DNA of 64,000 nt. Source: Sphingobacteriales bacterium (GTDB taxonomy: Bacteria > Bacteroidota > Bacteroidia > Sphingobacteriales > Sphingobacteriaceae). Positions 1 to 64,000 of this stretch are shown piece by piece. The notes under the pieces were generated by a model. The model did no database searches. It had not been told where the DNA came from and saw only the letters and a program-made list of their open reading frames with translations. The DNA lies in assembly GCA_028288165.1 (NCBI GenBank), contig JAQBOG010000033.1:186001-250000 (forward strand), written 5' to 3'. Position 1 is the stretch's first letter, and the number at the start of each line of letters is the position of its first letter. The position numbers were made by a program, and so were the translations under genes.

Positions 1-975
1 AGCGATGGAATATGCTGCTGCATAGACAAAAACTGCATTAATCGATGTATTACTCAAAGAGACCATTGCGAAAAGCATATAACCGGCGTGTGAGATACTT
101 GAGTAAGCAAGCATTCTTTTGAAACTGGTTTGATAAACCGCAGTAATATTCCCAACCAGTAAAGTTAGAACGGTAATTATCAGCAAGGGTTGCATCCAGA
201 AGTCATGCAACGGCTCGAAAGCTAACAAAAACAATCTTAAGAAAGCTGCGAACGCGGCAGTCTTAACTACTGTGCTCATAAACGTAGTGATCAAAATCGG
301 AGCACCTTCGTACACATCCGGAGTCCAGAAATGGAATGGAGCTGCACCTATTTTGAAACACAAGCCAATTATTATTAATAGTATGCCTCCATAAAACAAT
401 GGAGAAATATTGGTTGGATGGGAAATAATATAGTGCTTAATTGCATCTAAATCAAATGAAGCCGTAACACCATATATTAACGTAATACCAAACAGTAAAA
501 ATCCAGTAGAAAAAGCTCCCATTAGAAAATACTTTAGTGCTGCTTCGTTCGAAGAAAAGTCATTTTTTCTTATCCCTGCAAGGATATATAAACTCACAGA
601 CATTATTTCTATACCAATGAAAAGCATGGTTAAATTATGATAAGACACCATTACCACAATGCCAGCAAGAGCGAATAGAATTATTGTGTAACACTCTGCC
701 ACATGTTCACTTATACGCTCAAAATAATCTCTGGATATTATTAGGATCAGAATAGTAGAGACAATACAAAGGCTCGAGAAAGCAATGGAAAATGAATCAA
801 AAAGCATCATTCCATCGTATATCGGACTAGCATTTTTGTCCCAATCAATTATGGCAAAAACAACGGAGATAGCTAGCCCTATTAAGGTAACTGGCAACAG
901 AAGTTTTTTCGCTTTATATAAGCCTAAGTATAAAACAATGATAGCGACTATTGAAATTGTTATTAACGTATTCAT
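1..975 (-). CDS. nuoN: NADH-quinone oxidoreductase subunit N, 3' part cut by window edge
   Basis: Own translation from ATG at 975 (MNTLITISIVAIIVLYLGLYKAKKLLLPV...FERISEHVAECYTIILFALAGIVVMVSYHNLTMLFIGIEIMSVSLYIL...GAAPFHFWTPDVYEGAP...); directly downstream of nuoM; absent from the ORF track because it is open at the edge. Confidence 0.93.
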   Translation of the reverse strand, partial: MNTLITISIVAIIVLYLGLYKAKKLLLPVTLIGLAISVVFAIIDWDKNASPIYDGMMLFDSFSIAFSSLCIVSTILILIISRDYFERISEHVAECYTIILFALAGIVVMVSYHNLTMLFIGIEIMSVSLYILAGIRKNDFSSNEAALKYFLMGAFSTGFLLFGITLIYGVTASFDLDAIKHYIISHPTNISPLFYGGILLIIIGLCFKIGAAPFHFWTPDVYEGAPILITTFMSTVVKTAAFAAFLRLFLLAFEPLHDFWMQPLLIITVLTLLVGNITAVYQTSFKRMLAYSSISHAGYMLFAMVSLSNTSINAVFVYAAAYSIA

Positions 976-984
976 TTATCTTAC

Positions 985-2454
985 TTACTTAAATAAAGTC
1001 TTTTGATTTACCTGTTCTACCAGGCTTGTAACTGCAGCTTCAGAAATGTGCAAAAAGGGCTTTGGATAAACACCTATCCCAATAATTAACGTACAAATTA
1101 TTCCCAATACAAGCTTCTCAGTAAAGTCAATGTCCTTGAATGAAACAATTTTTTCATTTAAATTCCCTAACATAGACTTTTGATACATGCGAAACATATA
1201 AACGGCGCCCAGTATGATTGTTAAACCGGCATATAATGAAAACCAGTTATTGTAATTAAAGATTCCATTCAAGAGCAAAAATTCTCCAACGAATCCATTA
1301 GTTAGTGGCAAAGCAACATTTCCTAATAAAACAATCAAAAATGCCATTGCTAACAACGGTGCCGGCTTTGCCAAGCCACCCATACTACTTAACTCCCTTG
1401 TATTTAACCTACGGGTTATGATATCAATTACGAAGAACATTCCGATAACATTGATTCCATGGTTCAACATTTGTATCATGGCCCCTTGCAAACCCTGTAC
1501 ATTCCATGAAAATATTCCGGCGGAAATCAAACCAACGTGTGCTATAGAGGAATAAGCTATTAATCTTTTTATATCATTTTGAGTAAAAGCTATTATCGAC
1601 GCATAAACAATCCCAATAATGGATAAAATTATGGCTAACTCTCTCCAATTAGCAAACCCCAGGGGTGCGATAGGAATTAGCCAATGAATCACCCCGTAAA
1701 TCCCCATTTTTAACATAATTCCAGAAAGCAACATGGTTCCTGCTGTTGGGGCATTTGTATAGGTATCTGGTTGCCAAGTGTGAAAAGGGAAAATCGGCAT
1801 TTTGATAGCAAAGGCTAAAAAGAAAGCCCAAAATATATAGCCTTGAGTTTTTACATCTAGATTTAAATGGTAAAAAGCACCTATGTCAAATGACTTATCT
1901 GGAGTTTGGGTATATAGGTAAACAATTGCAATTAGCATTACTAAGCTTCCTGCCATTGTGTAAATGAAAAACTTCAGGTTAACGCGAATCCGATCTCCAC
2001 CGCCCCAAATCCCGCATATAAAGTAAATGGGTATAAGTGCAGCTTCCCATCCAATATAAAATAGAAAGGCATCTAATGCGGTGAAAACAACTAACAAACC
2101 TGACTGCATAAATAACACTAAAGCATAAAATGCTCCCGGATTTTTATGATCATGTTTAAAGCTCGATAATACAATTAAAGGAATTAGGAGGTTAGTTAAC
2201 AAAACCATTGAGATGCAAATACCATCAATACCAACCTTAAAATGAACGCCAATAGATTCCATCCAAGCGTAATTGGACATGAATTGTAAAGAAGCATCTG
2301 CTTTGAATTGGCTTAATAAAAATATAGTGGCCGCAAATGTGGTTACTGTTATAAATAACGCTGAAATTTTAGCCAGCGGTTGGCTACGTAAAAAACTAGT
2401 TATAATCGCCCCTAGTAAAGGAAAAAAGATAATTACTAAAAGAAGGTTTTCCAT
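985..2454 (-). CDS. nuoM: NADH-quinone oxidoreductase subunit M
   Basis: 489 aa polytopic protein with proton-pump antiporter motifs (FPFHTWQPDTYTNAPTAGTMLLSGIMLKMGIYG), nuo operon context. Confidence 0.96.
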   Translation of the reverse strand: MENLLLVIIFFPLLGAIITSFLRSQPLAKISALFITVTTFAATIFLLSQFKADASLQFMSNYAWMESIGVHFKVGIDGICISMVLLTNLLIPLIVLSSFKHDHKNPGAFYALVLFMQSGLLVVFTALDAFLFYIGWEAALIPIYFICGIWGGGDRIRVNLKFFIYTMAGSLVMLIAIVYLYTQTPDKSFDIGAFYHLNLDVKTQGYIFWAFFLAFAIKMPIFPFHTWQPDTYTNAPTAGTMLLSGIMLKMGIYGVIHWLIPIAPLGFANWRELAIILSIIGIVYASIIAFTQNDIKRLIAYSSIAHVGLISAGIFSWNVQGLQGAMIQMLNHGINVIGMFFVIDIITRRLNTRELSSMGGLAKPAPLLAMAFLIVLLGNVALPLTNGFVGEFLLLNGIFNYNNWFSLYAGLTIILGAVYMFRMYQKSMLGNLNEKIVSFKDIDFTEKLVLGIICTLIIGIGVYPKPFLHISEAAVTSLVEQVNQKTLFK

Positions 2455-2474
2455 TAAAATTAATTGTTGGCTAA

Positions 2475-4382
2475 TTAAACTTTATAAATTCCATATAGAA
2501 GCAAAGCAACTATGCCAGCTACCATCATAAATATGTAAAAGCCCACATTGCCTGATTGCAAAAGTCTTAAGCTATTACTTGCACCTATCGTACTTTTTCC
2601 AAGTCCGTTTATAAAGCCATCTATACCTAGTTTTTCAACTACTTTGTATAGAAGATCTGATATGTAATCAAGTGGGCGGGTAATTATCACATTATACAAT
2701 TCATCTATGTAATATTTGTTATAAAAAATCCTTGATAAGGTAGTTCTAGCCGTATTATCGCTAACAGGAACATGTGATTTTTTAACATACCTTATATAAG
2801 CATAAATGATCGAAAATGCTGCTCCTAATACAGAGGCAATCATTAGCATATATTCCGTATTATGTTGCATTTCTAAGGCAACAATTTTTGAGTTCGAAGC
2901 ATGAAAAACTGGTGATAAAAATTCTTCTAACCAATGGCTACCGCCTAGGATTTTTGGCACCCCAATCAATCCGCCAATAGCCGAAAGAATAGCTAGTATT
3001 ATTAATGGAATTGTCATTGATAGTGGCGATTCATGCAAATGATGCTCTTGTTCATGAGTTCCTCTAAATTTGTCAAAGAAGGTTAAAAACATCATCCGGA
3101 ACATGTAGAACGCAGTAAACATCGCACCAATAACACCTATTACCCATAAAATTGGGCTATGTTCAAAAGCATGAGCAAGAATTTCATCTTTTGAAAAGAA
3201 GCCAGAAAAGGGAGGAAGACCGGAAATAGCAATAGTTCCTATCATCATAGTCCAGAAAGTGATAGGAAGTTTTTTCCGCAATCCACCCATGTTACGCATA
3301 TCTTGTTCATTACTCATTGCGTGGATAACTGAACCTGCGCCCAAAAACAATAAAGCTTTAAAAAAAGCATGTGTAATTACATGGAAAAAAGCTCCGGTAT
3401 AGGCGCCAACACCTAAACCTAAGAACATATACCCAAGTTGCGAAACTGTAGAATACGCAAGTACCTTTTTTATATCCGTTTGTGTTAAGGCGATAGTAGC
3501 TGCCAGTATCGCGGTAGACAGACCAACTATTGCAACCACATTTAATGTAGCGGGAGCTAATGTGAATAAAATATTAGATCTGGCTATCATGTATATACCA
3601 GCGGTTACCATTGTAGCAGCATGTATTAGTGCAGAAACAGGAGTTGGGCCTGCCATTGCATCAGGCAACCAGGTAAATAGTGGTAATTGAGCCGATTTCC
3701 CGATAGCTCCTACAAAAAGTAAGGCAGTTATTAAAACTAAAACTGGTGAACCAGAGGGAAAAGTCGCCGCTTGAGTGAATACATTCTTAAAATCTACACT
3801 TCCAAATGTTAAAAAAATCAAGAAAACGGCAATTAAGAAACCTAAATCACCAATTCTGTTCATGATGAAGGCTTTTTTAGCTGCACTTGCGTAAGACGCA
3901 TTAGTGTACCAAAACCCAATCAACAAGTATGAGCATAATCCAACCCCTTCCCATCCTATAAACATGATTACATAGTTAGATCCTAATACCAGAAGAAGCA
4001 TAAAGAATATAAACAGATTCAAATACGAAAAGAATTTCGCAAATCCATTATCATGATGCATATACCCCGTAGAATATACATGGATTAAAAATCCAATTCC
4101 GGTTATAACTAAAAGCATTAAAGAGCTTAATGGATCAACCTGGAATGAGAAAGGAATACTGATAGCGCCTGCGCTTATCCAATCGAAAAGAGGAACAATA
4201 AACGTTTTATTTGTTGATGAACTTAGTTCGAAGAATATAGCGATACTTAAACAAAATGATATAAAAATCACTGCACTACCTACAAATCCAACGATGCTTT
4301 TAGGCAAAAAATTTCGTCCCAATCCATTTATTAGGAAACCTAATAATGGTAAGAGAGGAACCAACCATACTAAATTTATCAT
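2475..4382 (-). CDS. nuoL: NADH-quinone oxidoreductase subunit L
   Basis: 635 aa; GWEGVGLCSYLLIGFWY, LFTWLPDAMAGPTPVSALIHAATMVTAGIYM motifs. Confidence 0.96.
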   Translation of the reverse strand: MINLVWLVPLLPLLGFLINGLGRNFLPKSIVGFVGSAVIFISFCLSIAIFFELSSSTNKTFIVPLFDWISAGAISIPFSFQVDPLSSLMLLVITGIGFLIHVYSTGYMHHDNGFAKFFSYLNLFIFFMLLLVLGSNYVIMFIGWEGVGLCSYLLIGFWYTNASYASAAKKAFIMNRIGDLGFLIAVFLIFLTFGSVDFKNVFTQAATFPSGSPVLVLITALLFVGAIGKSAQLPLFTWLPDAMAGPTPVSALIHAATMVTAGIYMIARSNILFTLAPATLNVVAIVGLSTAILAATIALTQTDIKKVLAYSTVSQLGYMFLGLGVGAYTGAFFHVITHAFFKALLFLGAGSVIHAMSNEQDMRNMGGLRKKLPITFWTMMIGTIAISGLPPFSGFFSKDEILAHAFEHSPILWVIGVIGAMFTAFYMFRMMFLTFFDKFRGTHEQEHHLHESPLSMTIPLIILAILSAIGGLIGVPKILGGSHWLEEFLSPVFHASNSKIVALEMQHNTEYMLMIASVLGAAFSIIYAYIRYVKKSHVPVSDNTARTTLSRIFYNKYYIDELYNVIITRPLDYISDLLYKVVEKLGIDGFINGLGKSTIGASNSLRLLQSGNVGFYIFMMVAGIVALLLYGIYKV

Positions 4383-4446
4383 TATTTAATGTTGTATTTT
4401 AAAAAGAAAACGAACGCAAAATTTATATAAAGGGTATAATTTGACA

Positions 4447-4776
4447 TTACCATTTAAGCTTACTTAAGGTGTTAATATCTGTGGAGTGAGTATTTCTATA
4501 AATCATTACAATTATAGCAAGACCTACTGCAACCTCCGCTGCTGCTAATGCCATAATGAAAAACACAAACACTTGCCCCGCTGCATCATTATGGTAAACA
4601 GAGAATGCTGTAAGAAGAAGATTTACGGCATTTAACATCAATTCCACAGACATAAAAATCACAATAGCATTGCGCCGTATAAGTACTCCAGTTACACCGA
4701 TAGCAAATATGATAGTAGAAAATAAGATATAATGATTTAAAGGAACACCTTGAATTACCTGAGATATATTGTCCAT
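4447..4776 (-). CDS. nuoK: NADH-quinone oxidoreductase subunit K
   Basis: 109 aa; FMSVELMLNAVNL and AAAEVAVGLAIIV motifs. Confidence 0.95.
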   Translation of the reverse strand: MDNISQVIQGVPLNHYILFSTIIFAIGVTGVLIRRNAIVIFMSVELMLNAVNLLLTAFSVYHNDAAGQVFVFFIMALAAAEVAVGLAIIVMIYRNTHSTDINTLSKLKW

Positions 4777-5279
4777 TATGCGCTTTTTATTTCTTTTTTA
4801 GCTAGTAAAACAGCTCCAACCATGGCAGAAAACAGTAGTAGTGAGGAAACTTCAAACGGGAACAAGAATTCTTTAAATAGTACTTTACCCAAATTTTTAA
4901 CCAAACCCAAGTTTGCCGTTTTCAAAATTACAGGTTCCGAAGCATCCAGAGTTTTAAGTGAGGCTACGAGTGTGATCACTAAACACATACCCGCAATAAT
5001 CCCTGCTACTTTTATCAAAATTGATTTAGATTTTTCTGAGTCCTCATTCAAATTCAATAACATTAATACAAACAGGAAAAGCACCATTATCGCACCCATA
5101 TATACTATAAAATTTACTATTGCCAAAAATTGAGCATTCAATAAGATATAGTGGATAGTAAAAGTAAAAAAGGTAACAATGAGGTAAAGTACGCTATGTA
5201 TAGGATTCTTTGAAAAGATTACTAACAGCGAGAATATGATTGATAAGAAGGCAATTATATAGAATAAAGATATACTCAT
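4776..5279 (-). CDS. nuoJ: NADH-quinone oxidoreductase subunit J
   Basis: 167 aa; NPIHSVLYLIVTFF and FIVYMGAIMVLFLFVLMLLN motifs. Confidence 0.95.
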   Translation of the reverse strand: MSISLFYIIAFLSIIFSLLVIFSKNPIHSVLYLIVTFFTFTIHYILLNAQFLAIVNFIVYMGAIMVLFLFVLMLLNLNEDSEKSKSILIKVAGIIAGMCLVITLVASLKTLDASEPVILKTANLGLVKNLGKVLFKEFLFPFEVSSLLLFSAMVGAVLLAKKEIKSA

Positions 5280-5381
5280 TTAATGCTATAGTTTAGTCCT
5301 AAGGCGGACAAAGGTATAATTTCTGTTTTAAATTCGGTGTTTAGATTAGATAAGAACCTACTCTAATTTCAAGTTTTTAAT

Positions 5382-5882
5382 TTATTGGGCTTTAAGAGGC
5401 TCTTCAACCAATTTATCTTTGCCATAAATAAAGTCTTTCCTTAAATAATCTGCGGGAACGATTGGGCCATCAAGATAGATTGCTTCTTTAGGGCAAGCTT
5501 CTTCACATAATCCGCAAAAAATACATCTAAGCATATTTATCTCATAAACTGCTGCATATTTCTCTTCGCGATACAAATTCTCCTCCCCTTTTTGACGTTC
5601 TGCAGCAATCATTGTAATTGCTTCTGCCGGACATGAAAGTGCACATAAACCACAGGCAGTACAACGTTCTCTGCCTTGCTCATCACGTTTTAGAGAATGC
5701 ATTCCTCTCCAATTTTCGGAGAATTCGCGTTCAACTTCCGGATAAAACACAGTTTCCTTCTTTTTGAACATATGCCTAAAAGTTATTCCCATTCCCTGAG
5801 CAATCGCTGGAAGATATAATCTCTCCCAGAAATTCATCGGTTTTTGCTCTAAAACTTTTTTTCTGTTACTTAATGATTCCAT
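5382..5882 (-). CDS. nuoI: NADH-quinone oxidoreductase subunit I (two 4Fe-4S)
   Basis: 166 aa; CTACGLCALSCPAEAI and CIFCGLCEEACPKEAI. Confidence 0.96.
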   Translation of the reverse strand: MESLSNRKKVLEQKPMNFWERLYLPAIAQGMGITFRHMFKKKETVFYPEVEREFSENWRGMHSLKRDEQGRERCTACGLCALSCPAEAITMIAAERQKGEENLYREEKYAAVYEINMLRCIFCGLCEEACPKEAIYLDGPIVPADYLRKDFIYGKDKLVEEPLKAQ

Positions 5883-5918
5883 TTTATATCTCTGTTCCCG
5901 GTAACGAGAAGTATTTTA

Positions 5919-6953
5919 TTATTTAACAACATATGTTAACCAAACACCAGTAATAACGATGTTAGCGATTGCTAATGGGATTAAAATTTTCCATCCAAGG
6001 TTCATTAATTGATCATATCTGAAACGAGGAACTGTCCATCTCACCCACATAAAGAAGAAAATGAACATGAAAATCTTTATGAACATTACAGCTACTCCAA
6101 TTAATGGCCCCCATGTAGGTCCTAAAATATTATTTACCAAATCCATTCCTGGATAATTGTAACCTCCGAAATATAACACGGTCATTACTGCTGATGAGAT
6201 GAACATATTGATGTATTCCGCAAAAAGGTAGAACCCCATCTTCATTGAAGAATACTCGGTATGATAGCCCCCTACAAGCTCAGTTTCACACTCAGGAAGG
6301 TCAAAAGGCGTGCGATTGGTTTCTGCAAAAGAGCATACTAAGAATAAAATAAATCCAAGAGGCTGATAGAGTACATTCCAATGCCAACCATGTTGTTGCT
6401 CCGTAATTTCCTTTAGACTAAGTGTGTTGGTGACTAGTAATAAGGCAATTAGGGAAAGTCCCATAGGGATTTCATAACTGATATTTTGAGATGCTGCTCT
6501 TATAGCACCCATTAACGAGAATTTATTATTGGAAGCCCAACCTCCTATCATTATCCCGTAAACACCTAGTGAAACTATACCGAATACATATAAAATACCT
6601 ACATTAATATCCGTAACCTGAAGATTTATTTCCCTTCCCGCAATTAACATGGGTTGCCCCCAAGGAATTACTGCACTACCGATACATGCTGTTAGAATGG
6701 CCAGAGATGGCCCGACTATGAATAGAAATCGGCTGGAATCTGTTGGTATAATTTCCTCTTTGAAAAACAATTTAGCACCGTCTGCAATGGGTTGAAACAT
6801 TCCTCCCCATCCTGCACGATTTGGTCCCACACGATCTTGTAAAAATGCCGCAATCTTACGCTCTGCCAAAGTAGAATACATAGCAACTACTAAGCTGAGA
6901 GAGAATATCACAGTTATTAAAACAAACTTTTCAATTACAAATGCTAGTTCCAT
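5919..6953 (-). CDS. nuoH: NADH-quinone oxidoreductase subunit H
   Basis: 344 aa; AERKIAAFLQDRVGPNRAGWGGMFQPIADGAKLFFKE and ETNRTPFDLPECETELVGGYHTEYSSMKMGFYLFAEY. Confidence 0.97.
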   Translation of the reverse strand: MELAFVIEKFVLITVIFSLSLVVAMYSTLAERKIAAFLQDRVGPNRAGWGGMFQPIADGAKLFFKEEIIPTDSSRFLFIVGPSLAILTACIGSAVIPWGQPMLIAGREINLQVTDINVGILYVFGIVSLGVYGIMIGGWASNNKFSLMGAIRAASQNISYEIPMGLSLIALLLVTNTLSLKEITEQQHGWHWNVLYQPLGFILFLVCSFAETNRTPFDLPECETELVGGYHTEYSSMKMGFYLFAEYINMFISSAVMTVLYFGGYNYPGMDLVNNILGPTWGPLIGVAVMFIKIFMFIFFFMWVRWTVPRFRYDQLMNLGWKILIPLAIANIVITGVWLTYVVK

Positions 6954-7957
6954 TAATTTTTAATTGCTCTTTCGAATTCTTCTTTATTTGCCGCCTGCAG
7001 TGCCAGATTAGGCTTAATTACGGGCAAAGGCTTCAGCGTTTCGTAATGATTTGATGAAATAACCGATTTATTTGAAATATGTCTAGGTCCTTCAATTACC
7101 CAATCACTTGTCTTCTTTTTATCATATCGACAGGTATTACAAATAAATTCCTCTACTTCACCGTATTGATCTTTTCTGGCAGTCACCCTTAGCACTTCTT
7201 CGCCTTTAAACCACAACGTTACCTTACCACTACATGTAGGACAATCCCTATGAGCATCTACTGGTTTTGTAAACCAAACACGATTTTTGAATCGGAAAGT
7301 TTTATCAGTTAAAGCACCAACTGGACAAACGTCGATTACATTACCAGAAAAATCATTGTCAATTGCTTTCTCAATGTAGGTAGAGATTTCGGACGCATCA
7401 CCGCGGCCTAAGATGCCATGCTCCCTTTTATTTGTAAGTTGATCAGCAGTGTAAACACATCGGTAGCAGAGTATGCAACGTGTCATGTGTAGTTGGATCT
7501 TATCTCCGATGTCTATCTTATCAAAAGTTCTTCTTTCAAATTCATAGCGGGTTTTTCCAACACCGTGCTCATAAGAAAGATCCTGTAGATGGCACTCACC
7601 AGCCTGATCACACACTGGGCAGTCTAAAGGATGATTTATTAAAAGTATCTCTACCACTCCTTTTCTTGCTTCCAAAACTTCAGGAGAGGTAATATTCTGA
7701 ACTTCCATTCCATCCATTACAGTTGTTCTGCAAGAAGCAAGTAGTTTAGGCATAGGGCGAGGATCTTTTTCAGAACCTTTACTCACCTTCACCAAACAAG
7801 TACGGCACTTTCCGCCGCTTCCTTCCAGTTTAGAATAATAACACATAGCAGGAGGAACGATGTCACCACCAATCTGACGAGCAGCATTGAGGATACTTGT
7901 TCCGGGCTCAACTTCAACAGTTATCCCATCTATGGTAACTTTAACTTTATCACTCAT
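6953..7957 (-). CDS. nuoG: Short NuoG-type 2Fe-2S/4Fe-4S subunit lacking the molybdopterin oxidoreductase domain
   Basis: 334 aa with 2Fe-2S ferredoxin fold and CPVCDQAGECHLQ, CILCYRCV, CPVGAL clusters; stops where nuoH begins. Confidence 0.92.
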   Translation of the reverse strand: MSDKVKVTIDGITVEVEPGTSILNAARQIGGDIVPPAMCYYSKLEGSGGKCRTCLVKVSKGSEKDPRPMPKLLASCRTTVMDGMEVQNITSPEVLEARKGVVEILLINHPLDCPVCDQAGECHLQDLSYEHGVGKTRYEFERRTFDKIDIGDKIQLHMTRCILCYRCVYTADQLTNKREHGILGRGDASEISTYIEKAIDNDFSGNVIDVCPVGALTDKTFRFKNRVWFTKPVDAHRDCPTCSGKVTLWFKGEEVLRVTARKDQYGEVEEFICNTCRYDKKKTSDWVIEGPRHISNKSVISSNHYETLKPLPVIKPNLALQAANKEEFERAIKN

Positions 7958-8039
7958 GTTAAAGATATATCTTCATTTAGTTTGTTTCTATGGGATGTTA
8001 TGCGAAGTATGCATAACTTTCTTCTATAGAGATTTTAGT

Positions 8040-9398
8040 TTAAACTTCTTCTAGTTTTGGTAGGGGATCTGCGTATTTCGCTAAGCCGTAATTTCTTTCC
8101 ATAGCTTCCTTTGGATTGGTAACATGCCATTCAAATTCATCTCTAAAATGACGAATAGCACTTGCTACTGGCCAAGCTGCAGCATCCCCTAAAGGACAAA
8201 TGGTATTACCCTCAATTTTTTTGGCGACATCCACTAAGAGATCTAAATCGCTTAATTTTCCGTGACCGTATTCCAAACGATGCAACACTTTTTCCATCCA
8301 TCCGGTTCCTTCCCTACAAGGCGAACACTGGCCACAGCTTTCATGATGATAAAAACGGCTATAATTCCAAGTATTCCGTACGATACATTGATCCTCATCA
8401 AAAGCAATAAAGCCTCCTGATCCTAACATAGACCCGGTAGCAAAACCGCCATCAGATAATGATTCATAGCTCATTAACCTTTTCTCACCATTTACCGTTT
8501 TTAGGATAAGATTTGCAGGCAATATGGGTACAGAAGATCCTCCTGGAACCACTGCTTTTAATTTTTTGCCATTGGCTATACCTCCGCAATACTCATCAGA
8601 ATAGATAAAATCTTCAACTGACAAGCCGAGCTCTATTTCATACACCCCAGGTTTTACCAAATTTCCGGATGCAGAAATCAATTTTGTACCGGTACTACGC
8701 CCAATACCAACTTTGGCATACTCGTCTCCTCCATCATTTATAATTGGAACAACAGCTGCTATCGATTCTACATTATTAACAACCGTAGGGCAACCATATA
8801 ACCCGGAAATTGCGGGAAATGGCGGTTTAATTCTTGGATTACCCCTTTTACCTTCTAAAGATTCTATTAAAGCAGTTTCTTCTCCGCAAATATATGCCCC
8901 GCCGCCTGGCTGAACATATAATTCAAGATCATAACCGGAACCAAGTATATTTTTACCTAAAAAACCTGCATTTCTTGCTTCAGCTATGGCTTTTTCGAGG
9001 ATTCTAATTTGAGGCATCATTTCGCCCCTTAAATATATATATGATGTATTAGCTCCTAATGCATAACTTGAAACAATCATTCCTTCAATTAGCAAATGAG
9101 GAATATATGTCATCAGATACCGATCCTTAAACGTACCAGGTTCAGATTCATCACCGTTACATACTAAATATCTTGCTTTACCTTCTGGTTTTGCTAAAAA
9201 GCTCCATTTCATGCCCGTAGGAAAACCAGCACCACCACGACCTCTTAAACCTGATTTTTTTACCTCTTCAACGATATCATCAGATGACATGGTTTTTATC
9301 GCTTTTTCAACTGCACGATAACCGCCATTTTTCCTGTAAACCTCGAAGGTGTCTATACCAGGGATATTAATATTTTCAAATAATAACTTACGAGCCAT
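8040..9398 (-). CDS. nuoF: NADH-quinone oxidoreductase subunit F
   Basis: 452 aa; SGLRGRGGAGFPTGMKW, GAYICGEETALIESLEGKRG, ESCGQCSPCREGTGW. Confidence 0.97.
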   Translation of the reverse strand: MARKLLFENINIPGIDTFEVYRKNGGYRAVEKAIKTMSSDDIVEEVKKSGLRGRGGAGFPTGMKWSFLAKPEGKARYLVCNGDESEPGTFKDRYLMTYIPHLLIEGMIVSSYALGANTSYIYLRGEMMPQIRILEKAIAEARNAGFLGKNILGSGYDLELYVQPGGGAYICGEETALIESLEGKRGNPRIKPPFPAISGLYGCPTVVNNVESIAAVVPIINDGGDEYAKVGIGRSTGTKLISASGNLVKPGVYEIELGLSVEDFIYSDEYCGGIANGKKLKAVVPGGSSVPILPANLILKTVNGEKRLMSYESLSDGGFATGSMLGSGGFIAFDEDQCIVRNTWNYSRFYHHESCGQCSPCREGTGWMEKVLHRLEYGHGKLSDLDLLVDVAKKIEGNTICPLGDAAAWPVASAIRHFRDEFEWHVTNPKEAMERNYGLAKYADPLPKLEEV

Positions 9399-9442
9399 TC
9401 TTCTATTTGGACGGTTAATTACAAACCAAACCTGTTACCGAT

Positions 9443-9967
9443 TTAGTTTTGTAAACTATTTGATTTTAAATTTTCTATTAACTGATCAACACTTTCCTCA
9501 GTTAAGTTTTCGTAAAATGTATATTCAGGGCCTATCTGTAAAACAGGCGCCATTCCACATGCAGCCAAGCACTCAACACCTCTCCAGCTAAATAAGCCAT
9601 CAGGAGTGATTTCACCTTCTCTTACGCCTAATTTATTTTCGATGTGCTTCATTATTTTCTCAGCTCCAACTAAACAACAAGGGCCAGTACGGCAAACTTC
9701 TAACATGAACTTACCTGTTGGCCTGGTAAAATACATTGTGTAAAAAGTAGTTACCTCATATACTTCAATTGGAAGAATTTCGAGATACTGAGCAACCTTA
9801 TCCATAGCAGGAGCACTTATCCAACCATACTCTGCCTGCACTAAATGTAGTATTGGAAGCAAAGCTGATTTTTGTTTCCCGATTGGGTATCTACTAACAA
9901 CATCATCGAACTTGGCTATTAGTGCTGGTGAAAATTCTACAAATTGGGTTTCTGTTACACTAAGCAT
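9443..9967 (-). CDS. nuoE: NADH-quinone oxidoreductase subunit E
   Basis: 174 aa thioredoxin-like 2Fe-2S; EVTTFYTMY, CRTGPCCLVGAE, ECLAACGMAPVLQI. Confidence 0.95.
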   Translation of the reverse strand: MLSVTETQFVEFSPALIAKFDDVVSRYPIGKQKSALLPILHLVQAEYGWISAPAMDKVAQYLEILPIEVYEVTTFYTMYFTRPTGKFMLEVCRTGPCCLVGAEKIMKHIENKLGVREGEITPDGLFSWRGVECLAACGMAPVLQIGPEYTFYENLTEESVDQLIENLKSNSLQN

Positions 9968-11186
9968 CTAATTCTCCAGCTATAACGTTTAAACTACTCA
10001 TATTAAGAATAGCATCAGAAAGCAGCATTCCCGCACTCATTGATGCATACATTTGATAATTAATAAAGCTTGGTCTTCTAAAATGCAAACGATAAGGAGA
10101 TCTACCACCATCGTTTACTAAATAGAAACCAAGTTCGCCATTTCCACCTTCAACACAGTGATAAACCTCTGTTTTAGGAGTATCAATTTCACCCATTACA
10201 ATCTTGAAGTGATAAATTAAGGCTTCCATGTTGTTATAAACCTGCTCTTTCGGAGGGAGATAGAATTCTGGAACATCAGCATGGAATATTCCTTTCTGTT
10301 CTTTCTCCAGCTTTTGCATTGCTTGCTCAATAATTCTCAAACTTTGCCACATCTCCTCATTTCTTACAATGTACCTATCATAAACATCTCCATTTGTACC
10401 TACCGGGATTTCAAAATCAAAATCCTCGTAAGATGAGTACGGCTCATTTACTCTAACATCATAATCTACACCTGTTGCCCGTAATATGGGGCCGCTCCAA
10501 CTAAAATTTAAAGCAGTTTCCGGATCCACAGCGGCTACGCCTGCAGTACGCTCAATAAAAATTCTGTTTCTATTAAACAAAGTTTCAAATTCCTTTAATA
10601 TAGGGGGGAATTTTAGTAAGAACTTTTTGATTTTCGCGAATGCAATATCATTAAAGTCACGCTCGAAGCCACCAATTCGCCCTACATTCGTCGTTAATCG
10701 AGCTCCGCATATTTCTTCATAAATTTCATAAATATGCTCCCGTTCTTCCATCAAATAAAGAAATCCGGAAAATGCACCTGTATCAACACCTAAAATTCCA
10801 TTACATACCAAATGATCTGAAATACGAGCTAATTCCATTACAATAACACGTAAGTAATCAACACGTTTAGGTACTTGAATGTTTAATAGCTTTTCTACTG
10901 TCATATGCCAACCCATATTGTTAATGGGTGAAGAACAGTAGTTCATTCTATCCGTAAGCGGCGTAATTTGATAAAAAGGCCTGTGCTCGGCAATTTTTTC
11001 GAATGCTCTGTGTATATATCCAATAGTAGAAACCCCACTAACTATCCTTTCACCGTCCATCTCTAACACATTTTGAAAAACTCCGTGTGTTGCTGGATGG
11101 GTAGGACCAAGATTTAAAGTCGTTGTTTCCTTTTGTGGATCGTTATCTGTTAAAAGTGGATGATTCATTTGCCCCTTAATCCCCAA
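9960..11186 (-). CDS. nuoD: NADH-quinone oxidoreductase subunit D
   Basis: 408 aa; LGPTHPATHGVFQ, RPFYQITPLTDRMNYCSSPINN. Confidence 0.97.
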   Translation of the reverse strand: MGIKGQMNHPLLTDNDPQKETTTLNLGPTHPATHGVFQNVLEMDGERIVSGVSTIGYIHRAFEKIAEHRPFYQITPLTDRMNYCSSPINNMGWHMTVEKLLNIQVPKRVDYLRVIVMELARISDHLVCNGILGVDTGAFSGFLYLMEEREHIYEIYEEICGARLTTNVGRIGGFERDFNDIAFAKIKKFLLKFPPILKEFETLFNRNRIFIERTAGVAAVDPETALNFSWSGPILRATGVDYDVRVNEPYSSYEDFDFEIPVGTNGDVYDRYIVRNEEMWQSLRIIEQAMQKLEKEQKGIFHADVPEFYLPPKEQVYNNMEALIYHFKIVMGEIDTPKTEVYHCVEGGNGELGFYLVNDGGRSPYRLHFRRPSFINYQMYASMSAGMLLSDAILNMSSLNVIAGELDA

Positions 11187-11245
11187 AAAGGGGAAATAAT
11201 AATTGTTTTTTAATTTAATATCCTCCCCCTTTAGGGAGCAGGAGG

Positions 11246-11749
11246 TTAACGCCCAAAAAAGTAATCTTTCTTATCTACCCGATTTGGATCTTCGAGAGGA
11301 TAATCTCTGAGCATTGGAAAAACAGTCATGTCATCCACATTTAATATTCTTCGCAAATCGGGATGACCAATGAAATTAATTCCAAAAAAATCATACGTTT
11401 CTCTTTCCATCCAGTTAGCACCATTCCACAAGGTAGTTGCAGTTGTTATTTCTGGGTTATCACCACTCAGAAAAACTTTAATCCGAACACGAACATTATT
11501 TGTAAGGCTATGTACATGATATATCACTCCAATTGGCAAAGACTGCTCAGGGTAATGTATACCTGTTATATCAGTAAGATAATTAAACTTTAAGTCCTGA
11601 TCCTCCTTTAAGAAAGTCAGCACCTCTATAATATTCTCCTTGGTTGTTTCAAACGTTAAAAAACCGAAAGGTTCTGTAGGAATTGAAACCTGCTCGCCGA
11701 AACGAGCAGTAATTTTTTGTAGTACTATTTGATTACTTATTTTACCCAT
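11246..11749 (-). CDS. nuoC: NADH-quinone oxidoreductase subunit C
   Basis: 167 aa; WMERETYDFFGINFIGHPDLRRIL...DYPLEDPNR. Confidence 0.95.
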   Translation of the reverse strand: MGKISNQIVLQKITARFGEQVSIPTEPFGFLTFETTKENIIEVLTFLKEDQDLKFNYLTDITGIHYPEQSLPIGVIYHVHSLTNNVRVRIKVFLSGDNPEITTATTLWNGANWMERETYDFFGINFIGHPDLRRILNVDDMTVFPMLRDYPLEDPNRVDKKDYFFGR

Positions 11750-12291
11750 TACTGGATTCCGTATTTACCTAAAAGTTCTTTGTATTCAGGTGAATTTCTT
11801 CTACGAAGCGATTCACTTTTAACCAATTCTTGGATTTTATTGAAACCGTCAATTATTGCTTCAGGTCTTGGAGGGCATCCCGGAACGTATACGTCTACAG
11901 GGATAATTTCGTCTATACCTTGTAAAACAGAATAAGTATCAAAAATACCACCGCTACTCGCACATGCCCCAACAGCAATTACCCATCTAGGTTCTGCCAT
12001 TTGAATATATACCTGACGTAAAACAGGAGCCATTTTTTTTGCAATAGTCCCCATCACCATCAATAAATCAGCTTGCCTTGGAGAAAAGCTTGGCCTTTCA
12101 GATCCAAAACGAGCAAAATCATAATGCGATCCCATTGTTGCCATAAACTCGATACCGCAACATGATGTTGCAAAAGGCAATGGCCACAATGAATGTGATC
12201 GTGCCAAGCCAACTACTTTATCCATAGAAGTTGCAAAGAAACCAGAGCCTTCTACCCCAGGAGGAGCTTCTACTATATTCACTTCACTCAT
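11749..12291 (-). CDS. nuoB: NADH-quinone oxidoreductase subunit B
   Basis: 180 aa; [27 protein letters not shown]. Confidence 0.97.
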
Positions 12292-12403
12292 ACAATCTCT
12301 CTATTACACTTAATTTATCCAGCATTACAACTAAATAAAAAGCAAATCTACAATATTTAAATCTATCTGATATTATATGGCCTATTTAGAAACGATCTTA
12401 ACA

Positions 12404-12775
12404 TTATTCCCAATTAAGGGCACCTTTTTTAATAATGTAAATAAAACCTAACAATAATGTTCCCATAAATAGAAACATTTCGATAAGTCCATCCTGACCT
12501 AGCTCTCTAAAATTAACAGCCCACGGATACATGAAGATAACCTCTACATCAAAGAGAACAAACAAGATCGCGACCAAGAAATATTTAATAGAAAATGGCT
12601 GACGAGCATTACCTTTTGATTCGATTCCTGCTTCAAAAGATGTTAATTTATCCGATGTTTTACGTTTAGGCCCAATTAAATGAGTTACCACCATGGTTCC
12701 AACAACAAATCCCATTGCAACCAGAATCTGGAATATAATAGGCAAATAATTGATGGCTGTGCTTTGAGTTTCCAT
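12404..12775 (-). CDS. nuoA: NADH-quinone oxidoreductase subunit A
   Basis: 123 aa; FEAGIESKGNARQPFSIKYFLVAILFVLFDVEVIFMYPW. Confidence 0.95.
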   Translation of the reverse strand: METQSTAINYLPIIFQILVAMGFVVGTMVVTHLIGPKRKTSDKLTSFEAGIESKGNARQPFSIKYFLVAILFVLFDVEVIFMYPWAVNFRELGQDGLIEMFLFMGTLLLGFIYIIKKGALNWE

Positions 12776-12791
12776 ATATAAAAATTACGGG

Positions 12792-12799
12792 CAAATATA
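12792..12799 (-). promoter_or_regulatory. Bacteroidota -7 promoter element (TATATTTG) upstream of nuoA
   Basis: Minus strand reads TATATTTGC, an exact TAnnTTTG match about 17 nt before the nuoA ATG; no clear -33 element recognised. Confidence 0.5.
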
Positions 12800-12802
12800 A
12801 AT

Positions 12803-12830
12803 AGAAAGAGCCGAATAATCGGCTCTTTCT
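12803..12830 (-). terminator. Rho-independent terminator after the exbB-TPR operon
   Basis: Perfect inverted repeat AGAAAGAGCCGA-ATAA-TCGGCTCTTTCT between the TPR gene stop and nuoA. Confidence 0.75.
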
Positions 12831-12854
12831 ATTAGACATTAAAAATATTACTAT

Positions 12855-14531
12855 TTATTTACTTCCTCCCATTGCTTTCAAAGCATCAGTAGCATATGAA
12901 TTGCCTGGATCTAAACTTTTAACAAGCGTAAAATACTCTCTTGCTTTGGCGGGTTGACTCTTTTGATAAAATGCACCTAAATTTGAATAAGCCTCCACCA
13001 AGTTCTTCTTTATTGCCTCAGTAGGAGCTTCACCCTTTGCATTAACTAGCTCTACATACTTGGTATAAAACGGAACCATCAAGCCAACAGGTGCAGTTTC
13101 ACTATCAGTTTGGCGACCAACTCTTGCCCGATATAAATAAGCATCCGGACTAGATGGTGCTCTTTGTATTACATAACTAAATGCTGAATCAGCCTTTACT
13201 AATAACTCTTTACTAGGATTTTGTTTAGCACTGTTTTTACCAGCATAGTCGAAGTAATTTGCCAGACCTAAATAGAAACTATCATAAACAATTGTTTTTG
13301 ACCTTGGATTTTTCACAGCAATATCATAGATGCCTGCAGCTTCACTATATTTTTTAGCTTTGAACAATGCTAGGCCGATTTCGCTCATAACTTCAGCATT
13401 TGTTGAATCTAATTGTACTGCTTTCTTAAGATAATCAACACCCGTTGCTTCAGAACCTGGGACTTTCATTAAACCGCGGCCCAAATACAAATAATCTTTT
13501 GCAATGATACGAGATGTATCAGAACCTACTTTAGATATGAAGTTTTGGAGGGCTTTAACACTTCCTTCAAAATTTCCGTTTTCGAAAGCCGAATAAGCTT
13601 GATAACGTAAAACTTTCGGATTTACATTATCAATTTTAGCCATTTCATTTGCTTCTGTTTCTAAGGCTTTATAGTCTTTTGATAATATCAAAAAGTCAGC
13701 ATGACGAATACGAGAGTCAAGAGACCGATCTGTCAAATCCATGTACTTCTCATAATACTGAAGCGCTTGTTTGATTTTAGCATCGTATTCTTTTTGATCA
13801 GCATTAGCCCATAAATAATAAGTTTGAGCTAATTCTCTGTAAGCAGGACCGTAACTAGCATTAAGAGCCACTACTCCATTAAATTCATCTGCAGCTTCTT
13901 TAAAAGCTTTAGATTGTTGATTAATCTTACCTAGTTCAACTTTGGCTCTTATTAACGATTTATTTAAATCGAAAGCTGTACGATAAGCACTATATGCTTC
14001 GCTGTTTTTTACTTGAGCCCGATAGGCGTCACCCAAAGCCAAATAAACTTCTGCATCCTTTGGGTTTATAGCTTTAGCTTTCTCCAAATATGTTAACGCT
14101 AATGCGGGATCAGCCTTTGGCGCATTGGTATAAGCTTTTCCAATATAAAGACTTGTTAAATGATCTTTTTTACCAGTTAACGATAAAGCTTTATCAAAAT
14201 GTGTTTTAGGATTTGAAATATTGAGCTGCAAGTCAACAGCACCTAATCCTACATAGTTTAAAGGATACGCTGCATTTACAGAAATACCTTTGTTAAAAAC
14301 CGCTTTTGCAGAATCAGGATAATCGTTCTTTAAATAAACATTCCCTAAAAAGAAATAATTTTCTGCATTTGACGATTGGGAACTTATTAGGCCTTTAAGG
14401 ATATTTTTACCCTTTTGATACTGCTCTGCATCAATTGCTTTTTTTGCATCAGCTAATGTTTGTGCAGAAACTGCTGAACCTATCAAGACAAGCCCTAAAG
14501 TTATGCTAAACGCTTTTTTTATTATTTTCAT
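12855..14531 (-). CDS. TPR-repeat protein with signal peptide
   Basis: 558 aa; N-terminal signal sequence then repeated NAENYFFLGNVYLKNDYPDSAKAVFNKGI-type TPR motifs. Confidence 0.85.
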   Translation of the reverse strand: MKIIKKAFSITLGLVLIGSAVSAQTLADAKKAIDAEQYQKGKNILKGLISSQSSNAENYFFLGNVYLKNDYPDSAKAVFNKGISVNAAYPLNYVGLGAVDLQLNISNPKTHFDKALSLTGKKDHLTSLYIGKAYTNAPKADPALALTYLEKAKAINPKDAEVYLALGDAYRAQVKNSEAYSAYRTAFDLNKSLIRAKVELGKINQQSKAFKEAADEFNGVVALNASYGPAYRELAQTYYLWANADQKEYDAKIKQALQYYEKYMDLTDRSLDSRIRHADFLILSKDYKALETEANEMAKIDNVNPKVLRYQAYSAFENGNFEGSVKALQNFISKVGSDTSRIIAKDYLYLGRGLMKVPGSEATGVDYLKKAVQLDSTNAEVMSEIGLALFKAKKYSEAAGIYDIAVKNPRSKTIVYDSFYLGLANYFDYAGKNSAKQNPSKELLVKADSAFSYVIQRAPSSPDAYLYRARVGRQTDSETAPVGLMVPFYTKYVELVNAKGEAPTEAIKKNLVEAYSNLGAFYQKSQPAKAREYFTLVKSLDPGNSYATDALKAMGGSK

Positions 14532-14554
14532 GGTTCAAAATCTAATTTTTAAAT

Positions 14555-15469
14555 TTATTTTCTAATAATAACTTCCCTTGACGGAACGCTATCTGGAAGC
14601 AGTCCGGATTTAAGTACAATCCTTTGACCACGCTCTCCTGCAAGGAAAGATGCAAAACCTGTGCCCAAACCAGCTCGTCCCTGACAATTAATTATATATA
14701 AGTTTCGAGTAAAAGGGTATAGTCCAAGTGCTAAATTACTTTGAGACGGCTTATAAAAATCGTCTGAGCCAGGTTTTCCTGGCAAGTTCTTTACACCCAT
14801 CACTCGGATGTTCGGTATAATCTTTTCAAGATCTTCGGGAGGTTCTTGAATCCAATTTATACCTACAACTCCTACCGATCCTGGATGATCATTTACATAC
14901 TTTACTACCTCTGCATTGGACTTTAACCCATAAACACCAATGTTGGGTAAATTTTTAACATTTGCAAGCTCTTTAAAATACCTGACTGTACTAGAGTTCG
15001 GGTTATCAAAAACAAGTGTCTTAATATTTGAAGTTTTACTCCTCATTATATCAATTATCTCGTTAACTGTAACGGTTGAATCTGCATTTGAGTTACTCGT
15101 AATGATTGCAATACCATCAATCGCAAATCTATTCTTCCTTATTTTAACATTCTTGCTTACATAAAACTTTGCCTCATCCTTTGTTAGTTCCCTTGACATT
15201 ATTCCTACTCTAATGCTATCACTTAGGAATATGTTAAGAAGCTCAATTTCCGGTTTAAATATTAATTCTATATGGGCATTGGGATAAGAGCTATTGAATA
15301 CATAAAGCTGATCCTCAATTATTGGCCTAAATGATTCATCTACTAAAATTTGAGTTGAACCACTCAATATCGTCTCATCTGGTGATTTATTAACAGACTC
15401 ACCGTTGTTGCAAGAAAACATTAAGGATGTTATCATTAACGTTATAAGAAGGCATTTTATTTTGCACAT
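14555..15469 (-). CDS. PstS-like phosphate-type substrate-binding lipoprotein (no ABC genes adjacent)
   Basis: 304 aa; lipobox-like LMFSC; IMSRELTKDE, GIAIITSNSNADSTVTVNEI, PNSSTVRYF and SVGVVGINW resemble PstS-like domains. Confidence 0.75.
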   Translation of the reverse strand: MCKIKCLLITLMITSLMFSCNNGESVNKSPDETILSGSTQILVDESFRPIIEDQLYVFNSSYPNAHIELIFKPEIELLNIFLSDSIRVGIMSRELTKDEAKFYVSKNVKIRKNRFAIDGIAIITSNSNADSTVTVNEIIDIMRSKTSNIKTLVFDNPNSSTVRYFKELANVKNLPNIGVYGLKSNAEVVKYVNDHPGSVGVVGINWIQEPPEDLEKIIPNIRVMGVKNLPGKPGSDDFYKPSQSNLALGLYPFTRNLYIINCQGRAGLGTGFASFLAGERGQRIVLKSGLLPDSVPSREVIIRK

Positions 15470-15472
15470 GAA

Positions 15473-15688
15473 TTATTGCCTAATTAACCTTGTAAATCTG
15501 AAAAAAGAGTATACAATCAATAATATACCGAACAGCACTCTATAGGTCGAGTTTAATGCTAAAGGGAAGTCTTTCCAGAAGATGATTATAATCCCCAAAA
15601 CAAAATAAAAGGCAAACATAGCAAGTCCTAAAATAAACAGAAATCGCTTTGCGGGCGATTTCTGTTTTATTGATTCTATAAAAGACAT
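15473..15688 (-). CDS. Small membrane protein of unknown function
   Basis: 71 aa with two hydrophobic segments, within the tonB operon. Confidence 0.7.
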   Translation of the reverse strand: MSFIESIKQKSPAKRFLFILGLAMFAFYFVLGIIIIFWKDFPLALNSTYRVLFGILLIVYSFFRFTRLIRQ

Positions 15689-15698
15689 ATCTCAGTAT

Positions 15699-16523
15699 CT
15701 ATTCTACTTCCAATTTTAAGGAGATAGGCAACGTATAAGCTACACGAACTGGTCTACCATTTTGGATACCAACTTTCCACTTTGGAGAACTTTTAAGAAC
15801 TCTTGCTGCTTCCTGACCAGTGCCTAGTCCTAAATCTCTTAGCACTTTAATATCTGTTAAACTACCGTCTTTCTCTACAACAAATGATACGATAACTTTA
15901 CCAGAAACTCCTTGCTCACGAGCCATTGGAGAATAATTGAAGTTTTTCTGAATGTATTTTCCAAAGCCAGCTTGACCACCTGGAAATTCAGGTAAAACTT
16001 CTACGCTCGCAAAATCCTTGATACTGTTATCTTCTGTCACTTCTGCTTCTTTCGGAGCATTACCGACCGGTTCATTAATCACAATATCCGCATTCGGATC
16101 TCCCTCGACTTTATTTTGACCTGGATCTGCAACTTTCAACTCTTCAACCGTTGGTGGCTCCTCATCTCTAACTTGCTCAGCAGGTACAACTACTGGAGGA
16201 GGAAACTTCACCTGATCTACTTTTGGTTTTGGGGGCTCTGGAGGCGGTGGCGGTGTTTCTTTATTATCCACCGGTGGTGGTGGCTGTAACACCACGTCAG
16301 TTACCTTAACTGCCTCCTCTTCGGGAACGAATCCAGAAAGATATTTTAAAATTAAAGGAGTGCTGATTGCTAAAGCAAAAAGTAATCCTCCAATTATCAC
16401 AGCTTTGCTAGTCGTTTTTGAATTCTCCTTACGTAATTCATAAGCTCCATAAGCTTTGTTACGTCCGGCAAAAACTACATCAAGCCATTCTAGTTTAAAT
16501 AAATCTAATTTCGACCCTAACAT
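15699..16523 (-). CDS. tonB: Energy transducer TonB
   Basis: 274 aa; one TM segment, Pro-rich linker (PPPPVDNKETPPPPPEPPKPK), TonB C-terminal domain (EVLPEFPGG...GKVIVSFVVEKDGSLTDIKVLRDLG). Confidence 0.93.
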   Translation of the reverse strand: MLGSKLDLFKLEWLDVVFAGRNKAYGAYELRKENSKTTSKAVIIGGLLFALAISTPLILKYLSGFVPEEEAVKVTDVVLQPPPPVDNKETPPPPPEPPKPKVDQVKFPPPVVVPAEQVRDEEPPTVEELKVADPGQNKVEGDPNADIVINEPVGNAPKEAEVTEDNSIKDFASVEVLPEFPGGQAGFGKYIQKNFNYSPMAREQGVSGKVIVSFVVEKDGSLTDIKVLRDLGLGTGQEAARVLKSSPKWKVGIQNGRPVRVAYTLPISLKLEVE

Positions 16524-16572
16524 CTTATATATTTTAAAGGGTTAATAATTGCTTTGTGTGAAGAGATCATAA

Positions 16573-17124
16573 TTAAAAAATATTTTCTCTTTTTAACAAG
16601 CCGATTTCAGGTTGAGTTATATCAACAATAGCATATCTGTCAACATCTGAAACTTTCATTTCATCTAAAATGTCGACTAGATTTACATACCTTGACTTTT
16701 CGCTTGGTTTTATCAAAACAATCAACCCTTTTTTAGGATCGCCAGTTTCTGCTAAAACTTTCTTTTTGTTTTCAATAATAGCCTTACGAATACCTTTACT
16801 ACCGAAACCAATTACTGCTGGTGGGGTAAGAGGCTTGTCAACAGACCCCATATACCATTCCACTTTGTTACCTGAGCCTAGCAAGATAGTCATTGAACGG
16901 TTATCCGCCACTTCTAACTGTGTATCAGGCTTGTCTTCATTTTTATCAGGCATTGCCAAATCCATCGCTTGAGGTTTTGACAACGTAGTTGTAAGCATGA
17001 AGAACGTGATTAAAAGGAAAGCTAAATCAACCATTGCGGTTAAATCTACGCGTGTAGATTGCTTTTTACTTCTAACTTTGCCACCTTTATGCTTACCCCC
17101 GCCGGAGGTATCTAATTCTGCCAT
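16573..17124 (-). CDS. exbD: Biopolymer transporter ExbD
   Basis: 183 aa; RVDLTAMVDLAFLLITFFMLTTTLS. Confidence 0.92.
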   Translation of the reverse strand: MAELDTSGGGKHKGGKVRSKKQSTRVDLTAMVDLAFLLITFFMLTTTLSKPQAMDLAMPDKNEDKPDTQLEVADNRSMTILLGSGNKVEWYMGSVDKPLTPPAVIGFGSKGIRKAIIENKKKVLAETGDPKKGLIVLIKPSEKSRYVNLVDILDEMKVSDVDRYAIVDITQPEIGLLKRENIF

Positions 17125-17143
17125 CGTTTTTTCTTTTTACAAT

Positions 17144-17767
17144 TTATTTTTCAGTGGCTCTCATCGAAGTGATAAGACTGAATTTGTTTACATTTTGAAC
17201 CTGGAGAATATTAATCACTTTTTTAATAGTTGGATATTCTTCTTTTGCATCACCTTTTATGCTTAACCGCATATCCTTATTGTTCAACTCCTTGGTTGCA
17301 TATCTTGCTTGCAGAATCCATTCATTCAGCTCTGATGCACGATTATTAACCGAGTCAGCTGGGATACCTGTTTGCAAGCCCTCTTTGTTTCTTTCAGGGC
17401 CACTCAACTTAATGATCTGCTTTAAATTACCTATCGGAACACCGAAGCTCTCCATAACAGAAAACCGTTGAATTTCTTCTGGGGTAAATTTAATGCCATA
17501 CGCATTACCTACCTTTTCAAGAGTTAACGCACGAACGTTTTGGCCTTTTACACCGAAGAACACCTTGCCTTGACCAATAGTCAGGGTGGCGATATCTGTT
17601 TCAGGTAATTTAATTAAGGTTGTAGACGCAGGAGTGTCAACAGCCAAAGCTTCTGGCTGGCGAGCTGTTGCAGTAAGAATAAAGAAAGTAAGCAACAGGA
17701 ATGCTACATCGCACATCGCCGTCATGTCGATAGCGGTACTTTTTCTGGCAACTTTAATTCTTGGCAT
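17144..17767 (-). CDS. exbD: Biopolymer transporter ExbD (second copy)
   Basis: 207 aa; AIDMTAMCDVAFLLLTFFILTATAR. Confidence 0.92.
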   Translation of the reverse strand: MPRIKVARKSTAIDMTAMCDVAFLLLTFFILTATARQPEALAVDTPASTTLIKLPETDIATLTIGQGKVFFGVKGQNVRALTLEKVGNAYGIKFTPEEIQRFSVMESFGVPIGNLKQIIKLSGPERNKEGLQTGIPADSVNNRASELNEWILQARYATKELNNKDMRLSIKGDAKEEYPTIKKVINILQVQNVNKFSLITSMRATEK

Positions 17768-17855
17768 TGCTTAATTATTATAATTTATGTGTTTAATACA
17801 TTGATGAATTTTAAAGCGACTTTCCATAAAGCCCTGTAAAAAAAAATCAAAAATA

Positions 17856-18680
17856 TTATTTATGAGTACTAGCGTAGGTTTGAACGATAGAAAAACCAGC
17901 TTCATCAATTGAATACGTCAGTTTATCAATTTTTGATGTGAACACATTGTACATGATGATTGATAATGCAGAAGTCGAAATTCCAGTAGCAGTATTGATT
18001 AGTGCTTCAGAAATACCGTTAGCCAATTGTGATTGATCTGGAGCTCCAGCTGTAGCTAAACCGCCGAATGCTTTAATCATACCAGTTACAGTACCTAATA
18101 GACCCATTAAAGTACCTACAGATACTAATGTTGCAATAACAGTTAAGTTTTGCTCTAACATTGGCATTTCTAATGCAGTAGCTTCTTCAATGTCTTTTTG
18201 GATCGCTAAACATTTTTGTTCAGTGTCCATCACCACATCAGTTTCTACTTCTTTGTATTTTTTAAGTCCTGATTTAATTACGTTTGCCACAGAACCTTGT
18301 TGTTTATCACATTCTGCAATTGCTGCATCAATGTTGCCGGTTCCTAAGTTAACTTGGATTTTTTTAACGAAAGTGTCGATGTTTCCTTTACCAGATGCTT
18401 TGTTAATTACTATCATCCTTTCAATTGAGAACACAATTACCATTAATAACATCCCCATCAAAACTGGTACAATGAATCCACCTTTGTAGACCATTCCGAA
18501 ATAGTCGCCAGAAATTGGATGACCAGTGTTGTCACCATTTTCAAAGTGAGAAGAGTGTCCCATTACAAATTTCCAAAGTAAGAACCCGACTATTAAACAA
18601 GTAACCATTGATAAACTTGCAAAAATGCTTGAACCAGAGCTCTCGTTGTTTGCTGCAGTTGGTTTAGGTGCGTTTGCCAT
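17856..18680 (-). CDS. exbB: MotA/TolQ/ExbB proton channel family protein
   Basis: 274 aa; NLTVIATLVSVGTLMGLLGTVTGMIKAFGGLA and EALINTATGISTSALSIIMYN. Confidence 0.93.
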   Translation of the reverse strand: MANAPKPTAANNESSGSSIFASLSMVTCLIVGFLLWKFVMGHSSHFENGDNTGHPISGDYFGMVYKGGFIVPVLMGMLLMVIVFSIERMIVINKASGKGNIDTFVKKIQVNLGTGNIDAAIAECDKQQGSVANVIKSGLKKYKEVETDVVMDTEQKCLAIQKDIEEATALEMPMLEQNLTVIATLVSVGTLMGLLGTVTGMIKAFGGLATAGAPDQSQLANGISEALINTATGISTSALSIIMYNVFTSKIDKLTYSIDEAGFSIVQTYASTHK

Positions 18681-19139
18681 TTTTTTTTTTTTAAAGATTA
18701 AGTTTTTGATTAATTAAAATATGTATTTGATTACTTGATTAGCACTAGTTGATAAACAAAAAAAAACTTTTAAGTTTTTTAAAATTTGTTGTTTTTTAAA
18801 ATTTAGAGGTAACAAAAATATAATTTTGGATGTAAAAACATATTTTTTTAATATTATTATTTAGTTACAATACCGTTTTTCATTGAAATGCGAACATATT
18901 TAACGGGTTGATTTTATACCCGGATAATGTTTCACAATGAAACTTATTTTATTTGGCAAATGCAAATTTCTATCAATTAATAGCGTCAAATTTATGATAT
19001 AATAAAACTGTGGCGTATAAATGGTTGCTGGAGAACTACTTAGTAACAACAATGTTAGACATTAAATAATCCAATCAAACTTATAAGTTCTTGAAAATAA
19101 AGATATTATATTAATATCGAAAGTTTTTCGAGCAATAAT

Positions 19140-19484
19140 TTATCCGCCTGCTTTTTTGGCTTTATATCCGTCTTCGATCAATAAATTTAAAATTTTATCC
19201 CTAAAATCACCCTGAATAAGTATCATTTTATCTTTAACAGCCCCTCCAACACCGCATTTTTGTTTAATTTTCCTTCCTAAAACTTCCAAATCCGACAATT
19301 CTCCAATAAAACCTGTAATAATTGTTACCGATTTTCCTCCCCGCTGTTTTTTATCTAATTGTACTCTTAGATTTTGTTGCTGCGGGGCCAAAGTGTTCAC
19401 AATTTCATTTGATTCAACTTCAAATTGGAAATTAGGATCGGTAGAAAACACAACTCCTGTAAATTGATTATTCTTTTTAGACAT
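19140..19484 (-). CDS. yciH: SUI1/eIF1-like translation factor, YciH family
   Basis: 114 aa; QRGGKSVTIITGF...LKQKCGVGGAVKD-type core (KIKQKCGVGGAVKDKMILIQGDFRDKI). Confidence 0.88.
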   Translation of the reverse strand: MSKKNNQFTGVVFSTDPNFQFEVESNEIVNTLAPQQQNLRVQLDKKQRGGKSVTIITGFIGELSDLEVLGRKIKQKCGVGGAVKDKMILIQGDFRDKILNLLIEDGYKAKKAGG

Positions 19485-19488
19485 GTAA

Positions 19489-20388
19489 TTAATTTAAAAC
19501 AGTTAGTGATAATGGCTTAATAGTTACGTGTAGTTCAGAAGCCATATTTTCTGGTTCTCCGTCTAAATGAACTGGCGCCGCAGATTCTCGGATTATCTTT
19601 ATTTCTTTCCCCTTAATTATTTCAACAAATTTTGATTTATGAGCTGTTTTATTAAACATCTGAATTCCCATAAGGGGAAAAGAATACATAGGAAAGGGTT
19701 TAATAATACAAACATCTAACAAACCATCTTTCAGAGATGCAAACGGAGAAATATGTGCATTATTGCCAAATTGAGATGAATTTGCAATACTAATCATAAA
19801 CGCCTCCCTCTCATATAATATTCCGTCTATATAAATACGGTAATGTTGCGACTGATAATTAGATAACTCTTGAAATGTAGTTTTAACATAACCTGTTAAT
19901 CCCCTGGAAATACTTTGCGCAAACATTGCACTTATATGTGCATCAAAACCAACGCCAGCTATATTGAAAAATTTCTTCCCGTTTACAGACCCTGAATCTA
20001 TTTGTTCTGTGTTTAAGTTATTAAGCTTAACTAATGCTTTCTTTTCATTTAAGGGTATACCTAATGATCTTGCTAGTCCATTGCCAGAGCCATATGGTAT
20101 TATACCCATTATAGAATTTGTACCTACAAGAGAGGACGCAACTTCATTAATTGTACCATCGCCCCCTACAGCAACTATTATTTCTATCCCATTATTTACC
20201 GCTGTTACAGCAAGTTCGGAAGCGTGCCCAATTCTTTCTGTGAAAACATAAGTTGAATGAAATTTGTTTGTATCTAAATATTTATCAGCCAGTACTGGAA
20301 AATTAATTTTATTTTTTCCACCGGAAATGGGATTAATGATGAATAAAATTCTATTTTTCAAAAAGGCTAGGCTCAAAATATAAGCCAC
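19489..20388 (-). CDS. Diacylglycerol/sphingosine kinase-family lipid kinase
   Basis: 299 aa; FIINPISGGKNK, VAVGGDGTINEVASSL, GIIPYGSGNGLARSLGIP. Confidence 0.92.
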   Translation of the reverse strand: MAYILSLAFLKNRILFIINPISGGKNKINFPVLADKYLDTNKFHSTYVFTERIGHASELAVTAVNNGIEIIVAVGGDGTINEVASSLVGTNSIMGIIPYGSGNGLARSLGIPLNEKKALVKLNNLNTEQIDSGSVNGKKFFNIAGVGFDAHISAMFAQSISRGLTGYVKTTFQELSNYQSQHYRIYIDGILYEREAFMISIANSSQFGNNAHISPFASLKDGLLDVCIIKPFPMYSFPLMGIQMFNKTAHKSKFVEIIKGKEIKIIRESAAPVHLDGEPENMASELHVTIKPLSLTVLN

Positions 20389-20427
20389 TAAAATACTGCT
20401 TAATTTTCCTTATTAAAAAAATTATAA

Positions 20428-20435
20428 TATTTTTG
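20428..20435 (+). promoter_or_regulatory. Bacteroidota -7 promoter element (TATTTTTG) upstream of metK
   Basis: Exact TAnnTTTG match about 14 nt before the SAM-II-like element; -33 element not clear. Confidence 0.5.
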
Positions 20436-20448
20436 CGCCTATAAAAAA

Positions 20449-20503
20449 GTGGATCGATTTGCGTTGATTGCAACCACGTAAAAAAAAGTGCTAAAACAAA
20501 CTG
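20449..20503 (+). ncRNA. SAM-II (SAM_alpha)-like riboswitch in the metK leader
   Basis: GUGGAUCGAUUUGCGUUGAUUGCAACCACGUAAAAAAAAGUGCUAAAACAAACUG: P1 GUGG/CCAC, GAUUUG...AUUGCA loop, CACGU, A-rich linker, AAGU.GCUAAA as recalled for SAM-II; sits 63 nt before metK. Confidence 0.82.
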
Positions 20504-20566
20504 ATTTTTACCAATAGTAATCGCTCACTCCTTCTTTGTTGGTATTATATTTAAAATTCAAGCCTT

Positions 20567-21829
20567 ATGCCGTATTTATTTACATCGGAGTCTGTTTCTG
20601 AAGGACATCCTGATAAAGTTGCAGACCAGATATCTGATGCATTGATTGATAATTTTCTAGCCTGGGATCCGGATTCAAAAGTAGCTTGTGAAACATTGGT
20701 TACAACCGGATTAGCTGTTTTAGCTGGAGAAGTAAAATCCCAAACCTATTTAGACGTTCAGAAAATTGCCCGCGATGTCATTCGAAAAATAGGTTATACC
20801 AAATCAGAATATATGTTTGAGGCTGATTCATGCGGTGTAATTTCTGCCATACACGAACAATCTGCTGATATAAACCAAGGGGTGGATCGTGTTGAAAAAG
20901 AAGACCAAGGAGCTGGTGACCAAGGAATGATGTTTGGTTATGCAACTAACGAAACAGACAACTATATGCCTTTGGCACTTGATCTTGCACATAAATTATT
21001 AATTGAACTTGCTGCTCTTCGCCGTGAATGTGCAGAGATTAATTATTTACGTCCAGATGCTAAATCACAAGTTACCATTGAATATAGTGATGAGCATGTA
21101 CCTGTTCGGATTGATTCAATTGTGGTTTCTACTCAGCATGATGATTTCGATACAGAGAAAGCCATGCAACAAAAGATTCAGGAGGATATTATTTCTATTT
21201 TGATACCGCGGGTAAAAGCTCAGCTAAAACCTGAACTGCAAGCCTTATTTAATGATGAAATTAAATATCATATAAATCCAACAGGAAAATTCGTAATTGG
21301 CGGGCCTCATGGTGATACTGGATTAACCGGAAGAAAGATAATTGTTGATACATATGGTGGAAAAGGTGCCCACGGTGGGGGTGCTTTTTCAGGTAAAGAC
21401 CCATCTAAGGTAGACCGATCTGCCGCCTATGCAACCCGTCATATTGCAAAAAATTTAGTCGCTTCCGGTGTTGCTAGCGAAGTTTTAGTACAGGTATCCT
21501 ATGCGATTGGTGTTAAAGACCCTATGGGAATTTATGTAAATACCTATGGTAGCGGTGTTGGGAAAGTTGGATTACAAGATGGTGAAATAGCTCAAAAGGT
21601 TTCTGACCTATTTGACATGACTCCCTATGGCATTGAAACACGTTTGAAATTAAGAAATCCGATATATTCTGAAACTGCTGCTTATGGACATATGGGCCGA
21701 AAAAGTGAAACAGTGACTAAAATATTTACTGGAGCTACTGGAGAAAAGAAAGAAGTTGAAGTAGAATTGTTTACTTGGGAAAAATTGGATTATGTGGATG
21801 CTATAAAAACTGCATTTAATATTAAGTAA
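20567..21829 (+). CDS. metK: S-adenosylmethionine synthetase
   Basis: 420 aa; [53 protein letters not shown]. Confidence 0.98.
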
Positions 21830-21846
21830 ATCTCAAACATACTAAG

Positions 21847-21884
21847 GAAGCCTCTTTTCTTCAAAGAAAAGGGGCTTTTTGTTT
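21847..21884 (+). terminator. Rho-independent terminator of metK
   Basis: AAGCCTCTTTTCTTCAAAGAAAAGGGGCTTTTTGTTTT hairpin followed by a T-rich tract. Confidence 0.8.
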
Positions 21885-21985
21885 TATAACTAATGTTTAG
21901 ACTATGTATAACTGAACAGAAAGTGAGCTCTATTTAAAATGTATGATTAGAACTTCCTGGTTTTGTATGAAGTGCTTATGAGATT

Positions 21986-22099
21986 TGCTAGGTTTTGCGT
22001 TAAGGATTGAAGTGGAAATCCTTTTTGCCCTCTCTTCGAAAGGCTTAGAGCGGCAGGGGGCAAAAAGATTGGAACGAAAAGCCTGCCCGAACGCCCAAA
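21986..22099 (-). repeat. Structured intergenic repeat, copy A
   Basis: Reverse complement GGGCGTTCGGGCAGGCTTTTCGTTCCAATCTTTTTGCC...GGGCAAAAAGGATTTCCACTTCAATCCTTAACGCAAAACCTAGCA; matches copies at 25899, 31484 and 43168. Confidence 0.75.
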
Positions 22100-22276
22100 T
22101 CGCAATTCTTAACAGTCTGGTTAGAAAGCTTGTTGGTTAATTTTTGTTAAAAAACGTATACATATTTAATTATGACGGAGATTTTGATACTTTTGACAAC
22201 AAAGCTTTTCAAATTCGACAACTTTAGTTAACAGATAGTGTTCACCTTAATCTATTCTACTTAAAACGCTGTATAA

Positions 22277-25069
22277 ATGAAGATTTTAGTTTTTTCTATA
22301 TTCTTTCTTTGCCTATCAATAAATCTTTCTGTTGCTCAAAACACATCTAGTGTTAAAGGTATAGTTGTAGATATTGCTTCAAATATTAAATTGGCTAATT
22401 CCTCCATTTCTATATTGAAGGCCAAGGATTCTACACTGGTTAAATTTACCAGAGCTGCACAAGATGGCTCTTTCACGATAAGCAATCTGACAAAAGAAAA
22501 ATTTATATTGCTGGTAACTTATCCTGGTTATGCAGATTTTGTAGAACACTTTACTCTGGATTCCACAAAGCAAGACCATGACTTTGGTGATCTTAACTTA
22601 TTTCTGAAATCGAAATTATTAGAAGAAGTAATTATAAAAGGAAATGTGACTGCTATAAAAATTAAAGGTGACACAACAGAATATAACGCTAAAGCTTTTG
22701 TAATTGAAGCCAACTCTAAGGTTGAAGACCTATTAAAGCAGTTACCAGGTATTGAAGTGGACAAGGATGGCAAAATTACGGCTCAAGGTCAAAAAGTAAA
22801 TAAAGTGTTGGTTGATGGTGAAGAATTTTTTGGCGACGACCCAACTCTTGTGACTAAAAATATTCGGGGAGATATGGTAGATAAGGTGCAGGTTTATGAT
22901 AAAAAGAGTGACCAAGCTGCTTTCACGGGCATAGATGACGGAGTTAAGGATAAGACGATTAATATCAAATTAAAAGAAAATAAGAAAAATGGCTATTTCG
23001 GAAAATTAGACGCTGGCTTGGCAACAAGTGAATACACACAGTCACAAGGGATGTTCAACGCCTTTAAAGCTAAGAAAAAGTTTTCAGCCTATGGAACGCT
23101 CGGTAATACAGGACAAACCGGTCTAGGATGGCGGGATAATGAAAAGTATAGCTCTTCAAATATAGAGATGTCTGAGGAAGGTTACTTTATGATTTCTGGA
23201 AGTGACGATGAGCTAAGTTCTTTTGATGGTAGATACAATGGAGAAGGAATTCCTCTCGCCAAATCGGGTGGTTTGCATTATGACAGCAAATGGAATAATG
23301 ACAAAGAATCGCTAAATACGAATTATAAAGTTGGCTCCATTGGGATTGATGGCACTAAAAATTATTTATCTCAAAACAATCTGCCTACCGGGATCATCAA
23401 TAACAATTCAGACCAAGCGTTTAACAATTATATGTTCAGGCAAAAACTAGATATCACTTACCAGATAAAATTAGATTCTTCATCGAACTTGAAAATTTCT
23501 GTTGACGGAACTCTAAAGGACAATAATACCGAAAATAGTTATTCTGCTCTTACTACTCAAGCAAATAACCAATTAGTAAATAAAAGCATTCGGAATTTAA
23601 CGAATGATGGTACACAAAAAATGTTTAATGGAACAGTTTTCTGGAACAAAAAATTTAAGAAAGCAGGCCGTACCATGTCGATCAACGTTAAACAGTCTCT
23701 TAATGAAAATGACACCAAAGGATTCTTGAATTCTTCGGTTGATTTTTATAATGAACAAGGCGGAATTTCTAAAACTGATTTAATAGATCAATATAAAACA
23801 AACAGTACCAGCAATACTGGTTTTAATACAACGCTTACTTATTCAGAACCTTTTTCAAAAACCTTTGCTGTTAACATGACTTATGGATTTGGGATTAATA
23901 ATAGTACCGCAGACAGAAAATCGTTTAACGAGACGACACCCAATAACTACGAAACGCTTGATCCATTATATAGTAATAACTTCAAATTAGATCAGCAATC
24001 TAACCAAGTTGGAGCGGTTTTTAATTACAAAAAGAACAAAACATTAATAAACTTCGGGACGAAAGTTAGCGACGTAAAGTTTGAGCAAGTTAATCTATAT
24101 ACCGACCAAGAGTACAGAAGAGATTTTTTGAATTGGAACCCGCAAGCTAGCTATCAATATAAATTTTCGCAACAGAAATCCATACGCTTTAATTATTCGG
24201 GAAATTCATCACAACCTAGTATTGATCAAATCCAACCAATTAGAGTAAATAACGACCCGTTAAATATTACCTTGGGTAACCCAGACTTGAAACCATCTTT
24301 TCAAAACGCGTTTAACCTCAATTATAATTCATACAAAGTACTATCGGGACAAAGCATTTATTTATCCGGAAATTATTCTTTTATCAATAACCCAATTGTA
24401 AATAATAGTACTACTAATAACAGCACAGGAGAAAGTACCTATCAATGGTTTAATTTGGATAAGAAGCTTTCTAATTTTGGCATGTATTTGTATGGAGGGC
24501 AAAAAGTTACTAAACACGAAATATATATTGGCATAAATGCTAATGTGAATAGAAATATCTATTTTAATTTAACTAACGGTGCGTTGAATAAAACTACCTC
24601 ATATAATTATGCCAGTAGTTTATCAATATCGCAATACAAGCCGAAAAAATACAATTTTAATGTATCTATCGGGCCAAGTTATAGTGATCGTAAATCGTCA
24701 CTTCAAAAAGACTTCAACAATAGCGGCTGGGGTTTAAATTCGGATGTATGGTTCAGCGTTAACTTACCTGGTAAAATGGAGATTAGCTCGAACGGCAGCT
24801 ATAAGTTTACTCAAAAGACCCAAAGCTTTAATCAAGATTTTGACCGTACTATTTGGAACTCATCCATAAGTAAGAAATTTTTTAAGACTGAAAACGTAAG
24901 GCTCTCTCTTTCTGGTAATGATTTACTAAATCAGAATGTTGGTTTTGATAGGAGTGTAAACAGTAACTTAATTACACAGAATAGTTATACCACCATAAAA
25001 AGATATTATATGTTATCGCTTGCCTGGGATTTCAACAAAATGGGTGGAGCAGTTAAACCAAAAAAATAA
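22277..25069 (+). CDS. Outer membrane beta-barrel (TonB-dependent receptor-like) protein with carboxypeptidase-regulatory-like N-terminal domain
   Basis: 930 aa; signal peptide, SSVKGIVVDIASN domain, plug-like DLLKQLPGIEVDKDGKITAQGQKVNKVLVDGEEFFGDDP, Asn/Ser-rich barrel. Confidence 0.88.
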   Translation: MKILVFSIFFLCLSINLSVAQNTSSVKGIVVDIASNIKLANSSISILKAKDSTLVKFTRAAQDGSFTISNLTKEKFILLVTYPGYADFVEHFTLDSTKQDHDFGDLNLFLKSKLLEEVIIKGNVTAIKIKGDTTEYNAKAFVIEANSKVEDLLKQLPGIEVDKDGKITAQGQKVNKVLVDGEEFFGDDPTLVTKNIRGDMVDKVQVYDKKSDQAAFTGIDDGVKDKTINIKLKENKKNGYFGKLDAGLATSEYTQSQGMFNAFKAKKKFSAYGTLGNTGQTGLGWRDNEKYSSSNIEMSEEGYFMISGSDDELSSFDGRYNGEGIPLAKSGGLHYDSKWNNDKESLNTNYKVGSIGIDGTKNYLSQNNLPTGIINNNSDQAFNNYMFRQKLDITYQIKLDSSSNLKISVDGTLKDNNTENSYSALTTQANNQLVNKSIRNLTNDGTQKMFNGTVFWNKKFKKAGRTMSINVKQSLNENDTKGFLNSSVDFYNEQGGISKTDLIDQYKTNSTSNTGFNTTLTYSEPFSKTFAVNMTYGFGINNSTADRKSFNETTPNNYETLDPLYSNNFKLDQQSNQVGAVFNYKKNKTLINFGTKVSDVKFEQVNLYTDQEYRRDFLNWNPQASYQYKFSQQKSIRFNYSGNSSQPSIDQIQPIRVNNDPLNITLGNPDLKPSFQNAFNLNYNSYKVLSGQSIYLSGNYSFINNPIVNNSTTNNSTGESTYQWFNLDKKLSNFGMYLYGGQKVTKHEIYIGINANVNRNIYFNLTNGALNKTTSYNYASSLSISQYKPKKYNFNVSIGPSYSDRKSSLQKDFNNSGWGLNSDVWFSVNLPGKMEISSNGSYKFTQKTQSFNQDFDRTIWNSSISKKFFKTENVRLSLSGNDLLNQNVGFDRSVNSNLITQNSYTTIKRYYMLSLAWDFNKMGGAVKPKK

Positions 25070-25073
25070 ATTT

Positions 25074-25850
25074 ATGAAGCTTAAACTGATCCTATTTAGT
25101 TACGTATTATTACTAACCAACCAACTGTTTGCACAGCATGCACGGTTTACCACGGAAGGAACTATCGAATATGAGAAGAGGGTTAATATGCCAGCACTCA
25201 TCAAAAAGCTAATTAATAAAGATAACGAGAGCTTTTTAACAACTGCTTACGAGGATTATAAAAAAAACCAACCGCAATTTAAAGTTTTAAAAAGCACTTT
25301 AAACTTCGCTAATGGGAAAACGTTGTTTGTTCCGGTTGTTGAACCCACTGTCCCATCAAATGGATTTTTCAATGATCTTCCGGCTACTTCTCAAAACAAC
25401 ATTATATACACAGACCTATCAACAAGTACTTCTATTACGCAGAAAAAAGTATTTGAAGAAACCTTCCTGGTAAAGGATAGTACACGGAAAATAACCTGGA
25501 AAATAACTAGCGAAACGAAAGAAATTGCTGGCTATACCTGCAGAAGAGCAAATGCATTAATTTTAGATTCGGTTTACGTTGTTGCCTTTTATACCGATAA
25601 AATTGCTGTTTCTGGTGGCCCGGAATCTTTTTCAGGTTTACCAGGGATGATTTTAGGTGTTGCACTTCCACATGATAATATCACTTGGTTTGCCACAAGT
25701 GTTGTAGATAAGCCGCTTTCTCCGAATATTATGAAAGTTCCAATAAAGGGAAAGGTTAAAACTAATAAAGAGCTTAAAGAAACACTTACCTCGGTAATGA
25801 AAAACTGGGGCAATTATGCGCAAATGGCTTTGAAGGCATTTATGCTCTAA
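25074..25850 (+). CDS. GLPGLI family protein
   Basis: SFSGLPGMILGVALP motif; likely start is MKLKLILFSYVLLL (25074), not the 25020 start, giving a signal peptide. Confidence 0.85.
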   Translation: MKLKLILFSYVLLLTNQLFAQHARFTTEGTIEYEKRVNMPALIKKLINKDNESFLTTAYEDYKKNQPQFKVLKSTLNFANGKTLFVPVVEPTVPSNGFFNDLPATSQNNIIYTDLSTSTSITQKKVFEETFLVKDSTRKITWKITSETKEIAGYTCRRANALILDSVYVVAFYTDKIAVSGGPESFSGLPGMILGVALPHDNITWFATSVVDKPLSPNIMKVPIKGKVKTNKELKETLTSVMKNWGNYAQMALKAFML

Positions 25851-25898
25851 AGGATTATTCTATTAATCTGAGTTCGATTAATATTTACAAACATGATT

Positions 25899-26000
25899 TG
25901 GGAGTTCGGGTTTACATTACAATCTTTTTTGTCGCCCTTCGACTCCGCTCAGGATGACAAAAAAGGATTTTCACTTCTATCTAACGCAAAACCTAGCTAG
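25899..26000 (+). repeat. Structured intergenic repeat, copy B
   Basis: GGGAGTTCGGGTTTACATTACAATCTTTTTTGTC-hairpin-GACAAAAAAGGATTTTCACTTCTATCTAACGCAAAACCTAGCTAG. Confidence 0.75.
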
Positions 26001-26121
26001 TTTAATAAATGCATTTTATAAAAAGTGTTTCGGAGTTCTGAACATGCATTCTAAGTCGAACTCTGGTTATTAAGCTTGTTTTTATATGCAAATTAATTAA
26101 ACTGTATTTTATATGCTGTCG

Positions 26122-26156
26122 AGCCATTCTTCAAAAAAGGATGGCTATTTTTTTCC
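26122..26156 (+). terminator. Rho-independent terminator-like hairpin
   Basis: AGCCATTCTTCAAAAAAGGATGGCT followed by ATTTTTTTT. Confidence 0.6.
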
Positions 26157-26216
26157 TTGCACAATTAACTTGGTTATCTTTAAAAATTCTGGACATTCGG
26201 CATTAATATACCTATA

Positions 26217-26777
26217 ATGGATTATAACAAAAACCCCTGGACAACTACTTCAAGTAAAACCATCTATGATAATCCATGGATAAATGTGACGGAACACCAA
26301 GTTATTAATCCAAGCGGAGGTGATGGAATTTACGGTAAGGTTCATTTTAAGAATCTGGCCATTGGAATAGTGGTGCTGGATGAAGAAGATCAAATATGGT
26401 TGGTAGGACAATACCGGTATCCATTGGACCAGTATAGTTGGGAAATACCAGAAGGTGGTGGCCCACATGACGTGGATCCGTTGGACTCTGCCAAAAGAGA
26501 ACTTCTTGAAGAAACCGGAGTTACTGCCAAATTATGGTTTGAACTGATGCAAATACATTTATCAAATTCTGTTTCAGACGAGAAAGGATATATTTATTTG
26601 GCTCAAAACCTGAGTTATGGCGATTCGGAACCAGAAGAAACAGAACAATTAGAATTAAAGAAGGTTCCTTTTGAAAAAGCGTATCAAATGGTTATGAATG
26701 GCGAAATAACTGATTCAATGAGTGTAGCAGGAATTATGAAGGTTAAACTTTTAAAACTACAAGGAAAGCTGCTGTAA
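26217..26777 (+). CDS. NUDIX hydrolase (ADP-ribose pyrophosphatase-like)
   Basis: 186 aa; NUDIX box GGGPHDVDPLDSAKRELLEETGV. Confidence 0.9.
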   Translation: MDYNKNPWTTTSSKTIYDNPWINVTEHQVINPSGGDGIYGKVHFKNLAIGIVVLDEEDQIWLVGQYRYPLDQYSWEIPEGGGPHDVDPLDSAKRELLEETGVTAKLWFELMQIHLSNSVSDEKGYIYLAQNLSYGDSEPEETEQLELKKVPFEKAYQMVMNGEITDSMSVAGIMKVKLLKLQGKLL

Positions 26778-26790
26778 AGCATTAACACTT

Positions 26791-27525
26791 ATGAATAAAA
26801 TTTTAGGTTATATTTTCACTCCTTTTCATTACCTGGCTTTTTTTATTTTTTTAATTATTTTTCATCCGATACAATGGCTCTCATTGAAGTTGGGTGGATA
26901 CAAGGCACACAAACAAAGTGTGGATGCCTTAAACTTCTTCTTAGTAAGTACCCTTTACTTGCTAGGATCCAGAATTAAGTACACGAATAATCAAAATTTA
27001 CCCACCAACCGATCCATTATTTTTATTGCCAATCACCAAAGTATGTATGACATATCTCCACTGATATGGCATTTAAGAAAATATCATGCGAAGTTCATTT
27101 CAAAGATTGAACTAACTAAAGGGATTCCAAGCATTTCATTTAATCTTAAGTATGGAGGCGGTGCTAATATTGATCGTTCTGATAAAAAACAAGCAATTGC
27201 GGAACTGATTAAATTGGGGCAACGGATGAAAGACAATAAGTGGTCGACGGTTATATTTCCGGAAGGTACCCGCTCTAAAAATGGGGTTTTAAAACCATTT
27301 GCTATCGGAGGAATTGCCACCTTACTAAAAAAGGCGCCCGATGCCCTAATTGTTCCTATTGCAATTGAAAATTCATGGAAGCTAGTACAATATGGCAGTT
27401 TTCCCTTGAGCTTCGGGGAACATTTACGTTTTACCGTACTTGAACCCATTGAGCCTAACGGTGATGCTGTTGAAGAAATCATAGCTAACGCGAAGCAAAG
27501 AATCAAAGTGGCTTTGAATCAGTAG
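26791..27525 (+). CDS. plsC: 1-acyl-sn-glycerol-3-phosphate acyltransferase family
   Basis: 244 aa; NHQSMYD, FPEGTRSKNG motifs. Confidence 0.9.
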   Translation: MNKILGYIFTPFHYLAFFIFLIIFHPIQWLSLKLGGYKAHKQSVDALNFFLVSTLYLLGSRIKYTNNQNLPTNRSIIFIANHQSMYDISPLIWHLRKYHAKFISKIELTKGIPSISFNLKYGGGANIDRSDKKQAIAELIKLGQRMKDNKWSTVIFPEGTRSKNGVLKPFAIGGIATLLKKAPDALIVPIAIENSWKLVQYGSFPLSFGEHLRFTVLEPIEPNGDAVEEIIANAKQRIKVALNQ

Positions 27526-27536
27526 TTGTAAGAGTT

Positions 27537-27641
27537 TTAAGTCGTAAGTTCTAAGTTGAAAGTCCCTATTCTAGGTAACAAGTGTGGATAATAAGTCGTA
27601 AGTATCAAGTAACGAGTCTCTAGTACAGGTATCAAGTGTAA
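27537..27641. repeat. Low-complexity intergenic repeat (TAAGTCGTAAGT-type)
   Basis: TAAGTCGTAAGTTCTAAGTTG...AATAAGTCGTAAGTATCAAGTAACGAGT...GTATCAAGT; degenerate tandem-like units. Confidence 0.55.
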
Positions 27642-27668
27642 TCATGGACTGACTGGATGACAAAGAAT

Positions 27669-28376
27669 CTAAATATTTTTATTCTCGATTAGCTTAAAAA
27701 AAGATTCGCGGTAGGTGTCGCCTATTGGGATGATTTTGCCTTGAATTTGAATGCGGCTTCTTTCAATACTTTCAATTTTATCTAAGGCAACAATGTATGA
27801 TTTGTGAACCCTCACAAAACCTGGAGCAGGTAATGCTTCTTCAATTTTCTTCATGTTTTGGAGAGTAATTATACGCCCAGTGGTTGAAAAAATAGAGATG
27901 TAGTCTTTTAAGCCTTCGATGTATAGAATGTCATTCAGATAAATTTTTTGAATTTTATGCTCCGTTTTAACAAAAATAAAGTCATTCGCTACTTTAGAAA
28001 CAGGTTCTGGTACTTGTTGAGATTGCTTTTGGGTATGTACTTTCTGAACCGCCTTGTAAAACCTTTCAAATGCTATTGGTTTTAAAAGGTAATCAACTAT
28101 ATCCAAGTCATAGCCGTCAAGCGCATATTGCGAATAAGCTGTAGTTAATATTACATCGCACTTTTTATTCAAAACTTTCATGAACTGAATTCCAGTTAAT
28201 TCGGGCATTTGAACGTCCAAAAAAACGAGGTCGATGTGGTCATTTTGAACGATAGATAAGCCTTCGAACGCACTGGTAGTCGTTTTCACTAGTTTCAAAA
28301 ACGGAACTTTTTCGATGTAATCAGCCAAAACATCGAGTGCCAACGGTTCATCATCTACAACAAGGCAACGTATCAT
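27669..28376 (-). CDS. LytTR-type response regulator
   Basis: 235 aa; VVDDEPLALDVL receiver, LVFLDVQMPELTG, DYLLKPI, C-terminal LytTR (YIEGLKDYISI...RVHKSYIVAL). Confidence 0.93.
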   Translation of the reverse strand: MIRCLVVDDEPLALDVLADYIEKVPFLKLVKTTTSAFEGLSIVQNDHIDLVFLDVQMPELTGIQFMKVLNKKCDVILTTAYSQYALDGYDLDIVDYLLKPIAFERFYKAVQKVHTQKQSQQVPEPVSKVANDFIFVKTEHKIQKIYLNDILYIEGLKDYISIFSTTGRIITLQNMKKIEEALPAPGFVRVHKSYIVALDKIESIERSRIQIQGKIIPIGDTYRESFFKLIENKNI

Positions 28377-28377
28377 T

Positions 28378-29391
28378 TTATAAATCTAAATATAAATTGC
28401 AACTAAATAAACTTGAACCGTTTTCTATTTCTAAACGATATTGATTTTTGTAAAAAAGGTCGAGCCGGCGTTTAACGTTTGCTAAACCAATACCCACTGT
28501 TTGATCTTTATTATGATTGTTTTTTAAGTTATGGATACTAAAATATAGTTTGCCCAGACTAACTTTTATATAAATAGTGATTGGATTTTCGGCATCAGTA
28601 GCTATGCCATGTTTAAAAGCATTTTCCACAAACGAGATTAATATCAACGGCATTATGTAATTATTTTGCGGATCGCCCTCCACATTCATTACCACTGATG
28701 CATTGTTTTTAAACCGCAGCTTTTGTAATATAATGTAATTTTCAAGGTATCTTATTTCTTTATCCAGGCTAACCTTATTGTCGTTACTTTCATAAAGCAT
28801 ATACCTCATTATTTCTGAAAGCTTCAGAATGGCTTCTGGTGTTCGTTCGGACTTTTGATAAGCAAGCGAATAGATATTATTTAGGGAATTGAATAAGAAA
28901 TGCGGATTGATTTGCGACTTTAAAAAGGCTAACTCAGCGGTTAGTTTTTCGTTTTGAAGTGCTGTGTGTATTTTTTCATTTACAAACCAATCAACCATAA
29001 ACCTAAAGCCTGTACTTAAAAACACAAAGAAGCAATTGATGATAACTGCTCCTAAAAAATAGTCTAAAAAAGATAGATATACCCCTTTTTGAACGCCCCT
29101 GGCAAGCACTAAATCTTTAAAAACTACAGCAATCCCAAATTTGAGAACTGCTACCCCTAAAATTAAAGCCACAATCCGAATAGCGCAGTCTGTGTATCGT
29201 TTTTGATTTAAAAACCTTGGAAGAATGAAAAGGTAATTAATATAAAAAATGCCGATATTGATTAAGCCGAAGTATATCACAACCACCACTGTTCGGTAGC
29301 TGATTTTACTGTTACTGCCTAACAGCATGAAAAACACGAGTAGGGCAATCCAAATACATGTATGAAGTAATACTTGTTTGGTTTTATTCAT
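28378..29391 (-). CDS. LytS-type sensor histidine kinase
   Basis: 337 aa; TM segments, FLKSQINPHFLFNSLNNIYSL and FVENAFKHGI boxes. Confidence 0.93.
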   Translation of the reverse strand: MNKTKQVLLHTCIWIALLVFFMLLGSNSKISYRTVVVVIYFGLINIGIFYINYLFILPRFLNQKRYTDCAIRIVALILGVAVLKFGIAVVFKDLVLARGVQKGVYLSFLDYFLGAVIINCFFVFLSTGFRFMVDWFVNEKIHTALQNEKLTAELAFLKSQINPHFLFNSLNNIYSLAYQKSERTPEAILKLSEIMRYMLYESNDNKVSLDKEIRYLENYIILQKLRFKNNASVVMNVEGDPQNNYIMPLILISFVENAFKHGIATDAENPITIYIKVSLGKLYFSIHNLKNNHNKDQTVGIGLANVKRRLDLFYKNQYRLEIENGSSLFSCNLYLDL

Positions 29392-29639
29392 AAAAGGGTT
29401 AATAGACTCGCGTTCGTTGCCTTTGTTTCAAATAATGAGGCTCAATTTAAAATAAAGTTTAAACATCTATTAAAAGTTTAGATGAACAAGCCAATTTCAT
29501 CTACCAAATCAAGGCATTTCCCTTTTTAGGTTCAGGTTCAGAAAACACCCTTTCATCCGATATTTAATGCAGTTGGTCTAATACTTTTTTTTGTTTGATT
29601 TATTAGCTATTTATTTGATCATCAATTCTAACCAAAGTC

Positions 29640-29837
29640 ATGAAATCATCAATCTATACTCCAATGAAAAAGTTATCAAATAATGCATCACCGTTCTTAA
29701 TGCTATTAATACCACTATTTATTGTAGTAGGCTTATTAATAATGAACGTTAATAATGAAATACCAGCAGAGAATTATCATGCAGGTTTAAATTTGCAAGT
29801 ACCCTCTCTTAAAGAACTGATACAATCGATATTTTAA
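29640..29837 (+). CDS. Small putative membrane protein
   Basis: 65 aa ORF with one strong hydrophobic segment (FLMLLIPLFIVVGLLIM), in the gap upstream of the divergent kinase gene. Confidence 0.45.
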   Translation: MKSSIYTPMKKLSNNASPFLMLLIPLFIVVGLLIMNVNNEIPAENYHAGLNLQVPSLKELIQSIF

Positions 29838-29840
29838 AAG

Positions 29841-29922
29841 CCTCATCCCCAACCCTTCTCCAGAGGGAGAAGGGAGATAAAGCGTCATCTGACTTTCTCC
29901 TAGTGGAGAAGGTTGTTTTATA
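29841..29922. repeat. CCTCATCCCCAACCCTTCTCC-type extragenic palindrome
   Basis: CCTCATCCCCAACCCTTCTCCAGAGGGAGAAGGGAG plus a second hairpin CTTTCTCCTAGTGGAGAAGG; first part recurs at 38871. Confidence 0.65.
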
Positions 29923-31318
29923 ATTCGACTTCCTGATGACGTTCGGGAATATTTACAGACTTAAATCCCTTTTCGAGAATTCGGTTTCTAAACTTTTGTT
30001 GAACGTCCAGTTCTCCATGAACAAGGAATACCTTTTTTACATGCTCTGGATCTTGACAGGACAGAAACCGTAACAAATCTTCGTAATCGCCGTGGGCGCT
30101 CATTGATTTAATACTCCTAACCTCCGCCTGAACACTGAATTCTTCTCCAAAAATTTGAACAAATGGTTTACCAGCTAAAAGCTTTCCTCCTAACGAACTC
30201 GGTTCACAATAACCCACCATTAAAATAGTATTCTTTTGGTTATTGATATTATTTCGGATATGATGTTTCACCCTTCCTGCTTCGGCCATGCCCGACGATG
30301 AAATTATTACACAAGGTCTTGGGTCGTTATTTAAGGCCTTAGATTCTTCTACCAACTCAATAAATTTCAGGCCTTTGAAACTGAAAATATCGTCATCAAT
30401 TTTTAAAACCTCTTCTACATCTTTATTGAAAACTTCCGAATGATCTTTCAAAACTTGGGTGGCTTTTAACGAAAGTGGACTGTCCACATAATACTGAAGA
30501 TCCGGCAGTTTTCCTTTCAATTCAAGGGCATTCAAAGCATATAAAATCTCTTGCGTTCTACCAACACTAAATGCAGGGATTATTAATTTACCATTTTTCA
30601 CGATGCATGTTTGATGGATCACCTCTGCTAGCTGCTCTTCTGTTGGCTCCAAATCTTTATGCAACGAATCTCCATACGTAGACTCTAAAAGAATCACATC
30701 GGCCTGCGAAAACGGTTGGGGTGATTTTAATAGCAAATCACCATATCGACCCACATCTCCACTAAACGTTATTTGAGTCATTTTACCATCTTCGAGAATG
30801 GTTAGATGCACGGCTGCACTGCCAATAATATGCCCCGCATCTGTTAAATGAAGTGTTACCCGAGGTTCAATTTCAAAATCAGTGTTATACTCTACAATTT
30901 TAAACTGCCGCAGCGCCTCAATTACATTATCTTCTGTGTATAACGGCTCTAGTAATGGCAGGCCTTTTTGTACCCGGTGCCGATTGGAATATTCCGAATC
31001 CTGAACCTGAATACGAGCAGAATCCATCATAAGAATTCTCGCCAAATCCATGGTTGGTTCTGTGCAATATATATTTCCTGTGAATCCTTGCCCAACTAAA
31101 AGCGGAATTAATCCACAATGGTCAATGTGGGCATGTGACAAGATCATATAAGTAACCTCAGTCGGATCGAAACCGAATTCCTCATTCATCTCGTCGGTAT
31201 CTTCGCCCAAACCCTGGAACATGCCGCAGTCTAAAAGTATTTTCGTCCCGTTATTTAAAGTGATCAAATGTTTGCTGCCGGTTACATTTTGTGCAGCTCC
31301 GTGGAAGGCTAGTTTCAT
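29918..31318 (-). CDS. MBL-fold metallo-hydrolase with beta-CASP/RMMBL domain (RNA-processing exonuclease-like)
   Basis: 466 aa; SHAHIDHCGLIP, LLESTYGDS, ISSSGMAEAGR, SAHGDYEDLLRF. Confidence 0.92.
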   Translation of the reverse strand: MKLAFHGAAQNVTGSKHLITLNNGTKILLDCGMFQGLGEDTDEMNEEFGFDPTEVTYMILSHAHIDHCGLIPLLVGQGFTGNIYCTEPTMDLARILMMDSARIQVQDSEYSNRHRVQKGLPLLEPLYTEDNVIEALRQFKIVEYNTDFEIEPRVTLHLTDAGHIIGSAAVHLTILEDGKMTQITFSGDVGRYGDLLLKSPQPFSQADVILLESTYGDSLHKDLEPTEEQLAEVIHQTCIVKNGKLIIPAFSVGRTQEILYALNALELKGKLPDLQYYVDSPLSLKATQVLKDHSEVFNKDVEEVLKIDDDIFSFKGLKFIELVEESKALNNDPRPCVIISSSGMAEAGRVKHHIRNNINNQKNTILMVGYCEPSSLGGKLLAGKPFVQIFGEEFSVQAEVRSIKSMSAHGDYEDLLRFLSCQDPEHVKKVFLVHGELDVQQKFRNRILEKGFKSVNIPERHQEVEL

Positions 31319-31483
31319 TTTTAAGTATTGAGTAATGAGTAGTGCGTATTGAGATTGATTGTTTACCTGGTTAGTTAATGGTACTTAAACCTAACAATTA
31401 AATAGATTCAGTTGAGATATAATAATCGTACCATATTAGATTTTCGATTCCAGATTTCAACTTGCGTAAAGTAATCACGAGTG

Positions 31484-31593
31484 GGGCGTGTCCTGCAGTA
31501 GAAGCAGGTCGGGCTTTTTGTTGCAAGTCCTCGCCCCGAAGTAGAATCGGGGCTGTGGGCTTTCCACTTCAATCCCTCACGCAAAACCTAGCA
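31484..31593 (+). repeat. Structured intergenic repeat, copy C
   Basis: GGGCGTG-CCTGCAGTAGAAGCAGG-TCGGGCTTTTTGTTGCAAGTCCTCG-CCCCGA..TCGGGG-CTGTGGGCTTTCCACTTCAATCCCTCACGCAAAACCTAGCA. Confidence 0.8.
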
Positions 31594-31682
31594 TGTGTGT
31601 TAGCAACCCAGCAAGAATTTAACATACCTATGATAAGTAAACACCTCTAAACATTTCCTTAAGTTTAATTAGATTTGCGCCA

Positions 31683-32084
31683 ATGAAAAATTATTTATTA
31701 CTACTGCTGATCTGCTGCGGTCTAATCTCCAACTCTCAAGAATCAAGTGACTCAACTAAGAACGACTTCGCCTTTATTGAAGTTCTTCCAGAGTTCCCGG
31801 GAGGCATTCTCAGCTTAAGTAATTATATTTCCAGAAATCTCAAATATCCTGAAGTCGCCTATATGCTTGGTATTGGAGGGAAAGTACTTGTTGAATTTGC
31901 TGTTGAAAAAGATGGCACTGTTACAGATGTCCAACCGAAATCATGTATCGGAGCAGGCTGCGAGGCAGAGGCAGTGCGAATCTTGAATAATTCGCCTAAA
32001 TGGAAGCCTGGAATTCAAAATAGCCTACCTGTTAGAGTTATGTATACACTTCCAATCAATTTCCCCAAAACCGGGGGTCGTTAA
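31683..32084 (+). CDS. Secreted stand-alone TonB C-terminal domain protein
   Basis: 133 aa; signal peptide directly followed by FAFIEVLPEFPGG...GKVLVEFAVEKDGTVTDVQPK...ILNNSPKWKPGIQNSLPVRVMYTLPINF, parallel to the TonB at 15699-16523 but with no Pro-rich linker. Confidence 0.85.
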   Translation: MKNYLLLLLICCGLISNSQESSDSTKNDFAFIEVLPEFPGGILSLSNYISRNLKYPEVAYMLGIGGKVLVEFAVEKDGTVTDVQPKSCIGAGCEAEAVRILNNSPKWKPGIQNSLPVRVMYTLPINFPKTGGR

Positions 32085-32269
32085 TCTTCATAAATAACCT
32101 CCGAAATTCAAAGTTCCTGTTTCTCTTCTTAATCGAAGGAAAAGAATATCTGTTAGATGAAGCTGAAAAATTATTGGGTCCAAACTTTGAAAAATCAACT
32201 ATTGAAAGTGCCGAAAAATATCCGTACCAAGAGAAATACTCTTTCTCAGATAAAAAGAGGTCTATCTAA
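32085..32269 (+). pseudogene. Possible gene remnant without a start codon
   Basis: Open frame with no ATG reading NNLRNSKFLFLFLIEGKEYLLDEAEKLLGPNFEKSTIESAEKYPYQEKYSFSDKKRSI*. Confidence 0.3.
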
Positions 32270-32380
32270 TTAAAATAAAAAAGCAGGTAGAAGTAAAATA
32301 GAATTGGTGAGCCTTTTTATAGAAACGGCAGCAAGTTGTATAATCATCCCTTACTGATTACTTTACGAAGTAAAAATATC

Positions 32381-32411
32381 AACCGGACTTCCATCCGGTT
32401 TTTTTATTTTT
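32381..32411 (+). terminator. Rho-independent terminator upstream of blaI
   Basis: AACCGGA-CTTCCA-TCCGGTT followed by TTTTTATTTTT. Confidence 0.8.
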
Positions 32412-32433
32412 AAGCATAACTAAGAAAATAGTT

Positions 32434-32457
32434 GTATAACTAAATATTTAGTTATAC
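32434..32457. promoter_or_regulatory. 24-bp perfect palindrome, candidate BlaI-family operator overlapping the blaI/M56 promoter
   Basis: GTATAACTAAATATTTAGTTATAC equals its own reverse complement; lies between TTG (32432-32434) and TACCTTTA (32455-32462), spacing 20 nt, upstream of the BlaI-family gene. Confidence 0.8.
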
Positions 32458-32505
32458 CTTTAATATATAGGTTCAAGATCATACGCAAACCCCAATTCAA
32501 TAAAT

Positions 32506-32877
32506 ATGGAAATTAAAGAACTAACCAAAGCGGAAGAACAGATTATGCATGTACTATGGGATTTGGAAAAAGCCTTCGTGAAAGACATCATTGATGTTTT
32601 GCAAGAACCCAAACCAGCATATAATACTGTTTCTACCATTATCAGAATACTTGAAACAAAGGGATTTATAGATCATGAAGCTTTTGGTAAAAGTCATCGG
32701 TACTTTCCGGTTATCAGCAAAGAGATTTATAAAAATTTCGCCACCGAAAAACTCATGATCGGCTATTTCGAAAACTCGGTAGAGAGCATGTTTTCTTACT
32801 TTATGAAAGAGAAGAAAATAGACCTGAAAGAGGCTGATGAAATACTTAAGCTAATCGAAAAATTTAAGAACAAATAA
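32506..32877 (+). CDS. BlaI/MecI/CopY family transcriptional repressor
   Basis: 123 aa; LTKAEEQIMHVLWDLEKAFVKDIIDVL...PAYNTVSTIIRILETKGFIDHEAFGKSHRYFPV winged helix. Confidence 0.93.
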   Translation: MEIKELTKAEEQIMHVLWDLEKAFVKDIIDVLQEPKPAYNTVSTIIRILETKGFIDHEAFGKSHRYFPVISKEIYKNFATEKLMIGYFENSVESMFSYFMKEKKIDLKEADEILKLIEKFKNK

Positions 32878-32878
32878 T

Positions 32879-34648
32879 ATGGAAAGCCTTCACTATCTAG
32901 TTTTGGTGAACCTGTACCTGTTGCTGTTTTACGGGTTTTATCACCTATTGCTTCGAAATGAAACCTTTTTCAGGTTGAACCGAATTTATTTGGTCGGCTC
33001 AGCATTAATGAGCTTTATCATTCCTTTCATTCAATTAGAATGGATTAAATCACTTTTTATAACGAGTAAAGTACAGGAGTTTACTTTCGTATACTCAATG
33101 ATTGGCACACCCACTTCTACACGACTTCAACAAACTCAAGTAACAACCGGTGATATACTAGCTGTCATTTATTTAATAGGCTTGGCCGTTTTCTCAATCC
33201 GATTTATAGTACAGCTGATAAGCATTCAAATCGATTTTAATAAGAGGAACACCGGCGAAGCCTTTTCCTTTTTTAAACAGATAAAAGTGGATAGCAACTT
33301 AGCAAACCATGACGTTATTATGAAACATGAGCAAGTACATGCAAAACAGCTTCATTCGGCCGACGTCATTTTATTTGAGCTAATTGCAATCATGAACTGG
33401 TTTAATCCGGTTGTGTATTTTTATAAAAAAGCCATAAAAAACCTTCATGAATTTACCGCAGATGAGGTTGCTGCATTTTATGCTGACAGTAAAAATAACT
33501 ATTCGATGATTCTCCTTAGTAATGCCTTTGGCGTGGAACCTCATCAACTAACCAACAGTTTTTTCAATAAATCATTACTTAAACAACGAATCTATATGTT
33601 AAATAAAACAAAATCGAAAAAAGCAGCCATTCTGAAGTATGGCCTGTCTGTACCACTTTTTGCGGGTATGTTAATCTTATCATCTGCTACCGTTAAAGAG
33701 AAAGTAGAAGCATCGGAGCAAATTGCCAAGCTTGAACCTCAAAATCTTAAAGAAGTAGTAAGTACAATTCCCGAAGTCATCAGTAAAAAGTTCTCTTCGA
33801 GTGTAGCCTCTCAACCTGTTTCCACAATGAACACACTGATTGATACCACTGAAAAGGTGCAAGATTTTGTTAGGAAAAACTATAACTTACCAATAGCATT
33901 AAAATTAGAGGTAGATGGACGAGAGACTGGGATTAATATAAAGTCACAAAACCCAAATGCAATATATGTACTTAATGGCAAAGAAGTCGAAAAAGAAGTA
34001 TTTAATAGTCTCGATCCTAAGTCCATCGAATCGATAAATGTTTTAAAGGACAAATCTGCTACCAACAAATACGGTGACAAAGGGAAAAATGGTGTAATTG
34101 AAATTGCCACAAAAACAGATCTAAATTTAAAGCAATCTGGAGAAACAAAATATTTAGCAGATGACAGCGTGGTTTTCATCAAACAAACAAACGAGGTAAG
34201 ACTTTATGGAAATCCGCAGATAGACTTAAATCTGCAAAACCCAAATGTTCTGTATATCATCAATGGCAAAGAAGCTGATAAAGACGTTGCTCAAGCTCTT
34301 AAACCTTCTGTCATCAAATCGATGAACGTGTTAAAAGACAAATCTGCCATCGACAAATATGGCGAAAAAGGGAAAAGTGGTGTCATTGAGATTACCACAA
34401 AAACGGCTAGTGATAACAGTTCAACTCAGGTAAACATTCAATCGACCAATAAAAATAAGAATATCGACTTCAAAGGTATGGTTTTCATAAACGGGAAAGA
34501 AAAGGATAATAGTAATGGAGATGCACTCAAATCGTTAAAACCTGAAGACATTAAATCTATGAATGTTATTAAAAGTGAAGATGCGATAAAAAAATATGGC
34601 GAGAAAGGGAAAAATGGCGTCATAGAAATTACTCTTAAAAAAGAATAA
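32879..34648 (+). CDS. M56-family (BlaR1/MecR1-like) membrane metallopeptidase with three C-terminal TonB-receptor-plug-like repeats
   Basis: 589 aa; TM segments, MKHEQVHAKQLHSADV (HExxH) and NLHEFTADE; three copies of x-x-NGKE...IxSxNVLKDKSAxxKYGxKGKxGVIEITTK; starts 2 nt after the blaI stop. Confidence 0.9.
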   Translation: MESLHYLVLVNLYLLLFYGFYHLLLRNETFFRLNRIYLVGSALMSFIIPFIQLEWIKSLFITSKVQEFTFVYSMIGTPTSTRLQQTQVTTGDILAVIYLIGLAVFSIRFIVQLISIQIDFNKRNTGEAFSFFKQIKVDSNLANHDVIMKHEQVHAKQLHSADVILFELIAIMNWFNPVVYFYKKAIKNLHEFTADEVAAFYADSKNNYSMILLSNAFGVEPHQLTNSFFNKSLLKQRIYMLNKTKSKKAAILKYGLSVPLFAGMLILSSATVKEKVEASEQIAKLEPQNLKEVVSTIPEVISKKFSSSVASQPVSTMNTLIDTTEKVQDFVRKNYNLPIALKLEVDGRETGINIKSQNPNAIYVLNGKEVEKEVFNSLDPKSIESINVLKDKSATNKYGDKGKNGVIEIATKTDLNLKQSGETKYLADDSVVFIKQTNEVRLYGNPQIDLNLQNPNVLYIINGKEADKDVAQALKPSVIKSMNVLKDKSAIDKYGEKGKSGVIEITTKTASDNSSTQVNIQSTNKNKNIDFKGMVFINGKEKDNSNGDALKSLKPEDIKSMNVIKSEDAIKKYGEKGKNGVIEITLKKE

Positions 34649-34669
34649 ACTAACAATCAAATAGAAAAT

Positions 34670-34706
34670 AAAAGGGCAGCGAAATCAAATTTGCTGCCCT
34701 TTTTAT
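34670..34706. terminator. Bidirectional terminator between the M56 and GH13 genes
   Basis: AAAAGGGCAGC-GAAATCAAATTT-GCTGCCCTTTTT between convergent genes. Confidence 0.75.
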
Positions 34707-34719
34707 TCACTCAATTTTT

Positions 34720-37326
34720 CTAATTCAAATCAACACTACTATAAACATGGTACTCGCCAGGCTGCAGCATTTCCGTATACATTCCTCCAGAAACTGACAC
34801 AGTTTGCCCGTTTAATTGATCTTTCCAGGTTCCGTTAGTTGGTAAAGTTGCACTCGCTAATTTCGCAGTAACATCGAAATTCCCGACTATTAAAACATTC
34901 ACATTATTACTTTTCAATTGAATGTATTTTACACTTCCTGTTAAGTCATACGTAATATCTGTACTTGCAAAAACTGGATTCTTTTCCTTCAGTTTAATCA
35001 TCTTTGAATACACATTGTAAAGCGCTTTACGTTCAGCTACATTGTTATATTCCCATTTAATAGGTTTTTCACCAACCCGTCCATTTTGATCAATAGAAAT
35101 ATCATAACCGAGTTCGCCAAACTGCCAGATCATTTTAGGGCCAGGCATACCTAACAAAAATGCTGCTGCCATTTCCTGACGTTTTAAAGCGGTGGCTACC
35201 GTTTTAATATTATACGATCCTGACGAATTTCCAAAGCTTAAGTTTTTAAACATCATCCGTTCTTCGTCATGGCTTTCCATGTAGGTAACCAAGTTTTCTG
35301 ATCCGGTGAAACCGTGAGATTTGTAGATACCCCTAGAAAGATCAGATCCAGCAACGTAACCCATCGACGCTTCCATGGCATTGTGGTTAATATTATTCCA
35401 CAACATCATTCCTTGGCCGGCCAATTCTCTTTCTTCGTCATCCGCTGCAAAGTGTTCTAGAATTACATAAAAATTGTGTGGGTCTATAGATTTAATATAG
35501 TCGTTATAATTTTTCCAGATGGCTATCCTACTCGGATCATATGCTCCCCAAGGTCCAGCAGCACCATCAGTTGTTCCACTATTTTTTTGAGTGAAGCCTT
35601 TAGATAAATCAAATCGGAAACCATCTACTTTATACTCTTGCATCCAAAACTTTATTACATTTTTTGTAAATACTTTAGTTGCCGCACTTTCGTGATTAAA
35701 ATCATATCCCACGTTAAAAGGATGGGTTGGCTCCACATTAAACCACGGACTATTCGCTGCCGGCTTACCTGATGCCTGATCGAAATACAATTGCACCATG
35801 GGCGATTGACCGAAGGAATGGTTCAAAACCATATCTAAAATAACCGCGATGCCTCGTTTATGGCATTCGTCAATCACTAATTTCAATGCGTTTTTAGAGC
35901 CGTAATATTTATCAGGTGCAAAATAGAACGACGGATTGTAGCCCCAAGAGTTATTACCTTCAAACTCCGTTACTGGCATCAGTTCGATGGCGTTTATACC
36001 TAATCTTTCAATATAATTTAGCGTATCCTTCAATGTGCTATAACTATGAGCAGCTACAAAATCACGCAAGTGCAATTCATAAATAACCAGATTGTTTTTT
36101 GAAGGGCGATTGAAGGTTGGCACCGTCCACGTAAAGGCTGTTTGATTACCCTGCATCACACTCACGATACCTGAAGTTTTACCAACCGGATATGCTTTTA
36201 AAGATGGATAAGTGATTGCTGAAATGAAGCCATCGTTATTTTGATCCAAAACTTTTTCACTGTATGGATCAGCAATCCGAATCTTACTATCCACTAAAAA
36301 TTGATAAGCATACTCTTTCGATGCCTCTAAATTATCAATTTGAACCCACCAACGATTACCGTCAGGAGTACGTTTCATGAAATAAGGTGCATCTGTCTGC
36401 CAGTTGTTAAAATCACCGATTACATATGCATAGCTTTTATTTGGAGCATATAAGCTTACGATAGCCGACGTCCCTCCATTGATAAACGTTACTCCATCTT
36501 TAGCTCCAGACGGCAGCTCCGCTATTTGTACCACCCCATTAATGGTAAAACTAAATGTAGCTTCTACAGTTTCACCTCCACTTGAAGCAGTCACTTTAAC
36601 CGTTTGTAAACCTGTGGCCGTTGCTTTTGCTTTACCCGTAATTGATGTTGCGTTGCTTGCAGTTGCAAAGCTGGCTCCATTTAAGGTCAGCTTTAGATCG
36701 GACGATTTTGAAGCCAAGGCCGTTATTGTTAAATCTTCGCCAATCATTTGAACTTCAATTTTAGGTGTAGCATCAAACATCGGCTCAAACTCAGGAGCAG
36801 TGAACCGCACCGCTAATTTACCAGCTTCATACAAAGGAATATAAATATCACTATTGTCGGAATTACGGCCACTTTTACTTCCATCTCCGTTACGGAAAAC
36901 CATTGCCATTTTCAATATTTTTTCGCCTGCAGGCACGCTATAAAAAGTTTCAGGAGTAAAAGTAATAGAATATTTATTGTTCCCTAAGGGAGTCATTTTT
37001 ACAGCCGGATCCGGTGTTGAAAACGATGCACTTTTCACATATTTCCAATCTGCGCTGCTTGTACTTTTATCCGTGATTACTCCCGTGTGAACATATATAT
37101 CACCGGAGAATCCGTTCAAACCTGCATTGCCTTTTGAAGCATCGAGAGTCAAGGTTACTTTTTCTCCAGCCACGGGGAATGCCGGAGTCCAGGTTACTAA
37201 GCCAACTTCTGTGATAACGCCCGGAACTTCCGGTTCAGGGATCGTTCCTGGATTAGTTGAATTTTTTTTGCACGATGTCAAAGCGATAAGAATCAGCGCT
37301 ATGTAAATGGGGATTAATTTTTTCAT
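34720..37326 (-). CDS. GH13 alpha-amylase/pullulanase-like lipoprotein with N-terminal E-set/CBM region
   Basis: DFNNWQTDAPYFMKRTPDGNRWWVQ, DMVLNHSFGQSP, VDGFRFDLSKGF, ESHDEERM; start probably at MKKLIPIYIALILIALTSCKK (37326), not 37398. Confidence 0.88.
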   Translation of the reverse strand: MKKLIPIYIALILIALTSCKKNSTNPGTIPEPEVPGVITEVGLVTWTPAFPVAGEKVTLTLDASKGNAGLNGFSGDIYVHTGVITDKSTSSADWKYVKSASFSTPDPAVKMTPLGNNKYSITFTPETFYSVPAGEKILKMAMVFRNGDGSKSGRNSDNSDIYIPLYEAGKLAVRFTAPEFEPMFDATPKIEVQMIGEDLTITALASKSSDLKLTLNGASFATASNATSITGKAKATATGLQTVKVTASSGGETVEATFSFTINGVVQIAELPSGAKDGVTFINGGTSAIVSLYAPNKSYAYVIGDFNNWQTDAPYFMKRTPDGNRWWVQIDNLEASKEYAYQFLVDSKIRIADPYSEKVLDQNNDGFISAITYPSLKAYPVGKTSGIVSVMQGNQTAFTWTVPTFNRPSKNNLVIYELHLRDFVAAHSYSTLKDTLNYIERLGINAIELMPVTEFEGNNSWGYNPSFYFAPDKYYGSKNALKLVIDECHKRGIAVILDMVLNHSFGQSPMVQLYFDQASGKPAANSPWFNVEPTHPFNVGYDFNHESAATKVFTKNVIKFWMQEYKVDGFRFDLSKGFTQKNSGTTDGAAGPWGAYDPSRIAIWKNYNDYIKSIDPHNFYVILEHFAADDEERELAGQGMMLWNNINHNAMEASMGYVAGSDLSRGIYKSHGFTGSENLVTYMESHDEERMMFKNLSFGNSSGSYNIKTVATALKRQEMAAAFLLGMPGPKMIWQFGELGYDISIDQNGRVGEKPIKWEYNNVAERKALYNVYSKMIKLKEKNPVFASTDITYDLTGSVKYIQLKSNNVNVLIVGNFDVTAKLASATLPTNGTWKDQLNGQTVSVSGGMYTEMLQPGEYHVYSSVDLN

Positions 37327-37494
37327 TTCTCTGGTTTGATTATCGTTTATTAACTGACAATAGTAACATTTGAAACAGTATCCAGTCTTTATTAGCAATT
37401 TTTGTAGTTTAAAATTTCATACATTATGAAAGAAATATTTTTCATAATGTATTATTTGTAATTCTCAGTGATTGGTTTAATAAACTTTAATATT

Positions 37495-38856
37495 CTATGC
37501 TTCTTGTTTATCTAGTTTTGCAACCACTTTCTCATCATGTACTGAAAGCACGGAAATTGCTGCTAGAATCATGAACGATCCTGCAAGAACCAAGGCAAAA
37601 ATTGCTTGTCCATGGAAGAGATTTTTTACAATCATCCCACCAAATAAACCATTTACTATTTGAGGAAAGGTGATGAAGAAATTGAAAATTCCCATGTAAA
37701 CTCCCATTTTATGAGCCGGAACAGAGCCGGATAAAATAGCATATGGCATGGCCAAAATACTTCCCCAAGCTAAGCCAACACCAATCATCGATATAATTAA
37801 CATATTAGGATCTGTTATAAAGTAGAAAGACAACAAACCTAAACCACCCGCTGCAAGCGAAAAAGCATGCGCAATTTTTCTACTTGTTGCTCTCGCCATA
37901 GCAGGAAGCAGTAAAGCATACACAGCAGAAACCGCGTTATATATCCCGAAAAGGAAGCCAACCCAATTACCAGCATCGGCAAATTTTACCGATGAAGTGT
38001 CGCCGGGAATTACTTTGTAAATATGCTGAGCCACAGCGGGTGTAGTAAAAACCCACATCGAAAATAAAGCAAACCAAGAGAAAAATTGGACTAATCCAAG
38101 TCTTTTCATTGTTTTAGGCATGTTGGCAAAATCAGAAAATATACTTGAAAGGCCCTTTTTCTCAGCTTCAGCTACTTCTGGATTATACCTAACCATTTCT
38201 TCGGGTGAATACTCTTTGGTAGTAATGATAGTATACAATATCGATGCAAGTAAAATCCCCGCTCCAACGTAAAAAGAATAAATCACGTTATCGGGTATTT
38301 GACCGGCTGACGCTATTTTCGAAACTCCTAAATATTCTGAAAAAACGTATGGCAACCATGAACCAGCAACAGCGCCCAATCCTATTAGCAATGTTTGCAT
38401 CGAATAACCAACACTGCGTTGGCTATCAGGTAATTTATCACCAACTAAAGCCCTGAATGGCTCCATGGCTACATTTATTGATGCATCCATAATCATCAAC
38501 ATCCCTGCACCAACCATTATTGGAGGCAGCAAATAAGCTAATCCTGCAGAATTTGGCATCATGATCAAAGCTAAGTCAGTTAATATGGCTCCTGCTAAAA
38601 AATAGGGGCGTCTTCTGCCCAAACGGTTCCAGGTACGATCGCTGTAATGGCCAATAATGGGTTGTACAATCATCCCGGTTAACGGTGCTGCTAACCAAAA
38701 AAGTGACAAATGTTCTACGTCTGCCCCAAAAGTTTGAAGTATTCTCGAAGCATTCCCATTTTGAAGGGCGAAGCCGAACTGAATTCCGAAAAAACCGAAA
38801 CTCATATTCCAGATTTGCCAAAAAGACAGCTTTGGTTTTTCTAAAAGTTTATGCAT
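37495..38856 (-). CDS. MFS transporter, SLC45/sucrose-maltose transporter-like
   Basis: 453 aa; GFFGIQFGFALQNGNASRILQ, PIIGHYSDRTWNRLGRRRPYFL; within the alpha-glucan locus. Confidence 0.85.
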   Translation of the reverse strand: MHKLLEKPKLSFWQIWNMSFGFFGIQFGFALQNGNASRILQTFGADVEHLSLFWLAAPLTGMIVQPIIGHYSDRTWNRLGRRRPYFLAGAILTDLALIMMPNSAGLAYLLPPIMVGAGMLMIMDASINVAMEPFRALVGDKLPDSQRSVGYSMQTLLIGLGAVAGSWLPYVFSEYLGVSKIASAGQIPDNVIYSFYVGAGILLASILYTIITTKEYSPEEMVRYNPEVAEAEKKGLSSIFSDFANMPKTMKRLGLVQFFSWFALFSMWVFTTPAVAQHIYKVIPGDTSSVKFADAGNWVGFLFGIYNAVSAVYALLLPAMARATSRKIAHAFSLAAGGLGLLSFYFITDPNMLIISMIGVGLAWGSILAMPYAILSGSVPAHKMGVYMGIFNFFITFPQIVNGLFGGMIVKNLFHGQAIFALVLAGSFMILAAISVLSVHDEKVVAKLDKQEA

Positions 38857-38870
38857 GTTATTGGTTTTGG

Positions 38871-38905
38871 CCTCATCCCCAACCCTTCTCCGGGGGAGAA
38901 GGGAG
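38871..38905. repeat. CCTCATCCCCAACCCTTCTCC-type extragenic palindrome, second copy
   Basis: CCTCATCCCCAACCCTTCTCCGGGGGAGAAGGGAG, near-identical to 29841. Confidence 0.65.
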
Positions 38906-38954
38906 TTTTAAGGTTAGAAATTAGTTACGGTTTGGTTGTATATCGTTTAACACA

Positions 38955-40754
38955 TTAAAGACTTATTATTAAAGCACAAGATGGTGGCACTACTACGGGG
39001 ATACCGTTTTCTATGCTATTTATGGTTTCGGTTTGGTTTGAAATCAGTTCCTTGAAAGTCACCGCTTTTTTTGCAAACTGTTTATTAATATTTTCCGGTA
39101 ATATTAAGTGGGCGTCAAGTGTTTGCGAGCGGTCGAAATTTGCCACGATTAATACTCTTTCATGATCAGTGTACCTTACAAAAGCATACATCCGGTTATT
39201 CATTGCCGAATTCTTTAATTCCATAAACTCCCCTTTACGGATGGCTTCACTGCTAGCAGAAAAATTTAAAAGTTTAGCATAATAATCCCGAAGTTTTTTT
39301 TGTTCATCCGATAGCTTACTGCCGTCAAAACGCCCACCATTCATCCATTTCTGGTGTTCGGGCACTCCCCAGTAATCAAAAATGGAAGTTCTATTATCAC
39401 TGCCGCCAAAACCTTCAATTCCTTTTCCGGGTTCGCCAACTTCTTGGCCGAAGTAAATCATAACCGGGCCGCTTGAAAGAGTTGCAGAAACTACCATCGC
39501 CGGAAGCGCATACTTTGGATCTTTTGCAAAACCTTCAGACGCAATCCGCTCTTCGTCATGATTTTCTAAAAAGCGAAGCATTTTAGAAGAGAAACCAGCA
39601 CTTTCATGGTTTACCACATAACTGATATCTTTAACATTTGCATGATCTTCGTTTCTGATCAATCTTTTTAAACCATCGTACAAGCCAACTTTATCATACA
39701 GAAAATCAAACTTTCCTACCTCCAGAAATTTCTCATACAGTTTGGGATTATACGCCTCAGCAATGAAAATAATATCGGGATTTACTTTTTTCACCTCTGG
39801 AATAACCCAATTCCAAAATTCAATCGGAACCATTTCTGACATGTCGCAACGGAAACCATCAACGTTCTTTTTGACCCAATAGGTTAAAATATCTTTCATT
39901 TTAATCCAAACAGGCGGCATTGGTTCAAAATAATGTTTTTCACCATTTAGATAATCAACACCATAATTAAGTTTTATGGTTTCAGACCAGTCGTTTAAGG
40001 TTGGTGCTTCAGAAAAAACATTATTGCCGGTGGCTTTAGCAGGGTTTTCTGCAAACTGATTATCTTTTAATGGGGACTGAAATAAGTCGCCACCGGCATT
40101 TGTTCCTACGGGTATTACAAAAGGTTTTCCGGGTACGTAATAAAAATCGTTTTGCGAATCAAAAGCCTGAGCTATATCATCATTGGCTCCAAAATCAATT
40201 ACTCCGGCTGGCTTTGCATCCGAATTATAAGTTCTGGCCACATGATTCGGAACAAAATCCATTAAAACTTTTAAGCCTTGATTATGAGTACGGCTAATTA
40301 ACGATTCAAATTCGGCCATTCTATTGTTAACATCAACAGCTAAATCCGGGCTTACATCATAGTAATCTTTGATGGCATACGGAGAACCTGCCCTTCCTTT
40401 CACAATGTCCGGATCATCCGCCTTGATGCCATACTGTGAATAATCTGTCATGGTAGCCTGTTCTAAAACACCGGTATACCAAACGTGTGAAACACCTAGC
40501 TTTTTAAGTTCAATTAAGGCTTTGTCAGAAATATCATTGAATTTGCCAACACCATTTTCTCCAATTGATCCGTATGTTTTGTTGTTGCTATTTTTATTGC
40601 CAAACAAGCGAACCATCATTTGATAAATGATCAACTTGTTATCTTGTACGTTCGTGGAATTTGTATTTTGCATATTGACTTTACGTTGTGCACAACCTGT
40701 AAGCACATTAGCAGCCAAAAAAGTACATATGATCACATTTTGTATAGTTTTCAT
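38955..40754 (-). CDS. GH13 alpha-amylase family lipoprotein
   Basis: 599 aa; lipobox LTGC, VLMDFVPNHVARTY, VDGFRCDMSEM, FLENHDEER. Confidence 0.9.
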   Translation of the reverse strand: MKTIQNVIICTFLAANVLTGCAQRKVNMQNTNSTNVQDNKLIIYQMMVRLFGNKNSNNKTYGSIGENGVGKFNDISDKALIELKKLGVSHVWYTGVLEQATMTDYSQYGIKADDPDIVKGRAGSPYAIKDYYDVSPDLAVDVNNRMAEFESLISRTHNQGLKVLMDFVPNHVARTYNSDAKPAGVIDFGANDDIAQAFDSQNDFYYVPGKPFVIPVGTNAGGDLFQSPLKDNQFAENPAKATGNNVFSEAPTLNDWSETIKLNYGVDYLNGEKHYFEPMPPVWIKMKDILTYWVKKNVDGFRCDMSEMVPIEFWNWVIPEVKKVNPDIIFIAEAYNPKLYEKFLEVGKFDFLYDKVGLYDGLKRLIRNEDHANVKDISYVVNHESAGFSSKMLRFLENHDEERIASEGFAKDPKYALPAMVVSATLSSGPVMIYFGQEVGEPGKGIEGFGGSDNRTSIFDYWGVPEHQKWMNGGRFDGSKLSDEQKKLRDYYAKLLNFSASSEAIRKGEFMELKNSAMNNRMYAFVRYTDHERVLIVANFDRSQTLDAHLILPENINKQFAKKAVTFKELISNQTETINSIENGIPVVVPPSCALIISL

Positions 40755-40759
40755 CTCTG

Positions 40760-43081
40760 TTAAGCAATCAACTTATAACCTGCAACCACACTTTCGTTAG
40801 CTTTAATCGTATACGAGTTACCGTAAATAGTGACCGTAACTTCTTCACAGCATCTGTTTAATAAATAAATTCCTGTTTTATCAATCTTCATGCTTAAAGA
40901 AATACCTCTAAAATGAATATTGAAAGAATAAGATGTCCACTTTTGTGGTAAAAATGGATTAAATGCTAAAGAATTATCTTTCACTTTCATTCCTGCAAAA
41001 CCTTCTACCACACTCATCCAAGTCCCAGCCATTGACGTAATGTGCAAGCCATCCTCCGTATCGTTGTTATAATCATCCAGATCTAATCTGGCCGTACGTA
41101 AATAAAAATCGTATGCTCGCTGTTCATCTCCCAAACGGGCAGCTAAAATACTATGCACACAGGGCGACAGTGAACTTTCATGAACGGTACGAGGCTCGTA
41201 ATAGTCGAAATTCCGTTTCAAGGTATCCTGGTCATAACGATCTTCAAAAAAGTACATTCCTTGAAGCACATCTGCCTGTTTAATAAACGGCGAACGTAGA
41301 ATGCGATCCCAACTCCAATTCTGATTTAATGGTCGTTCGGCTGAGAGTAAATCAGATACTAAAATCTCTTCCTTATCCAAAAAACCATCCTGCTGAAGGA
41401 AAATGCCTTTTTCAAGATCTTCCGGATAAAACATGTTTTCTATAATGTGTTTCCAGTAGGATGTTTCTTCATTAACCTTTAAATTAAGCTTTTTAAGCAG
41501 ATCGCCACACCTTTCAGCACTTGTAGATCTTACATAATCTAGCGCTTCCAATGCATATTCCAGACACCAAGCAGCAATGGTATTTGTATACCAATTATTG
41601 TTTACGTTATTTTCATATTCATTTGGTCCAGTAACTCCCAGCATCACATATTGCTGCTTAGATACGCTCCAATTAACCCGCTGACTCCAAAAACGGGCAA
41701 TTCCAACTAAAACTTCTAAACCGTAATCTGCCAGGTAACCTGCATCGCCGGTATAACGGATGTAGTTATAAATCGCATACGCAATAGCTCCATTCCGGTG
41801 AATTTCTTCGAACGTAATTTCCCATTCATTATGGCATTCTTCGCCATTCATGGTAACCATCGGGAACAAAGCAGCACCGTTTTTGAAACCTAGCTTTTCT
41901 GCATTTTCAATGGCTTTACCAAGTTGATTATACCGATAAATTAACAAGTTCTTAGTCACCTGTGCATCTGCTGTTGCCAAATAAAAAGGCACACAATACG
42001 CTTCGGTATCCCAATACGTAGAACCGCCATATTTTTCACCAGTAAATCCTTTTGGGCCAATGTTCAGCCTTGAATCTTCTCCAGTATACGTTTGGTTCAG
42101 TTGAAATATATTAAAACGGATACCTTGTTGAGCAGCCACATCACCTTCAATTACAATATCACTTTCCTGCCATTTCAAAGCCCAGGCAGCTGATTGTTCT
42201 TGCAGCATTTTCTCAAAACCCTTCACTACACAGTTTTTTAGAACTTGTTTACAATGATCTAATAAACGCTCTTTTGGATGATTTTCGGAAGATAAATTTG
42301 CTGCGTATTTATAAATAACAACCTCCTGGCCTTGCTCTGTTTGCACTTCCACTCGGTTGGCAACATATTTCTCTTTGCTTATAATATTCGGCGCTAGATT
42401 CAGCTGGTCACCATTTTGAGAAACGGTAAACATCATCCCTGTACATACTTCAAACTGAGTTTTAAATGTCCTGAGAGTTAAATAAGCACTTCCTTCATTC
42501 GCTTCACGAGTAACTTCCGACCAAAACTTCTCATCGTAATTGGCGTCCTGATTTCTGATATCACCATCTATATAAGGAGTAATCGTAAGAAGGCCGGTAA
42601 AATTTATAGGCGTAATAACATATCTTATCGCACCAGCTTCCTGATCTACAATGCTGCAAAAGCGTTTGGCATTTACTTGTATTTGCTTCCCATTTTCAAA
42701 CTCGGCTGTAAAGGAGCGCTCCAGATAACCATCTTTCATGTTTAATACACGCAGAAAATCATGCACTTTACAATCAGCTAAATCCAAAAATTCACCATCA
42801 ACTTGAATATCAATGCCTATCCAGTTTGCTGCATTTAAAACCTTGGCGAAATATTCCGGATATCCGTTTTTCCACCATCCAACACGGGTTTTGTCCGGGT
42901 AATAAACACCGGCTACATATGAGCCTTGCATGGTATCGCCCGAATAGGTTTCTTCGAAATTAGCCCGCTGACCCATACGGCCATTACCCAGACTAAAAAT
43001 GCTCTCCGAAATTTTATTTAAATGAGGATCAAAGTCTTTTTCAATGATTTTCCACTCATCTGCTAGTAAGTAATTTTTCAT
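40760..43081 (-). CDS. GH65 glycoside phosphorylase (maltose phosphorylase-like)
   Basis: 773 aa; ESIFSLGNGRMGQRANFEE, GVTGPNEYENNVNNNWYTN, next to beta-phosphoglucomutase. Confidence 0.9.
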   Translation of the reverse strand: MKNYLLADEWKIIEKDFDPHLNKISESIFSLGNGRMGQRANFEETYSGDTMQGSYVAGVYYPDKTRVGWWKNGYPEYFAKVLNAANWIGIDIQVDGEFLDLADCKVHDFLRVLNMKDGYLERSFTAEFENGKQIQVNAKRFCSIVDQEAGAIRYVITPINFTGLLTITPYIDGDIRNQDANYDEKFWSEVTREANEGSAYLTLRTFKTQFEVCTGMMFTVSQNGDQLNLAPNIISKEKYVANRVEVQTEQGQEVVIYKYAANLSSENHPKERLLDHCKQVLKNCVVKGFEKMLQEQSAAWALKWQESDIVIEGDVAAQQGIRFNIFQLNQTYTGEDSRLNIGPKGFTGEKYGGSTYWDTEAYCVPFYLATADAQVTKNLLIYRYNQLGKAIENAEKLGFKNGAALFPMVTMNGEECHNEWEITFEEIHRNGAIAYAIYNYIRYTGDAGYLADYGLEVLVGIARFWSQRVNWSVSKQQYVMLGVTGPNEYENNVNNNWYTNTIAAWCLEYALEALDYVRSTSAERCGDLLKKLNLKVNEETSYWKHIIENMFYPEDLEKGIFLQQDGFLDKEEILVSDLLSAERPLNQNWSWDRILRSPFIKQADVLQGMYFFEDRYDQDTLKRNFDYYEPRTVHESSLSPCVHSILAARLGDEQRAYDFYLRTARLDLDDYNNDTEDGLHITSMAGTWMSVVEGFAGMKVKDNSLAFNPFLPQKWTSYSFNIHFRGISLSMKIDKTGIYLLNRCCEEVTVTIYGNSYTIKANESVVAGYKLIA

Positions 43082-43167
43082 TTAATAGCAGTATTAAAAC
43101 TGACTTTCATATTCATTATGCTGTATTTCTATAATCAATAGATATGATTTTTTTATCCTTTAAGTTT

Positions 43168-43265
43168 GGGCGTGCCCCAAGGGTCGGGCTTTCCGTTGCA
43201 AGTCCTCGCACCAATAAAAAAATTGGTACTGTGGGCTTTTCACTTCAATCCCTCACGCTCTAGCA
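43168..43265 (+). repeat. Structured intergenic repeat, copy D
   Basis: GGGCGTG-CCCCAAGGG-TCGGGCTTTCCGTTGCAAGTCCTCGC-ACCAATAAAAAAATTGGT-ACTGTGGGCTTTTCACTTCAATCCCTCACGCTCTAGCA. Confidence 0.8.
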
Positions 43266-43281
43266 TCTCACAAAAAGAGGC

Positions 43282-43971
43282 TTATAAACTTTTTAATTGT
43301 TCAATTGTTATTTCATGCAATCCAGAAACTACCAGATCCGCATCTTTTAAAATCTCTTGAGTTCCTATTCCAACCACTTTCATTCCGCCAGCTTTGCCCG
43401 CTTGCACACCAGAAACTGCATCCTCGAAAACGATACATTCTTGTGGAGTAACATTTAGCAATTCGGCTCCTTTCAGAAAAACCTCTGGGTCAGGTTTTGA
43501 TGTGCTTACTACATTACCATCAACAATAGCATCAAATAGATCAGCTAAGCCCGTTTTCTTTAAAATAATTGATGAGTTTTTACTTGCTGATCCTAAAGCG
43601 ATTTTAATTCCCGCAACTCTTAATGAATGAAGTAATTCTTTAGATCCTGGTAAAATTTCATTTGGCTCCATCGCATTGATCATTTCTACATACCATTCGT
43701 TTTTACGAGTGGCAAGTACTTGTATTTCTGCGTCCGACATCTCCAAACCTCCCCAACCTAAAATCAGCTGTAAAGATTTTATCCGGTTAATGCCCTTTAA
43801 ATGCTCATTTTGCTCCTCTGTAAAATCGAAGCCCAGTTCATTAGCCAATTTCTTCCAAGCTTTATAGTGGTAAACGGCTGTGTCTACTATTACCCCATCC
43901 AAGTCGAATAAGCATGCTTTGAAGGGAGTTTTAGTTGTATGTTGTAAGTTATAAGTTGTAAGTTCTGGCAT
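43282..43971 (-). CDS. pgmB: Beta-phosphoglucomutase
   Basis: 229 aa HAD; FDLDGVIVDTAVYHYKAWKKLANELGF, LKGINR, LGSASKNS, CIVFEDAVSGVQAGKAGGMKVVGIG. Confidence 0.93.
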   Translation of the reverse strand: MPELTTYNLQHTTKTPFKACLFDLDGVIVDTAVYHYKAWKKLANELGFDFTEEQNEHLKGINRIKSLQLILGWGGLEMSDAEIQVLATRKNEWYVEMINAMEPNEILPGSKELLHSLRVAGIKIALGSASKNSSIILKKTGLADLFDAIVDGNVVSTSKPDPEVFLKGAELLNVTPQECIVFEDAVSGVQAGKAGGMKVVGIGTQEILKDADLVVSGLHEITIEQLKSL

Positions 43972-44012
43972 GGGTTACTAAGTTGTGGGTTGTGAGTTGA
44001 AAGTTGTGAGCA
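43931..44012. repeat. Low-complexity GTTGTAAGTTATAAGTT repeat running into the 5' end of pgmB
   Basis: AGTTGTATGTTGTAAGTTATAAGTTGTAAGTTC...TAAGTTGTGGGTTGTGAGTTGAAAGTTGTGAG. Confidence 0.6.
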
Positions 44013-44035
44013 CTTTCAGATCGGCTTACCCTGAG

Positions 44036-44117
44036 CCATGGTTTGTGTCCCCACAAAACATTATTTATTTTAGTTATTATTTATTTCCATGGTTCCTGTT
44101 CCCACAAACCATTATTT
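44036..44117. repeat. Direct pair of ATGGTTTGTG-type palindromes
   Basis: CCATGGTTTGTGTCCCCACAAAACATTATTTA (44036) and CCATGGTTCCTGTTCCCACAAACCATTATTTA (44087); each is itself an imperfect inverted repeat. Confidence 0.7.
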
Positions 44118-44134
44118 AAAGTGAATACAATCTT

Positions 44135-46009
44135 TTATTTTTTTAATTCTAATACCCAAACAGACTTTGCAGGCACTTTCACTGTTTCAATCGAACCAAG
44201 TTGTTCACCCGAAATAACATTCATAGCTTTGCTAAACCCAGCTGTACGCTCGCTGAACCTTTCGCTTTTTATGCTCTCCTCTTTCTCGTTTGTATTCATT
44301 ACAATCATCACCGTTTTATCTGCATTGTATCTGAAATACACATACATACCATTCTCTGGAACGTATTGCATCAGTTTTCCCGTTTGTAGCACTTCGTTGT
44401 TTTTGCGATAATTCGCTAAGGTTTTAACGTAGTTGAAGGCTTCATTTTCCTTTTCGGTACGACCGGCAACAGTAAATTTGTTTGTTTTATCTCCTGCCCA
44501 TCCACCTTCAAAATCACTACGAACTAATCCATCTGGGTTTGAATTTCCTTTCATTAAGATTTCGTTTCCATAGTAAAATTGAGGAATGCCGCGTGTGGTT
44601 AACAACCAGGCAATACCCGATTTATATTTGCTAAAATCTTCGTTTACAACCGAATAGAAACGACTTAAATCATGATTATCCAGAAAAACCACATTGCGAG
44701 TGGCATCCTGATACATAAAGTCACTAGCGATGGTAGTGTATAATTTATTCACTCCATCATCCCAACCAAACTTTCCGTTTAAAGCTTCATTAATCCCCCA
44801 TAAACATTGAAAATCTGTTACGCCCAGCAACTCCGTATTGAAACCACGATTTATTGTATTTCCCTGAGTAAAATAAACCTGGTTTGGCATCCCACGAACC
44901 CAAGTTTCGGCAAAGAATGTAAATTTTGGGTATTCTGCTTTTATTGCTTTGCCCCATTCTGCCATGTATTCAGCATCGTTGTAGGCATAGGTATCCAAAC
45001 GGAAGCCATCCAGATTTGCATACTCAATCCACCAAATATGGCTTTGAGTAATATAGTTCCTTAAAAATGGATTCGCTTGATTAACATCCGGCATATGGAA
45101 ATCAAACCAGCCGTCTGTCATTTGTTTCTTATCAGATTCAGATGCATACGGATCAAACAAAACCTGATCTTTGAAATTGGATCTGGTAAACTTTGACCAT
45201 TGGTGTACCCAATCTTTAGAGGGCATATCCGTAATGGTAAAATGTTTACTTCCAAAATGATTATGAACTAAATCCATAATCATTTTCATATCCCGTTTGT
45301 GAAGTTCATCAACCAGCTTTTTGTAAAGCTCATTGGTGCCAAAACGAGGATCTATCTTATAATTTTCAGTATTTGCATATCCATGATAAGAAGCTCTTGG
45401 CTGATCATTCGTTAAAACCGGGTTTAACCAAACGGTAGTTACTCCAAGTTCTTGTAAATAATCTAAGTGATTAATAACTCCTTGTAAATCTCCCCCATGG
45501 CGGCTGTACATAGAATCGCGATGAAGAGAAACTTCTTGCATCCCTTTAATTATGTCGTTGCTTTTATCGCCATTGGCAAAGCGATCAGGCATAATCAGGT
45601 AAACAAAATCTTTGTTAGTAACGCCTTGCTTACCTTTTGAGGTAAGGTCGCGTTGCTTAATTTCGTAATTATACTTTACAGCCTTAAGCCCTTTTTTTGT
45701 AAATGATATCAAAAATTTTCCAGGAGTGGCCGATGAAGAAATCTGTAGATCAAGAAATAAATAATTTGGATTTTCTACCTTGTTTACTTTTGTTAGGGTA
45801 ACGCCGGGATATGTCAAACTAACTTCTCTATTGGCTATCTTATCACCATGAACCAAAAGTTGAAGCTTCGGATTTTTCATTCCAGCCCACCAAAAAGCCG
45901 GTTCGATACGCTCCAGAGATGGTATGTTTTGTGACTTTACGCCTGTTACAAAAAAGACAAGAAGTATGAACAGGCTGAATTTTACCTTCATTTTTAAAGA
46001 AATTTTCAA
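44135..46009 (-). CDS. GH13 neopullulanase/cyclomaltodextrinase-like (SusA-type)
   Basis: 624 aa; signal peptide, cyclomaltodextrinase-type N-terminal domain, MIMDLVHNHFGSKH, LDGFRLDTYAYND, FLDNHDLSRF. Confidence 0.92.
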   Translation of the reverse strand: MKISLKMKVKFSLFILLVFFVTGVKSQNIPSLERIEPAFWWAGMKNPKLQLLVHGDKIANREVSLTYPGVTLTKVNKVENPNYLFLDLQISSSATPGKFLISFTKKGLKAVKYNYEIKQRDLTSKGKQGVTNKDFVYLIMPDRFANGDKSNDIIKGMQEVSLHRDSMYSRHGGDLQGVINHLDYLQELGVTTVWLNPVLTNDQPRASYHGYANTENYKIDPRFGTNELYKKLVDELHKRDMKMIMDLVHNHFGSKHFTITDMPSKDWVHQWSKFTRSNFKDQVLFDPYASESDKKQMTDGWFDFHMPDVNQANPFLRNYITQSHIWWIEYANLDGFRLDTYAYNDAEYMAEWGKAIKAEYPKFTFFAETWVRGMPNQVYFTQGNTINRGFNTELLGVTDFQCLWGINEALNGKFGWDDGVNKLYTTIASDFMYQDATRNVVFLDNHDLSRFYSVVNEDFSKYKSGIAWLLTTRGIPQFYYGNEILMKGNSNPDGLVRSDFEGGWAGDKTNKFTVAGRTEKENEAFNYVKTLANYRKNNEVLQTGKLMQYVPENGMYVYFRYNADKTVMIVMNTNEKEESIKSERFSERTAGFSKAMNVISGEQLGSIETVKVPAKSVWVLELKK

Positions 46010-46029
46010 TTTGATTGTTAGATAAAGAA

Positions 46030-46059
46030 GTAAATACCCCGCCGAAGCCGGGCATTTAC
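46030..46059 (-). promoter_or_regulatory. Intercistronic hairpin with UUCG tetraloop between susE-like and GH13 genes
   Basis: Minus strand GTAAATGCCCGGC-TTCG-GCGGGGTATTTAC; almost continuous stem, no T-run. Confidence 0.6.
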
Positions 46060-46079
46060 ATATTGAATTAACCCCCCAA

Positions 46080-47096
46080 CTACAATTTCGTAAGTGTGTA
46101 CTTGTTGTTAATTAGATCAAGTACCACTTTATAATTTCCAGCTTCAGTTACTGGTATGTCAGTTCCACCTAGCGTTCCCACAGTAGCATAACCGAAGTTT
46201 ACAGCCCAGTCATGATTTTTTCTGAACTTGAAAGCTCCAACGCCCATATCTACCGTAGCAGACCATGTTTGTTTTCCGTTATCATATTTCATATCTATAT
46301 CATTAGACCAATTACTTCCAACTGGAGCATTACCAATGACACCCCACACTAAAGGACTAAACACTAATGTATTAGCATTTATATCCGCAACTAATTCGTA
46401 GCTACCAGCCGCTGGTGCCGAAAGATCACCACCACCCACGGCGATCGTACCATCTGCAGAACCTTTACCATATTCAGGTGGTCCCCAAGATTTTTGGGTT
46501 AATATTTTAAACCCAAGATTTCCCGCCGTGTAGTTAATAACACCTTTATAAATACCGTTACTTGTGGCCGATAAAAGGCTATCAGCGGTGGCAGGATTCC
46601 AACCTTGGTAAGCACCAGGCACATATAAGAAAGACGTTAAAGGGTAAGGGTTAACGGTTATGTTTAAAACGTTTGAGTAAATTGGTGCAATGCTATCAGC
46701 AATTGTAGATTTTACCCGGACATCAATTATAGAGTTTATCCCAGTGGGTAAACCCATTTTTAACATCAAAGCATTAAAATCGATTACTGTAAAACTTTTT
46801 TCTAAAGTATTTGCATCTGCTATAATCTCTTGTTTCGTTGCAAAGTTGTTTCCCTTAAGAGATAGTTCAAGTATGTTTTTTACAGCGGCATTATAACCAT
46901 AATCTGTCTTCGTCCAAGAAATTGTAATAGCCGTTTTTGCTGCGTCGGCCTTAGTTAACACTAAATTAGCTGATGTTGCGCTAACAGTTCCCGGAGTACC
47001 AGTTGTAGCAATGGTTAATGTTTCGTCTTTTTGGCAGGATACTAACATCAGTGCCGCAAAACTGAATATATATAATTTATAAAATAGAGATTTCAT
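46080..47096 (-). CDS. susE: SusE/SusF-family outer membrane starch-binding lipoprotein
   Basis: 338 aa; lipobox LVSC, SusE-type N-terminal domain, VPGAYQGWNPATAD repeats. Confidence 0.85.
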   Translation of the reverse strand: MKSLFYKLYIFSFAALMLVSCQKDETLTIATTGTPGTVSATSANLVLTKADAAKTAITISWTKTDYGYNAAVKNILELSLKGNNFATKQEIIADANTLEKSFTVIDFNALMLKMGLPTGINSIIDVRVKSTIADSIAPIYSNVLNITVNPYPLTSFLYVPGAYQGWNPATADSLLSATSNGIYKGVINYTAGNLGFKILTQKSWGPPEYGKGSADGTIAVGGGDLSAPAAGSYELVADINANTLVFSPLVWGVIGNAPVGSNWSNDIDMKYDNGKQTWSATVDMGVGAFKFRKNHDWAVNFGYATVGTLGGTDIPVTEAGNYKVVLDLINNKYTLTKL

Positions 47097-47119
47097 ATCT
47101 GAGTATTTTCGTGCTGAAA

Positions 47120-48718
47120 CTAATATCCTGTATTTTGTATAAGATTTGGATTGGAGTTAATATCTGCCGAAGGTATTGCAAACATACTTCGGAATGATTC
47201 AACCCCTTTGCCACCTTTAACACCACCTTTCCAAGGCCATAAGTAAGTATCTTCTGTAAACTTTTTGAAGCGCACTAAATCTGTACGTCTAAAAGCTTCC
47301 CAGTAAAGTTCCCTACCTCTTTCATCTAAAACATCATTTAAGTTTAAACTGGTGATATTACCTGATGTATTTCCGTACCCACGTTCACGCAGTTTATTGA
47401 TGTAAGATATTGCAGTAGCTTCGCTGCCACCTGCCCCACCTCGTTTAACAGCCTCAGCATATATTAAATACATTTCTGCTAAACGGAATAATGGGAAATC
47501 TGTAGAGCAATAAGTGCCATTATTAGAAGCTGCTGTAACACCCGCTGAGGTGACATTACTAAATTTGGCAACAGCCAATCCGTTATCAAAAGCACTTGGA
47601 TCATCCATTTCAAGCTTGGTTCCCTGAAACATGGCACGTTTATCTGTTGCGCCACTATAATCGCCAAACAATAAAGGAAGATTTTTTGTACTGCGGTTAC
47701 CACCCCATCCGCCATTCGGAACGCCACGTGAGGCAGGGTTTAAAGCAGCATTTGTAGATGCATTGATCAAAAACGTCATCCCTGCAAAGGATTGACCTTT
47801 CACTCCATCATAGTTAATGGATAAGATGGTTTCTGGATTATTTAAGTTGTTATCTGCATTAAACAGATTTTTATATTGAGGAGCCAAAGTGTAACCTGCA
47901 TTAATAACTTTGGTGGCATATGTTATCGCTTCAGCATATTTGGCTTGCCCCGTGTACACTTCAGCGTTCAAATATATCCTTGCAAGTAATGCCCATGCAG
48001 CTGCCTGATCAGCTCTGCCATACTCGTTGGCTTTTGCTGCTACCAGATCTGCATCAATTGCTTTAAGTTCTGATTCTATATAAGTAAACAGATCTGCACG
48101 TTTTATTTGTGGAGGAATATATTTTCCGATAGGATCATTTTCTGTTACAAATGGAGGATTGCCAAACAAATCCATCAAAATAGCATATTGAAAAGCTCTC
48201 AAAAAACGGGCTTCAGCTCTATAATGTTTCACGTCTTCTGCAGCTGCTCCAGTAATACCCCGACTAGCTAATTTGCTATCGTCTGACTCACGAATAAATT
48301 CATTAGCCATTGTTATTTGGTATAAACTTCGGTTATATAAGCCTCTTAAAATTACATTACTGGATGTCCAATTCATGTTATGAAAATCGGGCACTCCCGG
48401 ATCATTCCAAACACAGGCGGCCTCATCTGTTGATAATTCCTGTGCATTCCAATACAGACGTAAAAAATCAGATGTGCCCGCATCAATACCGGCTAAATCA
48501 CTACTACTTTCCCCGTTAGGGCCAGTTAAACCATAACTTGCATAAACTTTAGCTATAACTTGCTTATAACCATCGAGTGAACTATACACCACATTTGATG
48601 TACTTGCATTTGTCGGGACTCTATCCAAGTCCTTAGTACAAGAGGCCAAGCCTACTGTAGAAAGAACGGAAATACTTAATATTTTATATAGATTATTTTT
48701 CATCTCTTTATTTTCCAA
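47120..48718 (-). CDS. susD: SusD/RagB family nutrient-binding lipoprotein
   Basis: 532 aa; TVGLASCTKDLDRVPT, AEARFLRAFQYAILMDLFGNPPFV, FPLFRLAEMYLIYAEAV, ERGRELYWEAFRRTDLVRF. Confidence 0.94.
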   Translation of the reverse strand: MENKEMKNNLYKILSISVLSTVGLASCTKDLDRVPTNASTSNVVYSSLDGYKQVIAKVYASYGLTGPNGESSSDLAGIDAGTSDFLRLYWNAQELSTDEAACVWNDPGVPDFHNMNWTSSNVILRGLYNRSLYQITMANEFIRESDDSKLASRGITGAAAEDVKHYRAEARFLRAFQYAILMDLFGNPPFVTENDPIGKYIPPQIKRADLFTYIESELKAIDADLVAAKANEYGRADQAAAWALLARIYLNAEVYTGQAKYAEAITYATKVINAGYTLAPQYKNLFNADNNLNNPETILSINYDGVKGQSFAGMTFLINASTNAALNPASRGVPNGGWGGNRSTKNLPLLFGDYSGATDKRAMFQGTKLEMDDPSAFDNGLAVAKFSNVTSAGVTAASNNGTYCSTDFPLFRLAEMYLIYAEAVKRGGAGGSEATAISYINKLRERGYGNTSGNITSLNLNDVLDERGRELYWEAFRRTDLVRFKKFTEDTYLWPWKGGVKGGKGVESFRSMFAIPSADINSNPNLIQNTGY

Positions 48719-48722
48719 TTAA

Positions 48723-51719
48723 TTAAAAGCCAAGATTTAAACCTAACACGAAGGTTCTGGCCCTCGGATAAAAGTTGTTATCGATACCGTTATTGATTTC
48801 GGGATCAAGCCCTGAATATTTGGTTACCGTAAAAACATTTTGGCAGTTTGCATAAACATTTAAGTTCATACTACTCTTTGAAAACATTTTACCAACGTTA
48901 TAGCCAATACCCAAGTTATCCATTCTCAAGAATGATGCGTTTTCTATGTAATAATCTGATAAAAATTGATTGTTGCTGAATTGTGAACTAAAAATATTGG
49001 TGGTACTATTTTGCAGATATTGGCCCGGGTTCAGTATATTCCTTTTAACTCCCAGATTAGATGATAAGTTATTATACATATAGTTCCCAATACTTGAACG
49101 TAGAACAGTATTTAGATTCCACTTTTTATATGATACCCGTGTGCTAAAGCCTAACAATATCGGTGCATTCGGAGATTTGTAACGATAAAGATCTTTTTCT
49201 TCGTTAATTATTCCATCACCATTCAAGTCTTCATAAACACCCTCCAGTGGCTTATTGTTGGCGTCGTAAACTTGTTTATACACATAAAAGCTATTAGTTT
49301 GATAGCCCACTGAGTTTACTTGAATATTGGTTCCTGTACCACCACTAATTCCAGAAATTCTATTTCCCGGAAAGCTGGGATCTTCAACTGCCGTAAGCTT
49401 GGTGATCTTGTTTTTATTGTATGTTAAATTGAAACCCAAATCCCAATTCAAATCTTTAGTTGCAACCGGTATAGCACTGATATTAAACTCAATACCTTTA
49501 TTTTCCATATTACCAACGTTGGTTAAAATTTCATTACTGAAATTTGATCCTACTGGGATTGGTATTGTATTTAAAAGATCGGTAGTTTTTTTAAAGTATA
49601 CATCCACACTACCATTGATACGATTATTCAAAAATCCATAATCAATACCTGCATTATAAGTGGAAGTTTCTTCCCATCTTAAATTTTTATCATAAGCAGC
49701 AGGAGTATAACCATTAAAGAAGTTATTACCCAATTGATATTGCGATGTGTTACCGCTTAAACCATAAACTGCTAAATATGGATAGTAATCAATACCTTCC
49801 TGGTTACCTGTTTTACCATAACTAATACGAAGTTTAAGATCTGACAATGATGTCAAGCTCTTAAGGAAGCCTTCCTCGCTAATCCTCCAAGTTAATGCCG
49901 CAGAAGGAAACACTCCCCAACGATTCTCTTTAGCAAATTTTGATGAACCGTCTGTTCGAATTGAGCCAGCTAGAATAAACTTGTCGTTTAACGTATAAAT
50001 TAAGCGACCGTAATAGGATATCAACGTACTTTGGGGTTTATCAAAAGGAAACTTTGGAGTTGTATTAGGAAGTGTATCCATGTTTGCTCTAAAGGATGGA
50101 TAAAAATTATTGGTTGTTAAATTATCATAATAACCATAACCAGCAGTAGCATTAATATTACTTTTAATACTTTTTAGATCTTTGATATAGTTTAAGTAAA
50201 ACTCGCCCACTTTATTATTCACATCTTGGCGATACTTAGTATACGAACCTTGTTGTGAAAAACTTTGAGCAGCTGTTGCAGGTATGTAATTATCACCTTT
50301 ACCGCTTCCAACGTCATAGCCTAAATTTAAATTAGCATGCAATTCTGGTAAAAAATGAAACCTATAATCTAACTGCAAATTTCCAAAGCTTCTTTTAACA
50401 TCACTGTTATTATCCTGCGTTCTAATTAATGAAACAGGATTACGCGTTGCATTTGGGTTTAAGGTAGTAACCCCCCCTACAGTATTTGCCCATTCGAAAT
50501 AATTTCCGAATTGATTAGTATCGTACACAGGCTGAGTAGGATCAAACGAAGCAGCGGCTCCAATAGCACTTTGATTTGCAAAATGTGATTTTGATAAAGT
50601 CCCTTTTAAATTTAAATCAATTTTTAAATGCTCTTTGAAAAACTTTGGGCTAGCGCTCAAAGCACCCGAAGTCCTTTTTAAATTATCAGTTATTAAAACT
50701 CCTTTTTGGGACAAAAATCCGGCAGACACACGATAAGGTACTTTCTTAGTAGTGCCGGTTATACTGATATTGTTATCACTAGATAAAGCCCTTTGAAAAA
50801 TTTCATCTTGCCAGTTAGTATTTTGAGTTCCAAGCATCGCTTTTTGAGAGGCCGTACCATTTGCATTTACGTAAGTCCTGAATTCATCAGCTGTTAAAAC
50901 ATCTATTTGTTTCTGTAATTGAGCCGCCGAAAATTGTGTGTTAAAATTAACAACAGGCTTAGAGCTCTTTCCTTTTTTAGTGGTAATTAGGATAACACCG
51001 TTTGAGGCCCTTGAACCGTAAATAGCAGTAGAGGCGGCATCTTTCAACACTGTAAAAGATTCAATATCATTTGGATTGATCAAGCTTAAAGGATTAGCAA
51101 CTCCCGCCAAACCGCGGTTGCTTCCATTTTTCGGATTGGTGAGTGGAACACCATCAACAACTATTAAAGGATCATTTCCAGCATTGATTGATGCGCCCCC
51201 GCGAATCCGGATTGTGCTGCCACCTCCGGGAGCTCCTCCATTTGAAGTAATTGACACACCCGCGACTTTTCCAACAATTAATTGTTCAGGTGAGACAATG
51301 GAACCTTTTTGAAAGTCCTTAGACGCTACGGTGGAGATTGAACCTGTTAAATCTTTCTTTCTTTGAGAACCATAACCGATTACAACAACTTCATTTAAAG
51401 AAGTAGAAGCAGGTTGTAATTGGAAGCTGACAGTTACACTGCCAGTGGCATTCACTGTTTTTTCCATTTCCTGATAACCTATGTATTTTACGATTACGGA
51501 AACGTTCCCGGAACTAATGCCAGTTAATTTAAAATTTCCGTTAGCATCAGTAGAGGTTTGGTTATCTGTTCCCTTTACAGAAACAGAAGCGCCGGGAAGT
51601 GGTTGGTTGGTTTCGTCTAAAACCTTCCCGCTAATGCTTCCTGTTTGCGCAAAAACCGAAAGGTTTATAAGCACAAAAAAAGCTAGCAATAAGCACTTTG
51701 TTAAATAAAATTGTTTCAT
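48723..51719 (-). CDS. susC: SusC/RagA family TonB-linked outer membrane protein
   Basis: 998 aa; ISGKVLDETNQPLPGASVSVKGT, EVVVIGYGSQRKKDLTGSIS, plug VLKDAASTAIYGSRASNGVILITTKKGK. Confidence 0.96.
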   Translation of the reverse strand: MKQFYLTKCLLLAFFVLINLSVFAQTGSISGKVLDETNQPLPGASVSVKGTDNQTSTDANGNFKLTGISSGNVSVIVKYIGYQEMEKTVNATGSVTVSFQLQPASTSLNEVVVIGYGSQRKKDLTGSISTVASKDFQKGSIVSPEQLIVGKVAGVSITSNGGAPGGGSTIRIRGGASINAGNDPLIVVDGVPLTNPKNGSNRGLAGVANPLSLINPNDIESFTVLKDAASTAIYGSRASNGVILITTKKGKSSKPVVNFNTQFSAAQLQKQIDVLTADEFRTYVNANGTASQKAMLGTQNTNWQDEIFQRALSSDNNISITGTTKKVPYRVSAGFLSQKGVLITDNLKRTSGALSASPKFFKEHLKIDLNLKGTLSKSHFANQSAIGAAASFDPTQPVYDTNQFGNYFEWANTVGGVTTLNPNATRNPVSLIRTQDNNSDVKRSFGNLQLDYRFHFLPELHANLNLGYDVGSGKGDNYIPATAAQSFSQQGSYTKYRQDVNNKVGEFYLNYIKDLKSIKSNINATAGYGYYDNLTTNNFYPSFRANMDTLPNTTPKFPFDKPQSTLISYYGRLIYTLNDKFILAGSIRTDGSSKFAKENRWGVFPSAALTWRISEEGFLKSLTSLSDLKLRISYGKTGNQEGIDYYPYLAVYGLSGNTSQYQLGNNFFNGYTPAAYDKNLRWEETSTYNAGIDYGFLNNRINGSVDVYFKKTTDLLNTIPIPVGSNFSNEILTNVGNMENKGIEFNISAIPVATKDLNWDLGFNLTYNKNKITKLTAVEDPSFPGNRISGISGGTGTNIQVNSVGYQTNSFYVYKQVYDANNKPLEGVYEDLNGDGIINEEKDLYRYKSPNAPILLGFSTRVSYKKWNLNTVLRSSIGNYMYNNLSSNLGVKRNILNPGQYLQNSTTNIFSSQFSNNQFLSDYYIENASFLRMDNLGIGYNVGKMFSKSSMNLNVYANCQNVFTVTKYSGLDPEINNGIDNNFYPRARTFVLGLNLGF

Positions 51720-51999
51720 TTAATTTTGGGTTTAATAAGATCTTAATTGGTTATAATTATTAGTGCGTGGCACTGATTATAAATTTTGGATTACGGATTT
51801 ACATTTGCAAATAAATATCAAAAAAAATACTTTGGATAAAAAAGTATCGGTTTTTAGGCCATAACCTCTGCTTGATAAATTATTATACAAATAACACAAT
51901 TGGCAAAATAATCTCACCAACTATCTAATAAACAATGATTTACAAGCAAATAAAAGTGCCAAACAGTGTAATTAATACACTAAGCCAAAAAATATCAGT

Positions 52000-52029
52000 T
52001 TCCGGGATCGTTTCCGGGATCGTTCCCGA
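52000..52029. promoter_or_regulatory. Candidate LacI-family operator pair upstream of susC
   Basis: Exact 12-bp tandem repeat TTCCGGGATCGT x2 then TCCCGA; two CG-centred imperfect palindromes, CCGGGATCGTTTCCGG (52002-52017) and CCGGGATCGTTCCCGA (52014-52029). Confidence 0.5.
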
Positions 52030-52397
52030 TAAAATCGTTGATTATAATTGGGCTAAAAAAAATATCAAACAAAATTCTGCTTATTTTGGGCTTGAGCTTA
52101 AATTTTTTGTTTCAAAATATTAGAAAAGCGTAGCGGAAATTTTAGTGAAAAAAAGAAATATAGGTGTTTAAAAGGAGCTAAAGATGAGGCAGTTTAATTA
52201 TCATATTTCGCTCTGTACAGGCAAAAGATTTCACCTAATAGCATGTTATGTCTTGAGCAATACTCGTCGAAATTTAGATCATCTCCACATAGATGCGAAG
52301 ACAGAATTGCTAAAGGCAACATTGACTTTACACTTGGCTGTGCTGTGATATTTATTGCAGAACTTTGTGACTACTTTTTACTCATTGTACAAAAAAC

Positions 52398-53408
52398 CTA
52401 CCTACCCGTAGATCTTCTTTTAATAATTTCGGCATTCAGAACTACTACGTTATTCACGGTAAGGTCAGAGCCCGATTCTATTGCTTTAAATAAAAGCTTA
52501 GCTGCTTTGGTACCCATATCCAACGCAGGTTGAGTAATGGTGGATAATGACGGGTTTAATAAAGGTGCTATTTCCAAGCTCGAAAAACTAATTATCTTAA
52601 TATCTTCCGGAATCTTCACACCTAAATCCTGGCAAACATAATACGTACTAATAGCCAACCGCTCTACAGAAGCAAAAATGCCATCAGGTTTAACTTTTTT
52701 AATAATATTACCTATCGTTTCATAATTGGCATCGTGCTCATTACTACAGTCTACAACCAAATCTTCCTCATAAGGAATTTCATACTTGGTTAAAGCATCC
52801 GCATACCCCTGCATCCGCATTTTACCGATAGACATCTTTTTATTCACTACCAAATAAGCAATCCGCTTGCATCCACCTTTTATTAAATGCTTGGTAGCTA
52901 AAAAGCTGCTTTCATAGTCATTGGTAGTAACCTTTGCGGTAGCTATATCTTCATAAACCCTATCAAAAAAAACAAGTGGAATTTTCTTTTTTCGGAGCTT
53001 ATTCAAATAATTATGATCGTTTGCTTCGCCAGAAACTGACATGATGATTCCGTCAACCCGGCCATTATTTAAGTTGTTGATGAATGATACTTCTTTCTCA
53101 TAATCATCATAAGTTAAATAAATTAGAATATGATATCCTTTTTCCCGAGCTACCCGTTCTATTCCATTAATAGCCTGTGAAAAGAAATTGTTTGCTATTT
53201 CAGGAACAATTACCGCTATAGTCCTGCTTTTTCGTTCCCGTAAATTACTTGCGTAATGATTGGGTTCATAATTAAGTTCATTTGCTAAATGCAGTATTCG
53301 TTCCTTAGTTTCTTTATTGATATCACTATTCCCCCTAAATGCCCTTGAAACGGTTGAGGTAGATAAATTAAGCTCTTTAGCTAACTTTTTTATATTAATA
53401 TTGTCCAT
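52398..53408 (-). CDS. LacI family transcriptional regulator
   Basis: 336 aa; INIKKLAKELNLSTSTVSRAFRGNSDINKETKERI HTH and periplasmic-binding-like domain. Confidence 0.95.
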   Translation of the reverse strand: MDNINIKKLAKELNLSTSTVSRAFRGNSDINKETKERILHLANELNYEPNHYASNLRERKSRTIAVIVPEIANNFFSQAINGIERVAREKGYHILIYLTYDDYEKEVSFINNLNNGRVDGIIMSVSGEANDHNYLNKLRKKKIPLVFFDRVYEDIATAKVTTNDYESSFLATKHLIKGGCKRIAYLVVNKKMSIGKMRMQGYADALTKYEIPYEEDLVVDCSNEHDANYETIGNIIKKVKPDGIFASVERLAISTYYVCQDLGVKIPEDIKIISFSSLEIAPLLNPSLSTITQPALDMGTKAAKLLFKAIESGSDLTVNNVVVLNAEIIKRRSTGR

Positions 53409-53589
53409 TGACTGAGCGTGAATGACTCTATCTCACCACTAATTCTGTTTGTAAATATAGATTAAAGATTATGATGTATAAAATGTTAACTTAAAACTGT
53501 TAAATTTTGAATCCTGAATATAAAAAATCAGTAATTAACTGAATTAAACGTATCAGCTTATATTTTTCTTTAGGTTTGAGCTTATCATC

Positions 53590-54702
53590 ATGATCCCAAT
53601 ACCGTATAAAAGGCTTCCTGCTAAGATCTGGTTACAAATAATTGGCATTTGGACACTTGCTGCTATTAGTATTGCCACTCAAATCTATTTAAATGCAAAA
53701 GACAGTAATCCAGATATAAAATGGTTTAACATTTTTCTTAAACAACTACCAACATGGTATTTGTGTGCCCTGTTAACTCCTGTTATAGTTTATGTTTATG
53801 AGAAACTTCCTCTGGATATTAAAGAATGGAAGCGTAATTTCAGAAAACACTTAGTTATTGCTCTACTTATTTTGATAGTATTTTCTCATTTCCGACTGTG
53901 GGCTATGAGTTATATTATTAATAAAATGATCTGGACATTAACTCCAGCCGAATACCTGAATAATTACCTGGCACAGATTGCTATTGACCTCGCCATCTAT
54001 GCTTTCATTATGTCAGTAATATTTGCGGACAAAGCGAATACCCGCAGGCAAAAGAATGAGCTTTATTCAACACAAGTAGAACTACAAAACAAACAGCTGG
54101 AACAACAGCTGGACAATGCAAGATTGGATGCACTGAAACTCCAGCTCAGTCCTCATTTTTTGTTTAACACCCTTAATACTATTAACTCACTGATTCGTTC
54201 AAAAGATTATTCATTAGCCATTAAAGCCAATTCCAGGCTTGGAGATTTTCTAAGGGCAACTCTTGATTCAGAAAACACTCAATTGGTTAGTTTAGAAAAA
54301 GAAATGAATTATATAGACCTGTATCTTGAGATTGAAACCCTGAGATATGCCGATAGACTACAGGTTATTAAAGAAATTCCTTCCAGTTGCTTATTGATTC
54401 AAGTGCCCTATTTCATTCTACAACCGATAGTTGAAAATGCAATAAAACACGGCATCGCTCAAAAAAGTTCTGCAAAAAAGCTTGTTATTAAAGCAGAGAT
54501 TAAGAAAAATTATATGGAAATAATTATCCTTAATGAAGGTAATCCATTGCGTCAAAATTGGGAAGCAGGTAATGGCATCGGAATAAAAAATGTTTATGAG
54601 CGACTGAGCAAAACTTATGGCCAAAACTGTTTTCAAATAGCAAATGATGTAAATAATAATGGCGTTCAGGTAACCTTAAAAATTCCGGTAAGTAATGAAT
54701 GA
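53590..54702 (+). CDS. LytS-type sensor histidine kinase
   Basis: 370 aa; TM segments, LKLQLSPHFLFNTLNTINSL and PIVENAIKHGI. Confidence 0.93.
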   Translation: MIPIPYKRLPAKIWLQIIGIWTLAAISIATQIYLNAKDSNPDIKWFNIFLKQLPTWYLCALLTPVIVYVYEKLPLDIKEWKRNFRKHLVIALLILIVFSHFRLWAMSYIINKMIWTLTPAEYLNNYLAQIAIDLAIYAFIMSVIFADKANTRRQKNELYSTQVELQNKQLEQQLDNARLDALKLQLSPHFLFNTLNTINSLIRSKDYSLAIKANSRLGDFLRATLDSENTQLVSLEKEMNYIDLYLEIETLRYADRLQVIKEIPSSCLLIQVPYFILQPIVENAIKHGIAQKSSAKKLVIKAEIKKNYMEIIILNEGNPLRQNWEAGNGIGIKNVYERLSKTYGQNCFQIANDVNNNGVQVTLKIPVSNE

Positions 54703-55477
54703 AACACAACGAATAAAAATAATTATTGCTGATGATGAACCTGCAGCCCGCTCTTCAATAGCATCATTACTTTCCAATCAGCCTGATATCTCAATTGTAG
54801 CCACTTGCACAAATGGCAATGAAACTGTTAAAGCTATCACCGAGTTAGATCCTGATCTTGTTTTTCTGGATATCCAAATGCCTGATAAAAATGGCTTTGA
54901 GGTATTGGTAGCATTAGAGCATTCAAAAATGCCGATTTTTATTTTTGTAACTGCTTATGAACAATATGCATTAAAGGCATTTGAAAAATCTGCAGTTGAT
55001 TACTTACTCAAGCCATATGATGATGATCGTTTTTATCAAAGCCTTGCCAAAGCAAAAAGATATATCACAGGGTCAAGAGTAATAAATGAAATTAATCCGG
55101 CAAAGAAATTACTGGCTGAAATACTTCCATCTAAACCTCTATCTTTTAGTAAAAAAATACCTGTTAAAACCAATGGGCGTATCACCTTCATCTCTGTTGA
55201 TAGCATTATTTTTCTTGAAAGTGAAGGCAACTTTACCAAGATCCATACGGCAACTGAAAGTAAATTAGCAAGCAACTCTTTCAAGCAAATGCAAACCATA
55301 CTTGATCCGGAAATTTTTGTCAGGATACATAAATCATACATCATAAACCTTGAATTCTTAGAAGCCATTGAGCCCTATTTTCACGGCGATTATTATATTT
55401 TTTTAAAGAACGGGCTGAAATTAAAGCTGAGCAGGAATTATAAAAAATCAATAGAACACCTCCTAAATCCTTTTTAA
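54695..55477 (+). CDS. LytTR-type response regulator
   Basis: 260 aa; IIADDEPAARSSI, LVFLDIQMPDKNGFEV, DYLLKPY, LytTR domain; overlaps the kinase gene by 8 nt. Confidence 0.93.
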   Translation: MNETQRIKIIIADDEPAARSSIASLLSNQPDISIVATCTNGNETVKAITELDPDLVFLDIQMPDKNGFEVLVALEHSKMPIFIFVTAYEQYALKAFEKSAVDYLLKPYDDDRFYQSLAKAKRYITGSRVINEINPAKKLLAEILPSKPLSFSKKIPVKTNGRITFISVDSIIFLESEGNFTKIHTATESKLASNSFKQMQTILDPEIFVRIHKSYIINLEFLEAIEPYFHGDYYIFLKNGLKLKLSRNYKKSIEHLLNPF

Positions 55478-55610
55478 TCAAGATTGCCAATCCTTCTCGT
55501 AAGTAAGTTACTCCTGTTATACCCCTTTTAAAGCATGTTATCATTTTCTGATTGCAGAAGGATATTTCATTTCTAATCTTAGCTAAAATTTACATCTAAG
55601 CAAACTAAAA

Positions 55611-56960
55611 ATGAAGAAATACTTTCTTGCCCTCTTAATTATATATTCCAAATCTGCCTTTAGTCAAGCTGATATGTCAGTACCCTGGGCTATGTTTCAT
55701 GCTTGCGAAAAACATTGTGGCATGTATCCATCCAAAGATTACCCCCACTTTGGAAGTACAAAATGGAAATTCAGTACTAAAGGCAAGATTTTTTCTACTC
55801 CAGCTGTATTTGAAGGTGTTGCCTACATCGGTAGCGAAGACAAAAATTTATATGCTGTTGATGTGGCTACCGGTAAAGAGCGCTGGAGATTTACAACTGA
55901 AGGTGCGGTACATTCATCTCCAGCAGTATATAAGGATGTGGTATATTTTGGGAGCTATGATGGCTTTTATTATGCGCTCGACAAAATTACGGGAAAACTA
56001 AAATGGAAGTTTCAGACAGGTGGTGAAAAGCATTTCGGACAGCCTGGTTTATGGGGGATGCAACCTTCTCAACAATTTATGGATGATCCATTTGATTTCT
56101 ATCTTTCATCACCTGTAATCAATATGGATGATAACGACTTAAAGGTATATTTTGGGAGTAGTGACGGTAACTTATATGCCCTGGATGCCGAAAGCGGTAA
56201 ATTAAGCTGGAAATACCAAACCAACGGAATAATTCATACTACCCCAACAATTTATGAAGGAAAAGTATTTATAGGCAGTTGGGATACCTATATGTACGCT
56301 TTGGATGCAAAATCAGGAAAGGAGATATGGAAATTTAAAACGGGTGACCAGCCTGAAGTTCATCAATTAGAAGGTATCCAGGCATCAGCAACAGTAGATG
56401 TTGATGAAAACTCAATCTATTTTGGAGCCAGGGATGCGTACTTCTATGCTTTAGACTTAGCTACCGGAAAACTAAAATGGAAATTCTTTAATGACAATTC
56501 CTGGGTGTTGTCAACTGCTGGGGTTAAAGATGGTTCCGTCTATTTTGGAACTTCAGACCAGTATAATTTAATTAGCCTCGATGCCAAAACAGGAAAACTA
56601 AATTGGAAGTTCAAAGCCAATGGTTATGTATATTCTTCACCAGCCCTGGCCGGTAATACTCTATTCTTTGGAGATTTTACGGGAAAGCTATTTGCTTTAG
56701 ATATGAAATCCGGAATGCCAACTGACGTATTCACTACTAAAAGCAGGAACAAAAATGCAGGTACTGTTTTAAATTCTGATCAATTAGATTTTGCTTATAT
56801 GACTAAAGGCCTTGATCTTTCCTTATATATCACCACCACAGCAGGTATGAATAAATTGTACAGTCTGGGATCCATTCTGTCATCACCAGTTGTAAATAAT
56901 GGTGTAATTTATTTTGGAAGTGCCGATGGAAATTTATATGCGATAAATCTCAAAAACTAG
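55611..56960 (+). CDS. Secreted PQQ-like beta-propeller repeat protein
   Basis: 449 aa; signal peptide and repeated VYFGSSDGNLYALDAESGKLSWKYQTNG-type blades. Confidence 0.9.
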   Translation: MKKYFLALLIIYSKSAFSQADMSVPWAMFHACEKHCGMYPSKDYPHFGSTKWKFSTKGKIFSTPAVFEGVAYIGSEDKNLYAVDVATGKERWRFTTEGAVHSSPAVYKDVVYFGSYDGFYYALDKITGKLKWKFQTGGEKHFGQPGLWGMQPSQQFMDDPFDFYLSSPVINMDDNDLKVYFGSSDGNLYALDAESGKLSWKYQTNGIIHTTPTIYEGKVFIGSWDTYMYALDAKSGKEIWKFKTGDQPEVHQLEGIQASATVDVDENSIYFGARDAYFYALDLATGKLKWKFFNDNSWVLSTAGVKDGSVYFGTSDQYNLISLDAKTGKLNWKFKANGYVYSSPALAGNTLFFGDFTGKLFALDMKSGMPTDVFTTKSRNKNAGTVLNSDQLDFAYMTKGLDLSLYITTTAGMNKLYSLGSILSSPVVNNGVIYFGSADGNLYAINLKN

Positions 56961-57043
56961 CCAAACAATTTACTTGCTTACGGGTTGCACTTATAACCCC
57001 CATTATTTGGTTTGTGTGATATTGCTGATACACATAAAACATA

Positions 57044-57082
57044 AAAGCCGCTATGCACATGCAAGCGGCTTCTGTGTTTTTA
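57044..57082. terminator. Bidirectional terminator between the PQQ-propeller gene and sdhB
   Basis: AAAGCCGCT-ATGCACATGCA-AGCGGCTT then T-rich sequence, between convergent genes. Confidence 0.6.
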
Positions 57083-57100
57083 TTTTTATCTAAAATTTTA

Positions 57101-57868
57101 TTAAACTTCGTCTTCTTTAAACAGCTTTGCTGTAAAATAATCACGGTTCATGCGTGCTATATTCGTAAGAGAAATGCCTACTGGGCATTCTGCTTCACAA
57201 GCACCTGTATTTGTACAACTACCAAATCCTTCTTCATCCATTTGCGCAACCATTGCTTGCACTCTTCTGTAACGCTCGGGCTGCCCCTGTGGCAACAATG
57301 CGAGTTGAGAAACCTTTGCTGAAACAAAAAGCATGGCGGAGGCATTTTTACACGCGGCAACACACGCACCACAACCAATGCAGGTGGCAGAACTAAAAGC
57401 TTCATCAGCAATAACTTTAGGTATTGCAATTTCATTAGCATCTGGTACACCGCCGGTGTTTACAGACACATAACCGCCTGCTCTTTGTATACGCTCAAAG
57501 GCCGATCGGTTGGTAGCTAAATCTTTTATAATTGGGAAAGCAGATGCTCTCCATGGTTCTATCACAACAGTTTGACCATCCTCAAAACTACGCATGTGCA
57601 GTTGGCAAGTCGCAACTCCGTGTTTCGGGCCATGCGGACGACCATTTATATGTAGTGAGCATGAACCGCAAATACCTTCACGGCAATCATGATCAAAATG
57701 AATTGGCTCGTCGCCCTTTTTAACCAAGCCTTCGTTCACTACATCAAGCATTTCTAAAAATGACATATCAGGAGATACATCACCAGCTTTATAAGTCACG
57801 AACTGACCTTTGCTACTTTCGTTTTTCTGACGCCAAACTTTTAACGTCAAATTCATATTTCCACTCAT
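57101..57868 (-). CDS. sdhB: Succinate dehydrogenase/fumarate reductase iron-sulfur subunit
   Basis: 255 aa; [60 protein letters not shown]. Confidence 0.95.
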
Positions 57869-57872
57869 TGCA

Positions 57873-58004
57873 TTGAGATTTGAGATATGAGATTGGAGAT
57901 GTGAGTCCCACGTCCAACCTTTATATCGGTATATTAATTCGTTGATTTCTAAAATCTAGATAACCTGATATGCACTCATATCTCACATCTAGATTCTCAA
58001 ATCT
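57873..58004. repeat. Imperfect inverted repeat of TGAGATTTGAGATATGAG type in the sdhA-sdhB gap
   Basis: Arm 1 TTGAGATTTGAGATATGAGATTGGAGATGTGAG (57873-57905); arm 2 ACTCATATCTCACATCTAGATTCTCAAATC (57974-58003). Confidence 0.6.
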
Positions 58005-58005
58005 T

Positions 58006-59940
58006 TTATTTATAACTCCTTTGTGTCAATTTTACGTTTTCGTACACCAGCTCTTCTTTGTGAAGAACCTCTGGTTGGTTATCACCTGCATATTCCCAGG
58101 CAGCTACATAGGCGAAGTTTTCATCATCCCGTAAGGCCTCACCTTCTTCAGTTTGGCTTTCTACCCGGAAGTGCCCACCACATGATTCTTTACGATTCAA
58201 GGCATCATCAACCATTAATTCACCAAGCTCCAAGAAATCCGCCACACGGCCAGCGCCTTCTAAGTTTTGATTAAATTCTTCGTTTATGCCAGATACAATT
58301 GCGTTTTTCCAGAAATCTTCGCGTAAAGCGCTAATCAAACCTTTTGCTTTAATTAAGCCTTCTTCTGTACGAGCCATTCCACAATACTCCCACATAATTA
58401 AGCCTAGCTCACGGTGGTATTCGTTAATGGTTTTAGTACCTTTTAATGAAAGTAATTTGGATATACGATCTTCTACTTCTTTTTTAGTTTGGGCAAAAGC
58501 GGGATGAGAGGTATCAACGGCTTTTGGACCGATAGTGGCCAAATAATCACCGACTGTGTATGGAATCACAAAATAACCATCTGCTAATCCTTGCATCAAC
58601 GCAGATGCACCCAAACGGTTAGCACCATGATCTGAAAAATTAGCTTCACCTAAACAATACAATCCCGGAACCGTAGTTTGCAGATTGTAATCTACCCATA
58701 AACCACCCATTGTATAGTGAACAGCTGGATAAATACGCATTGGTTGCTTGTATGGGTTTTCGTCGGTGATCTGATAATACATATCAAACAGGTTACCATA
58801 TTTAGCACGAACTGCATCTTCACCTAAACGTTTTATCGCATCGGCAAAGTCAAGGAACACAGCGATTCCAGAAGCTCCGACACCTTTACCTGCATCAACT
58901 GCCTCTTTTGCGTTACGAGATGCAACATCACGAGGAACTAAATTTCCGAATGCCGGATATTTACGTTCCAAGAAGTAATCTCTATCTTCCTCTTTAAGAT
59001 CGGTAACTTTTATTTCGCCTTTACGAAGTTTTTGCGCTAATTCTATGGTTTTAGGAGCCCAAACACGGCCATCATTTCTTAACGATTCTGACATTAAAGT
59101 CAGTTTAGATTGATGATCACCACTTACTGGAATACATGTTGGGTGTATTTGAGTAAAACAAGGATTACCAAAATAAGCACCACGTTTATGAGCTTTCCAA
59201 GCAGCGGTTACGTTACAGCCCATTGCGTTGGTTGATAGATAAAACACATTACCATATCCTCCAGTGCATAGTAAAACTGCATGACCAGCGTGGGATTCTA
59301 TTTTACCAGTAACCAAGTCGCGGGTAATGATACCTTGAGCTTTTCCATCAACAGTAACTACATCCATCATTTCATGACGGGTATACATTTCAACTTTACC
59401 GTTATGAATTTGACGGTTTAACGCCGAATACGCACCAAGCAATAATTGTTGTCCGGTTTGACCACGAGCATAAAACGTACGTGATACCTGAGATCCACCG
59501 AATGAACGATTATCTAGTAAACCACCATATTCACGAGCAAATGGCACACCTTGCGCAACACACTGATCGATAATATTTACAGATACTTCCGCTAAACGGT
59601 AAACATTACCTTCACGAGCACGATAATCGCCACCTTTTACGGTATCATAAAATAAACGGTAAACACTGTCACCATCATTTTGATAATTCTTTGCTGCATT
59701 TATACCGCCTTGAGCAGCAATAGAATGGGCTCTGCGAGGACTATCTTGAAAGCAGAATGCCTTAACATTGTAACCCAATTCTGCCAAAGAAGCTGCGGCA
59801 GAAGCTCCAGCTAAACCTGTACCTACCACAATAACCGTATACTTACGTTTATTTGAAGGGTTAACCAGTTTAAGATTGAACTTATGTTTTGACCACTTTT
59901 CGGCTAAAGGGCCTTCTGGAATTTTAGCATCTAACTTCAT
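58006..59940 (-). CDS. sdhA: Succinate dehydrogenase/fumarate reductase flavoprotein subunit
   Basis: 644 aa; [64 protein letters not shown]. Confidence 0.96.
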
Positions 59941-59982
59941 TTCAGAACTATATTTTATTCCTGATTAAACAGGAGAATGATA

Positions 59983-60771
59983 TTAATAATTTTTTAACAA
60001 AAAGAATATTGGCATCGCTGCAAATAGAAGTGGTATTAACACTCCGAAAATCCACACACCTAAGAACCGGATTAGCGGAACATATTTTTTGTGATCCCAT
60101 CCGATGGTTTGAAATGCACTTCTAAAACCATGAATTAAGTGGAAAGATAGAGCAACCATTGATAATACATATAAAGCAACGTACCATGGTGTCGTAAATG
60201 CTTTTGCAACTACTTTATAAAGATCTTTAGAAACCACAATTTCCTTTCCTGCTTGCGTATCAACATAATCAGAATGGATTAGTCGTTTCGCATCCCATGG
60301 TAATTCAGATACTTTAATATCCTGAGGATTATCCAAACTGATTTCATACTTAGCATAAGGCAACTCAGCATTATGATATTTCCACCAAAAATCACCCATG
60401 TGGATCACGATGAAAATTAATAGGATAGTTCCTAAGATACCCATGTTTCGGGATGTCCATGGGCTATTAGCATTTCCCGCCTGAACTGCATAGCCAACTG
60501 GGCGAGCCTTTCTATTACCCATAGTTAATATCAGGGCATACAATGCATGCACTATAATTGATGTATACAACAAATAAGATACAACCTTAATTGGTGTAAA
60601 GTGGGTCATTAGATAGGCATACGAATTAAATGCTTGCCCATTATCATCTTTAAATAGCTGAAAGTTTCCAACTAAATGTACAATTAGGAAAGTGCATAAA
60701 AAAAGTCCCGTTAGAGACATGATCAGTTTTTTTCCTAGAGATGATGAGAAAGTTTGTGCGAAATTGCTCAT
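59983..60771 (-). CDS. sdhC: Succinate dehydrogenase cytochrome b558-type subunit
   Basis: 262 aa; SLTGLFLCTFLIVHLVGNFQLF, LSFHLIHGFRSAFQTIG. Confidence 0.93.
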   Translation of the reverse strand: MSNFAQTFSSSLGKKLIMSLTGLFLCTFLIVHLVGNFQLFKDDNGQAFNSYAYLMTHFTPIKVVSYLLYTSIIVHALYALILTMGNRKARPVGYAVQAGNANSPWTSRNMGILGTILLIFIVIHMGDFWWKYHNAELPYAKYEISLDNPQDIKVSELPWDAKRLIHSDYVDTQAGKEIVVSKDLYKVVAKAFTTPWYVALYVLSMVALSFHLIHGFRSAFQTIGWDHKKYVPLIRFLGVWIFGVLIPLLFAAMPIFFLLKNY

Positions 60772-60800
60772 TACCGTGTTTTTGTTTTTTATTTGAATTG

Positions 60801-60808
60801 CAAAAGTA
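60801..60808 (-). promoter_or_regulatory. Bacteroidota -7 promoter element (TACTTTTG) upstream of sdhC
   Basis: Minus strand TACTTTTGC, exact TAnnTTTG match 30 nt before sdhC; -33 element not clear. Confidence 0.45.
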
Positions 60809-61331
60809 TTTTATTTAATACTAAATATTGAACTAGAAAATATTTTTTAAGGTTAATTTGGTTATTTAGAAACAATCTAATTTAGATTTTAGACTGTTTT
60901 ATATTAAATCCATCATAAAATACCCTCTTATTCGTGGGAATTCATCTAAATAATCTGCAAAGAAGTTTATTTTTATCTCTTTTTGCACGAAGAAAGGACG
61001 AAAATTGAATTAAACAAGTCCTAATCACCAAACTCTACTCGGTTTTACAAATCATTCGTTAAAAAAGCACCCGCTATTTGCATATCACTTGTAGAGTTTT
61101 TGAGTTAAGTACTCAAATTACGCAATAATAACCGGAATTTTCACTAAGTCCTGTAGTTTAATATCCATTTTCTTTGATTTCGTTATAAATTCTCTATTCG
61201 TTTTTTTTATAAGATATTTTGAAGAAAAAAACATCGAAATTATTGAAGATTTAAACTAGATAATTAATTTTATCTACTTGTAAAACAGGCGACTAGCGGT
61301 CAGTTATTAAAAACTCAAAATTTACGGCAAT

Positions 61332-62000
61332 TTATAACGGAATTACTTTGTTTTGAAGCACTCCAAATATAAAATCGGTTTTTTCATGCATAATACACAC
61401 CTTACCAGTAAACCTTCCGAACGCTGGCAGAATCCCTTGCTTATCTCCGAAATAAAAACATGGTAATGTTTCCACCTGCTTCCCTTTGCCCCTTAACGAA
61501 ACTCCCGGATGAATGTGGCCACTTAAAACATACCTATTTTCAAGGGTCAATTTAATGATTTTCAAAGGTTCATGCACTAGCAAGAACGGTTCTATAAATA
61601 ATTCTTGATACAGTTCGAAGTTTAGCTTGATATAAAAATCATCATGAATAATGTCGTGATTGCCACGTATTAGGATCATACGAATGCCTTTAAAAAGATT
61701 TCTCCACAACACAAACCAATCCCAATCATTATTCATATCACTATGAAATAAATCTCCCAAAAAAATGATGGACCTGGGTTTAGTATCATGAATTATGTCA
61801 GAAAGTGCAGCCAAATCTTCTTGCTCCATGGATTTGGGAATAGCGATGCCAGCTTTTCGGAAATGACCCACCTTCCCTAAATGTACATCTGCAACAATCA
61901 ACGCTTGTTCTTCTTCCCAAAAAATTGCTTTTTGAGGCATTAACCTTAACGATTGCTTTAATAGGATATGAGTAGTAACCAGAGTAGAAGCCATTGCCAC
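61332..62000 (-). CDS. pdeM: PdeM-type metallophosphoesterase (ligase-associated DNA damage response endonuclease family)
   Basis: 222 aa; VADVHLGKVGHFRKAGIAIP, FLGDLFHSDMN, LIRGNHDI, LSGHIHPG. Confidence 0.85.
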   Translation of the reverse strand: MAMASTLVTTHILLKQSLRLMPQKAIFWEEEQALIVADVHLGKVGHFRKAGIAIPKSMEQEDLAALSDIIHDTKPRSIIFLGDLFHSDMNNDWDWFVLWRNLFKGIRMILIRGNHDIIHDDFYIKLNFELYQELFIEPFLLVHEPLKIIKLTLENRYVLSGHIHPGVSLRGKGKQVETLPCFYFGDKQGILPAFGRFTGKVCIMHEKTDFIFGVLQNKVIPL

Positions 62001-62008
62001 AAAAATAC

Positions 62009-62042
62009 AAAAGCCTTCACGGAAAATTCGTGAAGGCTTTTG
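62009..62042 (-). terminator. Terminator hairpin downstream of the Do-family protease gene
   Basis: AAAAGCCTTCACG-GAAAATT-CGTGAAGGCTTTT between the protease stop and pdeM. Confidence 0.75.
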
Positions 62043-62071
62043 TCAAAATATTAATGTTTTTATACTTGCGT

Positions 62072-63571
62072 TTACTTAATCTGGAATTGATATTTCATTT
62101 TTGATCCGTCAGGTGTAATTGCATTTATAGAAGCCAAATTATTTCTGCTCGCACTAAGCGCATCATTCACTTCTTGTCCGTTTTTAACCGGCTGACCATT
62201 CACCGAAACGATTATAGTTCCGATTGGAAGCTCTAATTGATCAAAGAAACCACCAGGGCGAACATTGGTAACAACAACGCCTTGAGAAACATTATGCTTC
62301 TTCTTTTGATCAGCATTTAAAGGAGAAAAAGCTGCTCCTAAGTTTTTAACAGCCTCTGGTTTATTGTTACTTGCCAATTTTAAGCTACTTTCAGGTTTCA
62401 AGGTAACAGACACGGTATTCTCTTTACCATCACGCAAATAACTTAGTTTTAATTTATCGCCAGGGCGTAAACGGCCCACACGCTCTTGCAAGTCAGATGA
62501 AGAAAATATATTAGAACCTTCTACTTTTGTAAGAACATCACCTTTCTTCAAACCAGCAGCCGCAGCACCACCACCTTCAACTACACTATTAACATACAAG
62601 CCGTTTATTTCATTTACGCCTAATTCTTTTGATTGAGCGGCATCCAACTCAGTATAGTTTACTCCAATAAACCCTCTTTTAACAGCACCGAATTCTCTAA
62701 AATCATCTAACACTTTTTTAGCCAAATTAATAGGTATCGCAAAACCGTATCCTTCATAACTACCGCTTTGAGAAGCTATTGCAGCATTAATTCCAATAAG
62801 TTCACCTTTGGTATTCACTAAAGCTCCACCACTATTCCCCCTGTTTATAGCAGCATCCGTTTGAATAAACGATTCGATAGCCGTTCTAGGTTGCGGTTCG
62901 CCTGTTGGGCTTGGTTTTGTTTGACCTAAAATTCCAATACTTCGCCCTTTAGCACTTACAATTCCGGCGGTAACAGTGGTGTTAAGAGCAAATGGATAAC
63001 CAACTGCCAATACCCATTCGCCAATATGAACGTTATCTGAATTACCTAACCTAACAATCGGAAACCCTTTGCCTTCAATTTTAATTAAAGCCAAATCAGT
63101 GTTTGGATCGGTTCCGATAACTTTTGCTTGTAAAGATCGATTGTCTGTTAAGATAACATCTATTTTATCCGCGTTTTCTACCACGTGATTATTCGTAACT
63201 ATGTATCCATCATCGGAAATGATCACGCCAGACCCAGATGCCATAACCGGACCTTGTGATCTGCGACGATTACCAAAAAAATCTTCGAACATATCTCCAA
63301 ATGGATCCTGACCGTCGGACTGAGCAGATTTACCACTATAGGTGGTTTTAATATGCACCACGCCCGGAGTAACCGCAGCTGCAGCTTGTGTAAAATCTAG
63401 CTCTCCAGCAGATGATATGATCTCAGGAGCAGGGTTATTGGTAAAATGAACTTTTTGCTGCTCTTCAAAAGTTAATCCATCATTGTATTTGTTCTCTACC
63501 AACTTATAAGAGCCAATGGCAACTGCACCTCCTAAGCATGCAGTTAAAAATGTAATCCCTATTTTCTTCAT
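62072..63571 (-). CDS. Do/DegP family serine protease with two PDZ domains
   Basis: VTNNHVVENAD, TDLALIKIE, DAAINRGNSGGALVNTKGELIGINAAI; start at MKKIGITFL (63571) preferred over 63601. Confidence 0.93.
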   Translation of the reverse strand: MKKIGITFLTACLGGAVAIGSYKLVENKYNDGLTFEEQQKVHFTNNPAPEIISSAGELDFTQAAAAVTPGVVHIKTTYSGKSAQSDGQDPFGDMFEDFFGNRRRSQGPVMASGSGVIISDDGYIVTNNHVVENADKIDVILTDNRSLQAKVIGTDPNTDLALIKIEGKGFPIVRLGNSDNVHIGEWVLAVGYPFALNTTVTAGIVSAKGRSIGILGQTKPSPTGEPQPRTAIESFIQTDAAINRGNSGGALVNTKGELIGINAAIASQSGSYEGYGFAIPINLAKKVLDDFREFGAVKRGFIGVNYTELDAAQSKELGVNEINGLYVNSVVEGGGAAAAGLKKGDVLTKVEGSNIFSSSDLQERVGRLRPGDKLKLSYLRDGKENTVSVTLKPESSLKLASNNKPEAVKNLGAAFSPLNADQKKKHNVSQGVVVTNVRPGGFFDQLELPIGTIIVSVNGQPVKNGQEVNDALSASRNNLASINAITPDGSKMKYQFQIK

Positions 63572-63887
63572 TGTTATAAATTTAAAATTTAGTGTCATCA
63601 AGTGCGATATAGCAACCTGACATGTACGCTACTAGAACATGATACCAAGATATGCAGGTTCCGGATTCTCCTGACAAATTTTTATGATGATCTAGAACAA
63701 AATTGTTTAGTCAAAATTAATACCAGTTAAACGAATAAAAAATAGCTAAGGTGCCTTCATTCTGTTAAATAATGTTAAAGAGTATAGCTAGGGAGGAAGC
63801 GTTGATTCTTTACAATAGAACCACAGTTATAATTTACTTGATAATGGCTAATTATTAACTTTACCGGCTCAAAGATTTATCTGATCC

Positions 63888-64000
63888 ATGAACATCGAAT
63901 TTCTAAAATATCAAGGTACGGGCAATGACTTTATAATGATTGATAACCGTGATAACTCGCTGAATCATTATCAACCAGAACTTATTAAAAGCTTATGCGA
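63888..64000 (+). CDS. dapF: Diaminopimelate epimerase, 5' part only
   Basis: Own translation MNIEFLKYQGTGNDFIMIDNRDNSLNHYQPELIKSLC; KYQGTGNDFIMIDNR is the DapF N-terminal signature; cut by window edge. Confidence 0.88.
   Translation, partial: MNIEFLKYQGTGNDFIMIDNRDNSLNHYQPELIKSLC

Follow-up and report, generated by a model that had tools for sequence, protein, structure and literature searches.

In the staphylococcal systems for beta-lactam induction, BlaR1/MecR1 with BlaI/MecI, a signal is received outside the cell, a zinc protease acts inside it, and the repressor is lost. Pairs of M56 proteases and BlaI repressors are already known, and proteins in which a MecR1-like part is fused to TonB were reportedly noted in 2007 by Chu, Peacock and Vogel (Biometals 20:467). 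Those fusions are not known to have been described with plug domains. Pfam already labels the plugs of M56 proteins as Plug, and no paper on plug-bearing M56 proteins was found in a search of 5.4 million open texts. The genomes of Bacteroidota encode tens of SusC-type transporters each, and to our knowledge it is little understood how these bacteria sense the load on the shared TonB machinery.

The locus described here is located in a 64,000-nucleotide stretch of a Sphingobacteriales genome, hereafter the window. It resembles the staphylococcal systems in that a BlaI-type repressor gene lies beside a gene for an M56 protease with four predicted helices, that palindromic operators are proposed before the operon, and that the C-terminal half of the protease should, by homology, be extracytoplasmic. 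It differs from them in the gene order, which is repressor followed by protease, in that no resistance gene is seen alongside, and in that the protease carries half-plugs as its putative sensor instead of a penicillin-binding domain. The main features are:

29918-31318, minus strand: beta-CASP metallo-beta-lactamase-fold RNase, divergent neighbour of blaI-M56 and synteny marker (Pfam, gene-order comparison)
31683-32084, plus strand: 133-aa protein combining a signal-like N-terminus with a TonB C-terminal domain (Pfam TonB_C, E 1e-16)
32419-32452, no strand: tandem ACTA-N6-TAGT palindromes, 20 bp apart (32419-32432 and 32439-32452), proposed BlaI operators (motif search, shuffles)
32506-32877, plus strand: BlaI/MecI-family repressor, 123 aa (Pfam Penicillinase_R, PF03965, E 4.5e-29; MecI 1sd6, E 1e-7)
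32879-34648, plus strand: 589-aa membrane zinc protease of the M56 (BlaR1) type, with three half-plug domains in its C-terminal half (ORF translation, Pfam, NCBIfam)

The reading frame at 32879-34648 and its 589-residue translation are exactly as given in the first-pass annotation, and the BlaI/M56 pair that it proposed holds, with a Penicillinase_R family match in the repressor, the gene for which is located 2 bp upstream. Of the hallmarks of BlaI/MecI proteins, the winged-helix repressor is represented by the family match and the operator by conserved palindromes at the gene's own promoter, for which the operator role is proposed.

The N-terminal half of the protein contains the following segments and residues:

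32891-33220, plus strand: three predicted N-terminal membrane segments, approximately residues 5-26, 33-54 and 92-113 (hydropathy; profile conserved in 22 homologues)
33326-33340, plus strand: HEQVH zinc-binding/catalytic motif, residues 150-154 (invariance in homologues; alignment with BlaR1 8exp)
33449-33451, plus strand: likely third zinc ligand E191 (invariance in homologues)
33623-33688, plus strand: predicted fourth membrane segment, approximately residues 249-270 (hydropathy; BlaR1 alignment)

Peptidase_M56 (PF05569) matches residues 142-241 with 44.2 bits, above the Pfam cut-off of 31. The HEQVH site noticed in the first reading is found at residues 150-154 and is followed by the likely acidic ligand E191, so that the M56 hallmark of HExxH plus a downstream acidic zinc ligand is present. 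An alignment of 26 homologues shows that H150, E151, H154 and E191 are invariant, and proteolysis therefore appears to matter throughout the family. The hydropathy peaks match three helices, the zinc domain and then a fourth helix, and the family-profile residues 146-270 align with staphylococcal BlaR1 (8exp) over the zinc site and the last membrane helix. By analogy, the zinc site would be cytoplasmic and the chain after the fourth segment periplasmic. The best sequence matches in the PDB are to BlaR1 for the zinc region and to RagA for the C-terminal half, which contains three repeats:

33947-34114, plus strand: half-plug domain 1, residues 357-412 (Pfam, AlphaFold model, SusC-only profile)
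34235-34402, plus strand: half-plug domain 2, residues 453-508, sister of domain 1 (AlphaFold model, tree, SusC-only profile)
34463-34639, plus strand: half-plug domain 3, residues 529-587, with the C-terminal plug of relatives as its nearest relative (AlphaFold model, tree, SusC-only profile)

All three motif copies reported previously were recovered in these intervals, and the SusC protein to which they had been likened is present in the window (48723-51719, minus strand). Their likeness to the SusC plug is borne out by Pfam, NCBIfam, a SusC-only profile, the AlphaFold model and the Foldseek match to RagA. The window protein matches Plug (PF07715) with 46.7 bits (E 5e-12, cut-off 23.9) and the SusC/RagA signature TIGR04057 with 78.9 bits, each over three stretches. 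Scored singly, the repeats (53-56 residues) obtain 20.8, 13.0 and 16.6 bits with Pfam Plug, all under the cut-off, so that the Pfam verdict depends on the sum of the three, and the evidence therefore consists of the three jointly, the SusC-only profile and the structure. That profile, built from 23 SusC-type plugs of the sampled genomes, gives 47.9, 35.3 and 30.0 bits on repeats 1, 2 and 3, and none of 2000 shuffled versions of the protein's C-terminal half exceeds 6.5 bits.

The earlier description of the repeats as plugs nevertheless needs to be narrowed, in that they cover positions 42-107 of the 107-position Plug profile, which is its second half alone, and the first half, on the TonB-box side, is missing. 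The TonB box in transporters sits upstream of the half kept here, and the second half is not known to be what TonB grips. Direct capture of TonB is thus not implied, and homology alone would not predict that the half-plugs bind it. The protein shares with SusC/RagA transporters the second plug half, the RagA fold and the TIGR04057 signature, but differs from them in that it lacks the first plug half, has no beta-barrel domain in its 589 residues according to Pfam, and carries three repeats on an inner-membrane protease. No transpeptidase-like (penicillin-binding) sensor domain, the presence of which the first-pass annotation had named as grounds for rejection, was matched in the window protein by Pfam at E-values up to 10. 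TonB_C is likewise absent from it, both at the threshold of Pfam and by a local profile.

The suggested structural check of the C-terminal half, an AlphaFold model of residues 301-589, shows three confident plug-like folds, each with a pLDDT above 90, while much of the linkers is below 50. Each repeat consists of strand-strand-helix-strand-helix-strand, with the short first helix unassigned in repeat 3, and repeat 2 is folded alike despite having almost no aligned homologue. The top 32 Foldseek matches in the PDB are all TonB-dependent transporters, among them RagA (6sml) with an rmsd of 1.5 A over 52 columns, 40% identity and a probability of 1.00; so short a domain gives E-values that are only modest (0.015). 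The identity between repeats 1 and 2 is 64% over the columns of the tree and 73% at the DNA level, and repeat 3 is similar to the plug at the C-terminus of relatives. On the few columns of the tree, a single SusC origin of all M56 plugs is no more than possible.

To place the window protein in its family, homologues were collected from 80 named loci (Mucilaginibacter, Pedobacter, Emticicia, Arcicella and Hufsiella) and further genomes, which gave 103 distinct close homologues. Matches to the window protein at E 0.001, plug-only matches included, are present in 148 of 151 sampled genomes of the same taxonomic family, and the protein is a member of a large Bacteroidota family. With T denoting the TonB C-terminal domain and P the half-plug, T is present in 98 and P in 89 of the 103 proteins, most often arranged as M56-T-P. 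The architectures are TP (52 proteins), TTP (27), TT (9), TPP (4), T (4) and P (3), and PPP, PTP, PT and none of these domains are found once each. P is the last domain in 84 of the 85 proteins that have both, and it occurs without T in just four of the 103. More distant M56 proteins in the genus and phylum add PP, TTPP, TPTP and TPPT, and in two of them CarboxypepD_reg, which in SusC stands before the plug, is present as well. The presence of plug, TonB_C and CarboxypepD_reg in this position shows that the C-terminal slot is modular and dominated by pieces of the Ton system. The Ton theme of the first-pass annotation is thereby much strengthened, since the family joins half-plugs to TonB C-terminal domains and in some cases to CarboxypepD_reg. 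The proposed survey of plug repeat numbers yields from none to three P among the close homologues, with TP as the usual form, and three P without T is an unusual variant and not the basic design. The notion that plugs had replaced the sensor region is right in that there is no transpeptidase sensor; the local norm is T-P, however, and within the lineage it is TonB_C that has been replaced.

Most relatives thereby resemble the MecR1-TonB fusions in having an M56/MecR1-like N-terminus and a TonB C-terminal domain, from which the window protein differs by its three half-plugs and lack of TonB_C. The same contrast applies to the TonB energy transducers, to which the locus is linked by the TonB_C domains of most relatives, one of which folds like solved TonB-CTD structures, and by the adjoining 133-aa gene. 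In other M56 proteins, the C-terminal region consists of unrelated repeats or short tails. Long repeats of the EWKKQ type, which match no known sensor domain, end three M56 proteins of the genus (L151, L152, L159), including one in the same genome as the window gene (contig C33), and repeated units of the LKALGVD type make up the C-terminal region in two others (L150, L157). One M56-T-T-P gene in a Mucilaginibacter MAG is split into two ORFs (L119:6001-7934), reflecting a frameshift or an assembly error.

The gene order is also conserved. A BlaI gene is located directly upstream of M56 in 68 of 82 genes, and the beta-CASP RNase adjoins the pair in 60 of the 80 named loci, usually divergent from blaI. 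The closest homologues, from two genomes of the same genus, are M56-T-P-P proteins with 55% identity over the protease part and the same RNase neighbour, and the window gene is therefore their syntenic counterpart, without T and with an extra P. At the place of a small MORN-like gene in these two relatives, the window has the 133-aa TonB_C protein, the gene for which ends about 420 bp before blaI. Free TonB_C proteins of similar size adjoin M56 genes in the Emticicia group and in some Mucilaginibacter MAGs, and it is possible that the 133-aa protein is a stand-in for the missing T domain. Its fission from an M56 protein was considered, but the T-domain tree does not group it firmly with any M56 T domain, and this origin remains a conjecture. 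Two other free TonB_C proteins encoded beside M56 genes (L115:3326-3787 and L120:5085-5561) have an N-terminus similar to the final membrane helix of M56 proteins (KFGLS..., KHGLS...), which gives them the look of pieces detached from such a gene. The interval between the TonB_C gene and blaI in the window (32085-32505) contains one remnant-like open stretch of 54 codons, with no Pfam or family match. No transporter gene is conserved beside the blaI-M56 pair in the gene-order comparison, and the gene 3' of M56 in the window is convergent, leaving no third gene in the operon. A reading as a defence system was discarded, as the PADLOC matches were weak, partial and to BlaI alone.

The second of the two tandem palindromes upstream of blaI lies at the centre of a perfect 22-bp palindrome (32435-32456), which occurs nowhere else in the window even when three mismatches are allowed. 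In 95 of 126 regions, as against 4.7 in shuffles, blaI is preceded by sites of the ACTA-N6-TAGT type, often paired and 20 bp apart. The assembly of the window's own genome, which is 69% complete, contains the tandem site once and its reversed control not at all, and hits to single sites do not exceed those in that control. None of the four exact sites inspected away from blaI pointed to a convincing target; one of them, for instance, falls inside a long ORF. With a lone tandem site, no enrichment of single sites and a convergent next gene, the main target of the pair appears to be its own operon, as judged from sequence. Most of the 94 divergent blaI-RNase pairs measured are 80 to 270 bp apart, and the operators in most relatives fall within this short promoter region common to both genes, suggesting that the RNase may be co-regulated by BlaI in these genomes.

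Taken with moderate confidence, these features point to a BlaI/M56 sensor-protease pair of the BlaR1 kind, in which a half-plug sensor in the periplasm docks a Ton or envelope partner and controls the operon. BlaI bound at the two tandem palindromes would repress the blaI-M56 operon, as suggested by the conservation of the operator. The M56 protein would span the inner membrane four times, exposing its zinc site to the cytoplasm and, on the periplasmic side, three half-plugs on flexible linkers instead of the TonB_C and half-plug module found in its orthologues. These half-plugs may serve as docking modules for a protein of the Ton system or the envelope, and contact with the partner, or its release, would alter the protease, leading to cleavage of BlaI and derepression. 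Since the recognisable modules that share the slot are pieces of the Ton system, a protein of that system is the most plausible partner; a TonB-type domain is a candidate, possibly that of the adjoining free-standing TonB_C protein. Several observations weigh against this reading: P is the second plug half only, P without T is rare (4 of the 103 relatives), the free TonB_C gene stands some way from blaI and its T domain groups firmly with no M56 T domain, and gene order shows no conserved transporter gene beside the pair.

A serious alternative, if on the unlikely side, is that T and P are general modules for envelope binding or self-association (peptidoglycan, homotypic contacts) and that the pair senses envelope stress, with nothing that ties it specifically to TonB-dependent transport. 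The EWKKQ and LKALGVD repeats in M56 proteins of the same group indicate that the slot takes many modules, T and P differ greatly in order and copy number between proteins, and the TonB-box side of the plug is absent from P; the sharing of a single slot by CarboxypepD_reg, plug and TonB_C nevertheless exceeds what generic glue would lead one to expect. A more specific proposal, which is rather doubtful, is that the BlaI and M56 sensors of Bacteroidota read the working state of the Ton machinery, with P and T on the protease competing with, or reporting, the engagement of TonB with transporters. The window protein would then represent a split form, having the plugs on the protease and TonB_C secreted separately.

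That the M56 protein is itself the output of a self-controlled operon, its Ton-like domains acting as adaptor, decoy or chaperone of Ton parts while BlaI only sets the level, is improbable. Such an arrangement would fit a genome in which the tandem operator precedes blaI-M56 only and an operon that has no third gene, but it sits poorly with zinc ligands that are invariant family-wide and with the shared promoter region of blaI and the RNase in most relatives, and weaker sites may escape detection in a genome of this completeness. A beta-lactam sensor like BlaR1/MecR1, as the gene pair and the homology to BlaR1 might suggest, is very improbable indeed, given that no transpeptidase domain is found, that the plugs account for the C-terminal half, that no resistance-like third gene recurs beside the pair, and that the neighbouring metallo-beta-lactamase-fold protein is a beta-CASP RNase.

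The preferred reading, a BlaR1-type pair with a docking sensor, suggests that the plug and TonB pieces on M56 proteases represent an uncharacterised way in which Bacteroidota sense the uptake machinery or the state of the envelope, and the widespread pair is a concrete candidate for sensing Ton load. It would extend the BlaR1 mechanism far past beta-lactams, with a defined operator, and half-plugs would be employed as stand-alone periplasmic modules. Labels such as "penicillinase repressor" or "BlaR1" should accordingly not be equated with drug sensing in these genomes. One blaI-M56(TT) pair, in a genome of the same genus, is divergent from a series of sigma-factor-like, FecR-like and SusC-like genes (L233:5704-11001). 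Elsewhere in the window, a starch-type Sus locus (40760-51719, minus strand) encodes SusC, SusD, SusE and a GH65 hydrolase and is accompanied by alpha-amylase-like genes and a sugar transporter.
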